Shown here in pieces: positions 1 through 47,235 of a stretch of DNA of 47,235 nucleotides. Location of the stretch: contig JAFUIR010000002.1 in the NCBI GenBank assembly GCA_017468395.1, positions 1 through 47,235 of the forward strand, read 5' to 3'. This stretch comes from Lachnospiraceae bacterium. GTDB lineage: Bacteria; Bacillota; Clostridia; Lachnospirales; Lachnospiraceae. The first letter of the stretch is position 1; the number at the start of each line of letters is the position of its first letter. The notes under the pieces are model-generated. The model was not told the origin of the DNA. It saw only the letters and a program-made list of their open reading frames with translations, and ran no database searches. The position numbers and the translations under genes are program-made.

Positions 1-926
1 AAGGACAGAACGCCCTGGTTAGCCTGGTTAGCCTGTGCCAACATAGCCTGACCTGCCTGAGCAAGGATGTTATTGTTGGAGTATCTAACCATCTCTGTAG
101 CCATATCTGTATCACGGATCTGGCTTTCAGCTGCTGTGGTGTTCTCTACTACGTTGTCTAAGTTGTTGATGGTGTGCTCAAGACGGTTCTGGATAGCACC
201 GAGGTCAGATCTCTGCTCGGATACAACCTGAAGAGCGCCCTTAGCAAATGCGTTCAATCTTGCAAAGTCTTCTGCAGTAACTTCTACAGTCTTGTCATTG
301 CTCTTGAACATAGCGATTTCAGATTCAGCTGTCAATTCTACCTGGTCATCTGCGCTTGTAACTTTGCCATCGCTATCGCTGTCGACACGATATTTTGCAT
401 TACCTGTTGCAATTGCGTTAGTAACAAGTGTAGAAATATCCATGTTCTTGATAGAAACTGTGATGTGCTGACCAGCTTCTGCACCAACCATGAGACCTTT
501 GCCGGTAAAGGAACCGTCAAGAAGGCTCTGCTCGTTGAATGTAGTTGTGGACTGTACACGATCGATTTCGCTCATCAGCTGAGATACTTCAGACTGGATG
601 TAGGAACGGTCTACAGATGTCAGAGTTCCGTTTTCACCTTTAACTGCCAGTTCGTTGATACGCTGAAGCATATCATGAACTTCATTAAGAGCACCTTCTG
701 CTGTCTGTACGCAAGAGATACCATCTTCTGCGTTCAGGGAAGCCTGTGTCAGACCTCTGATCTGACGTCTCATTTTTTCGGAAATAGAAAGACCTGCTGC
801 ATCATCTGCTGCACGGTTAATCTTGTAACCGGATGAGAGTTTCTCTGTGGACTTAGCCTGTGTGGACTGAGTCAATCCCAACATTCTGTTAGAGTTCATT
901 GCTGTTAAATTGTGCTGTACTACCAT
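1..926 (-). CDS. fliC: flagellin 1 (3' end cut by window edge)
   Basis: Filament subunit of the flagellum, exported through the flagellar type III apparatus and polymerised under the FliD cap. The reading frame starts at the ATG ending at 926, seven bases after an AAGGAGG site, and stays open to base 1. It has 308 visible codons and stops at NQGVLS, so only about three residues plus the stop are missing by comparison with flagellin 2. It begins MVVQHNLTAMNSNRMLG and has the conserved D0/D1 helices at both ends. The central part of about 90 residues differs from flagellin 2, while the DNA of the two ends is almost identical. A Cys lies in the D1 motif GISCVQTAEGAL. It has its own sigma-28 promoter and CsrA-type leader sites. 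Family certain; which of the two is the main filament protein cannot be told. Confidence 0.97.
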   Translation of the reverse strand, partial: MVVQHNLTAMNSNRMLGLTQSTQAKSTEKLSSGYKINRAADDAAGLSISEKMRRQIRGLTQASLNAEDGISCVQTAEGALNEVHDMLQRINELAVKGENGTLTSVDRSYIQSEVSQLMSEIDRVQSTTTFNEQSLLDGSFTGKGLMVGAEAGQHITVSIKNMDISTLVTNAIATGNAKYRVDSDSDGKVTSADDQVELTAESEIAMFKSNDKTVEVTAEDFARLNAFAKGALQVVSEQRSDLGAIQNRLEHTINNLDNVVENTTAAESQIRDTDMATEMVRYSNNNILAQAGQAMLAQANQANQGVLS

Positions 927-933
927 AAATTTT

Positions 934-968
934 TCCTCCTTGAATATAATCTAATCCGCATCCTTGCG
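934..968 (-). promoter_or_regulatory. candidate CsrA sites in the flagellin 1 leader
   Basis: On the minus strand bases 968-957 read CGCAAGGATGCG, a four-pair stem (CGCA/TGCG) presenting AGGA in the loop, the classic form of a CsrA site. A second AAGGAGG (941-935) is the ribosome binding site itself. A hairpin site upstream of a second site on the Shine-Dalgarno is the arrangement known for the Bacillus subtilis hag leader. With csrA and fliW in the same cluster, translational repression of this flagellin is a reasonable inference. Confidence 0.6.
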
Positions 969-1103
969 AATCTTATTAGCATCGGCAATGGCTGTTCCAA
1001 GTTCGCACAGCTCTTCACTTCCATCGCCTGTTTTCCAGAGCCTTTGGCGTGCGAAACCATCTTCCCTGAAAAGTTAGAAAGCGTATTTGCTTTTCTTGTA
1101 ATA

Positions 1104-1131
1104 TATATCGGAGTGTTTGAACAAAACTTTA
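1104..1131 (-). promoter_or_regulatory. sigma-28 promoter of flagellin 1
   Basis: On the minus strand TAAA (1131-1128) is followed after 15 bases by TCCGATAT, matching the Firmicute sigma-D/sigma-28 consensus TAAA-N15-GCCGATAT at all but one base. The leader to the ATG is about 170 nt. Confidence 0.88.
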
Positions 1132-1163
1132 GTACTAATTTGAAAAATTTTAATTTTTTAATT

Positions 1164-2177
1164 TTAATTTAAAAAAGTCCGGAATTCTTCAATACTTTCT
1201 GTTTTTGCCGCTTTTTTCAACCACAGGCGCAATATTTCTAAATCTTTTTGCCCAAGAATAGTTTGACGCAAATCCTCCGGAACTTCTCCGAAATCACTTA
1301 GCAATTCGAGAACGCTCTCAGCCTTTCCCTCGGCCTTTCCGGCTGCAATACCTATGCTACGTTCTTCTTCTGCCCATTCTTGTAACGCTTGACACATATT
1401 TACCTTCTCCTCCTTGTACATATACTTTTTCCTCTCCTCCCACATCCATGGAGCATCCAACATTACCGACACTACTTCAAGTGTATCCAAATCCATATTT
1501 TGATATTGATTCTTTGTTGTGACTTCACTCTTTAATTTCTTTTTATCATTTCGCAATTTCATAATATCAAAAACGCTTTTTAACTCTGTCTTAAATTCAG
1601 AAAACTCTTCTTTTTCATTCAGGCAAAATAAATTCATAGGATAATCCGCAAAGTATTTACTCATTCCATCCGCATCATCACCAAACTCCATCATATCCTT
1701 TAAACTTCTTGGTCCATCCCATTCAGCAGCCCCGTGATATAGACATAATGTGTATACAGGTGTTAACCGGTCAGTCTTTTTTACTTTTCCGACCATCTCC
1801 GCAGCATTTTCATATTCTCCCATTTCCTTGTTCTTCTTTCGTATTTCCGCCAATTGTTTTCCATACTCCATAGTATCATACTGCATACAGCGAAACGGCA
1901 TCGCATAGTGCACTGCTTGCTGATTCTCAAGTGCCAATATCCGAAATACTGCTCCTGTATTTAATAACATTTGAACATCCCTAATACGCTCTATTGGCTC
2001 CCCTCGCTCATTTAGTTCTTCTTTCTTTGCTTCATGCTCATCGTAAATTCCGGAAATTTCCGTGAGCATTTCTGCCTTTATCACACTTTTCCCTTGAAAA
2101 CAAACACCGTTAAATAAATCCGCAAATCTATCTTTATTGCGCAAATAGCGATTCCATACTATATTCTTTTTTCCCAT
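1164..2177 (-). CDS. Rpn-family recombination-promoting nuclease / putative transposase
   Basis: A 337-residue protein of the PD-(D/E)XK 'Rpn' family, which is abundant in Lachnospiraceae. Visible hallmarks are the N-terminus with RFADLFNGVCFQGK (the conserved Asp) and ALENQQAVHYAMP (the E-x-Q catalytic strand, about residues 83-95). The C-terminal third is charged and contains the low-complexity run GIAAGKAEGKAE, typical of the family. Rpn proteins are DNA endonucleases that promote RecA-independent recombination; in vivo roles are unclear. A good AAAGGAGG site precedes the ATG. It sits between two flagellin genes under its own vegetative promoter, so it is probably an inserted cargo gene rather than part of the flagellar regulon. 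Length is normal and no frameshift is seen. Confidence 0.85.
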   Translation of the reverse strand: MGKKNIVWNRYLRNKDRFADLFNGVCFQGKSVIKAEMLTEISGIYDEHEAKKEELNERGEPIERIRDVQMLLNTGAVFRILALENQQAVHYAMPFRCMQYDTMEYGKQLAEIRKKNKEMGEYENAAEMVGKVKKTDRLTPVYTLCLYHGAAEWDGPRSLKDMMEFGDDADGMSKYFADYPMNLFCLNEKEEFSEFKTELKSVFDIMKLRNDKKKLKSEVTTKNQYQNMDLDTLEVVSVMLDAPWMWEERKKYMYKEEKVNMCQALQEWAEEERSIGIAAGKAEGKAESVLELLSDFGEVPEDLRQTILGQKDLEILRLWLKKAAKTESIEEFRTFLN

Positions 2178-2337
2178 CTTTTTCCTCCTTTTTACATAGC
2201 GGAAAACTCATGGGCAACAGTAATCCACCATCATTCTTCTTTGTCGAGTAATTGGCAGATTCTGCCGGAACGTGCGATGTGCACAATATTCTGCTTTGAA
2301 CAAGCAGTTAGATTCATAAATCACTCATTGTGTGACT

Positions 2338-2366
2338 ATTTTATGATAACCCAACTTTTTTGTCAA
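2338..2366 (-). promoter_or_regulatory. sigma-A promoter of the Rpn gene
   Basis: On the minus strand TTGACA (2366-2361), a 17-base spacer and TAAAAT (2343-2338). The leader is about 160 nt with only a small hairpin (CTGCTT/AAGCAG near 2291-2307). Together with the promoter for the plus-strand gene this accounts for the 2178-2504 gap; no gene is seen in it. Confidence 0.8.
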
Positions 2367-2421
2367 TGTTTTTGTAGTACTTCGATAGTATTTCATTTTA
2401 CGTTTTGCATCTACTTTTTTC

Positions 2422-2450
2422 TTGTTTCCGGCACAGATTCACTTTATAAT
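2422..2450 (+). promoter_or_regulatory. probable sigma-A promoter of the glycosyltransferase gene
   Basis: TTGTTT (2422-2427), 17-base spacer, perfect TATAAT (2445-2450). The -35 element matches the consensus poorly. Confidence 0.5.
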
Positions 2451-2504
2451 TAACCTAGAATTTATTTAAAGCAAACATAAGATTCACGTTTGGGAGATTG
2501 CCTT

Positions 2505-3689
2505 ATGAATATTTTATTTTACCGTTACGGCAGTATTTGCGAACCGGATGTGCTGGTTGTATTTCAAAAAATGGGGTTTATCGTCCACCAGTGCGATTTA
2601 GAAATTTCACAAAAAAATTTAACTACAGAGCAGCGCCTGAATGCCGTTGCCTCCATTCTTTGTGAACATCCTATCCATTTTGTTTTCAGCATTAATTTTT
2701 ATCCTCTATTGTCCGAAGTATGTGAAAAATTGGGACTGCTCTATGTATGTTGGAGCGTGGATTGCCCGGTATTGGAACTGTTTTCCAACTCGGTCCGCAA
2801 CAGTTGTAACCGTATTTTTCTTTTTGATTACAACCAATATTTAAGCATACACCCGCAAAATCCCGAAAACGTTTTTTATTTACCGCTGGCAACAAATGTC
2901 AACCGTTGGGATGAGGTATTGCAAAATTTAACCGAGAAAGATATTCAAAAATACAGCAGCGATATTTCTTTTGTCGGCTCTCTATACCATGAAAAATCTC
3001 CCCTGTCACTTTTAAAGGACACTTCTCCCCTACCGGATTTTTGGACAGGTTATGTAAACGGACTATGTGAATCCCAAGCAAAGGTTTATGGATATAACTT
3101 CTTGGAAGATGCTATATCTGATGAATTTATCGCAGTATTGAAACAACATTTCCCGAAATTTCTCCGTTTGGAAAACAGTTTTACAGATACAGATTCTTTT
3201 GTGGCGGCAAATTATTATTTAGGCATACGGACTTCCGAACTGGAGCGCATCCGGGTTTTAAATGAATTGGCCACTGCCCACAAAGTCACGCTTTACACCA
3301 GAAGTAACACAAGACTTTTACAAAATGTCGATTGCAGGGAAGGCGTTTCCACCCACACAGAGATGCCCAAAATTTTCCGGTGTAGTAAAATCAATTTGAA
3401 TATTACAATTAAATCTATTCAAAGCGGTCTTTCTTTACGCGTGTGGGATGTATTAGGATGCGGCGGATTCCTGCTCTCCAACTATCAATCGGAGATTCCG
3501 GAGTATCTGGAAATCGGAAAAGACCTAGACTGCTACGAAAGTCTTGCGGATTTAAAACAAAAGGCCGCTTTCTATTTAAAAAACGATGACCTGCGAAACG
3601 AAATTGCCCGAAACGGCTATGACAAAGTAAGGCAATTCCATACCTACGAGGCACGCATCGGCTCTATGCTGAAAACTATTTTTACATAA
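2505..3689 (+). CDS. glycosyltransferase, DUF3880/CgeB-like (possible flagellin glycosylation)
   Basis: A 394-residue cytosolic protein. The ATG at 2505 is preferred over a TTG 15 bases upstream because GGGAG lies eight bases before it. The N-terminal half (VLVVFQKMGF near the start, then WSVDCPVLELFSN and FLFDYNQY around residues 85-115) resembles the DUF3880 domain. The C-terminal third with SLRVWDVLGCGGFLLSNY (about 315-332) matches the sugar-nucleotide-binding region of CgeB-type glycosyltransferases (Glyco_trans_1_2). It is the only plus-strand gene in the flagellar block and lies between two flagellin genes; comparable genes beside flagellins glycosylate the filament in other bacteria. 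Family assignment is solid, the flagellin substrate is inference. Confidence 0.8.
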   Translation: MNILFYRYGSICEPDVLVVFQKMGFIVHQCDLEISQKNLTTEQRLNAVASILCEHPIHFVFSINFYPLLSEVCEKLGLLYVCWSVDCPVLELFSNSVRNSCNRIFLFDYNQYLSIHPQNPENVFYLPLATNVNRWDEVLQNLTEKDIQKYSSDISFVGSLYHEKSPLSLLKDTSPLPDFWTGYVNGLCESQAKVYGYNFLEDAISDEFIAVLKQHFPKFLRLENSFTDTDSFVAANYYLGIRTSELERIRVLNELATAHKVTLYTRSNTRLLQNVDCREGVSTHTEMPKIFRCSKINLNITIKSIQSGLSLRVWDVLGCGGFLLSNYQSEIPEYLEIGKDLDCYESLADLKQKAAFYLKNDDLRNEIARNGYDKVRQFHTYEARIGSMLKTIFT

Positions 3690-3734
3690 ATCATTATTTC
3701 TCAATTAACAACACATCATCTGTCAGAGCACCAT

Positions 3735-3768
3735 AAAAAGGGATTGGCTTTCGCCAATCCCTTCATTT
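3735..3768. terminator. bidirectional terminator between glycosyltransferase and flagellin 2
   Basis: Perfect nine-pair stem GGGATTGGC/GCCAATCCC (3740-3748 and 3753-3761) with loop TTTC. A-run on the left and a T-rich tract on the right let it serve both converging genes; the minus-strand U-tract (flagellin 2) is the better one. Confidence 0.9.
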
Positions 3769-3803
3769 TGTTATATAATAACTTATTATTGCTATAGCTT
3801 AGA

Positions 3804-4736
3804 TTACTGTAACAGAGACAGCACACCCTGATTAGCCTGGTTGGCCTGTGCAAGCATTGCCTGACCTGCCTGAGCAAGGATGTTGTTGTTAGAGTATCTA
3901 ACCATCTCTGTAGCCATATCTGTGTCACGAATCTGGCTTTCAGCTGCTGTTGTATTTTCAACAACGTTATCCAAGTTAGAAATGGTGTGCTCAAGACGGT
4001 TCTGGATAGCACCGAGGTCAGATCTCTGCTCGGATACAACCTGAAGAGCACCCTTTGCAAATGCATTCAATTTAGCAAAGTCAGCTGCTGTAACTTCCTG
4101 TGTCTTATCATTTTCTACGAATACGTCAATATCGCCATCTGCCAATTCCTGAAGTTCATCTTCAGAATTCACTTCTCCATTGCCATCTTCATCAATACGA
4201 TATTTTGCAACGCCTGTTGCAATCGCATTTGTTGTCAAAGTTTCAATGTTCATGTTCTTAATAGAAATTGTGATATGCTGACCGGATTCTGCACCAACCT
4301 GAAGTCCTTTTCCTGTGAAGGAACCATCAAGAAGACTCTGCTCGTTGAATGTAGTTGTGGACTGTACACGGTCAATTTCGCTCATCAGCTGAGATACTTC
4401 AGACTGGATGTAGGAACGGTCTACAGATGTAAGAGTTCCGTTTTCACCTTTAACTGCCAATTCGTTGATACGCTGAAGCATATCATGAACTTCATTCAAA
4501 GCACCTTCTGCTGTCTGTACACAAGAGATACCATCTTCTGCGTTCAGGGAAGCCTGTGTCAGACCTCTGATCTGACGTCTCATTTTTTCGGAAATAGAAA
4601 GACCAGCTGCATCGTCTGCTGCACGATTGATCTTGTAACCGGATGAAAGTTTCTCAGTTGATTTTGCCTGTGAACTTGTTGTGATACCTAACATTCTGTT
4701 AGAATTCATTGCTGTAAGATTGTGCTGTACTACCAT
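3804..4736 (-). CDS. fliC: flagellin 2
   Basis: Complete flagellin of 310 residues. The ATG ending at 4736 follows AAGGAGG by seven bases; an in-frame ATG at 4820 lies inside the untranslated leader and would add an unflagellin-like basic extension, so it is rejected. Residues 1-140 and 230-310 carry the D0/D1 coiled-coil regions (NRAADDAAGLSISEKMR, LQRINELAVKG, and the C-terminal QAMLAQANQANQGVLSLLQ). The middle, about 140-230, is short and differs from flagellin 1, with an acidic stretch near YRIDEDGNGEVNSEDE. A Cys in GISCVQ is shared by both copies. It has its own sigma-28 promoter and terminator and is therefore a single-gene transcript. Together with flagellin 1 it is a recent or gene-converted paralogue pair. 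Confidence 0.97.
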   Translation of the reverse strand: MVVQHNLTAMNSNRMLGITTSSQAKSTEKLSSGYKINRAADDAAGLSISEKMRRQIRGLTQASLNAEDGISCVQTAEGALNEVHDMLQRINELAVKGENGTLTSVDRSYIQSEVSQLMSEIDRVQSTTTFNEQSLLDGSFTGKGLQVGAESGQHITISIKNMNIETLTTNAIATGVAKYRIDEDGNGEVNSEDELQELADGDIDVFVENDKTQEVTAADFAKLNAFAKGALQVVSEQRSDLGAIQNRLEHTISNLDNVVENTTAAESQIRDTDMATEMVRYSNNNILAQAGQAMLAQANQANQGVLSLLQ

Positions 4737-4834
4737 TTTTATTCCTCCTTGATATACGCGCCCTCGGCGGTTTCCTTTGTTTGTTTTTCTTTTTCCCTTT
4801 TCTGATTCCTTTTGAATCATCTCAGTTGTAATAT

Positions 4835-4861
4835 ATATCGGAGCAATCTTTGGATACTTTA
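4835..4861 (-). promoter_or_regulatory. sigma-28 promoter of flagellin 2
   Basis: On the minus strand TAAA (4861-4858), exactly 15 bases, then TCCGATAT (4842-4835). The leader of about 90 nt contains several GGA motifs, including one beside a TGATTC/GAATCA hairpin and one in the ribosome site, which are further possible CsrA targets. Confidence 0.88.
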
Positions 4862-4891
4862 TAGTTAAAATAAATTTTTTTTAATTTTTTC

Positions 4892-4933
4892 CAAAAAATT
4901 TGCCCAAAGCCTAAAAACAGACTTTGAGCAAAT
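4892..4933 (-). terminator. terminator after the flaG-fliD-fliS-fliT operon
   Basis: On the minus strand ATTTGC-TCAAAG pairs with CTTTG-GCAAAT around a short loop, followed by six U. It separates the fliT-like gene from the flagellin 2 promoter. Confidence 0.8.
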
Positions 4934-4959
4934 CTTACATCTCTCTTCAAATCTCTATA

Positions 4960-5436
4960 TTATTTCTTTTGATCCAAAAACTGAGGAGGCATAACATTGG
5001 TGTAACTCATATTGCGGTAATAATTTCTCGCCACTTCCACGGAACGTTTGCCCTGTCCCAGGTTTCTGCGCTCCCGCTTCACACTTTCTTCAATCATCTG
5101 TTTGTTTCTTGCTTCCAGTGCCTGAATTTCCACACTCTTCTCAATAACCATAGAAATCAGAGCCTGACTTTCTTTAATCCAAGCCGCATATTTCTGTTTA
5201 TTGTCTTTCAGTTCCTGCTCCACCCTATCGTAAACAATTTCAAATCCGTCGTCCAATTTCCTCAGTTGCTCGATACAAATGTCCTTATCGTCTACACAGC
5301 GGTCAAATTCCTCAAAGTCAATACTTTCTGCGGTAAGGATATCCTTTTGCATTTTGCTGAGCCTAATGATTTCATCCATAACACTCAGTTTCTTTTTTAG
5401 ACTTTCCGCCAAAATTGTCAGGTATTGTTCACTCAT
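4960..5436 (-). CDS. fliT: FliT-like flagellar export chaperone
   Basis: A 158-residue, almost entirely helical and highly charged protein that overlaps the end of fliS by four bases (ATGA), indicating translational coupling. Helical heptad patterns run through LAESLKKKLSVMDEI and VEIQALEARNKQMIEE. It has the size and position (last gene after fliD and fliS) of FliT/FlgN-type chaperones, which in other flagellar systems hold FliD or hook-associated proteins before export. Sequence identity to characterised FliT is not obvious by eye, so the call depends mainly on length, helical nature and location. Confidence 0.6.
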   Translation of the reverse strand: MSEQYLTILAESLKKKLSVMDEIIRLSKMQKDILTAESIDFEEFDRCVDDKDICIEQLRKLDDGFEIVYDRVEQELKDNKQKYAAWIKESQALISMVIEKSVEIQALEARNKQMIEESVKRERRNLGQGKRSVEVARNYYRNMSYTNVMPPQFLDQKK

Positions 5437-5819
5437 GCGCTTCCCTTCTCCCTGTTTACTTTCATAACTTCTTTCCAGTTGTCTCTGATGGAACGCAAAT
5501 GTTCACATACCTCATTTAAAATTTCCGCATCCTTGCTGATATTAGCCTGAATCAATCTGCCGAACAGATAGGAATACATCCGTTCAAAGTCCTGTGCTAC
5601 CGGATATTTCATATCCAGAGTCAGGCGCAGATGATCGATAATCTTCTCCACCTTCACAATATTGATATGGGCCTTTTCGATTTCTTTCTTCTCGATGGCT
5701 ACGATTGCAATATTGCAGAACTTGATTGCTCCTTCATACAGCATCAAAGTCAATTCTGCAGGGGATGCCGTCAAAATTTTACTGTTATTATATTGAGAAT
5801 ATGCATTAGGCAACGCCAT
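5433..5819 (-). CDS. fliS: flagellin export chaperone FliS
   Basis: A 128-residue four-helix chaperone that binds the C-terminus of flagellin in the cytoplasm and prevents premature polymerisation. Recognisable from the start MALPNAYSQYNNSKILTASP, from ELTLMLYEGAIKFCNIAI (helix 1, about 22-40), and from DFERMYSYLFGRLIQANI. It lies four bases after fliD and overlaps the fliT-like gene, so all three are co-translated. In Bacillus FliS also interacts with FliW, which is encoded upstream in this cluster. No oddities; length is standard. Confidence 0.96.
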   Translation of the reverse strand: MALPNAYSQYNNSKILTASPAELTLMLYEGAIKFCNIAIVAIEKKEIEKAHINIVKVEKIIDHLRLTLDMKYPVAQDFERMYSYLFGRLIQANISKDAEILNEVCEHLRSIRDNWKEVMKVNREKGSA

Positions 5820-5823
5820 TTCA

Positions 5824-7884
5824 TCAGCCTCCTATTAAACTTGTAACCGCATTTGCATTGGACTGCATTTTTGCCATAGCGGTTTCCATGGCAGCAAACT
5901 TACTGTACCACTTATTTTCATAGTCAAGCAGTTTTTCTTCCATTTCTGCGATTTCAGAAGCGTAATCTTTGTAATCGGATTCCATCTTCTTATCTTCATA
6001 CAATGTATAAGAACTGCTATAACCCTGTACCGCCCCCATCAGGCTTGTTGTCTTTTCATACAATTTCTTCGCAAGTTGTGAAAAGAAATCTGTTACCGCA
6101 TTGGGGTCAGAACCGATTTTGGCTTTGAGAGTATTAGTCTCTGTACTTACGTATTCATCGTCCTCATCGCCGTCGATATGATATGCATTTCTCTCATTGT
6201 CCGGTGCATCAAAATAACCAAGTGTCTCGATTCCGAAATCAGACAAATACATTTTCTTTCCGTCCACGGTAAATCCGGAAGACATAATTTCTCTAAACGC
6301 AGAACTTACAGTATTCAAAGTGGAATCTTTGCGAAGCAGGGAATCTTTGATCTTAGTTTCCCACTTTTCAATTTCATTCTCACTCATCTCATATTTTTCA
6401 TCATCTGTAAGAGGCTCATAGTCGTCCGCATCTTCTGCATTATAAAGTTTATCCATCTCGTTGATAAGTTCGCTGTAACCGGTGATAAAGTCTTTAATCA
6501 TATCGTAGACACCGCTGGTATCGTTCTGGGTAGTCAGTGTAACGGTATCATTTCCGGTTTCTGCATTACAGGTAATGGTAAGTCCATTGATTTCAAATGT
6601 ATTGGAAGAACCCGTAAACAATGCATTGTTCAAATAGATTTCCGCATCAATTCCGTCTACCTTGGTTGCACCTACAGAACCTTTCAGCGTAGCCTTATTT
6701 GCAATAACATCAGCCGCTTTTGCAATTTTGGCATCCAACTGTGCTTTCACTTCATCGTTCAGTTTCTGTGTTGCGGTTTTATCATCGGCATCAAAATATG
6801 TTTGTGCATCTGCAAGTGCTGTCTGTGCAGTTTTCAAACCTTTCTGCATTTCCTGATATTTTTCCACAGCAGATACTTTACCCTGAAGTTTTTCCAATTC
6901 CGCCTTCTCTTCATCAGAAGGTTCTTCTATGTCTTTCAGTTCTTCAATGCGGGCTTTCATCTGTGCCAAAGGACTGGTCTCGTCTTCTACATCACTGTTT
7001 ACAAGTGCATCAAAATCATCTGTAGCCGCATCATCTGCATCCACATATTTTTCGTAGTACGCATCTTTTGCAGAAGTCATTTTTTCTTCCAGAGAAGAAA
7101 TGTTTTTGGACAGTTCATCGGCTTTTGCAATATAAGAAGCCAATTTGTTGGCAACTTCGGCATTCAGTGCTGCATTATATGCATCTGTATCACTTTGCAT
7201 ATCAACATATTTCTGATACTTAGCAAAAGTATCGTTATCATATACCAGAATACCTAATTTTTCCAGTGCAGTTGTTCCTGCATCATTAGCCGCTGTGATA
7301 GTAAAGTCAGCAGTAGCACCACTCTCAGTTGCACCGATAAAAAGTCTCTGGGTTTTGCTGTCAAAGTTTGCATTCACTCCGGCTTTTTTCAGTTCACTTG
7401 TAAGTCCTGACAAAGTCATATCAGCAGTAACTTCGATTGCTGTGGTTTTTCCACCGGCGGTCACTTCCAACTTACTTCCGGCCACTACACCCATATCAGT
7501 CAGTTTTGTAGCACCTGTGCACTTTTCTCCGTCAGTTTTTTTCACTTCTGCACCTGTCAAATAACCGGACTGTGCAAGATTTTTTACTCTGAGTGTCTGC
7601 ACGCTGTCCATAGCGTCGCCGGCTGTAATTATGTCACACACACTGCTGTTAGACACTTTGGTTGTCTTTTTCGCATAGGAACTCTGGAAACGGAGATTAC
7701 TCAGGGTACCGTTATAAAATTTTTTCACTTTATTGTTCAGTTCTTTCCAAGCTTCCATTTTCCATTCCAGCTTGGTCTGCTCTTTTACCAGTTTATCAAC
7801 CTTGCTTTGTTTCACATATACAAGTTCCTGAACAATACTTTCTGTATCCATACCTGACATCAGGCCTGATAAACGCATTGCCAT
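5824..7884 (-). CDS. fliD: flagellar hook-associated protein 2 (filament cap) FliD
   Basis: Cap protein under which flagellin monomers fold at the filament tip. The 686 residues begin with RLSGLMSGMDTESIVQELV (family signature) and end with helical LLDYENKWYSKFAAMETAMAKMQSN, the conserved C-terminal D0 segment. It is much longer than the roughly 470-500 residues of Bacillus or Salmonella FliD. The extra length is a coiled-coil-rich insert at about residues 230-400, with heptads such as ELSKNISSLEEKMTSAKDAY and EEKAELEKLQGKVSAVEKY. It lies 11 bases after flaG and four before fliS in the sigma-28 operon. Identity is certain; the role of the insert is unknown. Confidence 0.96.
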   Translation of the reverse strand: MAMRLSGLMSGMDTESIVQELVYVKQSKVDKLVKEQTKLEWKMEAWKELNNKVKKFYNGTLSNLRFQSSYAKKTTKVSNSSVCDIITAGDAMDSVQTLRVKNLAQSGYLTGAEVKKTDGEKCTGATKLTDMGVVAGSKLEVTAGGKTTAIEVTADMTLSGLTSELKKAGVNANFDSKTQRLFIGATESGATADFTITAANDAGTTALEKLGILVYDNDTFAKYQKYVDMQSDTDAYNAALNAEVANKLASYIAKADELSKNISSLEEKMTSAKDAYYEKYVDADDAATDDFDALVNSDVEDETSPLAQMKARIEELKDIEEPSDEEKAELEKLQGKVSAVEKYQEMQKGLKTAQTALADAQTYFDADDKTATQKLNDEVKAQLDAKIAKAADVIANKATLKGSVGATKVDGIDAEIYLNNALFTGSSNTFEINGLTITCNAETGNDTVTLTTQNDTSGVYDMIKDFITGYSELINEMDKLYNAEDADDYEPLTDDEKYEMSENEIEKWETKIKDSLLRKDSTLNTVSSAFREIMSSGFTVDGKKMYLSDFGIETLGYFDAPDNERNAYHIDGDEDDEYVSTETNTLKAKIGSDPNAVTDFFSQLAKKLYEKTTSLMGAVQGYSSSYTLYEDKKMESDYKDYASEIAEMEEKLLDYENKWYSKFAAMETAMAKMQSNANAVTSLIGG

Positions 7885-7895
7885 ATGACATTCTC

Positions 7896-8333
7896 CTATC
7901 TCTTTTCGTCAACCATAATACCTGCCAGTTCCCAAACTTTGCTAATCATGTCCAGCGTCTTTTCGGGGGGAAGTTCTTTAATAACTTCTTTGGTATCTTT
8001 GTCTACAATTTTAATAGTTACACGATTGGTCTCTTCATGAATGCCAAATACTGCAGAAGAGTTGTTCATGTTCTTATTCAACTGCTCCACAGCTTTTTTA
8101 ATCTGCTCGTTGGTTACCTGCTGGTTTGCATTCTGCTGATCCTTTGTCTGGGAATCCGCATCGCCTTTTTGCGTAGCATTTTCTACTATGCTGGTATTCT
8201 TGTCGATTTTAGCACTTTCTGTCACTGCACCATCTGTATATTCTACAGCAGGTTTTGCAGGCTGTACTGCGGGTTTATTCTGCACAGGCTGAGCCTGCAT
8301 GGTCATTACACTTCCTAATGGTTCAATTGTCAT
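7896..8333 (-). CDS. flaG: flagellar protein FlaG
   Basis: About 145 residues starting at the ATG ending 8333, which follows GGAGG by eight bases; the ATG 15 bases upstream would overlap that ribosome site. The C-terminal half (VEQLNKNMNNSSAVFGI...RVTIKIVDKDTKEVIKELPPE) is the FlaG domain, including the conserved I-K-x-P-P-E ending near residue 125. The first half is low-complexity and rich in Gln, Ala and Lys. FlaG proteins affect filament length; the precise mechanism is not settled. First gene of the flaG-fliD-fliS-fliT operon, directly behind a sigma-28 promoter. Confidence 0.9.
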   Translation of the reverse strand: MTIEPLGSVMTMQAQPVQNKPAVQPAKPAVEYTDGAVTESAKIDKNTSIVENATQKGDADSQTKDQQNANQQVTNEQIKKAVEQLNKNMNNSSAVFGIHEETNRVTIKIVDKDTKEVIKELPPEKTLDMISKVWELAGIMVDEKR

Positions 8334-8381
8334 TTCATCCACCTCCATGTGAGAATCGTCATTTTGAGTTTTCTACTCACT

Positions 8382-8409
8382 TTATCGGCAACCTTTTCTA
8401 AAAAGTTTA
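8382..8409 (-). promoter_or_regulatory. sigma-28 promoter of the flaG operon
   Basis: On the minus strand TAAA (8409-8406), a 16-base spacer and perfect GCCGATAA (8389-8382). It lies directly behind the csrA terminator, so the flaG operon is independently started. Confidence 0.8.
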
Positions 8410-8420
8410 TAGTAAAACGC

Positions 8421-8449
8421 AAAAAAACCTGCTGTTATCCCAGCAGGTT
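8421..8449 (-). terminator. terminator overlapping the csrA stop codon
   Basis: On the minus strand AACCTGCTG pairs with CAGCAGGTT, followed by a run of U. The loop GGATAA contains the csrA stop codon TAA, so the left arm of the hairpin is coding sequence. Confidence 0.88.
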
Positions 8450-8653
8450 TTTCAGAGCCTCTATTCCATCCATATTTGTAGCTTCTTTATTTGCTTCCTG
8501 AATCTGAATGTATACTTCTTTTCTGTACACCGGAACTTCCTTAGGTGCGCTGATGCCGAGTTTTACCTGTTCACCTTTTACTTCCAAAACGGAAATTTCA
8601 ATATTGTTATTGATAATAATTGCTTCGTTTTTCTTTCTGGATAATGCCAGCAT
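8435..8653 (-). CDS. csrA: carbon storage/translational regulator CsrA
   Basis: RNA-binding dimer that blocks translation by binding GGA motifs at ribosome sites. The 72 residues show the whole family core: MLALSRKKNEAIIIN, then VKLGISAPKEVPVYRKEVY, with the Arg of the RNA-binding surface, then a Firmicute-type C-terminal helix. It starts two bases after the fliW stop, so the pair is coupled, as in Bacillus. FliW is the protein antagonist of CsrA; free flagellin competes for FliW. Likely targets here are the two flagellin leaders. The stop codon is inside the terminator loop. Confidence 0.97.
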   Translation of the reverse strand: MLALSRKKNEAIIINNNIEISVLEVKGEQVKLGISAPKEVPVYRKEVYIQIQEANKEATNMDGIEALKNLLG

Positions 8654-8655
8654 CT

Positions 8656-9114
8656 TTACTCACCTGCTTTCTTTGCCTGCAAAATATCAAAAATAGGATA
8701 TTTTACTTTGTATTCTTCACCTTCTACGATTACCTGACACGCTTTTCTGGTATCTGCATTGATAATGATAGGTCCCTGCAAATTTACGGTCATCTTGGTC
8801 AGGTCGGAAGGCACTGTCACTGTTACCATTACAAGCAGATTGTCCTGTGTAATGTCCCCAAGAGGTTTCAACAATTCATCTTCCACTTCGGGATTATACT
8901 GGGGCATAACTACCAAAGGATCCATAACAGGCATTGCAAATGCGGGTTCCTGCATAGACTGCATCCAACGGATTCCTGCACTGTTACCTTTCTCTTCGTC
9001 ATGAATCAATGCAAATTGTGTCAATTCCGGAAATCCGATGATTCCTTTTTCAAAGGTGATAAGTTTATCATCCGCAATTTCTACTTCGCCAAAATTTTTT
9101 GTTAATACTTTCAT
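8656..9114 (-). CDS. fliW: flagellar assembly factor FliW
   Basis: A 152-residue cytoplasmic regulator. It binds the C-terminus of flagellin, and when flagellin has been exported it binds CsrA instead and relieves repression of flagellin translation. Recognised by ITFEKGIIGFPELTQFALI (about 19-37), the central MDPLVVMPQYNPEV, and the conserved NLQGPIIINADTRKACQVIV (about 111-130). Directly upstream of csrA in the flgM operon, so transcription depends at least partly on sigma-28. Complete and of normal length. Confidence 0.97.
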   Translation of the reverse strand: MKVLTKNFGEVEIADDKLITFEKGIIGFPELTQFALIHDEEKGNSAGIRWMQSMQEPAFAMPVMDPLVVMPQYNPEVEDELLKPLGDITQDNLLVMVTVTVPSDLTKMTVNLQGPIIINADTRKACQVIVEGEEYKVKYPIFDILQAKKAGE

Positions 9115-9138
9115 ACCTTTTCTCCTCTCCGGTATTCC

Positions 9139-10752
9139 TTAAATGAAATTCAAAAGCGTAGTCTGCATTACTTTTCCTGTAGCCATCAGTGCCGCTTCAT
9201 AAGTAAGTTCCGCACTGGTAAGCTGAATAGCCACTTCTGTAATATCTATATCCTCATTTTCAGATTTTAAAGTCTCAAATGTGGTTTTCTGGTTCTTTAA
9301 CCGGTTTTCAATCAATTCCAATTTGGAACTTCTTGTACCGCAGTTTGTCAGAGCCAGATTTGTATCGTCCAGGTATCCCTGCATTTTGGTAATACCGTGT
9401 TCAAACAGTTTCTGGGACTTATCTTTCATCAGCGTCAAAGATTTGTTTGCCGCATCAAGTCTGGTATTTAATGTCTCCAAATCTGTTTCGTCAGTAGTTT
9501 TGGCAATTAACGCCTTCAAATCCGTCACGACTTTTTCCATATCCTGCACATCTTCCAGTGCATTAATCAGGTCGTCCACTTCTCTGCCGATTTCCGGGTC
9601 AAAACACTCATCAGCGGTGGAGTTTACACGAATTGTCTGGTTGAATCCCACATCATATTCAATGGCCTGTTTTGCAACATCATTACCACCTAAATAGACC
9701 TGATTATAATCTATTTTCTTTTCCTGACCGTCTATCATTTCGGTTGTGGTACATGCGTAATAATGTTCGGGGCGAAGATCGCCTTTCAGCCACTGGTTTT
9801 TCTCGTAGGTAATTCTGATTTCGCCTTCGTTTGCAATGGCTGTGGACTCGTCATCCTGAATTGCCATCATTTTTTCATATACATTTTTCCCCAGTACCAC
9901 TTCGCCGGTTTCGGGAACATAAAATACTTTGTCTGCGTTGGCCGGATTAGCTGCCTGTTCATATGCAGTAGGCACATCAAAGGAATGTACCTGAACTACA
10001 TTTGCGGGTTCTACCAGGGTCTCTACTTTGGGCGTTCCGTCAGCATTTGCTCCGGTCACTCTTTCAATCTTGGGGATGCAGCCTGCAGTAGCAGTACAGT
10101 TATCGTATCCAAGTCTGAAACGATGCACTTCCACAGCCTCAATGTCGGTTTCATCCACATCAATATCGTCATAGTTGGTACTGTTAATGTCACCCAAATT
10201 CACGGTATTATTGGCATTACCCTCTGCTGTGGTCTTTACAAAGATCATATCGCTTATATCATCTCTGCTAAACTGCTGGGTGATTTCATATTTCAAATCG
10301 GTTACTTCCGGGAAACTTAAGGATATGTCCGTACGGTAGCCCGTAAAAACAAATCTTCCCGCATAGTCCGCATCACCGGTAGCATACACTTCATCACGCA
10401 GGGCTTTCAACTGTTCTAACACAATTTCCCTGTCACCGGATGTCAAATCGCCGTTGGCACCTTTGGTACACTGGCTAATCATATTTGTAATAATTTCAGA
10501 TGTGTTTTTCAGTGCACCTTCCGTTACTTCCAACCAGCTCTTTGCATCGGGAATGTTTTTGCTATAGTACTGGGTTACCTCCGTAACATTGCTTCTCAGT
10601 CGCAGTGCGCGGATAGCAACAACAGGGTCCTCAGAAGGACGGCTGATTTTTTTCTGAGTAGACATCTGTGTACTGAGTCTGTCCTGCAAAATCTTGTTTG
10701 TATTGATGTTGCTCAGATTATTATTCTGCATAATCTTATTAGTAATTCTCAT
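9139..10752 (-). CDS. flgL: flagellar hook-associated protein 3 FlgL
   Basis: Junction protein between hook and filament. The 537 residues begin with MRITNKIMQNNNLSNINTNK, contain the family pattern QKKISRPSEDPVVAIRALRLRS (about residues 33-54), and end with a flagellin-like helix LTSAELTYEAALMATGKVMQTTLLNFI. It is longer than the roughly 300-residue enteric FlgL; the surplus is a central domain of about 200 residues between the two helical ends, as seen in some Lachnospiraceae. It follows the second flgK by 24 bases and precedes fliW by 24, in one operon. Confidence 0.93.
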   Translation of the reverse strand: MRITNKIMQNNNLSNINTNKILQDRLSTQMSTQKKISRPSEDPVVAIRALRLRSNVTEVTQYYSKNIPDAKSWLEVTEGALKNTSEIITNMISQCTKGANGDLTSGDREIVLEQLKALRDEVYATGDADYAGRFVFTGYRTDISLSFPEVTDLKYEITQQFSRDDISDMIFVKTTAEGNANNTVNLGDINSTNYDDIDVDETDIEAVEVHRFRLGYDNCTATAGCIPKIERVTGANADGTPKVETLVEPANVVQVHSFDVPTAYEQAANPANADKVFYVPETGEVVLGKNVYEKMMAIQDDESTAIANEGEIRITYEKNQWLKGDLRPEHYYACTTTEMIDGQEKKIDYNQVYLGGNDVAKQAIEYDVGFNQTIRVNSTADECFDPEIGREVDDLINALEDVQDMEKVVTDLKALIAKTTDETDLETLNTRLDAANKSLTLMKDKSQKLFEHGITKMQGYLDDTNLALTNCGTRSSKLELIENRLKNQKTTFETLKSENEDIDITEVAIQLTSAELTYEAALMATGKVMQTTLLNFI

Positions 10753-10776
10753 CTAAAATCCTCCGTGAGGTTTCCG

Positions 10777-12693
10777 TTAAACTCCTGTTTGTAAAATCAG
10801 TCTGTCATAAACCTCGGTCAAAGTTTGAATCATCTTCGAAGCCAGATTGTAAGCATTTTGATATTTTACCAGATTTACTGCTTCTTCATCTTCATCCACG
10901 CCGGAAATCGAAATTCTCTGATTGTCTACCGACTGTGCAATGTTTGTATAATTGGTATTGAAGGTGCTTGCGTTACTGGTATTTAATGCAATGTCGGAAA
11001 GGATTCTTTCCAAAAATTCTCCCGCACTGCTTCCTCGATAACTCATTTTTTCTTTATCTGTGGACATCAGTTTCAGTTCTTCCACCAAATCATTTTGTTC
11101 CTCGCCGTCACCTTCCAACTTCTTGGTTGCCAGAAGATTGGCATCGTCAAGCATGGCATCCAACACATTAAAATTGCCTGCCGTCAGACGGTAATAACTG
11201 TCGCTGTCCACATTAACTGTCATGCTTCCGCCGGTCTGATGATCATATCTGAACTCATCCACAAAATCGTACTGTTCATCATCCGTTGCATAATCGCCGG
11301 TAAAGAGCATCAGCCCCTTTTCACCGCCGGATGTATAGCCGGAATTTAAAATATCATTGAATTTCTGGGAAAAGGTCCTTACCCATTCATTCATCTGGTT
11401 CATATAATAAGGAATTCCCTGATAATCCAGATCCTCACTTATTTTGGCTGCTTTTCCTACTCTGTCATTGGTAATTCTTCTGTCGTTTTTTTCCAAATCT
11501 GACAATACAAAAGTATATGTATAAGTAGGTTCTGCATCGGGGTCTGCGGAATATTCACAGGTATAACTCCAGGAATCATAATAAAACAGTTGATTGCCCA
11601 AATTGATAATTCCGCCCTGATCCGACAAATTACACTTGTTCAAATCCTGAAGATAATCTTCTGTCACTTGGATGGTTACTGTGTCATGGACATCTCCCTC
11701 ACCATCTGTGGTAGTGCCTACCGCTGTAACCGTTCCCTTGAAGTTCTCGCCGTTGTTACCGTCTCTAATCTCGATAAGACCTTGCAATTCGCCTCCGATT
11801 TGGGAATTGTAAATATTGAATTCCTGCCCGTCTGACCAGTAAATATCATAGAGACCATCAATATCGGTCTGATTTACTTTTTCATAACTGGTACGTGCCA
11901 CGCACTCCAATTGTTTATAATCACTGGTATCTAACAGCAACTGTCCCCCTGCAATAGTTACGATAAATCGGTTTCCGCCGGTTTGTACCTCTTTATTGTA
12001 GGGGTCTGTAATGGGTATTTCTCTTGTTTTAATATCGACGATGGCTGACAACTGATCCAACAGTAATGTTCTTCTGTCTCTAAGTTCATTTGCCATACTT
12101 CCGTTTAATTCAATAACGTTAATCTGTTTATTCAGCGCTGCAATCTCGCCGGCAAGGGAATTGATTTCGTCCACTTTCAGTTTCAATTCCTGATTGACGT
12201 CCTTTTGTGCATCTTTCAGACTACCTGACATACCGTTAAAATACTCTGCCAGATTATCTGCATATCCGATAAACTGTGCCTTTGTATCTGTATTGCCCGG
12301 ATTGTCCATAAGAGCCTGCAAACCATTTACCATAAACTTGTCAAAAATAGTTTTAAAGCCTGTGGTTTTTCCATCGTCAACGAAGTAATTTTCAATCTGA
12401 AGCATGTAGTATTCTTTGATACTGTACTCGCCTTTGATGGTGTTATTTTCCCAATACTTATTATCATAAAATTCATCTCTGATACGCTCAATTGCCAGTA
12501 CATCTACACCGGCACCGGCACAGCCGTAGGTCTGGAACACCCGCAGAGCATTGCTGGCTTCCTGAACCACCTGTTGTCTGCTGTACCCTTTTGTCTGTAC
12601 ATTTGAGATGTTGTTAGAGGTTGTATTGATAGCGGCATTGGATGCCAACAATCCTGTATATGCTGTATTCAATCCGAAAAACTGTGAAGGCAT
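10777..12693 (-). CDS. flgK: flagellar hook-associated protein 1 FlgK, second copy
   Basis: A 638-residue FlgK-family protein. The N-terminus has the rod/hook-family motif NTAYTGLLASNAAINTTSNN followed by ISNVQTKGYSRQQ (about 9-42). The C-terminus EEAVNLVKYQNAYNLASKMIQTLTEVYDRLI is the conserved FlgK tail. The body is diverged from the adjacent first copy, which starts only 18 bases away, so this is an old tandem duplication rather than a fresh one. The two may form successive layers of the hook-filament junction or act as alternatives. Complete, with a good ribosome site; same operon as flgM, flgN and flgL. Confidence 0.92.
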   Translation of the reverse strand: MPSQFFGLNTAYTGLLASNAAINTTSNNISNVQTKGYSRQQVVQEASNALRVFQTYGCAGAGVDVLAIERIRDEFYDNKYWENNTIKGEYSIKEYYMLQIENYFVDDGKTTGFKTIFDKFMVNGLQALMDNPGNTDTKAQFIGYADNLAEYFNGMSGSLKDAQKDVNQELKLKVDEINSLAGEIAALNKQINVIELNGSMANELRDRRTLLLDQLSAIVDIKTREIPITDPYNKEVQTGGNRFIVTIAGGQLLLDTSDYKQLECVARTSYEKVNQTDIDGLYDIYWSDGQEFNIYNSQIGGELQGLIEIRDGNNGENFKGTVTAVGTTTDGEGDVHDTVTIQVTEDYLQDLNKCNLSDQGGIINLGNQLFYYDSWSYTCEYSADPDAEPTYTYTFVLSDLEKNDRRITNDRVGKAAKISEDLDYQGIPYYMNQMNEWVRTFSQKFNDILNSGYTSGGEKGLMLFTGDYATDDEQYDFVDEFRYDHQTGGSMTVNVDSDSYYRLTAGNFNVLDAMLDDANLLATKKLEGDGEEQNDLVEELKLMSTDKEKMSYRGSSAGEFLERILSDIALNTSNASTFNTNYTNIAQSVDNQRISISGVDEDEEAVNLVKYQNAYNLASKMIQTLTEVYDRLILQTGV

Positions 12694-12711
12694 ATTATCC
12701 GCTCCTTTCTA

Positions 12712-14361
12712 CTACACTCCTAAAGTGTTAATTATATGCTCCAGCATCTCACCGATTACATTGATATAACGGCTGGAAGCATTATATGAATTCTGGAATT
12801 TAATCATATTTGATAGTTCTTCATCTGTAGAAACGCCGGTTATCTGCTCTCTCGCATCAAAAGTCGCCTGTACGGTCGTTTCCTGATTTTCATAAATACT
12901 ATGGTATACTGCACCGGAGTTAGCCACTTGGGATACTAAATCGGTATAGTAGTTTACAAAGTTGGTTTTCTTTTGAACGTAAGGGTTCAAACAGTATTTT
13001 TCAGTCTGGAACGCCTTTTTCATGGTTTCCGCCGTGTCATAATCCACGGAACCGTCCTCCAAAAGAAATCCTAATTGTGTAGGTTCCTGTAAAAGAGATT
13101 TATTAATCTGAAGATTTCTTAAAGTATATAATGTCTCCGGACGCTCCAAATCCTCTTTCATGTATTCCCACTGGCCGGAAGTCTCATTCCGTGTATACCC
13201 GCTAGTTGTTATTTTTTCAAACAATTGTAAGGGGGCACCGTTTTTGGCAGTCATATAACCATTGGCCGGATTGTACACCGACTCCAAAACTGCATTCATA
13301 GCAGTGGCTACATTGTGAATCATCTGGTCAAATTCTGCCTGTATGTTCATTACGATGGATTGGGAAACCGCATCGTAGTCCTTTTCAATGTCGGAGTAAT
13401 CAGCTCTGTGATCTCCTCTTGCCAACAGCATAGCCTTCAATCCGCCGATGTCTGTGTTGGTAGTAGAAGAAATTGTCTGATTTAAATCAAACACCTTTGC
13501 ATGAGTAATATCATACTGCTTGGTACCATCATCCAAATATTTGTAATTTGCATTCTGGGGCCAAAAAGGCGTATAAAATCCGGTGGTAGGATCCGTTTCC
13601 ATGCTGATTTCATAAACCATACCGCCCTTCAGGAAATCCACACCTTCAATTTGGACTTCCACATCGCCCAATGCGTTTTCCTTGTAATCAATTTTAACCA
13701 TTTCCGAAAGTTCATCCAGCAACTGGTTACGGGCGTCCCGAAAGTCGTTGGCATGTTCCACACCGCTACTCTCCACCAAACGAATCATATCGTTCAGTTC
13801 TTTTATCTGCTTACCATAATCGTTAATGGTATTTACCTGATTATAAATCTGTGTATTTAAATTGTCCTGATAATTACATAAATCATCATAAACCGCTACA
13901 GCGCGTTCCACAAATTCGGAAGAACGTTGCACAAGCAATCCCTGTGTTACACTGCTGCTGGGGTCTTTTGCCAATTCCTGTACTGCTGTCCACAAATTGG
14001 TTAAGGACGTCTGGAAATCTTCACCGTTAAGTTCACCCAACAGTTTTTCTACTTCTTCCATCACTTCTGTGGATACTTCATAAAACATACTACGTCCCGA
14101 TTCTCTGCGGTATGTTTTATCCAGAAAATAGTCTCTCACTTGTCTTGTTGCGGAGTAAGTAACCCCAAGACCGACCTGTTGGTTTGAAACAGATTTGGGG
14201 CTCACAGAAAGGGTATTATACATCTTGGTACCAAGAAGCGACTGCTGCCTGGTATAACCTGTAGTATCGACGTTGGTCATATTGTGTGCCACTGTATTAA
14301 GCACATTCTGACTCGTCTGCAATCCGGATGCTCCTATATATAAACTTCCCATCAGTGGCAT
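12712..14361 (-). CDS. flgK: flagellar hook-associated protein 1 FlgK, first copy
   Basis: A 549-residue FlgK-family protein forming the hook-filament junction. N-terminal motif LYIGASGLQTSQNVLNTVAH then NMTNVDTTGYTRQQSLLG (about 6-44); C-terminal motif LSNMIKFQNSYNASSRYINVIGEMLEHIINTLGV, which fits FlgK very well. Its length is close to that of typical FlgK, so this copy is the better candidate for the canonical HAP1. It follows flgN, its expected chaperone, by about 44 bases. An alternative start at the fourth residue (ATG) is possible. Confidence 0.94.
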   Translation of the reverse strand: MPLMGSLYIGASGLQTSQNVLNTVAHNMTNVDTTGYTRQQSLLGTKMYNTLSVSPKSVSNQQVGLGVTYSATRQVRDYFLDKTYRRESGRSMFYEVSTEVMEEVEKLLGELNGEDFQTSLTNLWTAVQELAKDPSSSVTQGLLVQRSSEFVERAVAVYDDLCNYQDNLNTQIYNQVNTINDYGKQIKELNDMIRLVESSGVEHANDFRDARNQLLDELSEMVKIDYKENALGDVEVQIEGVDFLKGGMVYEISMETDPTTGFYTPFWPQNANYKYLDDGTKQYDITHAKVFDLNQTISSTTNTDIGGLKAMLLARGDHRADYSDIEKDYDAVSQSIVMNIQAEFDQMIHNVATAMNAVLESVYNPANGYMTAKNGAPLQLFEKITTSGYTRNETSGQWEYMKEDLERPETLYTLRNLQINKSLLQEPTQLGFLLEDGSVDYDTAETMKKAFQTEKYCLNPYVQKKTNFVNYYTDLVSQVANSGAVYHSIYENQETTVQATFDAREQITGVSTDEELSNMIKFQNSYNASSRYINVIGEMLEHIINTLGV

Positions 14362-14405
14362 ACTACTATCACCTCACGTTACAAATACGCTTTTCGCGCA
14401 CAGGA

Positions 14406-14924
14406 TTATTGTTTGGCATCAAAACCGCCCTGGCCCACACCCATAACTGCTCCGTTGATGTAGGCTCCCTTATTATAATTGGCTGTTTCCGGTGCCGTCT
14501 TTACGGATTGTAGCAGATTCATGTCAAACTCTACCATTTCCAGAGCGTTTGCGATTAATTCACGATTCTGCCCATTAACCCTTTGCATATTGGCCGTCAC
14601 TTCCTTCAAACGGTCATGAAGTTCCGCCAATTTCCCGCTTTCCGCCGGTCTGCCCGATAACATCTGTATCAGGTCTATGAGTTTTAGTTTTGTAACATCC
14701 TTGTTCATAACGTTGGCAATATCTTTCATCACCTGTACTCTTGTTTTTTCCAGTTGACCGATACGACTTACCACTACTTGTTCTTCATCCGTGATTTTTT
14801 GTAATTCATCCAAATTTCCTGCAACGATTACAGGAGTTTTCTTCATGGATAATCCCAGCAGTTCCTCATATTCCGAACTTTCTTTATCCAATACTTCTAT
14901 CAAGTTCTCAATCAGACTTGCCAC
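14406..14924 (-). CDS. flgN: flagellar export chaperone FlgN
   Basis: A 172-residue helical chaperone for the hook-associated proteins FlgK and FlgL. The FlgN pattern is visible as LIEVLDKESSEYEELLGLSMKK at the start followed by IVAGNLDELQKITDEEQVV, and RVNGQNRELIANALEMVEFD near residue 120-140. The C-terminal tail is Gly/Asn rich and probably disordered. It begins five bases after flgM and lies directly before the two flgK genes, the usual order. Named by family pattern plus context. Confidence 0.9.
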   Translation of the reverse strand: MASLIENLIEVLDKESSEYEELLGLSMKKTPVIVAGNLDELQKITDEEQVVVSRIGQLEKTRVQVMKDIANVMNKDVTKLKLIDLIQMLSGRPAESGKLAELHDRLKEVTANMQRVNGQNRELIANALEMVEFDMNLLQSVKTAPETANYNKGAYINGAVMGVGQGGFDAKQ

Positions 14925-14929
14925 CGGGA

Positions 14930-15205
14930 TTACCTCATTTCTTCATATTTTTGCATCAACTTATCCGCAAAACTATCTGCACTTACCTGATAGCTTCCCG
15001 CATCAATTTTTGCTTTAAGTACTGCTGCCACATCTTCCCTAATATCGGGTGTTTGTGCCAATGCCGCTTTTGCAGTCTGGATATCCTTTCCAACACTGCT
15101 GATTTGTAACTGGTCAGAAAGTTTCGCAACCGTTGTGTTTTTGGTCTGTGTTGCTTTCTTCGCATTATACAATTGTTGTACCTGTGTGTATGCTTCTATA
15201 CGCAT
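14930..15205 (-). CDS. flgM: anti-sigma-28 factor FlgM
   Basis: A 91-residue inhibitor of the flagellar sigma factor, exported through the completed hook to release sigma-28. The C-terminal half REDVAAVLKAKIDAGSYQVS followed by ADSFADKLMQKYEEMR (about 54-90) is the conserved sigma-binding region; the N-terminal half is disordered-looking and Thr/Lys rich. First gene of the seven-gene flgM operon, which is itself started by a sigma-28 promoter, giving negative feedback. Length is standard. Confidence 0.95.
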   Translation of the reverse strand: MRIEAYTQVQQLYNAKKATQTKNTTVAKLSDQLQISSVGKDIQTAKAALAQTPDIREDVAAVLKAKIDAGSYQVSADSFADKLMQKYEEMR

Positions 15206-15279
15206 CCTTGCTCTCCTTTCTTAGATTGTTTCTTTATCATCCCTGATATTTTCAGGCTTACATTTCTCTGTCATTATGA

Positions 15280-15306
15280 TTATCGGATAAATTCCCGGAT
15301 ACTTTA
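15280..15306 (-). promoter_or_regulatory. sigma-28 promoter of the flgM operon
   Basis: On the minus strand TAAA (15306-15303), 15 bases, TCCGATAA (15287-15280). Same form as the flagellin promoters. Confidence 0.87.
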
Positions 15307-15324
15307 GAGGATAAAGCAAAAAAA

Positions 15325-15365
15325 CAATAAAAAAAGAGCGGCTGTCCTTACGACATGCCACTCTT
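15325..15365 (-). terminator. terminator of the CNNM/CorC-like gene
   Basis: On the minus strand AAAGAGTGGC pairs with GCCGCTCTTT (one G-U pair) around an inner TGTC/GACA helix, followed by a U-rich tract. It isolates the flagellar operon from the gene upstream. Confidence 0.85.
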
Positions 15366-15385
15366 TCACTTTCTTCATTTTTTTG

Positions 15386-16690
15386 TTACACAAGGCGCAC
15401 AACTGCCGTTTCCACCTGATGATTTTCCAGTTCCGTTACCTTCACATTTAGGTTGGCAACCTCTATTTCAATATCCGAACCGTCCTCGGGAATACTTCCC
15501 AAAGTATGGAAAACCAATCCGTTAAATGTATCGTAATCTTCGCAGGGCAGGGATACGCCCAGTGCTTCTGAAACATCCTCAAGCAACGCACTGCCGCGAA
15601 TCTCCCATGTATCTTCCCCAATCTGTTTTATCATTTCAACATTCTCATCTTCATCGCCGGAACCAAATTCTCCCACCAACTGTTCCACCAAGTCATTGAT
15701 GGTAATAATGCCGGTCATACCGCCGTATTCATCCAGTACTACCGCCATGGAATGTTTTTCTTTTTTCATATTTTTAAACAGTACATCCGCTTTTACCGTA
15801 GCGGGCACAAAATAAGCAGGCGTCACTGCACGCTCCATCACAGACTCACGGCTTTTATCTTCCAAGCGGAAATACTCCTTGGCATTAAGTACACCTACGA
15901 TGTTGTCTGCACCGCAATCGCAAACCGGATACAAAGTGTATCTGCTGTTAAAAATGGTGTTGATCCACTCTTCCATGTCATCTTCCAAATCCAGCATGAC
16001 CACTTCTGTTCTGTGGGTCAGAATTTCATCCGCAGACAGGTCATCAAACTCAAATACATTTTGTATAAACTCTTTTTCTTCGTAGTCAATGGTTCCTTTT
16101 TCGCTTCCCACGTCCACCATCATACGAATTTCTTCTTCACTTACTTTTTCTTCCTCTGCATTAGGATCAATGCCCATCAAGCGCAGCACTCCATTGGTGG
16201 AGGCCGTCAGGAAACTTACCAAAGGCGCAAATACGGTTGCAATGCCACTAATCAGGGTGGATAGTCCCAGCGCCAATGCCTCCGACTTTCTCATGGCTAC
16301 CTGTTTGGGCACAAGTTCGCCGAATACAAGCGTAAAATAGGAAAGCACAAGAGTAATAAACACAACCGATACAGAATCCAACACACTTACCGGAATGGTC
16401 ACACCCAAATCCACCAGCCAGTCTACCAGGACTCCCGAAAAGTTTTCTGCCGCAAAAGCACTTCCCAGAAATCCCGATAACGTAATCGCCACCTGAATGG
16501 TCGCCAGAAAACGTGCCGGTGAACTGGTCAGTTTTGCAAGCCTGATTGCCCGTTTATCCCCGTCTGCCACCATCTTTGCCAGTTTATTATCATTCATGGA
16601 AATAACCGCTATCTCCGCACAGGCAAACACTGCATTCAACATAATCAAAATTAACTGTAACAAAATCATCATAAAAATGGAATTATCCAC
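15386..16690 (-). CDS. CNNM/CorC (HlyC) family transporter-like membrane protein
   Basis: A 434-residue protein starting at a GTG seven bases after GGAG. Domains in order: DUF21/CNNM transmembrane region with about four membrane segments (residues 1-190; the motif FGELVPKQVAMRKSEALAL is diagnostic), paired CBS domains (about 205-335; FNSRYTLYPVCD and VVLDEYGGMTGIITINDLVE), and a CorC/HlyC C-terminal domain (about 345-434). Members of this family mediate or regulate magnesium (and sometimes cobalt) efflux; 'haemolysin' is a legacy name. Monocistronic, with a sigma-A promoter about 200 bases upstream, a long leader that may hold a regulatory peptide, and its own terminator. Substrate is inferred from the family. 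Confidence 0.9.
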   Translation of the reverse strand: MDNSIFMMILLQLILIMLNAVFACAEIAVISMNDNKLAKMVADGDKRAIRLAKLTSSPARFLATIQVAITLSGFLGSAFAAENFSGVLVDWLVDLGVTIPVSVLDSVSVVFITLVLSYFTLVFGELVPKQVAMRKSEALALGLSTLISGIATVFAPLVSFLTASTNGVLRLMGIDPNAEEEKVSEEEIRMMVDVGSEKGTIDYEEKEFIQNVFEFDDLSADEILTHRTEVVMLDLEDDMEEWINTIFNSRYTLYPVCDCGADNIVGVLNAKEYFRLEDKSRESVMERAVTPAYFVPATVKADVLFKNMKKEKHSMAVVLDEYGGMTGIITINDLVEQLVGEFGSGDEDENVEMIKQIGEDTWEIRGSALLEDVSEALGVSLPCEDYDTFNGLVFHTLGSIPEDGSDIEIEVANLNVKVTELENHQVETAVVRLV

Positions 16691-16756
16691 AACTTTTCTC
16701 CTTTATCTGTCTCATAGTAATGGTAATGTTTAAACGCACAAAAACAAGGCCTATTC

Positions 16757-16846
16757 TCACTCCAGTAAGTTCAGATTACGCCTTTTTAAATAAACTATAT
16801 AAGATAACGGAGGTTGATTTCCACTGCTACTATCGCCTTCGTCCAT
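16757..16846 (-). CDS. possible 29-residue leader peptide upstream of the CNNM/CorC gene
   Basis: Within the transcribed leader an ATG opens a 29-codon frame. It starts MDEGD, has a Pro-Pro pair at residues 12-13 (NQPPLSY), and ends LKRRNLNLLE before TGA. The acidic start followed by prolines recalls enterobacterial MgtL, a leader peptide whose translation senses magnesium and proline, but there is no sequence homology visible. A GGAG lies 14 bases before the ATG, farther than ideal. The stop codon falls between short inverted repeats AAGGC and GCCTT, the latter followed by GTTTTTG, which could form a weak attenuator. Translation is unproven. Confidence 0.35.
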   Translation of the reverse strand: MDEGDSSSGNQPPLSYIVYLKRRNLNLLE

Positions 16847-16884
16847 ATGTACTTAAAGGTCTCCTTTCATATACTGATATTTTT

Positions 16885-16913
16885 ATATTAGCAAAGAGGC
16901 CTTTTTATGTCAA
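16885..16913 (-). promoter_or_regulatory. sigma-A promoter of the CNNM/CorC gene
   Basis: On the minus strand perfect TTGACA (16913-16908), a 17-base spacer and TAATAT (16890-16885). The leader to the GTG start is nearly 190 nt. Confidence 0.88.
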
Positions 16914-16940
16914 CAAGACCTCCTTGCACTTTCCGGCATA

Positions 16941-17900
16941 TTACGACAACACCGACGATTTTATGTGATCCAGCGCCAATTTCACTGCGCCCGTCACCGG
17001 TGCTTCATCCAAAATCACCGCGTAAGCTGATGGTGCCGCTTCATGAACGGCCTTCATATAAGAATCAATGAGCAAGGGCTCTCCGGTTCTAAATAAACTG
17101 CCTATGAGCACCACAGGAACGGGAGCATCACACATATTCAGCCTCCTTAATACCGCAGCACCGTAGCATCCTTCTTCATATCCCATTTCTGTGATAATTT
17201 TTTGTGCCACTTTATCCCCATTTCTTGCCAGTTCAAAGGTCTTAATAGGAATCTGATATGCTTGCTTTGCCGTCATTTCTTCCCTGCGCAGTATTGCACA
17301 AACTGCCTCCATATCCGGTACGCCAAAGACTTCAGGAACCGCCTCTTCCAGCCTGCTTTTCTCCCATGTTCCTTCTTCGGAGCGGAAGGCATAGTGCAGT
17401 GCTTTCTGCACAATTTCTTCTCCGCCGCCGTAGTTTCCTGTCACATAATCCAAGTTTCGCAGTGTCAGTTCTTTTCCCTGAGAGTTTCTTCCCGAATGCC
17501 CTGCTCCTGTGCCGCAGATGGACACCACGCCCACATAATCCTCTGTGGCCGCACGCAGACCAATCCATGAATCATGCACAATGCGGAAAGGAGTCTCTCC
17601 CATAATCTCTTTTACCGCAGGCTCCAAAATCGCAAAATCTTCCGGGCCATCCGCCCCCGATACACCCAGCACCGCATATACCACCCTGAGACTTTCACCT
17701 GTTCCTGCCCTTTGCAATCTCTCCACAGCCTTTTCAAGAGCACTGTCCATGGCGGTTTTCATAGATTCTTTCGCCTTCTCAATGCCGCAGGTCTGGTGAT
17801 TTCCCGGACCTCCAAAACCTTCCGCTATTATATGTCCTAACTCATCTGCCACCGCGCAGTGGGTTTTACTGCCGCCCACATCCAGTCCAAGCACATACAT
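16941..17900 (-). CDS. N-acetylglucosamine kinase-like protein (BadF/BadG ATPase family)
   Basis: A 319-residue ASKHA-fold sugar kinase, presumably phosphorylating an amino sugar with ATP in the cytosol. The phosphate-1 loop is LGLDVGGSKTHCAVAD (about 4-19), a second Gly-rich segment is SICGTGAGHSGRNSQGK near residue 127, and the Gly-rich VTGNYGGGEEIVQKAL follows. This matches the BadF/BadG/BcrA/BcrD type used by GlcNAc kinases. It starts behind AAGGAG and 11 bases after the GH4 gene, so the two form an operon. Together they suggest uptake of a phosphorylated or free beta-linked (amino)sugar disaccharide, feeding the same pool as the glm/nag genes at 32-37 kb. Exact substrate unknown. Confidence 0.78.
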   Translation of the reverse strand: MYVLGLDVGGSKTHCAVADELGHIIAEGFGGPGNHQTCGIEKAKESMKTAMDSALEKAVERLQRAGTGESLRVVYAVLGVSGADGPEDFAILEPAVKEIMGETPFRIVHDSWIGLRAATEDYVGVVSICGTGAGHSGRNSQGKELTLRNLDYVTGNYGGGEEIVQKALHYAFRSEEGTWEKSRLEEAVPEVFGVPDMEAVCAILRREEMTAKQAYQIPIKTFELARNGDKVAQKIITEMGYEEGCYGAAVLRRLNMCDAPVPVVLIGSLFRTGEPLLIDSYMKAVHEAAPSAYAVILDEAPVTGAVKLALDHIKSSVLS

Positions 17901-17911
17901 ACCGCTACTCC

Positions 17912-19207
17912 TTATCTGAAAAAATTCCCTAAAAATTCTTTGTTTGCCAAAAGCATTTCTTCCAAGGCTCCTTGGGCATCCCTCACATCATGTACAAGAG
18001 GATGATTTAAAAATGCTAAAAGCGCCTTGGTTTTATTTCCTGACACTGCCGCCTCAATGGTAAGCCTCTCATAAGATTTCACCTGTGCAACCAATCCCCG
18101 GATGCAGTCCGGTACATCACCATCCCGCAAAGGCTCAGCCCCGTCCTTCCCAATCACACAATTAGTTTCAATTACCGCATCATCGGGCAGCCAGGAAATC
18201 AAACCGTTATTGGCCACATCCACTACCTGCACGTCCTTCCGGTCATTATAAATACTGTCAATCAGATTAATAGCCGCCTGGGAGTAACGTGCTCCGCCCC
18301 GCTTTGCCAGTTCCGCCGGTTTTTCCTCCAGCAACGGATTTTTATAAGTTTCAAACAATACCGCCTCTACCTTTTTTACCTGATCCGCCCTGGTTCCTTC
18401 CTGGCTGCTTGCCTGTGCTGTTTCTTCTTCCAGCATCCGCCGCTCCATATAAAAATATTGCAGATAAGGTGATAGCATACAGCCCATCTCCCGAGCAAGC
18501 CCATCCATCTCTGCGTCCTTATCAATATTTTTTACCACGCTCTCACTGTTGAATACGCTGAGTACGTCCTTTATGCGGTCCACTCCATCCAGATAAGCAT
18601 GATTCATAACGCTCAGATGATTCAGTCCGATAAAGCGGCAATCAAGTTCCTCTACAGGCACTCCAAGGCGTTCTGCCGCATCATATTCCATATTGATAGA
18701 GCAGTTGCAAAGACCGATACATTTTACCTTTGTGTGCTTCAAAACCGCCTCTGTTACAATACCTGAGGGGTTTGTAAAGTTAATAAGAAAAGCCTTTGGG
18801 CAAATCTGCTCAATATCTTTGCAGATTTCCAGCATCACCGGAATGGTGCGAAGAGCCTTAAAGCAACCACCGATTCCCGTGGTTTCCTGCCCAATCATTC
18901 CATATTTCAAGGGGATTCTTTCGTCCCTTGAACGGGCATCCAGACCTCCCACCCGCATCTGTGTAATAATAAAATCCGCTTCTGCAAGAGCCTCCCTGCG
19001 ATTTAAAGTTCCTGTTACGGAAATGGCAGTTCCCGCCTTTTTTACCATACGCTTTGCAAACTCTGTATTAATCTGCAATTTTTCCTTTCCCGCCTCAATA
19101 TCCACCAGTACCACTTCCGTAACAGGAAGAGTCTCTTGATGGAGAATCACGCCTTCCATAAGTTCCGGTGTATAACTGCTGCCGCCGCCGATTACTACCA
19201 ATTTCAT
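17912..19207 (-). CDS. family 4 glycoside hydrolase, 6-phospho-beta-glucosidase type
   Basis: A 431-residue NAD- and metal-dependent glycosidase of family GH4, acting on 6-phosphorylated disaccharides imported by a phosphotransferase system. The Rossmann loop is VVIGGGSSYTPELMEG (about 4-19), substrate and cofactor motifs are FLINFTNPSGIVTEAVL (about 139-155) and the metal-binding Cys in GLCNCSINM with the His in GLNHLSVM. An Arg-rich YGMIGQETTGIGG loop is as in 6-phospho-beta-glucosidases (LicH/CelF group). Co-transcribed with the kinase-like gene. No PTS permease is visible in the window. Confidence 0.88.
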   Translation of the reverse strand: MKLVVIGGGSSYTPELMEGVILHQETLPVTEVVLVDIEAGKEKLQINTEFAKRMVKKAGTAISVTGTLNRREALAEADFIITQMRVGGLDARSRDERIPLKYGMIGQETTGIGGCFKALRTIPVMLEICKDIEQICPKAFLINFTNPSGIVTEAVLKHTKVKCIGLCNCSINMEYDAAERLGVPVEELDCRFIGLNHLSVMNHAYLDGVDRIKDVLSVFNSESVVKNIDKDAEMDGLAREMGCMLSPYLQYFYMERRMLEEETAQASSQEGTRADQVKKVEAVLFETYKNPLLEEKPAELAKRGGARYSQAAINLIDSIYNDRKDVQVVDVANNGLISWLPDDAVIETNCVIGKDGAEPLRDGDVPDCIRGLVAQVKSYERLTIEAAVSGNKTKALLAFLNHPLVHDVRDAQGALEEMLLANKEFLGNFFR

Positions 19208-19335
19208 CCGAATATACCTCCTGCAATTCCTTTGATATCCTTGATGCTCCCGCTTCTTAATTCGTCCTAAATCCGCTAATTAAAGCATATCATATTCCTT
19301 TCAAAAACACTATCCTTCCCCTATAATTTCCATAA

Positions 19336-19371
19336 GAAAAAGGAGCCTGCACTTTTTCGTACAAACTCCTC
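19336..19371 (-). terminator. terminator of the feo cluster
   Basis: On the minus strand AGGAG plus TGTAC pair with GTGCA plus CTCCT, followed by TTTTTC. It lies about 20 bases after the Cys-rich gene. Confidence 0.78.
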
Positions 19372-19391
19372 TTACCTTTATATAAACCTTC

Positions 19392-19541
19392 TCATTTTGT
19401 ATCAGAATGACAATTACCGGCGCACTTGCCCGCTGCCGGACAACCAATACATTTTACGCCACGTTTTTTTTCTCTTATGATGTATGCCGCAGCGCCGCCA
19501 ATGATAGCCACTACCACTGCTATAATAATAATATCGGTCAT
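19392..19541 (-). CDS. FeoB-associated Cys-rich membrane protein
   Basis: A 49-residue open frame behind AAAGGAG, seven bases from its ATG. One hydrophobic segment (IIIIAVVVAIIGGAAAYII, about residues 4-22) is followed by a basic patch REKKRG and four Cys in the pattern C-I-G-C-x5-C-x3-C, ending HSDTK. This is the layout of the small Cys-rich proteins found next to feoB in many Clostridia; a role in ferrous iron transport or sensing is suspected but unproven. It follows feoB by about 18 bases. Confidence 0.85.
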   Translation of the reverse strand: MTDIIIIAVVVAIIGGAAAYIIREKKRGVKCIGCPAAGKCAGNCHSDTK

Positions 19542-19559
19542 ACCAATACTCCTTTTTTA

Positions 19560-21557
19560 TTAACCCAATTTATAGTTTTCTTTAAATTTCTTGTTGTTTC
19601 TGATAATCAGTGCAACCAAAATTGCAACCATAGCTACTACAGCAATCAGACCGGGAACAAAACCTGCGCCAAGTGCGCCTGTTGTAACCAAAGTACCAAT
19701 CTGATATACAAGGAATGCAATGGTATAACCTGTTCCAAGCTGCAGTGCGATACCGCCCCAAAACCACTTCTTATCCTGCATTTCAGAGTTCATGGCACCC
19801 AATGCTGCAAAGCAGGGAGGTGTGTAAAGGTTGAACATCAGATAAGCCATAGCTGCAACTTTTGTAAGAGCCATTGTTGTTGCAACCACATTACCGTCAC
19901 CTGCAAGTGCAAGTTCCTCTGTATCGATAACTGCTGTCAAACCATAACAAACTGCCAAGGTACCTACAACGTTCTCTTTTGCAATGAAACCTGTAACTGC
20001 TGCTGCCGCAAGCTGCCATGCTGCAACACCAACGATAGGAACCAAAATCACACCAATAGGAGATGCGATAGTTGCCAGAATGGAAGTATTTTCCATACCT
20101 TCTTCCACCAACTGGAACTGCCAGTTGAAGGACTGCATAATCTGTACCACTGCGTTACATACCAAAATGATAGTACCTGCTTTGATGATGTATGCTTTAC
20201 CACGGGAGAGCATGGAAAGTGCTGCTCTCTTCAGGCTAGGAAGTTTGTATTCAGGCAACTCAATAATGAAGAATGATTTTCTGTATTTGTAACCTGTAAT
20301 CTTTTTCACCAAAAGGGCACCCAAAAGAATCAGTACGATACCAACAAAGTACATCAAAGGTGTTACCCACTGCGCATCTGCAAAGAATGCGCCTACAAAC
20401 AGGGCAATAACAGGAAGTTTTGCACCACAAGGCATGAAAGGTGTGAGCATAGCTGTGGCTCTTCTTTCTCTCTCGTTACGGATAGTACGGCAAGCCATAA
20501 CGCCGGGGATAGCACAACCTGTACCGATTACCATAGGGATAACGGATTTACCGGAAAGACCTACTCTCTTAAAGATAGGGTCCAGTACCACTGTTGCACG
20601 GGCCATGTAACCACAGTCTTCCAAAAGTGCAATCAAAAAGTACATTACCATTACCAGAGGAAGGAAGCCTACAACGGCACCTACACCACCGATAATACCA
20701 TCCACAAGAAGCGCCTGCAAGAAAGGATGTGCATTTTCCACAAGACCTGCAACCCATTCCTGGAATGTTTCAATCCAACCTACAAGCAGGTCAGCAATCC
20801 ATGTTCCCATTGTTGTCTGGGAAATATAAAATACAAGAATCATCACAACAGCGAAAAGAGGGATACCGAGCCAGGGGCTGGTCATAATTGCATCAATCTT
20901 ATCCTGACTATTTTTATTCTTTGTAAGTACTTTACGTTTTTCAACTTCACTTACAATTTTATTTACAAAATCGAAACGCTTTCTGTCTGCCGCTTCTACT
21001 TCTGCTTTGTTTTGCAGGTCGATATCGTCCTGCACATATGTAGCCTTCTGTCCCTGACCTTTCAAGGAAACAGCCTTTTCCACTACTTTTTTCAGACCGT
21101 TATCTCCTGAAGATGTGGAAACCGTCTCAATTACGGGACATCCCAGTTTGGCAGAAAGTGCTGCCACATCAATCTTTGTTTCTTTCTTCTCGTTAATATC
21201 ACTTTTGTTCAGTGCAACAACTACAGGAATACCAAGTTCCAAAAGCTGTGTGGTAAAGAACAAACTACGGCTTAAGTTTGTAGCGTCCACGATATTAATG
21301 ATGGCATCGGGATTTTCATTTTTTACATATCCGCTTGTAATGCTCTCTTCGGATGTGAAAGGAGACATGGAATAAGCACCCGGTAAGTCTACCGCAATCA
21401 GTTCCTCCGCTCCATCGTAATATCCTTTTTTAATAGGGCTTTCTTTCTTTTCTACAGTTACACCTGCCCAGTTACCGACACGCTCATTTCTGCCTGTCAG
21501 CGCATTGTACATGGTAGTTTTTCCGCTGTTGGGATTACCTGTTAATGCAATTCTCAT
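19560..21557 (-). CDS. feoB: ferrous iron transporter FeoB
   Basis: A 665-residue inner-membrane Fe(II) transporter with an N-terminal G-protein domain. G motifs: GNPNSGKTT (about 7-15), DLPGAYSM (about 57-64) and NKSD (about 117-120). The membrane part starts near residue 225 and contains two Gate motifs (LLEDCGYMARATVVLDPIFK, and PCGAKLPVIALFVGAFF). About ten membrane segments follow, including VIGTGCAIPGVMACRT with the conserved Cys. The protein is shorter than E. coli FeoB (773) but normal for Clostridia. It has its own promoter with a DtxR-like operator over the -35 region. Confidence 0.97.
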   Translation of the reverse strand: MRIALTGNPNSGKTTMYNALTGRNERVGNWAGVTVEKKESPIKKGYYDGAEELIAVDLPGAYSMSPFTSEESITSGYVKNENPDAIINIVDATNLSRSLFFTTQLLELGIPVVVALNKSDINEKKETKIDVAALSAKLGCPVIETVSTSSGDNGLKKVVEKAVSLKGQGQKATYVQDDIDLQNKAEVEAADRKRFDFVNKIVSEVEKRKVLTKNKNSQDKIDAIMTSPWLGIPLFAVVMILVFYISQTTMGTWIADLLVGWIETFQEWVAGLVENAHPFLQALLVDGIIGGVGAVVGFLPLVMVMYFLIALLEDCGYMARATVVLDPIFKRVGLSGKSVIPMVIGTGCAIPGVMACRTIRNERERRATAMLTPFMPCGAKLPVIALFVGAFFADAQWVTPLMYFVGIVLILLGALLVKKITGYKYRKSFFIIELPEYKLPSLKRAALSMLSRGKAYIIKAGTIILVCNAVVQIMQSFNWQFQLVEEGMENTSILATIASPIGVILVPIVGVAAWQLAAAAVTGFIAKENVVGTLAVCYGLTAVIDTEELALAGDGNVVATTMALTKVAAMAYLMFNLYTPPCFAALGAMNSEMQDKKWFWGGIALQLGTGYTIAFLVYQIGTLVTTGALGAGFVPGLIAVVAMVAILVALIIRNNKKFKENYKLG

Positions 21558-21577
21558 GATACTTCCTCCTCATTTTC

Positions 21578-21613
21578 ATTATACATGACTACTTTTTGTT
21601 AGTGTCGTCTAAC
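21578..21613 (-). promoter_or_regulatory. feoB promoter with DtxR-like operator
   Basis: On the minus strand TATAAT (21583-21578) is preceded by a 17-base spacer and a weak -35 GACACT (21606-21601). The -35 is covered by an inverted repeat GTTAG-N6-CTAAC (21598-21613). The same half-sites occur before feoA, which supports a shared iron-responsive regulator of the DtxR family. Confidence 0.6.
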
Positions 21614-21627
21614 CGACTTTCATAAAA

Positions 21628-21649
21628 AATAGTGACATACATCACTATT
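21628..21649 (-). terminator. inverted repeat at the feoA stop: probable terminator
   Basis: Perfect eight-pair stem AATAGTGA/TCACTATT with a six-base loop; on the minus strand it is followed by a U-run. The feoA stop codon overlaps the stem. It contains TAGTGACAT, also found in the feoA operator, so a second role as operator is possible. Confidence 0.6.
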
Positions 21650-21860
21650 ATATTAAAATAGCTTGCGCTAATTCGTTATCTATATTGTATCTCGCATCTT
21701 TGATTGAAACTACAAGACTGCCTTTTAAACGGGAAACCACCGTAATAGGCTCTCCGCTATAGCATCCCAGCGTAAAAAGAAAAGAATTTAACTCTTCGTC
21801 GTCAGACACAATATCTTTAATAATATATTCTTCCTCAATATTAGCTTCAAGTAAACTCAT
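21648..21860 (-). CDS. feoA: ferrous iron transport protein FeoA
   Basis: A 70-residue SH3-like cytosolic protein that assists FeoB. Family pattern: IKDIVSDDEELNSFLFTLGC near residue 15, YSGEPITVVSRLKGSLVVSI (about 34-53), and RYNIDNELAQAILI at the end. It lies about 90 bases before feoB with a hairpin between, so feoA can be expressed more strongly than feoB or be controlled separately. Complete and of standard length. Confidence 0.93.
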   Translation of the reverse strand: MSLLEANIEEEYIIKDIVSDDEELNSFLFTLGCYSGEPITVVSRLKGSLVVSIKDARYNIDNELAQAILI

Positions 21861-21918
21861 AACTTCCTCACTGTCATCTCTTATTGATTCTCATTAACGT
21901 CCTGTTTTTAATCAAAAA

Positions 21919-21974
21919 AGTTAGATGTCACTAACTATCGTCTAGAGTTTAATACAGAAATATGACCTTGTCAA
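21919..21974 (-). promoter_or_regulatory. feoA promoter and DtxR-like operator
   Basis: On the minus strand TTGACA (21974-21969), a 17-base spacer and TAAACT (21951-21946). Just downstream lies an 18-base palindrome AGTTAG-N6-CTAACT (21919-21936), positioned around +4 to +20 where a bound repressor would block transcription. Confidence 0.6.
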
Positions 21975-22000
21975 CCATTTTTACAAAAAAAATCCTGAAA

Positions 22001-22031
22001 AAGGTCATTAGAATTTTTCTAATGACCTTCC
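22001..22031 (-). terminator. terminator of the cAMP-cyclase operon
   Basis: Perfect 13-pair stem AAGGTCATTAGAA/TTCTAATGACCTT followed on the minus strand by a U-rich tract. It ends the operon that begins with the adenylate cyclase at 31.8 kb. Confidence 0.92.
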
Positions 22032-22045
22032 TATTATATATTATA

Positions 22046-22777
22046 TTATTGCACTACAACTTCGGTTTTCAAAATTTCATTTAACTTTTCCTGTATCCGC
22101 GCCCTCACCATGGCTGCGATTTCCCCGGTTTTCATGCCTTTATATTCATCATAGAAAATAGGTTTTAAAAAATGAACCTGTGTGGTTACCGTTCCGATAA
22201 TAGAACTGTTCCAGGCTTTATAGGAATCAATCAGTGTTACCGGCACAATAGGAGTCTTGGACTTTAAAGAGGTTTTGAAACATCCCGCCTTGAAATCCCG
22301 CAGCGTGTTCTTTTTCTCCTTATCGTACTCGCCTTCCGGGAAAATAATATAACGTCTTCCCCGGGCAACTTCCTCCGCTATCTCGTTCATAACACCAAAG
22401 GCCTGTCTCACATCCTCTTTATCAAGACGTTTGCCTTTTATCATATCAATAACCTGTTTAATAAAAAGATCGTAGGATTTTGCTTTATCCATAACCACGG
22501 TGCAGGGTTTCTCATGTACACCCACAATTCCGTAAGCATCATATTTTCCCTGATGATTGGGGTACATTACATAGCCACCCTCGTCGGGAAGGTTTTCCGC
22601 ACCGAAAACCTCCGTGCAGGTATAACCTTTCTTTTGCATGACACGCACCGTATACCGCAAATACTCATAACGTTCTTTTTCCGAACAAGTATCGTCTGCT
22701 GCCATTTTACGCATTTTTTGAATCATTCCGGCAAATCCAAATAAATTTATTCCGATTAAATAATAGTATCTCCACAT
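22046..22777 (-). CDS. plsC: 1-acyl-sn-glycerol-3-phosphate acyltransferase-like protein (PlsC family)
   Basis: A 243-residue membrane-associated acyltransferase of phospholipid synthesis. Catalytic motif I is NHQGKYD (H-x4-D, about residues 75-81); motif III is FPEGEYDKEKKNTLRDFKAG (about 149-168), and TPIVPVTLIDSYKAW is motif IV. An N-terminal hydrophobic segment (YYYLIGINLFGFAGMI) probably tethers it to the membrane. It is the last gene of the cyclase operon, 24 bases after the GT39-like gene. Lysophosphatidic acid as acceptor is the family default; the operon context leaves room for another lipid. Confidence 0.85.
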   Translation of the reverse strand: MWRYYYLIGINLFGFAGMIQKMRKMAADDTCSEKERYEYLRYTVRVMQKKGYTCTEVFGAENLPDEGGYVMYPNHQGKYDAYGIVGVHEKPCTVVMDKAKSYDLFIKQVIDMIKGKRLDKEDVRQAFGVMNEIAEEVARGRRYIIFPEGEYDKEKKNTLRDFKAGCFKTSLKSKTPIVPVTLIDSYKAWNSSIIGTVTTQVHFLKPIFYDEYKGMKTGEIAAMVRARIQEKLNEILKTEVVVQ

Positions 22778-22800
22778 ATCTTTGCGCTTTCTCTTTTGTC

Positions 22801-24414
22801 TTATTCTTTGGGAATTCCCACATACCAGTCTATATACTGCGTCACCTCAAAATCCTCTTCAAACAGATGTAAGGTATTGTAGTAAAAAACATAAATATTA
22901 TCCGTGGAAATCTCGTCCTCCTCAAAGCCATTCACGAAAGTAACCCCATCTGAGGTAAAACTGTAAGGCTCTATACCGTTTTCTTTATAAACAACATTCT
23001 CCAGATATTCTTCGCCCAACGTGTCCGTGTAATAAAGAAGGCGGGGCCACTGTGCCCCTCTGTGGGTCACGATAGTCTGGGACTCTCCTGTTTCTTTTGC
23101 CCGCTCCTTAGCGGCTTCAAAAGCATGGGGAACACTTTCACTGATTCCCTCTGCAAACCACAGGGAAATCAAATCCTTATACTCTGTAAAATACAAATAT
23201 TCAAACTGTCCAAAATAGAGCAAAAATACGCATACAAGTCCAATCTGCGTTCCGTAAGCCACTTTCGGGGCGGTAAAACGCCTGCGGATAAATTCCACAA
23301 ATTTCATGACGCCGATGGTTTCACAAATTACCAAAGGAATAAAGAGACAATTGCTCTGGTGCATGTCAACCTCTACCAAAAGGGAGATAACCAGCGCCCC
23401 CAAAAGTTGGGAAAACAGCAGAAATTCATATGTGAATTCTTTTTTCCTAAATTTGCGCACCAGACCGACAATAAGGCACACCACTCCAAGCACAACAAAC
23501 AGGAATCCTAAATTATAAAAAAGTCCCGAAGGCATAATAATATCGTATATCGCCGCTGTGTCGTGGCGAAGAAGCAGCGAGCCCAAACGTTTAAAATTAT
23601 GCCACATACCGGCGGGTGTAATGGCAAGTTCCCCGGCACGGTAACCACTCATGGCAGGTATGGACATGAAAGGCAGATATATTTCCTCAAGAATACCGCC
23701 ATTTACCAAAACAAAAAGAATACACGGCAACGCAACCACAAACAGAATGAAAGACGCACCGATGCTCCACTTATTGATACGAAGTTTCCCATGCTTTAAA
23801 CCATACAAAATCTGCAGAACCATCAGCAGCGGAACCAGCGGCCAGATAACCGCATAGCAGTGCAAGGTCAACCCGTAAAAAAGTGCCGAAAGCAACAAAT
23901 ATTTTTGGTTTTCCATTCCCTTTATAAAAAAGAACAGGCCAAACATTAAAAAACCCGGAACTAAATTTGCATCAAGCCCCCAGCGGCACATGGTAATATG
24001 CCACGGACAGATTGCAAGAAGAAATGCCCCCCATAAAGCATAGGTTTCATTATACATTTTCTTGATAATTCCATAAAGCACCAGAATTGTGAGAATGCCT
24101 ACCAGCGCCTGAGGCATCCTTGTTGCAAAATGGGACAAATGATTCCCGTTCAAAATAAGAAAAGGAATTGTCAAAATACAATACATCAAACTGTGTCCGT
24201 CGCCCCAATCGGCAACATAAACCGGCCATACATGTCCGGCAGAATCATAACCGTTATTTAAAAGGGAAAATGCATTCCAGCCTACAATCGCCTCATCCTG
24301 ATGCAGCCCGCCCGGAACGGCCCCCAAATATAATAAACGAACCAAAGAACCCAACAGCAAAATTGCTGACAGAATAAGATAATTCTTGGGTATCTTCTTA
24401 ATTTTTAAGTTCAT
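22801..24414 (-). CDS. GT39/PMT-like membrane glycosyltransferase
   Basis: A 537-residue polytopic protein with about ten to eleven hydrophobic segments between residues 12 and 400 and a C-terminal extracytoplasmic domain of about 130 residues. The first loop carries the acidic catalytic motif GGLHQDEAIVGWNAF (about 35-49) and RMPQALVGILTILVLYGI, as in protein mannosyltransferase and ArnT-type enzymes that use polyprenyl-phosphate sugars outside the membrane. It follows the DUF2225 gene by 36 bases with a strong GGAGG site. Acceptor unknown; the surface FecR protein of the same operon is one possibility, but this is speculation. Confidence 0.8.
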   Translation of the reverse strand: MNLKIKKIPKNYLILSAILLLGSLVRLLYLGAVPGGLHQDEAIVGWNAFSLLNNGYDSAGHVWPVYVADWGDGHSLMYCILTIPFLILNGNHLSHFATRMPQALVGILTILVLYGIIKKMYNETYALWGAFLLAICPWHITMCRWGLDANLVPGFLMFGLFFFIKGMENQKYLLLSALFYGLTLHCYAVIWPLVPLLMVLQILYGLKHGKLRINKWSIGASFILFVVALPCILFVLVNGGILEEIYLPFMSIPAMSGYRAGELAITPAGMWHNFKRLGSLLLRHDTAAIYDIIMPSGLFYNLGFLFVVLGVVCLIVGLVRKFRKKEFTYEFLLFSQLLGALVISLLVEVDMHQSNCLFIPLVICETIGVMKFVEFIRRRFTAPKVAYGTQIGLVCVFLLYFGQFEYLYFTEYKDLISLWFAEGISESVPHAFEAAKERAKETGESQTIVTHRGAQWPRLLYYTDTLGEEYLENVVYKENGIEPYSFTSDGVTFVNGFEEDEISTDNIYVFYYNTLHLFEEDFEVTQYIDWYVGIPKE

Positions 24415-24449
24415 AAAAATCCTCCAAAAACAATATTTCTCCCACGTTT

Positions 24450-25592
24450 CTACGTGTTCTGCTTTTGTTCAAATCGCGCTTTAATCTGCATAGCCCTGTT
24501 CTTAATACGTGCGTCCGGACATTCTATTGCTATATTAGCATACTTCAAAATATCCTTTTCCTCACTACTGTACATCAAAAATCCCACAAGGGAAAGTGCT
24601 GTTGTGCATTTGCTTGTTATATCAGCAAATTCACTTCCATCTATAGCAGCCCTATACTTTTCTATTACTTTTTGGGCACAATATTTGGCAAACTCCACAT
24701 CCGAAACATCTTTACTAAGCCAATACAGATTTCTCCACATACCCCCAATCAGCACATTTTCACCGGGATTAATATGTTCATTAATATTGATAGCCTGTAA
24801 ATATCTCAGTACCAACCAATCAAAGTCACTACGCCTTTCAAGTCTCGCTTCCACTATGGGCTTATGCTCATTGCGAAGCAATTTTTCCACCACTTCAAAT
24901 TCAAAATTGTTAAGCCCGAAAAAGCGTAAATAGTGATTACTGTAATAGCAATGAGGACAATGGATTACTTCATGCCAAAGGGGGTTACAACCTTTATAAG
25001 TCACCCGGCAGTCGTAGTCGAATTTCTCCTCCTCTAAAATGTTTCTCTTAATATCTTTTACCGTAACTGCTTTGCCGCAAATAGGACAAGCCTGCTTATA
25101 TTCCACAACAAACTTAGGAGCTGCATACCCCGGTCTTACTGCATGTCCGCTTACAAAATCCATGGGCACCGCAAATTTGGGCACATGACGATTCTTTACA
25201 AAACGATTATTTTTATAAAGTTCCGCATCCAGTTTCCGAATACGTCCGCTCATTTTTTCCAACATCTGTTTTGCAATTTCCGGACATGTTTCCAGAAATT
25301 CCTGCAGATTATCCTTTGTGACAGCCACCGCAATGGTATCCTCCAGCGCAATGCAAGATGCACTGCGCGGAAGATTATCAAAAATCGCCATTTCACCAAA
25401 GAAATCACCAACACCAATTGTTGCCACCTGATTCAATATTCCGATGGCATTGGTAAGGAAAATGCCTACAGAACCTTTCAAAATGATATACATCTCACTG
25501 CCGGGCTGCCCCTCGTGACAAATGTAATCATCCTTTGCAAATTGTCTGGGTGCTGAAATCTTTTTCAGTTGTAAAATTGTTTCTGCTTGCAT
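24450..25592 (-). CDS. cyclic-nucleotide-binding protein with DUF2225 domain
   Basis: A 380-residue soluble protein. Residues 1-125 are a cNMP-binding beta-roll; the phosphate-binding cassette reads GEMAIFDNLPRSASCIAL, with the Arg and Ser that bind the cyclic phosphate, so ligand binding is expected. Residues 165-380 form the DUF2225 region with Cys pairs (CPICGKAV, then CPHCYYSNHYL) that look zinc-binding, followed by a TPR-like helical tail. There is no helix-turn-helix, so it is not a CRP-type transcription factor. It lies in the same operon as a class III cyclase and is the evident receptor for its product. Confidence 0.85.
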   Translation of the reverse strand: MQAETILQLKKISAPRQFAKDDYICHEGQPGSEMYIILKGSVGIFLTNAIGILNQVATIGVGDFFGEMAIFDNLPRSASCIALEDTIAVAVTKDNLQEFLETCPEIAKQMLEKMSGRIRKLDAELYKNNRFVKNRHVPKFAVPMDFVSGHAVRPGYAAPKFVVEYKQACPICGKAVTVKDIKRNILEEEKFDYDCRVTYKGCNPLWHEVIHCPHCYYSNHYLRFFGLNNFEFEVVEKLLRNEHKPIVEARLERRSDFDWLVLRYLQAININEHINPGENVLIGGMWRNLYWLSKDVSDVEFAKYCAQKVIEKYRAAIDGSEFADITSKCTTALSLVGFLMYSSEEKDILKYANIAIECPDARIKNRAMQIKARFEQKQNT

Positions 25593-25629
25593 TCTAATTC
25601 CTCCGTAATAATTGCTAAACTCCTAATAA

Positions 25630-28600
25630 CTAATCTTTAACAATACTTTCATCTGTCAAACCGGTAATTGTCAGCACGCCGGAAGCATATCTTCCGTTTG
25701 TATGTATCTCCGTCAGACCGGTACAGCCCGTCACATCGATGCTCGTAAGGGCTGTATTGGCGCTCAAATCAATGGTAGTCAGGTCCGCATTATAAGAACA
25801 ATCAAGAGATACAAGCGCCGTCAAATAACTAATACCGGTCAAATCTCCGCAATTGCCATCCGCACCATCCATTCCGGAAACATCCAGAGATGTAATCGCC
25901 GCGATATCACTGCCAACCAAAGCACCATCTCCATCATAATCATACTGCTCCACCGCACTCCGGAACGTATAATTAGGGAATACCGCTTCACTTACATCCA
26001 CCCAGGCGTACCCACAATAAGCACATGTCGTAACACTGGCTTCTGCATCCAGTTTCGAATGAGCTACCATAGGAAGGATTGTCCTCTTCTCGTATCCACA
26101 ACCGCAAGTTTGAACCTTTAAGCCTTCAGCCTGACACGTTGCCTGAGTAATCTGCGAAGTCGAACCAAAGTCATGATAGGTTCCATCCGCAAGCACTTCA
26201 CCACAAGTGCTACATTTCGTATGTACGTCTTTTGTTCCGCCATTTTCCGACGTATGACCTGTTTTTACAAGAGTTGTACTATAACCATATCCGCACTCAC
26301 ACTCATAGTAAATCGTTCCGTCTTCAGTACAGGATGCAGGAATTGTAGTCTCACTAAGATCGTGATAACTATTACCTTCCAATGCATCCATACAGGTACT
26401 ACACTGTCTATGGACATCTTCTGTGCCAACAAATTCCCAATTATGGTCTGTTTTCGGAAGTACTGTTTCCTTCACATAACCACAGTCGCAAGTCTGTGTC
26501 AACATACCGGTAGTCGTACAAGTGGCTTCGGTTGTTTGGTCGGTAAAGACGTGTGCACTTCCGTCCTCCAGGGGTGTTCCACACAAGCCACACATGCTAT
26601 GTACATCCTCTGTGCCACCATTACCGGGAGTATGGTCGCCCAAAGCCAGTTCCGTGTCATAGGAATAACCACACTCACACGTCCGTCTCAAAATACCATT
26701 ATATAAGCAATTGCCTTCATATGTCGTCTCTGTGAAACTATGAGCGCTTCCATCTTCCAGTATTTCTCCACAAACTCCGCACTTCGCGTGAACCGTTTCC
26801 ACTCCTCCGTCTTCTTCCGTATGGCCGGTTGCCGGAATCACTTCGCTATAGGAATAACCACAACCGCAACTATATGTAATTGAGCCATCCGCAGTACATG
26901 TTGCATCCACTTTTGTCTCTTCATAGTTGTGATAACTGCCATCTAAGATTGTTTCGCCACATGTATTACACTTGGTGTGAGCATCCAACTTGCCACCATC
27001 TGTTTCCGTATGACCGGTGGCAGGAATCACGCTACTGTAACTATATCCACACTCACAAGAATAAGTAAGTGAGCCGTCCACAGTACACATAGGTTCTCTT
27101 CTGGTCTGTCTGAGACTATGTGCTGAACCATCTGAAATTACTTCGCCGCAAACACTACACTTCACATGAATATCGGCCTCACCGCCATCCACTTCCGTAT
27201 GACCGGTGGCAGGAATTGCTTCTTCGTAACCATATCCGCACTCACACGCATATACGATGACTCCATCTACTGTACATCCCGCCTCTGTTCTGGATGCTTC
27301 CAAAACTTCATGGTAACTGCCATCTTCCAAAATCTCTCCGCAGGAACCACACTTTGCATGCACATTTTCTTTGCCACCCTTTGCTTCAATATGTCCGGTG
27401 GCTGTCTGCACTTCACTGTAACTGTATCCGCAGTCACAACTAAATGTAATCAGCCCGTCTACAGTACAAGTTGCATCAATCTGGGTCTGGGAGTAATTAT
27501 GGTGTGTTCCATCCTTCAAAACCCCGCCACAATCACTACACTTACTATGCACATTTTCAGCAGCACCGGCTACTTCTGAATGGGCAAGGGTGTCCATCTC
27601 TTCTGTATAACTATATCCGCATGCACATGCGAATTCTTTGCTTCCTTCTTCCGCACACGAAGGCTGCTTTGTAACAGTTCCCACAAATTCATGGCTGACA
27701 CCAAGTACCGTATCACACAAATTACATTTACTGTGACAATCCGCTGTTCCGCCATTTACCGCTACATGCTCAAGCATGGCAATTTCCGCAGTGTAACTGT
27801 AGCCACACTCGCAACTATAGGTAAGCACTCCCGCTTCCATACAAGTTGCCTGCTTTGTCACTTCTTCCGTAAAATCATGCTCACCACTCAGGCTCTCCCC
27901 ACAAATCTCGCATACTATATGGTCATCAGAAGTAGCACCTGCCATCTCCACATGTCCCAAAGCCTCTATTTTCACCGCATAACCATAGCCACACTCGCAA
28001 GTATACTTCCTTTCACCGGGCTCAGTGCAAGTTGCTTTTACCAAAGATTCCTCATATACATGAGTCCCGCTGAGCACTTCGCCGCACTCTGCACATTTAC
28101 TATGTACAGTCTCTTCTCCCAGCAAAACTTCTATGTGCACATGAGTTTTTTCCTCATTAATTTCCTCTTTAATTTCCCCAATGTTTTCCTCTGCAGACAC
28201 CCATCCACCATCTGTCATGGTTCCCAATGTCTGTGCGTTACTTGCGCTTTCTGTGTCCCCCCGGCTTTCGTTTGTACCGTTTTCTTCTGTATCTTCCAAA
28301 TGTACAAGAGGCTGGCTGTCATTTACCACTACCGCACCGGGCGCAACATAATCTTTAGCCTTTTCATACACAGATACTGTATTTTCCAAATCAATATTAC
28401 GCTCTGCCATATCTTCTTTCACTTCTTTCGAAGTTACAAAGAGTTCGTGTCCGTTTTCTATAGCATAATAGATATCCACCAAATCATCGTCAGGAATTTC
28501 TCTCTTTACAATAGGCTCTGTTTTTTCAATAGTTTCATATGTTTCATCGCTCCCAATGGGAACATCATCTACCACATAAACCGTATCTTCCGCAGTCTTG

Positions 28601-29205
28601 TTGATTGTGGTCTTATAGCCGGCATTAATCAAAACATCCTCATCTTTCACTTCGCCATCCGGCATAATACGTTTAGACGCCACCTTGCCACCATAAGTCA
28701 TAATATGGGAGTTTATCTCGCCCGCCTGAGAAATTTTAATTTCCACGCGGAAGAAAGTACCTCGCACCGCAAGAACGGCATTGGGAGTATTTACCACAAA
28801 TTCCTCATCCGCGCCCAAAGGCTTGGTTACTTCCGTTGTCAGGGCTCCCCGTTCTAAGCAAAGACGTGTTTTTCCCGCCCCCAGACCGCCTAATGTTTCA
28901 AACACAAGTTTACTGCCGGATTCCAGTTTCACATACTTGTCCGAATCAAGTACAAGACGCACATAACTATTGCCGGCAGTTACAATTTCATGACCTTCTT
29001 GCAACATCATGCCCGGATAAGCACTGTATTCCACTCCATCTTTTACCACGCCTACACGGCCTGAGACTTCTACAATGCTTACCGTTCGATAACTCTGCTG
29101 TTTTCCCATTGTCTGCATCACAAAAAAGGCAGCGGTAACCACCACCATGACAGCCGCAAAAATCAATATTAACTTTTTGCTTTTGTTCTTTTTCACATAA
29201 TACAT
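25630..29205 (-). CDS. large FecR-domain surface protein with Cys-rich tandem repeats and LRR-like tail
   Basis: A 1191-residue protein. Residues 11-30 form one membrane segment behind KKNKSKK, placing the rest outside the cell. A FecR domain spans about 45-170 (TPNAVLAVRGTFFRVEI is its signature). An acidic linker reaches about 365, then about eleven repeats of some 62 residues run to about 1070. Each repeat holds C-x-x-x-G, C-x-C-G-Y-x-Y, GH and KCxxCG-x-x-L. The tail has a calcium-loop-like DYDGDGALVGSD and leucine-rich units (LVSLDCSYNADLTTIDLS), as in Lachnospiraceae surface proteins. The ATG overlaps the upstream gene by 13 bases. FecR domains are often paired with CHASE2 cyclases. Function unknown; adhesion, metal binding or signal input are possible. 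Confidence 0.8.
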   Translation of the reverse strand: MYYVKKNKSKKLILIFAAVMVVVTAAFFVMQTMGKQQSYRTVSIVEVSGRVGVVKDGVEYSAYPGMMLQEGHEIVTAGNSYVRLVLDSDKYVKLESGSKLVFETLGGLGAGKTRLCLERGALTTEVTKPLGADEEFVVNTPNAVLAVRGTFFRVEIKISQAGEINSHIMTYGGKVASKRIMPDGEVKDEDVLINAGYKTTINKTAEDTVYVVDDVPIGSDETYETIEKTEPIVKREIPDDDLVDIYYAIENGHELFVTSKEVKEDMAERNIDLENTVSVYEKAKDYVAPGAVVVNDSQPLVHLEDTEENGTNESRGDTESASNAQTLGTMTDGGWVSAEENIGEIKEEINEEKTHVHIEVLLGEETVHSKCAECGEVLSGTHVYEESLVKATCTEPGERKYTCECGYGYAVKIEALGHVEMAGATSDDHIVCEICGESLSGEHDFTEEVTKQATCMEAGVLTYSCECGYSYTAEIAMLEHVAVNGGTADCHSKCNLCDTVLGVSHEFVGTVTKQPSCAEEGSKEFACACGYSYTEEMDTLAHSEVAGAAENVHSKCSDCGGVLKDGTHHNYSQTQIDATCTVDGLITFSCDCGYSYSEVQTATGHIEAKGGKENVHAKCGSCGEILEDGSYHEVLEASRTEAGCTVDGVIVYACECGYGYEEAIPATGHTEVDGGEADIHVKCSVCGEVISDGSAHSLRQTRREPMCTVDGSLTYSCECGYSYSSVIPATGHTETDGGKLDAHTKCNTCGETILDGSYHNYEETKVDATCTADGSITYSCGCGYSYSEVIPATGHTEEDGGVETVHAKCGVCGEILEDGSAHSFTETTYEGNCLYNGILRRTCECGYSYDTELALGDHTPGNGGTEDVHSMCGLCGTPLEDGSAHVFTDQTTEATCTTTGMLTQTCDCGYVKETVLPKTDHNWEFVGTEDVHRQCSTCMDALEGNSYHDLSETTIPASCTEDGTIYYECECGYGYSTTLVKTGHTSENGGTKDVHTKCSTCGEVLADGTYHDFGSTSQITQATCQAEGLKVQTCGCGYEKRTILPMVAHSKLDAEASVTTCAYCGYAWVDVSEAVFPNYTFRSAVEQYDYDGDGALVGSDIAAITSLDVSGMDGADGNCGDLTGISYLTALVSLDCSYNADLTTIDLSANTALTSIDVTGCTGLTEIHTNGRYASGVLTITGLTDESIVKD
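25998..28113 (-). repeat. about eleven tandem coding repeats of roughly 186 bp
   Basis: Imperfect direct repeats inside the FecR-protein gene, each coding for a Cys/His-rich unit with six Cys. The units at about 26.6-27.5 kb are the most alike (SGHTE and IPATGHTE recur), which suggests expansion by unequal recombination, while the first and last units are diverged. Confidence 0.85.
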
Positions 29206-29978
29206 TCAAGGAATTCCTCTCTGTACAGTACTTCCAACGATTTCAATATATTTTCCACGGAGGATGTCTCCACCAAAACAGAAGCACCCTTCATATAGTT
29301 CTCATAACACTCATAGAAATTTTGCCTGTCAATTACACCATCGCCCCATGCCAGATGCAAATCACTGACACCGTCATTGTCATTGATATGCACATGCTTC
29401 ACAAAACGTCCCAGTCTCTTTGCCCAAATTTCCGGCGCTGCCTTAGACAAGGACGCATGGGCAAAATCAAGGCACACACCATAATTGGAATACTTGCACA
29501 ACTTCTCCGACAAAGCCTCCAGAATATCCGGACCGGTATCAAACATGTTTTCCAGATAAATATTGATATCGGCATGTTTCTCTAACACACCACTCCAAAA
29601 AGCAATATTCCCCTCTATCCAAGACGCCACATAACTTTCTGAATTTAAAAAGGGATTATAGTTGGTATGGAACACCACAGCCTTTGCACCCAAACGTTTC
29701 GCAACGTCGATGCTCTGCTCAATACGAAGAGAAGCAATCTCCCTGATTCTCGCATCCATGCTAAAAGGAATTACATCAAAAAAAGCACCATGCAGCGTAC
29801 AATAAAAGGGCAACTCCTGCATTTTATACTCCAAGGTTAACTTGGCTATTTTCTTCTCATCATCCAAAACATCGGGCATGAAAAAGTCATTGTACTCAAA
29901 TCCCAAACCATATTTCGCTGCCAGTTCCAAACATTCTTTTATATTATTTCTATCAGGAATGATCAGTACCTGTTTCAT
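29193..29978 (-). CDS. sugar isomerase/epimerase-like TIM-barrel protein
   Basis: A 261-residue protein of the AP-endonuclease-2/xylose-isomerase-like TIM-barrel family. The ATG ending at 29978 is chosen because GAGGAG lies eight bases before it; a GTG six bases upstream would be too close. Barrel-strand motifs with metal ligands are visible: PFYCTLHGAFF (strand 2), AVVFHTNYNP, NIYLENMFD (metal-binding Glu), GVCLDFAHASLS (Asp/His) and VKHVHINDNDG (His-x-Asn-Asp). These fit a divalent-metal active site, so it is likely enzymatic. It lies five bases after the cyclase gene. Substrate unknown; its place inside a signalling operon is odd. Confidence 0.78.
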   Translation of the reverse strand: MKQVLIIPDRNNIKECLELAAKYGLGFEYNDFFMPDVLDDEKKIAKLTLEYKMQELPFYCTLHGAFFDVIPFSMDARIREIASLRIEQSIDVAKRLGAKAVVFHTNYNPFLNSESYVASWIEGNIAFWSGVLEKHADINIYLENMFDTGPDILEALSEKLCKYSNYGVCLDFAHASLSKAAPEIWAKRLGRFVKHVHINDNDGVSDLHLAWGDGVIDRQNFYECYENYMKGASVLVETSSVENILKSLEVLYREEFLECIM

Positions 29979-29983
29979 GAACA

Positions 29984-31798
29984 CTACTCCTCTTCCGGAC
30001 TCTTATATCCTTTCACCCCTGTTACAGAGTATACAAATACACCTTTCGATTTACCCTTCAGCGGAATTTCACCCACTTCGTCCACAGTGATGCGCTCCTT
30101 CACCTGCTCGTAAACATACTCACTGATGTACACCGTACCTCCGGGTGCATTTGCCTCCAGACGGGCTGCAGTATTTACCGTGTCACCGATTGCTGTGTAA
30201 TCCATTCTAAAGTCACATCCAATATTTCCAACGACCGCCGGACCACAGTTCACGCCCACACCAAAACCTACATTCTTGCCATACCTATCCAAAAACTCTT
30301 TCTCAATACGCTTACCGCCCTGCACAATATCCCAAGCTGCCAAAATCGCCTTAAAAATATAATCCTCTGTATCAAAGGGCGCATTAAACACTGCCATGGT
30401 TGCATCACCGATAAACTTATCCAAAGTTCCGCCATGACGGAAAATACTTTCTGTAGTAAGTGCCAGATATCCATTCAAAATATCCACTACCTGTTCAGGC
30501 TCAAGACTCTCAGACAAGGGGGTAAATCCACGGATATCCACAAAGAGCACTGCCACATCCCTTTTTTCTCCACCAAGTTTCAATTCGTAAGTACCATTCT
30601 TAGTAATCTCCTCCACAACCTGAGGCGCCACATACTTACTGAAGGCTCTTTCAATACTGCGTTTTGCTGCATTTGCTTTATAATAATGTACTGCTATGTA
30701 ATAAATTCCAATCAGAACAGCCATTACCGGAACCACAAGCACATTGCACGTGTAACCCAGATTAAACAACACAAACTGCACCACCAATTTTGCAACGGCA
30801 GTGGACAGGCACACAATCACGACTTTCACCACGCTGAGCCGCTCACAAATTAGTACCAATGCAATGACCATCACCGCTGCAATCATTCCGTCCACCACCT
30901 TGGAAACATTGGTGAGCGTTTTACCTTCCATCAGTGCCTGAATGGTATTTGCATGGATTTCCACTCCGTACATCTGGGAAGAGCGGTCCACAGGCACAAA
31001 GTATGCATCCATCATGCCCTTTGCATAAGCCCCCACCAAAACAATACAACCGTCAAAAGCCTCCGCAGGAACTGTACCGTTTAACACATCCACCAGCGAA
31101 ATATTCTCATATTCCTCAGGATTTCCGGAGTAACGGAAGGTCATACCACTCTTTTCGGTAGGATATACCGCTTCCTTTCCCATATCCTCCATGTACTTGT
31201 CATAAATTGCAGAACTGAAACTCTTTGTTCTGGTTCCATCCTGCTCATCAAAATAAAGAAGAGAACTGCGGATAATGCCGTCGTCTTCATCCATAAGTGC
31301 ATTTACAAACCCTTGCTCCGTCACTTTGCCAAGGGCCGCATAGGGAAGCACTTTTTCCTGCACAGCCATTCCGTTTACCACCAGGTTACCATTCTCGTCA
31401 GAGGTCACTTCTTTAGTAAACACATAACTAAAGCCCATGACCACATTGCCGTTCTGTTCGCAGACCTTTGCAAATCTCTCATCAGACTTTGCGTCTTTAT
31501 CATTGGTAAACAAAATATCAAAACCTATTACCGCCGGTCTGATTTCTTGCGAAACGCAAAGTTTCTCCACTAAGTCTGCGTACACATCACGGTTCCATGT
31601 GGAAAATTCACCCATCTGGTTCATGGTCCGATCATCAATTTTAATAATTTTTATTTTAGCATCTGTGCTACCGGCGTGATGAAACAACATATCCTCTGCC
31701 GTCTTGTCCACAGTTCCAAATGCCCCTGTATATATTACTATAAATGCCAGCGCGGCACATACAATACAAGTGACACCTCTCTTTAGTATTCCTCTCAT
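29984..31798 (-). CDS. CHASE2-domain class III adenylate cyclase
   Basis: A 604-residue membrane receptor cyclase. One N-terminal membrane segment (about 8-26) is followed by an extracellular CHASE2 sensor (about 30-290), three membrane segments (about 303-370) and a cytosolic class III cyclase domain (about 412-575). Both metal Asp residues (LFVDIRGFTPLSE and LDKFIGDATMAVF), the substrate Lys in DKFIGD, the Asp in YTAIGDTVN and the transition-state Asn and Arg in NTAARLE are present. The Lys/Asp pair points to ATP rather than GTP, so cAMP should be made. The ribosome site is weak. First gene of the operon ending with plsC. The signal sensed by CHASE2 is unknown. Confidence 0.9.
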   Translation of the reverse strand: MRGILKRGVTCIVCAALAFIVIYTGAFGTVDKTAEDMLFHHAGSTDAKIKIIKIDDRTMNQMGEFSTWNRDVYADLVEKLCVSQEIRPAVIGFDILFTNDKDAKSDERFAKVCEQNGNVVMGFSYVFTKEVTSDENGNLVVNGMAVQEKVLPYAALGKVTEQGFVNALMDEDDGIIRSSLLYFDEQDGTRTKSFSSAIYDKYMEDMGKEAVYPTEKSGMTFRYSGNPEEYENISLVDVLNGTVPAEAFDGCIVLVGAYAKGMMDAYFVPVDRSSQMYGVEIHANTIQALMEGKTLTNVSKVVDGMIAAVMVIALVLICERLSVVKVVIVCLSTAVAKLVVQFVLFNLGYTCNVLVVPVMAVLIGIYYIAVHYYKANAAKRSIERAFSKYVAPQVVEEITKNGTYELKLGGEKRDVAVLFVDIRGFTPLSESLEPEQVVDILNGYLALTTESIFRHGGTLDKFIGDATMAVFNAPFDTEDYIFKAILAAWDIVQGGKRIEKEFLDRYGKNVGFGVGVNCGPAVVGNIGCDFRMDYTAIGDTVNTAARLEANAPGGTVYISEYVYEQVKERITVDEVGEIPLKGKSKGVFVYSVTGVKGYKSPEEE

Positions 31799-31856
31799 AG
31801 GCTGTTACGGCTCTAAAGCCACCCTTTCCCTTAGTGTTTAGACTAAATCCTATTAT

Positions 31857-31885
31857 ATTATATCAAAAAAATATGTTTCCGTCTA
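31857..31885 (-). promoter_or_regulatory. probable promoter of the cyclase operon
   Basis: On the minus strand TAGACG (31885-31880), 17 bases, TATAAT (31862-31857), with a second TATAAT five bases on. The -35 matches at four of six. No terminator is seen between glmS and the cyclase, so some read-through is possible. Confidence 0.5.
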
Positions 31886-31910
31886 CGCAATCGTTCCGCC
31901 TTATCCACAA

Positions 31911-33740
31911 TCATTCCACCGTTACCGACTTCGCCAGATTTCTTGGCTGGTCTACGTCCAATCCTCTGTAGGAGGAAGTATAATACGCCAAAAGTTGCAA
32001 AATAACAGCCGCTGTAAAAGGCGCAAACACATCATGGCTTGCCGGAATTACCAGATGTTCATCGCAGATACCGTTTTCAACCACTGCCTCATTTCCTTCC
32101 TTGGTAATCAGAATAACCATAGCTCCTCTTGCCCGCACTTCTTTTACATTGGAAATCATCTTGGAAAATACATCGCTCTGGGTTGCCAGTGCAATCACAG
32201 GTACCCCTCCGGTTACAAGGGACAGTGTACCGTGCTTTAACTCACCTGCCGCATAAGCCTCGGAGTGAATATAGGTAATTTCCTTTAACTTAATGGAACC
32301 TTCACAGGACAGCGCATAATCCAGACTTCTGCCGATAAAGAACAAATCCTGGGCAGGAGTCAGGCGCTTGCTGAGTTCCTTCATCCGGTCTTTCTGCTCC
32401 AGCATCTTTTCCATCAGTTCTCCCACTTCATTCAAGCCTTGCATATAGCCAGACACTTCCTTGGCAGTCAGTTTCCCTACCGCATAGGCAAAGCGGAATG
32501 TCAACAGATAAAAGGCAGTCAGTTGAGCCGTATAGGCCTTGGTGCTGGCCACCGCAATCTCCGGTCCCGCATGGGTATATAGTACATAATCCGATTCCCT
32601 TGCAATGGAGGAACCTTTTACATTGACAACAGAAAGGGTTTTGGCTCCTTTCTCCTTGGCCAGACGAAGGGCTGCCAGTGTATCCGCTGTCTCACCGGAC
32701 TGGGAAACCAGTATTACCAGCGACTTTTCATTCAAAATCGGTTCCCCATAACGAAACTCCGAGGCAATCTCCACGCTCACGGGAATACGCAGCAGCCTCT
32801 CAAGCAAAATTCTGCCCATCATTCCTGCATGCATTGCCGTACCGCAGGCCGTTATGACAATGCGTCCCACATTCAAGAACAATTCATCCTCAATCCCGTC
32901 CTCCGAAAAATCCGGCAAAATATACTCGCCTTTCTTCATGCGCGGCGCAAGGGTTCTTCGGATTGACTCCGGCTGCTCATGGATTTCTTTCAGCATGTAA
33001 TGCTTAAATCCGTTCTTTTGGGCAGCAGACATATCCCAGTTAATGCTTAACATTACCGGGCTGACCTCCATGCCTTCCAAATCTGTTACCAAAATAGCAT
33101 TTTTTGTAACCTTTGCCACCTGATGCTCCGGCAGAACAAAATATTCTTTGGAATAACGCAGCAGTGCCACCATATCGGAAGCCACGGCGCACCCTTCCTC
33201 CGAACTGCAGCATACCAACGGACTGCCCTTACGGATACAGTAAATCTCATCCTTCCGGTCGGCAAACATAATACAGAACGCATAGGCGCCTTCCAGCCGT
33301 TCCACCGTGCCTCTCAGTGCCTCCAAGGCATCGCCTTTATACAAAGAATCAAGTAACATGACCGCAACTTCCGTATCCGTCTGGGACAGCGGGGTTCTTC
33401 CTGTTTTTTCCAACTCCTTTGCCAGTTCGTGATAATTCTCTATGATACCGTTATGAATTAAAGTCACATTCCCGCACCGGTGTGGATGGGCATTGACCTC
33501 AGAAACGCCCCCATGGGTCGCCCATCTGGTATGTCCGATACCGCAGCCGGATTCCATTTGGGGCGGCAATTTATTTTCCAGCCCCGCAACCTTACCCACA
33601 GATTTAACCACCTCAATGCCACGGTCTGTAAAACAGGCGATACCGGCACTGTCATAACCGCGGTACTCCAATTCCGCCAAACCTTTTATCAATTCCTCTT
33701 TTGCATTCAGATAACCACAAAAACCTATAATTCCACACAT
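31911..33740 (-). CDS. glmS: glutamine-fructose-6-phosphate aminotransferase GlmS
   Basis: A 609-residue enzyme making glucosamine-6-phosphate from fructose-6-phosphate and glutamine, the entry to peptidoglycan amino sugars. The N-terminal nucleophile Cys is in MCGIIGFCGY; glutaminase motifs HTRWATHGG and HNGIIENY follow. Two SIS sugar-isomerase domains hold ITACGTAMHAG (about 295), LVSQSGETADTLAALR (about 345) and the C-terminal DVDQPRNLAKSVTVE. Length is standard. It follows nagB with a terminator between. No glmS ribozyme core is visible in the 120-base leader, so feedback must act differently here. Confidence 0.97.
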   Translation of the reverse strand: MCGIIGFCGYLNAKEELIKGLAELEYRGYDSAGIACFTDRGIEVVKSVGKVAGLENKLPPQMESGCGIGHTRWATHGGVSEVNAHPHRCGNVTLIHNGIIENYHELAKELEKTGRTPLSQTDTEVAVMLLDSLYKGDALEALRGTVERLEGAYAFCIMFADRKDEIYCIRKGSPLVCCSSEEGCAVASDMVALLRYSKEYFVLPEHQVAKVTKNAILVTDLEGMEVSPVMLSINWDMSAAQKNGFKHYMLKEIHEQPESIRRTLAPRMKKGEYILPDFSEDGIEDELFLNVGRIVITACGTAMHAGMMGRILLERLLRIPVSVEIASEFRYGEPILNEKSLVILVSQSGETADTLAALRLAKEKGAKTLSVVNVKGSSIARESDYVLYTHAGPEIAVASTKAYTAQLTAFYLLTFRFAYAVGKLTAKEVSGYMQGLNEVGELMEKMLEQKDRMKELSKRLTPAQDLFFIGRSLDYALSCEGSIKLKEITYIHSEAYAAGELKHGTLSLVTGGVPVIALATQSDVFSKMISNVKEVRARGAMVILITKEGNEAVVENGICDEHLVIPASHDVFAPFTAAVILQLLAYYTSSYRGLDVDQPRNLAKSVTVE

Positions 33741-33774
33741 ATTTTTTCCTTTCTTTTACGGGAAACACCACAAT

Positions 33775-33810
33775 AAAAAAGGGTTGACTTGACCCTTCGT
33801 CAAATCAACC
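33775..33810 (-). terminator. terminator between nagB and glmS
   Basis: On the minus strand GGTTGATTTGAC pairs with GTCAAGTCAACC (one mismatch) around the loop GAAGG, followed by six U. It should strongly reduce read-through from nagB into glmS. Confidence 0.9.
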
Positions 33811-33859
33811 TCTTCTTTTGTAAATTTATTCTTCCAAATTCAATTATAACTAATTCTAT

Positions 33860-34570
33860 TTAGTTTTCACTGTAAATTACTGTCAAATCAGGATGCAACT
33901 GCAAGATAGAAGCCGGAACTGCAGGAGTAATGGGACCAAAGAAAGCCTTCTCCACAATTTCCTTTTTATTCTTGCCGTTAGCGATTAAGAGTACCTTCTT
34001 TGCGCTCATGATGCCGCCCATACCCATAGTAACTGCTTTTCTGGGCACATCTGCTTCAGATGCAAAGAAACGTGCATTTGCTTCAATGGTAGAGGGGTCA
34101 AGGTCAACCACATGGGTAGCCTTTTCAAAATAAGTATCAGGCTCATTGAAACCGATATGACCGTCAAGACCGATACCGAGAAGTTGCAGGTCGATACCGC
34201 CGGACTGTTCAATCAAGGCATCGTATGCCTCACATTCCTTCTGAAGGTCTGCTGCACAACCATTGGGAACATTTGTCTTAGTTACATCAATATTAATCTT
34301 TGTAAACAAGTTTGTGTTCATAAAGTAACGGTAACTCTGGTCGTTGTTTCCGTCCAGACCAACATACTCATCCAAGTTGATGGAAGAAACCTTAGAAAAA
34401 TCAACCTCGCCGTTTGCACACTTTTCTACAATCTTTGCATAAGTGCCAAGGGGAGAGGAGCCTGTTGCCAAGCCAAGTACACTGTTAGGCTTTAATACTA
34501 CCTGAGCGCAAATCATTGCTGCTGCCTTGCTGCTGAGTTCATCATAATTGTTCACAGTAATAAAATTCAT
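33860..34570 (-). CDS. nagB: glucosamine-6-phosphate deaminase NagB
   Basis: A 236-residue cytosolic enzyme converting glucosamine-6-phosphate to fructose-6-phosphate and ammonia. Motifs: LGLATGSSPLGTYAKIV (phosphate loop, about 33-49), SSINLDEYVGLDGNNDQSYRY (catalytic Asp region, about 61-81), and LLGIGLDGHIGFNEPDT (catalytic Asp/His, about 130-146). The length is that of the short Firmicute form without the allosteric C-terminus of E. coli NagB. A good AAGGAG precedes the ATG. It catalyses the reverse of GlmS, whose gene lies next to it. Confidence 0.97.
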   Translation of the reverse strand: MNFITVNNYDELSSKAAAMICAQVVLKPNSVLGLATGSSPLGTYAKIVEKCANGEVDFSKVSSINLDEYVGLDGNNDQSYRYFMNTNLFTKINIDVTKTNVPNGCAADLQKECEAYDALIEQSGGIDLQLLGIGLDGHIGFNEPDTYFEKATHVVDLDPSTIEANARFFASEADVPRKAVTMGMGGIMSAKKVLLIANGKNKKEIVEKAFFGPITPAVPASILQLHPDLTVIYSEN

Positions 34571-34655
34571 AATCTTTTCTCCTTATGTGATTAAATTTTT
34601 TTATCTTTTGTTTCATTTTATGACTCAATACGGAATGCTTGCATGGTTTCTTCCG

Positions 34656-35318
34656 TTACACTCTCTCCACTACCGTTTTGGTATCCTTTACAATGCAGTT
34701 TGCGGGATATACACCGCGAAGAGCCGTCAAAGGATATACGGAAGTGTTTTTGCCGATAACGGTACCCGGATTAATTACACTGCCGCAGCCCACATCTGCG
34801 CCATCTGCCAAGATACCACCAATTTTTCTAAGCCCTGTCTCATAATCCACATCTCCGTGAATCACTACCGCTTTTCCATCGGATTTTAAGTTGGAGCAAA
34901 TAGTACCGGCACCGGTATGCGCTTTATTACCCAAAACAGAATCTCCTATATAGTTGTAATGGGGAATCTGCACTTTATCAAGCAATACGCAATTTTTCAG
35001 TTCGGAAGAATTGCCGAGCACACAATTTTCTCCGGTAATCACGCTGCCGCGGATAAAGGCACCGGGACGCACTTCTGTACCGGAACCGATAATAGCAGGC
35101 GCCTCAATGGTGGCAGTAGGATAAATTTTTACATTCTCTCCCACCAAAACACCTTCTGCAATCAAAGTATATCCGGGAATCCCCTTTTCAATCAACTCCA
35201 AAATATAGTTCTTAATCTTGGGAAGCATTTCCCATGGATATTCGCTTTCCTCAAACAAAGATACCAGATATTCCGGCTGGGAAGCATAAAGTTCTTTTGT
35301 CTTTACTGATTTATTCAA
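34656..35318 (-). CDS. left-handed beta-helix acyltransferase, GlmU C-domain-like
   Basis: A 220-residue hexapeptide-repeat protein starting at a TTG eight bases after GGAGG; this overlaps the glmM stop by eight bases. Hexapeptide turns fill residues 50-210 (VLVGENVKIYPTATIEAPAI, IRGSVITGENCVLGNSSELK). The segment HYNYIGDSVLGNKAHTGAGT with LKSDGK resembles the acetyltransferase site of GlmU, where GlcN-1-P is acetylated by acetyl-CoA. The pyrophosphorylase half of GlmU is absent. Position directly after the GlmM gene supports acetylation of glucosamine-1-phosphate as its job. It could also serve a separate nucleotide-sugar pathway. Confidence 0.78.
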   Translation of the reverse strand: MNKSVKTKELYASQPEYLVSLFEESEYPWEMLPKIKNYILELIEKGIPGYTLIAEGVLVGENVKIYPTATIEAPAIIGSGTEVRPGAFIRGSVITGENCVLGNSSELKNCVLLDKVQIPHYNYIGDSVLGNKAHTGAGTICSNLKSDGKAVVIHGDVDYETGLRKIGGILADGADVGCGSVINPGTVIGKNTSVYPLTALRGVYPANCIVKDTKTVVERV

Positions 35319-36933
35319 CGCAGTGTCCTCCTTCAACAATTGCCTTTACAATCTTTTCCACATATTCCACACACTTTTCCTGTGTTTCGCTTTCCACCAT
35401 CACACGGATAACGGACTCCGTACCGCTTTGCCTAAGAAGAGCCCTACCCTTTTTGTTAATAAGTTTTTCCACTTCATCCTTGGCCTTAAGCACATTGGCA
35501 TCGGTCGCCACCGCCGCCTTATCCTTCACCCGTACATTTTGCTGGTACTGAGGATAAAATTTAATAGGCTCCACCAGTTTGGCAAGAGACATTTTGGAAT
35601 CACAAATTTCCTCTGCAAGCATGATGGCTGTCAAAATACCGTCGCCGGTAGTTGCGTATTTTTTCATAATAATGTGACCGGTCTGTTCTCCGCCGATAGC
35701 ATAATTATTACTTTGCATACACTCATATACAAAGCGGTCTCCCACCGTTGTCTGGACACACTTAATCCCGGCTTCCTCCAAACTTGCCACAAAACCGCTG
35801 TTAGACATAACCGTAGTTACTACTGTATCATCATTTAAAGTGCCTCGCATCTTCATGCGCTTCCCGAGAATGTAAATCATTGCATCCCCGTCCACCTCAT
35901 TACCATTCTCATCCACAGCAATACAACGGTCCGCATCGCCGTCAAAGGCAAAACCAAGGTCCAAATGCTTTTCCCGTACCAGTTTCTTTAACTTTTCAAC
36001 ATGGGTGGAACCACATTCTTCATTGACATTCAGTCCGTCCGGCTCATCGCCAATCACATAAATCTGGGCGCCCAGTGCACTAAAAACCGCTCCTGCAATA
36101 TTCCACGAAGCACCGTTGGCACAGTCCAAACCTATTTTTAACTTTTTGTATGAATTAGATGCCAGCGAAATCAGGTAACCGATGTAACGGTTTCTACCGG
36201 CAGAATAATCGTGAATGCAGCCGATTCTGGATTTTTGTGCCAGAGGCAAATCATCTCCCGTCACTCCCAGCATCTTTAAATCACCATCGATATATGCCTC
36301 AATCAAAGCAGTGGTGTCATCATCAAATTTTTCACCGTAAGCATTGATAATCTTAATTCCGTTGTCATAGTAGGGATTGTGGGAAGCCGTAATCATAATA
36401 CCACAGTCAAATTCATCCTTGCGTGTCACATAAGACACCCCCGGCGTGGTAATGACGTGAAGCATATAGGCATCCGCGCCGCTTGCGGTAATTCCTGCCA
36501 CAATGGAATACTCCAGCATATAACTGGAACGTCTGGTGTCCTTACCGATAACAATACGGGGACGGTAACCGGGCTTGGTACAGCCGGAAAGTTTGGACGC
36601 ATAATACCAGCCAAGGAAGCGCCCTACCCGGTATGCCTGCATGGAAGTCAAGGTTACATTTGCCTCCCCGCGGAAACCATCCGTACCAAAATACTTATTT
36701 GTTCTCGGCTCATTGGCCGCCCTGCGGTTAATTTCTATTTTATCAAGCAAAAGTTCATCTGTAGATACACTGAAAATTTCTGCAAGTTGTATTACTTTGT
36801 CAATCTGCGGAAGTGCCTGATCCATCTCCCACTTGGAAACGGATTGTCTGGAAACGCCAAGAGTTTCTGCCAACTGCTCTTGCGAAATATCGGCGGCATT
36901 TCTCAACTGTATGATTTTCTGGCCGATTGTCAT
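35311..36933 (-). CDS. glmM: XRE-type helix-turn-helix fused to phosphoglucosamine mutase GlmM
   Basis: A 540-residue two-part protein; the ATG ending at 36933 is chosen because GGAG lies seven bases before it. Residues 2-62 form a Cro/C1-type HTH (ISQEQLAETLGVSRQSVSKW is the recognition unit). From about residue 78 it is a full GlmM: TDGFRGEAN, the phosphoserine loop GIMITASHNPYYDNG (about 178), the metal loop FAFDGDADRCIAV (about 330), the sugar loop GGEQTGH and the phosphate loop LRQSGTESVIRVM. The fusion is in frame without any stop and the junction is short. It catalyses GlcN-6-P to GlcN-1-P; the HTH suggests direct control of transcription, perhaps its own operon. Confidence 0.92.
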   Translation of the reverse strand: MTIGQKIIQLRNAADISQEQLAETLGVSRQSVSKWEMDQALPQIDKVIQLAEIFSVSTDELLLDKIEINRRAANEPRTNKYFGTDGFRGEANVTLTSMQAYRVGRFLGWYYASKLSGCTKPGYRPRIVIGKDTRRSSYMLEYSIVAGITASGADAYMLHVITTPGVSYVTRKDEFDCGIMITASHNPYYDNGIKIINAYGEKFDDDTTALIEAYIDGDLKMLGVTGDDLPLAQKSRIGCIHDYSAGRNRYIGYLISLASNSYKKLKIGLDCANGASWNIAGAVFSALGAQIYVIGDEPDGLNVNEECGSTHVEKLKKLVREKHLDLGFAFDGDADRCIAVDENGNEVDGDAMIYILGKRMKMRGTLNDDTVVTTVMSNSGFVASLEEAGIKCVQTTVGDRFVYECMQSNNYAIGGEQTGHIIMKKYATTGDGILTAIMLAEEICDSKMSLAKLVEPIKFYPQYQQNVRVKDKAAVATDANVLKAKDEVEKLINKKGRALLRQSGTESVIRVMVESETQEKCVEYVEKIVKAIVEGGHCVE

Positions 36934-36979
36934 GTGCATTCTCCTTTATTTTATTTTGCACTACTCTTTTATGTGCCTT

Positions 36980-37045
36980 ATTATAACAACATATTCATTC
37001 CCTTTCAAGCAACTTTCACCCTCTTTTTTAGCAACTTATGGTTGC
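36980..37045 (-). promoter_or_regulatory. promoter and possible XRE operator before the HTH-glmM gene
   Basis: On the minus strand TTGAAA (37008-37003), 17 bases, TATAAT (36985-36980). Upstream lies the palindrome GCAACCATAAGTTGC (37045-37031), and a further AAGTTGC half-site abuts the -35. These repeated half-sites are candidate binding sites for the HTH of the gene product. Confidence 0.6.
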
Positions 37046-37075
37046 ATTTTGTGGCTTTTTTCTTTTTTAAACATT

Positions 37076-37112
37076 AAAAAACCTGCTTTTCGTTCTGAAA
37101 AGCAGGTTTTTT
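37076..37112. terminator. bidirectional terminator after the response regulator
   Basis: Long stem AAAAAACCTGCTTTT/AAAAGCAGGTTTTTT with a seven-base loop, giving U-runs on both strands. It ends the minus-strand response regulator transcript. Confidence 0.93.
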
Positions 37113-37161
37113 GCAAAGTTTGGTTGTCATTTCTTTTTCTTAAAAATCACTGGAAATACCA

Positions 37162-37923
37162 TCATTTTATGTGCTGTTTAATTGTTTCAATAATTGTGGA
37201 ACCCTTTGCAGGTTTTAGCAGATATCCCGCCGGATGAAGGTCCACAACAGCCTTAATATGCGCCGCATCTCTTACAGAAGTCAGGAAGATAACCGGAACA
37301 TCTTTAGCTTCTTCTATTTCCCTTATCATCTGCAAAGCCATTTTTCCATCACATATAGGCATCTCATAATCCAAAAGAATTACATCAGGCACTCTTTTCC
37401 CAATCATGGTCAGCGCTTTTACGGCGGACGTTGCCGTCAGCACATCATATTCGTCCTTTAAAAGTTCATTCAGGACACGAAGCTGCATGGAATTATCATC
37501 TATTGCCATGACACATTTTCTGTCGTACTGTGATTCCACAACAACTTTGTTATCCGCATCATATTTCAGTCCCAAAAGTCCGCAGATATTCTCCGTGATT
37601 TCTTCATTTGTGGCAGGAAACATTAACGCCTTGAACTTTTCAATCCCTTGTATTTCCTCTTCCGTCACATTTTCCCCCGGCGGTTCCAAACACATGAGAG
37701 GGACACTTGCATAGTCACTTCTTAATTCACTAAAAATATCGCTTCTTTCTTCGTCAACCCCAAGCAGACTAAAAAGAATAATATCCGGTTTACTTACAAT
37801 AAGCATATTTTTTAGTACGGATAAATCATCCGAGCAAATCTGCACGTTAAACATTTTCTCCAGATAACCGCTGACTTCTCCATATAATGCATTGAATTTT
37901 CCGATAAAAAAAACTTTTTTCAT
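37162..37923 (-). CDS. response regulator with two receiver domains, no output domain
   Basis: A 253-residue protein starting at the ATG ending 37923, seven bases after GGGAG. The C-terminal receiver (about 135-253) has all key residues: MAIDDN (acidic pair), VILLDYEMPICDG (phospho-accepting Asp), FLTSVRD (Thr/Ser) and LLKPAKG (Lys). The N-terminal part (1-125) has the fold pattern of a receiver (KVFFIGKF, DIILFSLLGVD, LEPPGE) but lacks the acidic pair and the Lys, so it is a degenerate receiver. No DNA-binding or enzymatic output is present, so it probably acts by protein contact, like CheY. It lies beside a chemoreceptor gene, transcribed in the same direction. Confidence 0.85.
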   Translation of the reverse strand: MKKVFFIGKFNALYGEVSGYLEKMFNVQICSDDLSVLKNMLIVSKPDIILFSLLGVDEERSDIFSELRSDYASVPLMCLEPPGENVTEEEIQGIEKFKALMFPATNEEITENICGLLGLKYDADNKVVVESQYDRKCVMAIDDNSMQLRVLNELLKDEYDVLTATSAVKALTMIGKRVPDVILLDYEMPICDGKMALQMIREIEEAKDVPVIFLTSVRDAAHIKAVVDLHPAGYLLKPAKGSTIIETIKQHIK

Positions 37924-38043
37924 TTGTATGCTCCCAATCATTCATACTTCACAGGAGCATTATACCACAAAAATGTAGTTATAGTACCACTAATTATGCT
38001 TTTTCACATATAACTTTGAAAAACCCACTGCAACATATGTTAA

Positions 38044-40095
38044 TCAGAAAGAAAAGCGCTGCAGAATTTTCTTAATGGACATTGCGTTTCCTTCATTTGT
38101 TTGTGCAATTTCGGCCAATTCTTCCGTTGTATGTCTGGTTTGCTCTACTTTCTCCATAATACCTTCCGTACTTGCATTTACACCTGAAGGCGTATTTTGT
38201 ACATTACTTATCTGGTTTTGAATACTTGAAACTGCCTGTACAAAAACATCGGAACATTCATTTACTTCTCCGATAACCTCCTGGATTTGCGCAATGGATG
38301 TATTATATTCATTGGTGGCCTGTACAAAATCTTCAAATTGGGTTTTAATATCGTTTTGCATAAAGTCTATAATGTTATCAAAACATTCTTGTACCCTTGC
38401 AATATTTTCCCGTGTTTCCACACAAATTGCCTGAATTGCGCTAACAGTCTGTGAAGAACTGTTTGCCAAATTACCGATTTCGCCTGCTACCACTGCAAAG
38501 CCTCTTCCCGCTTCACCGGCACGGGCAGCCTCAATAGACGCATTCAATGACAACAAATTGGTCTGACTTGTAATATCCAATATCTGTTTTGCCATTTCGT
38601 CAATTTGAGTCAGAGACTGCAAATTGACCATTGCTTCCTGTATTGCATTATGGTTTTCTGCAATTTTAACATTTGTATTGTCCAAAGAAGCACTGGCAAG
38701 TTCACGCATTTCAAGAACTTTATCCTTCAGTTCGATGCTCTTTGCGTTACCCATTTTTATTTTCGTTTCCACTTGGGCAACTACAGTTGCAATTTCACCG
38801 ATTTCATCGTCCACCTGCGCCACTGTGTCGTTAATTTGCTCCATTCTCTCCGAAAACTGTTCAGTAACTGTTGCGTTCTCTTCTACACAACGTATTAACA
38901 CTTCCGAAGAATCCGTCATCTTCATTGCCGATTTTGTCAAAGAATCCGAACAGTTGCCCAGAGTACCAATAATGTCATTAAAGGAATCATTTAAAGAATC
39001 TAAGGCTGTCGCAATCTGTCCCACTTCACTCTTACAGCCTATGTACTTATTAAGTTTTTCTTCTTTGGAAATTTTCAAATCCTTTAAGTTAAGTAACGCA
39101 TCCGTTACATTCGCCAAAGGCTTGGTACTAATATGAATAAAGAGCCATGATAATACACCAATCATCACGCAGGCAAAAAGACATATAATTCCCAATTCGC
39201 CCATGATATCATATACTTCAGCATACAAATTTTTCTCACTGTCTCTGGATACCACTGCCCAACCGTGCGCAGCATTATACTGATAGGAAACAGCAAACTT
39301 TTCTCCTGATTGGTCTTTGCACAGAATGTCACCACTTTCCTTTTCAGGATTTGTCATTATCGCCTCTATTACATTCAATAACATTTCATCTTCTATCTGC
39401 TTTGCTATCAATGTCTCATCGTCATCAAAGATATACATGGCTGATGCAACATTAATCATAGAGTACTTTGTGGTTTCATTTTCCTTATCTCTTAAATCAT
39501 TTAAAATTTCTTCCAGATTTTCCGCAAAAGGGCCACCGCCAACATAACCAAGTATTGTTTTTCCATCGGCATCATAAACGGGGCAATACATGGAAAGTGT
39601 CAATTTCTTAGACGCAGGTGATACAATGATTCCAGCATTATAAACACCATCTGCGCCCATCATTGAATTTTGAAGGGATTTTAAACCTTCTCCTTCACGG
39701 GTTGTAATACCAACTACAGCAGGATTCGAATGCGCAACAACATGCGTATTCCACTCTCCTATATACAATCCCTCCCAGTTATCCAGGCATTCATAATATT
39801 TTTCTGTAAATTCCTGTGCTTCTTTCTGCTTCGCCTCATCGGAGAGATTTTTCAAATAATCTGCCACCAAGGGATTCACACCATATTCCACAAGCAAATC
39901 TTCCTGATGGTCGACATACTCTTCAATTAATGTTGTCTGTGCATTCAGAGCCGATTTCATATTCTCCAACGCTGATTTTTTCATAAGCGCTGTCATTCCC
40001 GATTGTGCACTGAGATATAAACATGCAATGCAGGCAACGGTTACAATTGATATTACACAAGTAAGCACAGTTCTCATCTTTAGATTTTTAATCAT
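38044..40095 (-). CDS. methyl-accepting chemotaxis protein with extracellular Cache-type sensor
   Basis: A 683-residue chemoreceptor. First membrane segment about residues 8-28, then an extracellular ligand domain of about 270 residues with Cache features ([38 protein letters not shown], and a second lobe with [17 protein letters not shown]), a second membrane segment (about 300-322), a HAMP linker and a long coiled-coil signalling domain. The hairpin tip has [20 protein letters not shown], the conserved CheA/CheW contact. It presumably steers the flagella encoded in this window. The ligand cannot be told. GAGG lies eight bases before the ATG. Confidence 0.95.
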
Positions 40096-40267
40096 ACCAT
40101 ATACCTCGCTAACTAATATTTGCCACCGCTATGATTTACTGATTAGTAACTATTGCATAGGCTATTTTTATTATAATAAAAACAAAGTATATAGTCTTTC
40201 ACTTTTACGCAATATATTATATAATCAAGACAGGTTTTGCATTTTATTAATTGGGAGGCAGCAACAT

Positions 40268-41479
40268 ATGAACCATACACCTATACCTTTTGAAACTGAC
40301 TTATCCTTATTCCATCAGGCTACCAAAATTCCTCTTTGCGTCTTTGACAATACCCCCAACGCATTATTACGTTATCCTCTCATCGAATCCATGACCTGCT
40401 CCCCCATAACGCTTACACAGTGTTGCACCTTATTAAAAAGTGCCGCCCTCTTTTTTCCGTTTCTTTTTGCTTCGGATAACTTCTTTTTTGCACTTCTTAA
40501 GTTAGATGCAAATACAAACGTTATGTTCGGTCCCGTTGCCTCTATGCCACTGGCATACAGAGACTTTTATGAGGCCAACAAAAACGACTGCGACCCAAAT
40601 GACCTTACTCATTTGTACCGTGTCATCCAGCAAAGCCCCCGCATATCCCTTACCCAATTTGCCGGTAACGTCTGCTTATTAGTCAAATTACTGGGGGGAA
40701 ATTCATTTTCTATTCAAGATATACTGTCAGACCATTTAAAAATCAAAAAAACTATACTACCACCCGAAAAATCTACAATTCAGGAGCCACATTTTACATC
40801 TGTCAATGAAGCTATTTCATTTGAAAAAACAATTTTATATCACATCCGTAGCGGAAACATAGATGAAATCAAAAAAATATTCAGAGAGCCGAATTTTTTT
40901 AATAATGCAGAACTTGTTTTTTCTTCTGCGGAAGATTATTATAAAATATTTTTTATATATGCGACACTTTGTTGTGTTGCCGCCCTCGAGGAAGGACTGG
41001 GCACCCCCAAAGCCTTCCCCATTTTTGATACATACATTTCCAAAATCCCAACCATCTCCTCCCAAGAGGAACTATCCGAACTATGTGCAAAAATCTCTTT
41101 AGAGTATTGCCAGCAGATAGTAGGTTTACATAAGTACCGGACAGACTCTGCCGTCATCACACAATGTTTGCAGTACATTCATGAGCATCTTTACTCCAAA
41201 ATAACTATTGACGACCTGGCAAACCACTGTAATTTGAGCAAACGAAGCATTACAAGACACTTTACAAACCATTTTCACACTTCCGTAGCTGCCTACATAC
41301 TGGACGAAAAATTAAAAGAATCGGCTTTTTTGCTTGAAAACTCCGGTTTTTCCCTTACTGAAATAAGTCACCAACTGGCTTTCTCATCCCAAAGCCATTT
41401 TTCTGTTGCCTTTAAGAAAAAATACTTTTATACACCGCAGCAATACAGAGACAAGGTGAAGCACCTCCAGATTGAGTGA
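40268..41479 (+). CDS. AraC-family transcriptional regulator
   Basis: A 403-residue DNA-binding protein. The ATG at 40268 follows GGGAGG; an upstream in-frame ATG at 40028 lies within the divergent chemoreceptor gene and is rejected. The last 100 residues are the double helix-turn-helix of AraC/XylS regulators (YSKITIDDLANHCNLSKRSI, then GFSLTEISHQLAFSSQSHFS and the closing FTPQQYR-like FYTPQQYRDK). The N-terminal 290 residues show no certain domain; segments such as PIPFETDLSLFHQATKIPLCVF resemble sensor domains of Lachnospiraceae AraC proteins. It is divergent from the chemoreceptor, the most likely target besides itself. Adjacent accessory DNA starts directly after its stop. Confidence 0.88.
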   Translation: MNHTPIPFETDLSLFHQATKIPLCVFDNTPNALLRYPLIESMTCSPITLTQCCTLLKSAALFFPFLFASDNFFFALLKLDANTNVMFGPVASMPLAYRDFYEANKNDCDPNDLTHLYRVIQQSPRISLTQFAGNVCLLVKLLGGNSFSIQDILSDHLKIKKTILPPEKSTIQEPHFTSVNEAISFEKTILYHIRSGNIDEIKKIFREPNFFNNAELVFSSAEDYYKIFFIYATLCCVAALEEGLGTPKAFPIFDTYISKIPTISSQEELSELCAKISLEYCQQIVGLHKYRTDSAVITQCLQYIHEHLYSKITIDDLANHCNLSKRSITRHFTNHFHTSVAAYILDEKLKESAFLLENSGFSLTEISHQLAFSSQSHFSVAFKKKYFYTPQQYRDKVKHLQIE

Positions 41480-41699
41480 TAACAGTTACCTTGCTCTTTT
41501 GATTTGCTTCTGGTATGTGGTTATCTTCTTTCTTGCTTGTAGCAAAGCGACTCGTCAGCCCTTTACTGGTCATTTGGAAATTTCCTTTACTTGATGTCAC
41601 ACTCTTTGAAGTAGCGCTGGGCTTTCTTTGTATCGTTGCACTTTTTCGTGCCGAATATTTACAATCCGTAATTTTGTATGTTTTACGGATTCCGTCCAA
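41476..41699 (-). pseudogene. degraded sequence with a copy of part of the ATPase gene
   Basis: The gap between the AraC stop and the ATPase stop has no intact gene. On the minus strand a frame opening at a TTG (41699) codes for a basic Ser/Thr/Lys-rich stretch ending in PEANQKSKVTVITQ. Bases 41476-41505 match 42155-42184 inside the ATPase gene at 29 of 30 positions in the same orientation. This looks like a leftover from a recombination or a second, lost ATPase gene; it is probably not a functional protein. Confidence 0.4.
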
Positions 41700-41703
41700 A
41701 TCC

Positions 41704-43500
41704 CTACAACGATTTCAAGTATTCCTCTACATTCAAATACCGAACACCCTCAACCTCTGCACTATCTCCTCGATAAACCACATATCGTCCTGTAATCTCG
41801 CCATATCTATGACTTGTCATAGCACACTTTTCTTCATTGGTAATATGACGATACTGCTCAGGAACTTGTTCCTTGCTGTACTTTACTTCATAGATTTGGC
41901 AAGTAAGCGTTTTCTGGTCAAATACAACCATATCAAATTCTCCGACTGTGAACTGCAACTTAAATACCTTTTTATCCGGTTTTGCAACCTTTGTTTCGAG
42001 TAAGATAATATCCTCCATCATTCTTCCACGGATTTCATTTAGCAGTCTTTCTAAAACGCGCTGTCTTTCCTGAATAGAGAGTTCTTGGAATTTTGCATCA
42101 AGAAGCAAATTTTCCACGATGGCATTTGCTTGTGCATATCTCATACCAGGCTGTGTGATAACAGTCACCTTGCTCTTTTGATTTACCTCCGGCAACGACT
42201 CAAGATCAATTTCCATTATTAAATCCAACAATGCCAGATACTCTTTAATCTGAATCATGTGACTATCCTCTATGTCAATGCTCTGTTCCTCTTTGTTGAG
42301 AATATCAAGCACCTGCATAATTCCGAATGTCACTGCATCCAAATCCATATGCTCTTTGATATTTATTGGATTCTCCCTATCTCTAAGCATATTTGCTGCT
42401 GTAACAGAAATATCATGAGACTTAAAAGTTCTTTCAACAACACTGCGCGTAAAGCTATGATTGATATTCTCTACCACTCGATTGATTACGTTTGTTAATT
42501 CTCCTCGCTCATACAAATCCAGCAACTGGCGGAAATGTCCGCCATACTGATACATCTTAAGCGAGTGCTGAATATTTTTCGCAATTGCAGTATCAATATA
42601 CTCTTCCGCTGTTTTGGAATTCGAAAATGTTGCATCTGCATTATAATTAGTTCCACCAAGACTCATTGTTCCGCCATAGCGAATATACTCATCGATGCCC
42701 TTTATTCCCAACACCTCTTCAAACTCACGATAAGGAATAAATGTAGTATGCAGCATAATGCATCTGTCATAAAGCTGTTCCTCTTTTGAAAATGCAAATC
42801 CCAAAGAGTCTGTTCCTGATAAAACAATCTTCATACCGCTACTTGCATAGATATCTGCAAAAATAGCCGCACCTTCAATGAAGTCCTCTATCAAGGTTAC
42901 TTCATCGATAAACACATATTTGAAACCTTTTTCTTCTAACAATCTAAGGTCAGCATCTACATCTGCCAATGTATCCTTAGTTTTCACCTGAATAAATGCA
43001 GCCTTCTTAAATTCTGCATCAGAAATTTCAGTAAGAATCTGACGAATCATCGTTGTTTTACCTGTTCGTCTCAGTCCATAGATAATAAACACCTTATCCT
43101 GCTGACTACCAAAGATGTATTCTCTAAGTTCTTTAATGCATTCTCTTTTTCTATATTTCTTTGTCAGAGCAATCTGTGATTTAAGCTGCTTTCCAACTCG
43201 TACTGTTGTTTTAAATACAAGTTTCTCCTCTTCTTCAATATCCGGCTCTTCTTCTGGAACTACCAACAGTTTCAATTCCTTTAACTGTTTTTCTAAGACT
43301 TTTCTCTTTTCAATCTGTGCTTTAAGTTCCGAAACTTCTGCAAAGTCCAAGTAGTTTTCCGTTCTCTTACCATTTATAGTTATTCTGTGGTAATAATACT
43401 CTTTATCTTTTATCTTTTTCTTTGTAATGCTGCCTTCAGGCAAAATCGCAATTTCTCGCTCCAGTTCTGCTATTTTATTCATTAATTCTTCCTGTCCCAT
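41704..43500 (-). CDS. AAA-type ATP-binding protein with N-terminal DUF6788-like region
   Basis: A 598-residue protein starting at the ATG ending 43500, seven bases after GGGAGG. Residues 1-75 carry a small motif (SITKKKIKDKEYYYHRITIN, LDFAEVSELKAQIEKR) of the kind found on accessory Firmicute proteins. The P-loop is YGLRRTGKTTMIRQIL (about 150-165); Walker B is KYVFIDEVTLIEDF, and VLSGTDSLGFAFSKEE is the sensor-1 Ser/Thr region. The C-terminal part includes a DUF4143-like segment with YEVKYSKEQVPEQY, a PD-(D/E)XK-like nuclease motif (F-D-M-V then E-V-K). Such ATPases are frequent on genomic islands and some act in defence or toxin systems, but this one is uncharacterised. A palindromic promoter suggests regulation. 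Confidence 0.8.
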   Translation of the reverse strand: MGQEELMNKIAELEREIAILPEGSITKKKIKDKEYYYHRITINGKRTENYLDFAEVSELKAQIEKRKVLEKQLKELKLLVVPEEEPDIEEEEKLVFKTTVRVGKQLKSQIALTKKYRKRECIKELREYIFGSQQDKVFIIYGLRRTGKTTMIRQILTEISDAEFKKAAFIQVKTKDTLADVDADLRLLEEKGFKYVFIDEVTLIEDFIEGAAIFADIYASSGMKIVLSGTDSLGFAFSKEEQLYDRCIMLHTTFIPYREFEEVLGIKGIDEYIRYGGTMSLGGTNYNADATFSNSKTAEEYIDTAIAKNIQHSLKMYQYGGHFRQLLDLYERGELTNVINRVVENINHSFTRSVVERTFKSHDISVTAANMLRDRENPINIKEHMDLDAVTFGIMQVLDILNKEEQSIDIEDSHMIQIKEYLALLDLIMEIDLESLPEVNQKSKVTVITQPGMRYAQANAIVENLLLDAKFQELSIQERQRVLERLLNEIRGRMMEDIILLETKVAKPDKKVFKLQFTVGEFDMVVFDQKTLTCQIYEVKYSKEQVPEQYRHITNEEKCAMTSHRYGEITGRYVVYRGDSAEVEGVRYLNVEEYLKSL

Positions 43501-43519
43501 AGCAACACCTCCCACACTC

Positions 43520-43575
43520 GTTATACCCATTATACCCACTCTCCTAATTAGAGTCAAGGGTATAATGAGTATAAC
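43520..43575 (-). promoter_or_regulatory. promoter of the ATPase gene inside an 18-bp inverted repeat
   Basis: Arms 43520-43537 and 43558-43575 match at 17 of 18 positions (GTTATACCCATTATACCC and its complement) around a 20-base centre. On the minus strand TTGACT (43557-43552), 17 bases and TATAAT (43534-43529) lie within the centre and one arm, so a protein bound to the arms would cover the promoter. Confidence 0.75.
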
Positions 43576-43616
43576 ACTTTTTACACAAATTCTTCTAACC
43601 CGCAAATTGCGGCATA

Positions 43617-43691
43617 TCATGATTTACCTCTGCCCGGTAATTGTGCTAATGCCGGCCAATATTCTTTTAAGAATTCGAGATTTGACTTCAT
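43617..43691 (-). pseudogene. N-terminal fragment resembling a type I restriction (HsdR/DUF4145) protein
   Basis: A 24-codon frame beginning MKSNLEFLKEYWPALAQL, a start typical of HsdR-like or DUF4145 helicase proteins, which then breaks off at a stop just before the ATPase promoter. It is taken as the leftover of a restriction gene lost from this island. The match is from memory of the family start and is short. Confidence 0.4.
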
Positions 43692-43729
43692 GGCAGCATC
43701 CTTTTTAGAAACTCAATTAATAACCATAC

Positions 43730-44069
43730 TTATTTATACAAATCCTCCAAGGTCAAGAGTTTAACCTCTCCTTTACCGGCCAACTCTTGCAATCCTTTTG
43801 TAAACCCACCTTTTGAAAAAATATAATAATGATATTTTCCCCTTTGCGAGATATGGATACTCATCAATAACAAATACTATTCTCTCTTCTTTTGCCATGC
43901 GTGTAATTTCTGCAAAGGCAGCGTCAAAGGATGTATAAACAGGAGCAGATTCCACTCCCGGATAACTTTTTTCATAAATAGCTTTTGAAAGTGCTTCTAA
44001 ATTTTCCTGTGAACTATGATTAAATGTAGTTGATTTGTCAATAGAATAAGAGTAAAACCTTTCCCACAA
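43730..44069 (-). pseudogene. disrupted ATPase (DUF234/archaeal ATPase type) gene
   Basis: The upstream part encodes ENLEALSKAIYEKSYPGVES and a Walker B segment RIVFVIDEYPYLAK. After that the frame changes: a different frame codes for FSKGGFTKGLQELAGKGEVK and LLTLEDLYK before a stop at 43730, which is the normal C-terminal end of this ATPase family. The P-loop region and the middle of the protein (several hundred residues) are missing. So the gene has lost its 5' end and carries an internal deletion with a frame change; it cannot give a working protein. Confidence 0.7.
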
Positions 44070-44099
44070 CCATATATCTTATACCAATTTATCTAGCCC

Positions 44100-44290
44100 T
44101 CAACACCGCTTTAAATACTCCTCTATTGTTCCTGAACACTCCGATTTAATTGGATTAATATCTACAACAATACCTTGTAAATATATCGGAGTATCATGCA
44201 ATACATTAAATACAGTATCCTCGCGGGCACTCCCTTTATATTCTAAGAGAATATCTAAATCTGAATCCTCATGTGCTCTGCCATGCTATA
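44100..44290 (-). pseudogene. nucleotidyltransferase-domain gene fragment
   Basis: On the minus strand an open frame codes for RAHEDSDLDILLEYKGSARE and then GIVVDINPIKSECSGTIEEY before its stop, the second half of a MNT/KNTase-like nucleotidyltransferase (the GSR-x-R-x-x-S-D-x-D-x-L motif). The expected GS before RAHE is interrupted by a stop codon (TAG) and the N-terminus is lost. Intact relatives commonly pair with HEPN toxins as toxin-antitoxin systems; no HEPN partner is visible. Confidence 0.6.
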
Positions 44291-44338
44291 AAACAGTCTT
44301 TTTAACTCCAGCCCTTTCCCCTTTTACATTTTTATGTG

Positions 44339-45013
44339 TTATGGTTTTCCTCCCTGACACTTCGGACATTTTCTCAACCACACATCATGTCCATTTGCAT
44401 GATACGTATGTCCACATTCCAAGCATTCCATATCATAGAACCATTGACCATTACCTGTTCCGGGAATATCTGTCTTCCCATTATTTCTTTGATTATTTTT
44501 ATTAACATACCCTGCTTCTGTAGACTTCTGACCAGTCGCAGTACTCTTATCTTTACTCTTTCCTTGGCAATTAGGGCATTTCTTTTCATAGATATTGCTA
44601 CCATTTGCATGATATTTATGACCGCACTCTAAACATTCCATCTCATAAAACCATTGACCATAATCTGTTCCCGGTTTATCTGTTCTTCCATTGTTCCTCT
44701 GATTATTTTTGTTTATATATCCAACTTCTGTTGTACTCATATCCCTTACTTCCTCCTTTTGAAAACTTGTCTCTTGCTCCTGTTCGGCACTCACGTCACC
44801 CATACTGTCAACTATCCACTCAACTTCATTTCGCTTTTTATTTTTAATAATCCGCATTATAAACAAAATTGCAACTCCACTTATTATCACCCACCAATAA
44901 TCTGTGATAAATCCTATAACAAACATCATTACTATTGGAGCAGTTATTTGGTCAACTTTATACTGATATCGATTTGCTTGATACTGTCTATATCGTCTAT
45001 ATGATGAACTCAC
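44339..45013 (-). CDS. membrane protein with two tandem zinc-ribbon units
   Basis: A 224-residue protein. Tyr/Arg-rich N-terminus (1-22), a hydrophobic stretch about 27-58 that makes one or two membrane segments (IVMMFVIGFITDYWWVIISG), an acidic linker, and two nearly identical units of about 52 residues (about 97-152 and 165-222). Each unit reads GY-x-NKNNQRNNG-x-TD-x-PGT...GQWFY-x-MECLECGH-x-YHANG...KCP-x-CQGG/K, with four Cys that should bind zinc. This unit is known in accessory proteins near restriction genes; function unknown. It lies 17 bases after the ribbon-helix-helix-like gene and is presumably co-transcribed. The duplication is recent, since only a few residues differ. Confidence 0.75.
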   Translation of the reverse strand: MSSSYRRYRQYQANRYQYKVDQITAPIVMMFVIGFITDYWWVIISGVAILFIMRIIKNKKRNEVEWIVDSMGDVSAEQEQETSFQKEEVRDMSTTEVGYINKNNQRNNGRTDKPGTDYGQWFYEMECLECGHKYHANGSNIYEKKCPNCQGKSKDKSTATGQKSTEAGYVNKNNQRNNGKTDIPGTGNGQWFYDMECLECGHTYHANGHDVWLRKCPKCQGGKP

Positions 45014-45029
45014 TGCTCACACCTCCTTG

Positions 45030-45542
45030 TTATCGCAGAAAGCTATCTTTATGCTTGCGAAGAACCTCTTCTACTTCCTTCCATATCCACACATGTTCGC
45101 CGTCATCCTCAAACACTTTACCATGACTTTTCGGTCCATCAATTTTCATTTGTGCATAGTTGTTACGAAATGTAGGTACATACAACTCAGAGCATTCCTT
45201 TTTACTGCACAAAAGTTCCATGGTATCTAACGTTACTTCTCCTGTGGCCGCTTCCGCCTCAAAGAAAGCTCGTATAATTTTGTGGTTATACTGATTCGGT
45301 TTTAATGCCCATACCGGGATTCTCTGAATAGCCTTTCCATAAAAATCTCTATCCTCATCCATACTTGCTCGCCTTCCCGCATTGGGACTGTACTCTTGTG
45401 ATGCTCTTTCAAATGTTCTTGCAATATATGTACGCATACAATTTTCAATCGCATCGTTTTCATCTTCATCCGTTAAACGTAATGCTATAGAAAATTTCTC
45501 ATAAACATCATTATCAATCAAAAAACTAACTTCTTTTTTCAT
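45030..45542 (-). CDS. uncharacterised protein with ribbon-helix-helix-like N-terminus
   Basis: A 170-residue protein; the ATG ending at 45542 with GGAG ten bases before it is preferred, because the upstream extension falls in the promoter palindrome. The first 45 residues (VSFLIDNDVYEKFSIALRL, then DAIENCMRTYIARTFERA) fit a ribbon-helix-helix dimerisation domain with a beta-strand and two helices. The rest (VWALKPNQYNHKIIRAFFEA and SELYVPTFRNNYAQMKIDG) is an unnamed domain with Trp and Asn/Tyr motifs reminiscent of proteins on mobile islands. Its own promoter is embedded in a perfect 16-bp inverted repeat, so autoregulation by this protein is a straightforward guess. Confidence 0.65.
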   Translation of the reverse strand: MKKEVSFLIDNDVYEKFSIALRLTDEDENDAIENCMRTYIARTFERASQEYSPNAGRRASMDEDRDFYGKAIQRIPVWALKPNQYNHKIIRAFFEAEAATGEVTLDTMELLCSKKECSELYVPTFRNNYAQMKIDGPKSHGKVFEDDGEHVWIWKEVEEVLRKHKDSFLR

Positions 45543-45573
45543 ACAGCTATTGCTCCTTTCATTTTGTACTTTT

Positions 45574-45616
45574 ATTCTAATTAGTAAATTAGTATTTGTC
45601 AATACTAATTTACTAA
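45574..45616 (-). promoter_or_regulatory. promoter within a perfect 16-bp inverted repeat
   Basis: On the minus strand TTGACA (45602-45597), 17 bases, TAGAAT (45579-45574). Bases 45581-45596 and 45601-45616 are perfect complements (TTAGTAAATTAGTATT and its complement) with a four-base centre that is part of the -35 element. This is a strong candidate operator for a dimeric or tetrameric repressor. Confidence 0.8.
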
Positions 45617-45626
45617 CTGTGTTTTC

Positions 45627-45780
45627 TCATGTTGACAGCATGAACCCGCATCCGTGCTTCCAAGGCATTAAGCCTAGCACAGTTCCCCTTACTGTTGGCG
45701 CATCGTCGGGAATAACAAGACTAACATCTTTATTTCTCCTTAGAACGCTTTGTTTCCGGGATTTCAAGGCTTTTCTCACT
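45627..45780 (-). other. unidentified coding-like remnant
   Basis: On the minus strand a frame of about 50 codons is open, ending PTVRGTVLGLMPWKHGCGFM and LST before TGA at 45627. It has no start codon with ribosome site in that frame. It may be a fragment of an IS-related or other mobile gene; I cannot name it. Confidence 0.25.
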
Positions 45781-45859
45781 CTTTACATTGACTTATTCTA
45801 CCCCATAATTCTTTACCAAAATGGTGTAGATAACGGTGTACTTTTACATTTTTGGTGCA

Positions 45860-46014
45860 TACATTCAACAGATGATGCGCTGTTTAAGAGCCTGTATCCG
45901 GCAATGATGAATGCCACCAAGAAATGGACCGGTAAGGCCTGGGATTGGGGTCTGACGCTGGATCAGTTCTGTATTTACTTTGAGGACAGAATCCGTCCGG
46001 AAGATCTTATGTAA
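45860..46014 (+). mobile_element. C-terminal fragment of an IS256-type (mutator) transposase
   Basis: The plus-strand frame ends DALFKSLYPAMMNATKKWTG and KAWDWGLTLDQFCIYFEDRI before the stop at 46014. This fits the C-terminal tail of IS256-family transposases (K-x-L-Y-L-A-x-x-x-x-x-K-K-W-T-x-x-x-x-x-W). The DDE catalytic core and 5' end are absent, so the element is dead. Its codon use is more GC-rich than the surroundings, which supports an outside origin. Confidence 0.6.
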
Positions 46015-46019
46015 ACTAA

Positions 46020-46140
46020 AATCCAACCACATATCAAAGTTAAAAACTCGCCCGTTTTTGACGGGTGCCCTTAACATGCAGTTGGATTAATGCTAAGTAT
46101 AAACCATGGGCTGGATAGCAAAAACAACCATCCAGCCCAT
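46020..46140. repeat. two long inverted repeats after the transposase fragment
   Basis: Bases 46020-46027 and 46081-46088 (AATCCAAC/GTTGGATT) enclose GTTAA/TTAAC and CCCGT/ACGGG stems, forming a long imperfect cruciform. A second hairpin, ATGGGCTGGAT/ATCCAGCCCAT, spans 46106-46140. They could be the end of the IS, terminators, or sites for single-strand recombination. No gene is seen from 46015 to 46249. Confidence 0.5.
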
Positions 46141-46249
46141 CAATTATTAATTCAGTTTTCTAATTAAACCTATGATTTTTTCATCAATCTAAGAGGTTTA
46201 CACAAAATAATTTACACTACCATAGCGGATTTTGGCACCTTTGTACAAA

Positions 46250-46522
46250 TTATATCAGGGATAATCCTTTCAAAATCTTCATAACTTCTTCTCTCATCTC
46301 AAATTCATTTAAATAAAATTCATAAATAAGAAGATCATTATCCGCTCTAAGAACTGAAAATTGATATAACCTCTTATCGTCTTCGCTTAAAGTATTCCAA
46401 TGTTCTTTTACTATACTAATAGATTCTTCCAAGGTACATTCTTTTTTAAAATCATAACCGCCATACACCACATCAGGAAGCCCATAAACAACAACTTTTG
46501 TATTTTTGTCAAAATTAAACAC
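46250..46522 (-). CDS. small uncharacterised acidic protein
   Basis: A 90-residue frame starting at a GTG behind AAAGGAGGAGGA, with a clear promoter upstream, so it is likely expressed. Composition is acidic and helical in the second half (LEESISIVKEHWNTLSEDDK, LNEFEMREEVMKILKGL), and the start FNFDKNTKVVVYGLPDVVYG is beta-like. It might be an immunity-type or antirestriction small protein, but no family is recognised. Confidence 0.6.
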   Translation of the reverse strand: MFNFDKNTKVVVYGLPDVVYGGYDFKKECTLEESISIVKEHWNTLSEDDKRLYQFSVLRADNDLLIYEFYLNEFEMREEVMKILKGLSLI

Positions 46523-46556
46523 ATCGTCCTCCTCCTTTCAAGTGTGGATAGCAAGT

Positions 46557-46586
46557 AGTATAACATAAAATGACTTTTTCTGCCAA
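46557..46586 (-). promoter_or_regulatory. sigma-A promoter of the small acidic protein gene
   Basis: On the minus strand TTGGCA (46586-46581), 18 bases, TATACT (46562-46557), with the GTG start 35 bases further on. Confidence 0.65.
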
Positions 46587-46611
46587 TCACTTTTTCTGAT
46601 GATAATCTGCT

Positions 46612-46755
46612 GTGGAATGTAGGGAACGCGGCCTTGACCCGTTGAGTGCGAATCTTGTGGTGGCGGACCCGGATCACACGGAAAAAGACGTTTTGTCTCG
46701 CGCTGTCGCCTTCGTTAAAGAAGTATGGTATCCCCGGCAGAGCAAGGCTGTTTGA
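46612..46755 (+). pseudogene. GC-rich gene remnant
   Basis: A 47-codon plus-strand frame coding for RERGLDPLSANLVVADPDHT and EKDVLSRAVAFVKEVWYPRQ, then a stop. Codon use is distinctly more GC-rich than neighbouring genes and there is no good ribosome site before the GTG. It looks like the inside or end of a mobile-element gene, family not recognised. From 46523 to 47082 I see otherwise only the hairpin and repeats listed. Confidence 0.4.
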
Positions 46756-46835
46756 AGTGGTACAGAAGGTGCGGGAAGCGAATGCAAAGGATCCTAAATC
46801 AAATTGAATTGTAGTAAATTTGCAGTAAAACCACT

Positions 46836-46876
46836 TAAAAAGGCACTCTCCGAACTCGGAAAGTGCCTATTTTATC
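46836..46876. terminator. terminator-like hairpin
   Basis: Stem AGGCACTCTCCG/CGGAAAGTGCCT (46841-46852 and 46857-46868, one mismatch) followed by ATTTTAT on the plus strand and preceded by AAAAA. It can terminate in either direction. Confidence 0.65.
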
Positions 46877-47017
46877 GCATTTTTACTTGTCGAGACTCTT
46901 CATCGTCGGGATTTAAGGTCAATTTAATTTATTATGCCCCTTTTCCCTTTAGTCAGCTGTATTATAGATAGATTCTCTATTCATATTAGCATGATATAAC
47001 CGATTTGTCCACTATAA

Positions 47018-47057
47018 TTTGTCGTACTTTTGTCGTACAGCACACATTTTGTCGTAC
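47018..47057. repeat. three direct repeats TTTGTCGTAC beside the integrase gene
   Basis: Identical ten-base copies at 47018-47027, 47029-47038 and 47048-47057, starting 11 and 19 bases apart, within 70 bases of the integrase stop codon. In integrative elements the arm-type sites bound by the integrase N-terminus are arranged like this near the element end, so an attachment site is likely at about 46.9-47.0 kb. Confidence 0.55.
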
Positions 47058-47082
47058 TCAGTCAGCCCAATCGGACTCTTTC

Positions 47083-47235
47083 CTAAAATACATCTAATGT
47101 GTGTGCTAAATTGTTCATTGATTCTTGCTTCTTCATGTCGGTAACTTCCGCATATATATCCATGGTTGTTTCAATATTAGCGTGTCCCATAATGGACTGA
47201 ATTACCTTCAAATTTGTTTCTACCTCACAAAGCCT
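47083..47235 (-). CDS. tyrosine site-specific integrase (5' part beyond the window)
   Basis: The last 51 codons of a phage/Tn916-type integrase. Visible is the conserved VIQSIMGHANIETTMDIYAE, with the catalytic His-region GHANIETT and the nucleophile Tyr in MDIYAEV. The tail KKQESMNNLAHTLDVF is typical of integrases from integrative and conjugative elements of Clostridia. The upstream Arg and His residues lie outside the window. The gene faces the GTCGTAC repeats, as expected at an element boundary, so the element should extend to the right. Confidence 0.9.
   Translation of the reverse strand, partial: RLCEVETNLKVIQSIMGHANIETTMDIYAEVTDMKKQESMNNLAHTLDVF

Follow-up and report, generated by a model that had tools for sequence, protein, structure and literature searches.

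A phosphoglucosamine mutase fused to a helix-turn-helix domain: a probable repressor of its own hexosamine operon in Lachnospiraceae and Bacilli

The supply of UDP-GlcNAc is essential and tightly controlled, and the known devices for this control are the glmS ribozyme, the GlmY/GlmZ-RapZ system and regulators of the NagC/NagR type. NagC and Mlc, members of the ROK group, are DNA-binding regulators of amino-sugar genes. Catalytic enzymes which also regulate their own pathway at the DNA are known as well (NadR, PutA, BirA). NagR likewise regulates amino-sugar genes; it shares with NagC/Mlc the difference from the protein presented here that none of them is GlmM or another enzyme of the biosynthetic route. 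NadR, PutA and BirA differ from our protein in that their enzymes, DNA-binding parts and pathways are unrelated to it, and the glmS ribozyme (RF00234) performs the same hexosamine-phosphate feedback that we propose below, but it is made of RNA. BzdR, which controls benzoate degradation, consists of an XRE domain, a linker and a shikimate-kinase-like, metabolite-sensing domain which has lost catalysis; its authors built chimeras modelling the ancestor of this regulator, and one of these, Q1, was called a bifunctional regulator (PMC3602430). A literature search restricted to titles and the openings of abstracts, with subscription journals mostly outside its reach, found neither an HTH-GlmM fusion nor a GlmM acting as a regulator described.

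We have analysed a stretch of 47,235 nucleotides (the window) from the genome of a Lachnospiraceae bacterium (GCA_017468395.1, contig JAFUIR010000002.1). A preliminary description of this DNA had placed at 35311..36933 a complete XRE-type domain joined in frame to a complete GlmM with all four active-site loops, and this was confirmed (Table 1). The uninterrupted minus-strand ORF covers 35311-36939, and its second ATG, at 36933, is the preferred start on account of the spacing of the ribosome-binding site and the start in relatives. Pfam HTH_3 was found at residues 9-63 (55.1 bits against a cut-off of 23), the PGM_PMM domains I, II, III and IV were all above the Pfam cut-off within residues 82-532, and the NCBIfam model for GlmM, TIGR01455, scored 495.7 bits (cut-off 447.55). 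The loops read TASHNP, DGDADR, GGEQTG and RQSGTE (serine, metal, sugar and phosphate loop, respectively). In the AlphaFold model (mean pLDDT 90.4) a five-helix HTH domain and a full GlmM are folded. Its best Foldseek matches are GlmM structures, and no HTH-GlmM protein appears in the descriptions among the best 50 matches listed; the best PDB sequence matches span only about residues 80-534, and the closest PDB structures by fold and sequence are those of GlmM (7OJR, 6GYZ, 3PDK). The fusion thus has the same four-domain fold and catalytic loops as GlmM, from which it differs by the added N-terminal XRE domain and by its place on a branch separate from the cdaA-linked copies. With BzdR it shares an XRE domain linked to an enzyme-derived domain; however, its C-terminal part is PGM_PMM I-IV and not shikimate-kinase-like, and it looks like an intact GlmM, resembling in this the bifunctional chimera built in that study (PMC3602430). 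An error of sequencing or assembly at the junction, an objection raised in advance, could be ruled out, since other assemblies have the same in-frame junction at 55-93% identity, and 77 parsed loci, from dozens of gut bacteria, carry the same fusion.

Table 1. Features of the fusion locus (positions in the window) and of the unfused operon in locus L174 (positions in that locus)
Feature	Position	Strand	Basis
HTH-GlmM fusion protein, 540 aa	35311..36933	-	ORF, ribosome-binding site, Pfam, NCBIfam, relatives, structure model
XRE helix-turn-helix domain, residues 1-62	36748..36933	-	Pfam HTH_3; five predicted helices
Recognition helix RQSVSKWE, residues 29-36	36826..36849	-	conservation and model
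Linker, residues 63-79	36697..36747	-	residues 65-78 modelled as disordered (AlphaFold, pLDDT <50)
GlmM domains I-IV and stop codon, four loops intact	35311..36696	-	Pfam, NCBIfam, alignment, Foldseek
Predicted operator palindrome GCAAC-N5-GTTGC, GCAACCATAAGTTGC	37031..37045	.	conserved, spacing-exact
Third half-site GTTGC	37009..37013	-	17 bases from the palindrome, abuts the -35 box
Promoter TTGAAA-N17-TATAAT	36980..37008	-	consensus match
Left-handed beta-helix acyltransferase, GlmU C-terminal-like, putative GlcN-1-P acetyltransferase	34656..35318	-	family search
nagB, glucosamine-6-phosphate deaminase	33860..34570	-	TIGR00502, 262.3 bits (cut-off 236.9)
glmS	31911..33740	-	NCBIfam; sole glmS found in the window's genome
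L174, acetyltransferase of the unfused operon	5553-6209		
L174, nagB of the unfused operon	6291-7082		
L174, unfused glmM	7085-8431		

The gene order proposed for the operon, HTH-glmM, acyltransferase, nagB and glmS, was borne out by the ORFs, Pfam and NCBIfam. The start of the acyltransferase gene was picked by eye from its ribosome-binding site (the mechanical ORF starts at 35339), and with this start the gene overlaps the 3' end of the fusion gene. Its product is the best GlmU-family match of the genome, within the acetyltransferase half of that family; no GlmU in the window's genome reaches the family cut-off, therefore the uridylyltransferase is probably a separate protein. The genome is 92.7% complete, so that absences in it are provisional. 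A second, unfused glmM, 40% identical, stands after cdaA-like and cdaR-like genes (assigned by eye; DGA and RHR motifs). Despite this paralogue the operon is central to hexosamine synthesis, since the only glmS found and the best GlmU-family match both lie in it. After glmS, on the same strand, there is a CHASE2-adenylate/guanylate cyclase gene (window 29984-31798, Pfam), and a cyclase 71% identical to it lies downstream of the operon in L018.

A search for XRE-GlmM architectures placed the fusion in a few Lachnospiraceae and in one order of Bacilli. The scan of genome contigs, which covered 80 of the 92 confirmed loci, gave at least 22 full fusions: at least 13 labelled Lachnospiraceae (85-93% identity) and at least nine labelled Bacilli, Bacillales or Erysipelotrichaceae (59-61%); the other 58 of those 80 loci match only from about the start of GlmM. 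Against a model of the junction, 56 of the 397 genomes in the window's family gave a match, and three of these, in three genera, matched across the junction; 66 of the 279 genomes in the order of G062, one of the Bacilli-labelled genomes (Bacilli with small genomes), did so, and in a sample of 398 genomes from the window's phylum only the window's genome matched. The 77 parsed loci (the window, 22 fusions from the scan and 54 fetched loci; 14 Lachnospiraceae and 63 Bacilli) are all fused, L288 being cut by the contig end. In a quick, midpoint-rooted tree of the GlmM parts (97 rows, without 22 rows of Lactobacillus type) the 23 fusions included fall into a single group (SH-aLRT 99). Next to it, on the same branch, stand 17 unfused relatives, and the cdaA-linked GlmM copies are placed elsewhere. 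The scattered occurrence within Lachnospiraceae is suggestive of horizontal transfer. The acyltransferase gene comes after the fusion in 75 of the 77 loci (exceptions L282 and L288), and nagB was found in 68, in eight of them divergently; in these Bacilli loci (L023-L029, L265) one intergenic stretch may control both nagB and the fusion.

All 76 fusion rows which cover the four loops retain their core residues; the proline following the catalytic TASHN varies (present in 61/77). No GlmM other than the fusion was found in nine of nine Bacilli genomes (E up to 1e-50) and in 53 of 54 further ones (E up to 1e-30), all of them metagenome-assembled genomes of which the completeness is not given; in the exception, G568, the fusion is divided between contigs and one unfused GlmM copy is present. 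In the Bacilli carriers the fusion is probably a working phosphoglucosamine mutase, to judge from these 62 of 63 genomes in which no other GlmM was found. In Lachnospiraceae a second GlmM is present in 11 of 13 carriers, the window's genome excluded. It had been stated beforehand that a canonical glmM elsewhere, together with an inactive fusion, would speak against the idea: the unfused copy does exist, but the active-site residues of the fusion are intact and the Bacilli carriers argue against inactivity. That the fusion is a pure regulator without catalysis, in the manner of BzdR with its shikimate-kinase domain, is hardly credible: it could appeal to the unfused glmM in the cdaA-like operon of the window's genome, but the invariant loop cores, the TIGR01455 score above the cut-off and the Bacilli genomes with no other GlmM found are all against it. 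Three fusion carriers (L171, L172, L173) have a second, unfused GlmM of the same branch beside trigger factor-, clpP-, clpX- and lon-like genes (named by eye), an unusual place for glmM.

The GCAAC/GTTGC repeats which had been noticed at the promoter of the fusion are real, and they consist of a palindrome and a further half-site at the -35 box. The palindrome GCAA-N7-TTGC was found within 300 bases upstream of 37 of the 77 fusions: in 14/14 Lachnospiraceae (shuffle mean 0.20) and in 23/63 Bacilli (shuffle mean 0.45; 200 dinucleotide shuffles in both cases), and the spacer of 7 stands out among palindrome spacings. Among controls it precedes 1 of 17 close unfused relatives (L150), 0 of 79 other GlmMs and 1 of 420 other mechanically called ORFs of the same loci. 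Shuffles and control genes together rule out that the repeats are there by chance. The claim of a direct control of the operon by the fusion is upheld to the extent that a predicted operator is conserved at its own promoter in the numbers given.

All 14 Lachnospiraceae fusions have the layout GCAAC-N5-GTTGC-N17-GTTGC-TTGNAA-N17-TATAAT, with the third half-site, kept in 14/14, abutting the -35 box at 22 bases, about two helical turns, from the palindrome half. The layout is intact also in L011, where some 155 additional bases, whose repeated ends look like hairpins, separate the -10 box from the start codon (upstream of 5004). All 23 exact sites of the Bacilli lie at most 45 bases before the start codon. 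With one mismatch or none allowed, the last 45 bases match in 33 of the 63 Bacilli loci (300 composition shuffles gave a mean of 0.58 and never more than 4 loci) and do not match in 30; an exact site within 140 bases occurs in 12 of 21 clusters formed at 80% GlmM identity. A symmetric variant, GTAA-N7-TTAC, is present in two loci (L239, L260), and in the loci with RQSLSKWEN or RQSMSKWEN helices (e.g. L256, L257, L259, L262, L263, L266-L274) the stretch examined contains no exact site.

These positions bear on the direction of the control. Binding would most likely repress the operon, since the -35 box of the Lachnospiraceae has the palindrome and the third half-site close against it, and the palindrome of the Bacilli stands immediately ahead of the start codon. 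The Lachnospiraceae palindrome, upstream of -35, is in a place which activators also use, so the HTH might instead make the enzyme an activator of its own operon; the 23 exact Bacilli sites are, however, in a typical repressor place, and we regard activation as unlikely. Still less probable, and indeed very doubtful, is that the Bacilli repeat acts in the mRNA, as a hairpin near the ribosome-binding site, and is no operator in the DNA. In favour of this are its place immediately ahead of the start codon and its two arms, which could pair (judged without a computed fold), but the Lachnospiraceae copy is 5' of the -35 box and so is not transcribed from that promoter, and the palindrome also precedes XRE-like genes.

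On the protein side, the recognition-helix residues R29, Q30, W35 and E36 are present in 77/77 fusions. Between Lachnospiraceae and Bacilli the identity is 81% in residues 27-37, 56% in the HTH domain, 28% (mean) in the linker and 63% in GlmM. The palindrome resembles the 434 repressor site, ACAA-N6-TTGT, where Gln stands at the place of Arg in the helix of the fusion; a literature search on this likeness found nothing.

Further copies of the palindrome connect it with a wider group of regulators. In the window's genome GCAAC-N5-GTTGC occurs at four places, and its reversed form, used as a control, does not occur. Two of the four copies fall within ORFs, one is at the fusion promoter, and the fourth abuts the -35-like box of an XRE-like gene with the helix TRQAVSRWE. 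In 36 other carriers it was found 95 times, own-promoter sites included, against 28 times for the reversed control. We have judged the genes at 43 further sites (40 regions, among the matches listed) by eye from the ORF starts, a selection which leaves out, for example, the sites of G050: 19 are inside ORFs and 24 are intergenic, and 13 of the 24 intergenic sites, among the matches listed, stand before XRE-like genes whose recognition helix is of the [ST]RQ type. The site precedes a stand-alone XRE-like gene with such a helix in L164 (at 3599-3613), L320, L329, L331, L332, L333, L340, L342, L344, L349, L350, L353, L356 and L358. A wide hexosamine regulon under this palindrome was not seen among the 43 sites (among the matches listed). 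The 13 of 24 intergenic sites indicate that the palindrome is likely the general operator of this large XRE class with the [ST]RQ helix.

This sharing is at the same time the main support for a different reading, namely that the operator is real but is read by another XRE regulator, the fused HTH being a relic or a weak competitor: stand-alone XRE-like genes with a like helix do follow the palindrome, one of them in the window's genome. Against this, conservation between the two classes is higher in the recognition helix than in the remainder of the HTH, the palindrome goes with fused and not with unfused genes, and a relic would hardly be expected to persist in frame through 77 loci. We consider another reader quite improbable. 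As the palindrome is conserved, exact in its spacing, largely specific to fusions and shared with promoters of like-helix XRE genes, the fusion itself very probably binds its own promoter, as far as sequence comparison can tell.

The preliminary description had also taken the absence of a glmS ribozyme as fitting an alternative feedback control. The absence was borne out in the window, where all Rfam families, the glmS ribozyme among them, stay below their gathering scores. In 80 genomes, searched with strict filters by which weak matches can be lost, RF00234 was found in two, both of the same genus and without the fusion (2/24); it was found in none of the 14 Lachnospiraceae carriers (the window's genome included), none of the 22 Bacilli carriers and none of the 20 genomes sampled from those members of the Bacilli order which lack a fusion match. 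The absence by itself says little, since the ribozyme is missing also in 22 of the 24 same-genus genomes without the fusion; as an argument it was therefore set aside. What does speak for an alternative feedback is the position of the two matches, directly before an unfused acetyltransferase-nagB-glmM operon: in L174 at 5357-5506 (G018:C80:49356-49505; 66.6 bits), 46 bases before the acetyltransferase gene, and in the second genome at G011:C9:109206-109356. From these two genomes the control seems to have been swapped between a ribozyme and a fused HTH. No glmS was seen in either ribozyme-led operon, thus nagB may run there in the synthetic direction, or the whole operon may be under GlcN-6-P feedback. 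As a sensor of GlcN-6-P precedes the same set of genes, GlcN-6-P would be the first candidate effector of the fusion.

Taken together, we infer that the fusion is likely a bifunctional trigger enzyme which represses its own hexosamine operon, catalysis, DNA binding, repression and effector all being part of this proposal. The GlmM part would convert GlcN-6-P to GlcN-1-P, in the making of a cell-wall building block. GlmM of B. subtilis dimerises via domain 1 (PMC8573169). A homodimer of the fusion formed in the same way, at the site of the N-terminus, would bring the two tethered XRE domains together, so that they could grip one palindrome, GCAA-N7-TTGC, at the promoter of their own operon of glmM, acetyltransferase and nagB, with or without glmS. 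DNA binding would probably be tuned by substrate occupancy or by the phosphorylation state of the mutase, and in this way the hexosamine-phosphate pool could feed back on its own synthesis, the job of the glmS ribozyme in the two relatives. The model is directly testable, since promoter, operator and protein are defined.

A broader proposal, which in our opinion is evenly balanced, is that the fusions are an ancient family passed on horizontally. In it the mutase itself, in nearly all Bacilli carriers checked the sole GlmM found, would both repress the hexosamine operon and sense the metabolite. It would thereby take the place of the glmS ribozyme as a protein device, and it would be a natural intermediate between enzyme and regulator which retains catalysis, a stage made synthetically for BzdR. 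The finding also points to one operator shared by a large class of XRE proteins. If the model is true, a mutase reading its own promoter would be a new solution to the control of UDP-GlcNAc, and it would be a natural case of an enzyme caught in becoming a regulator.
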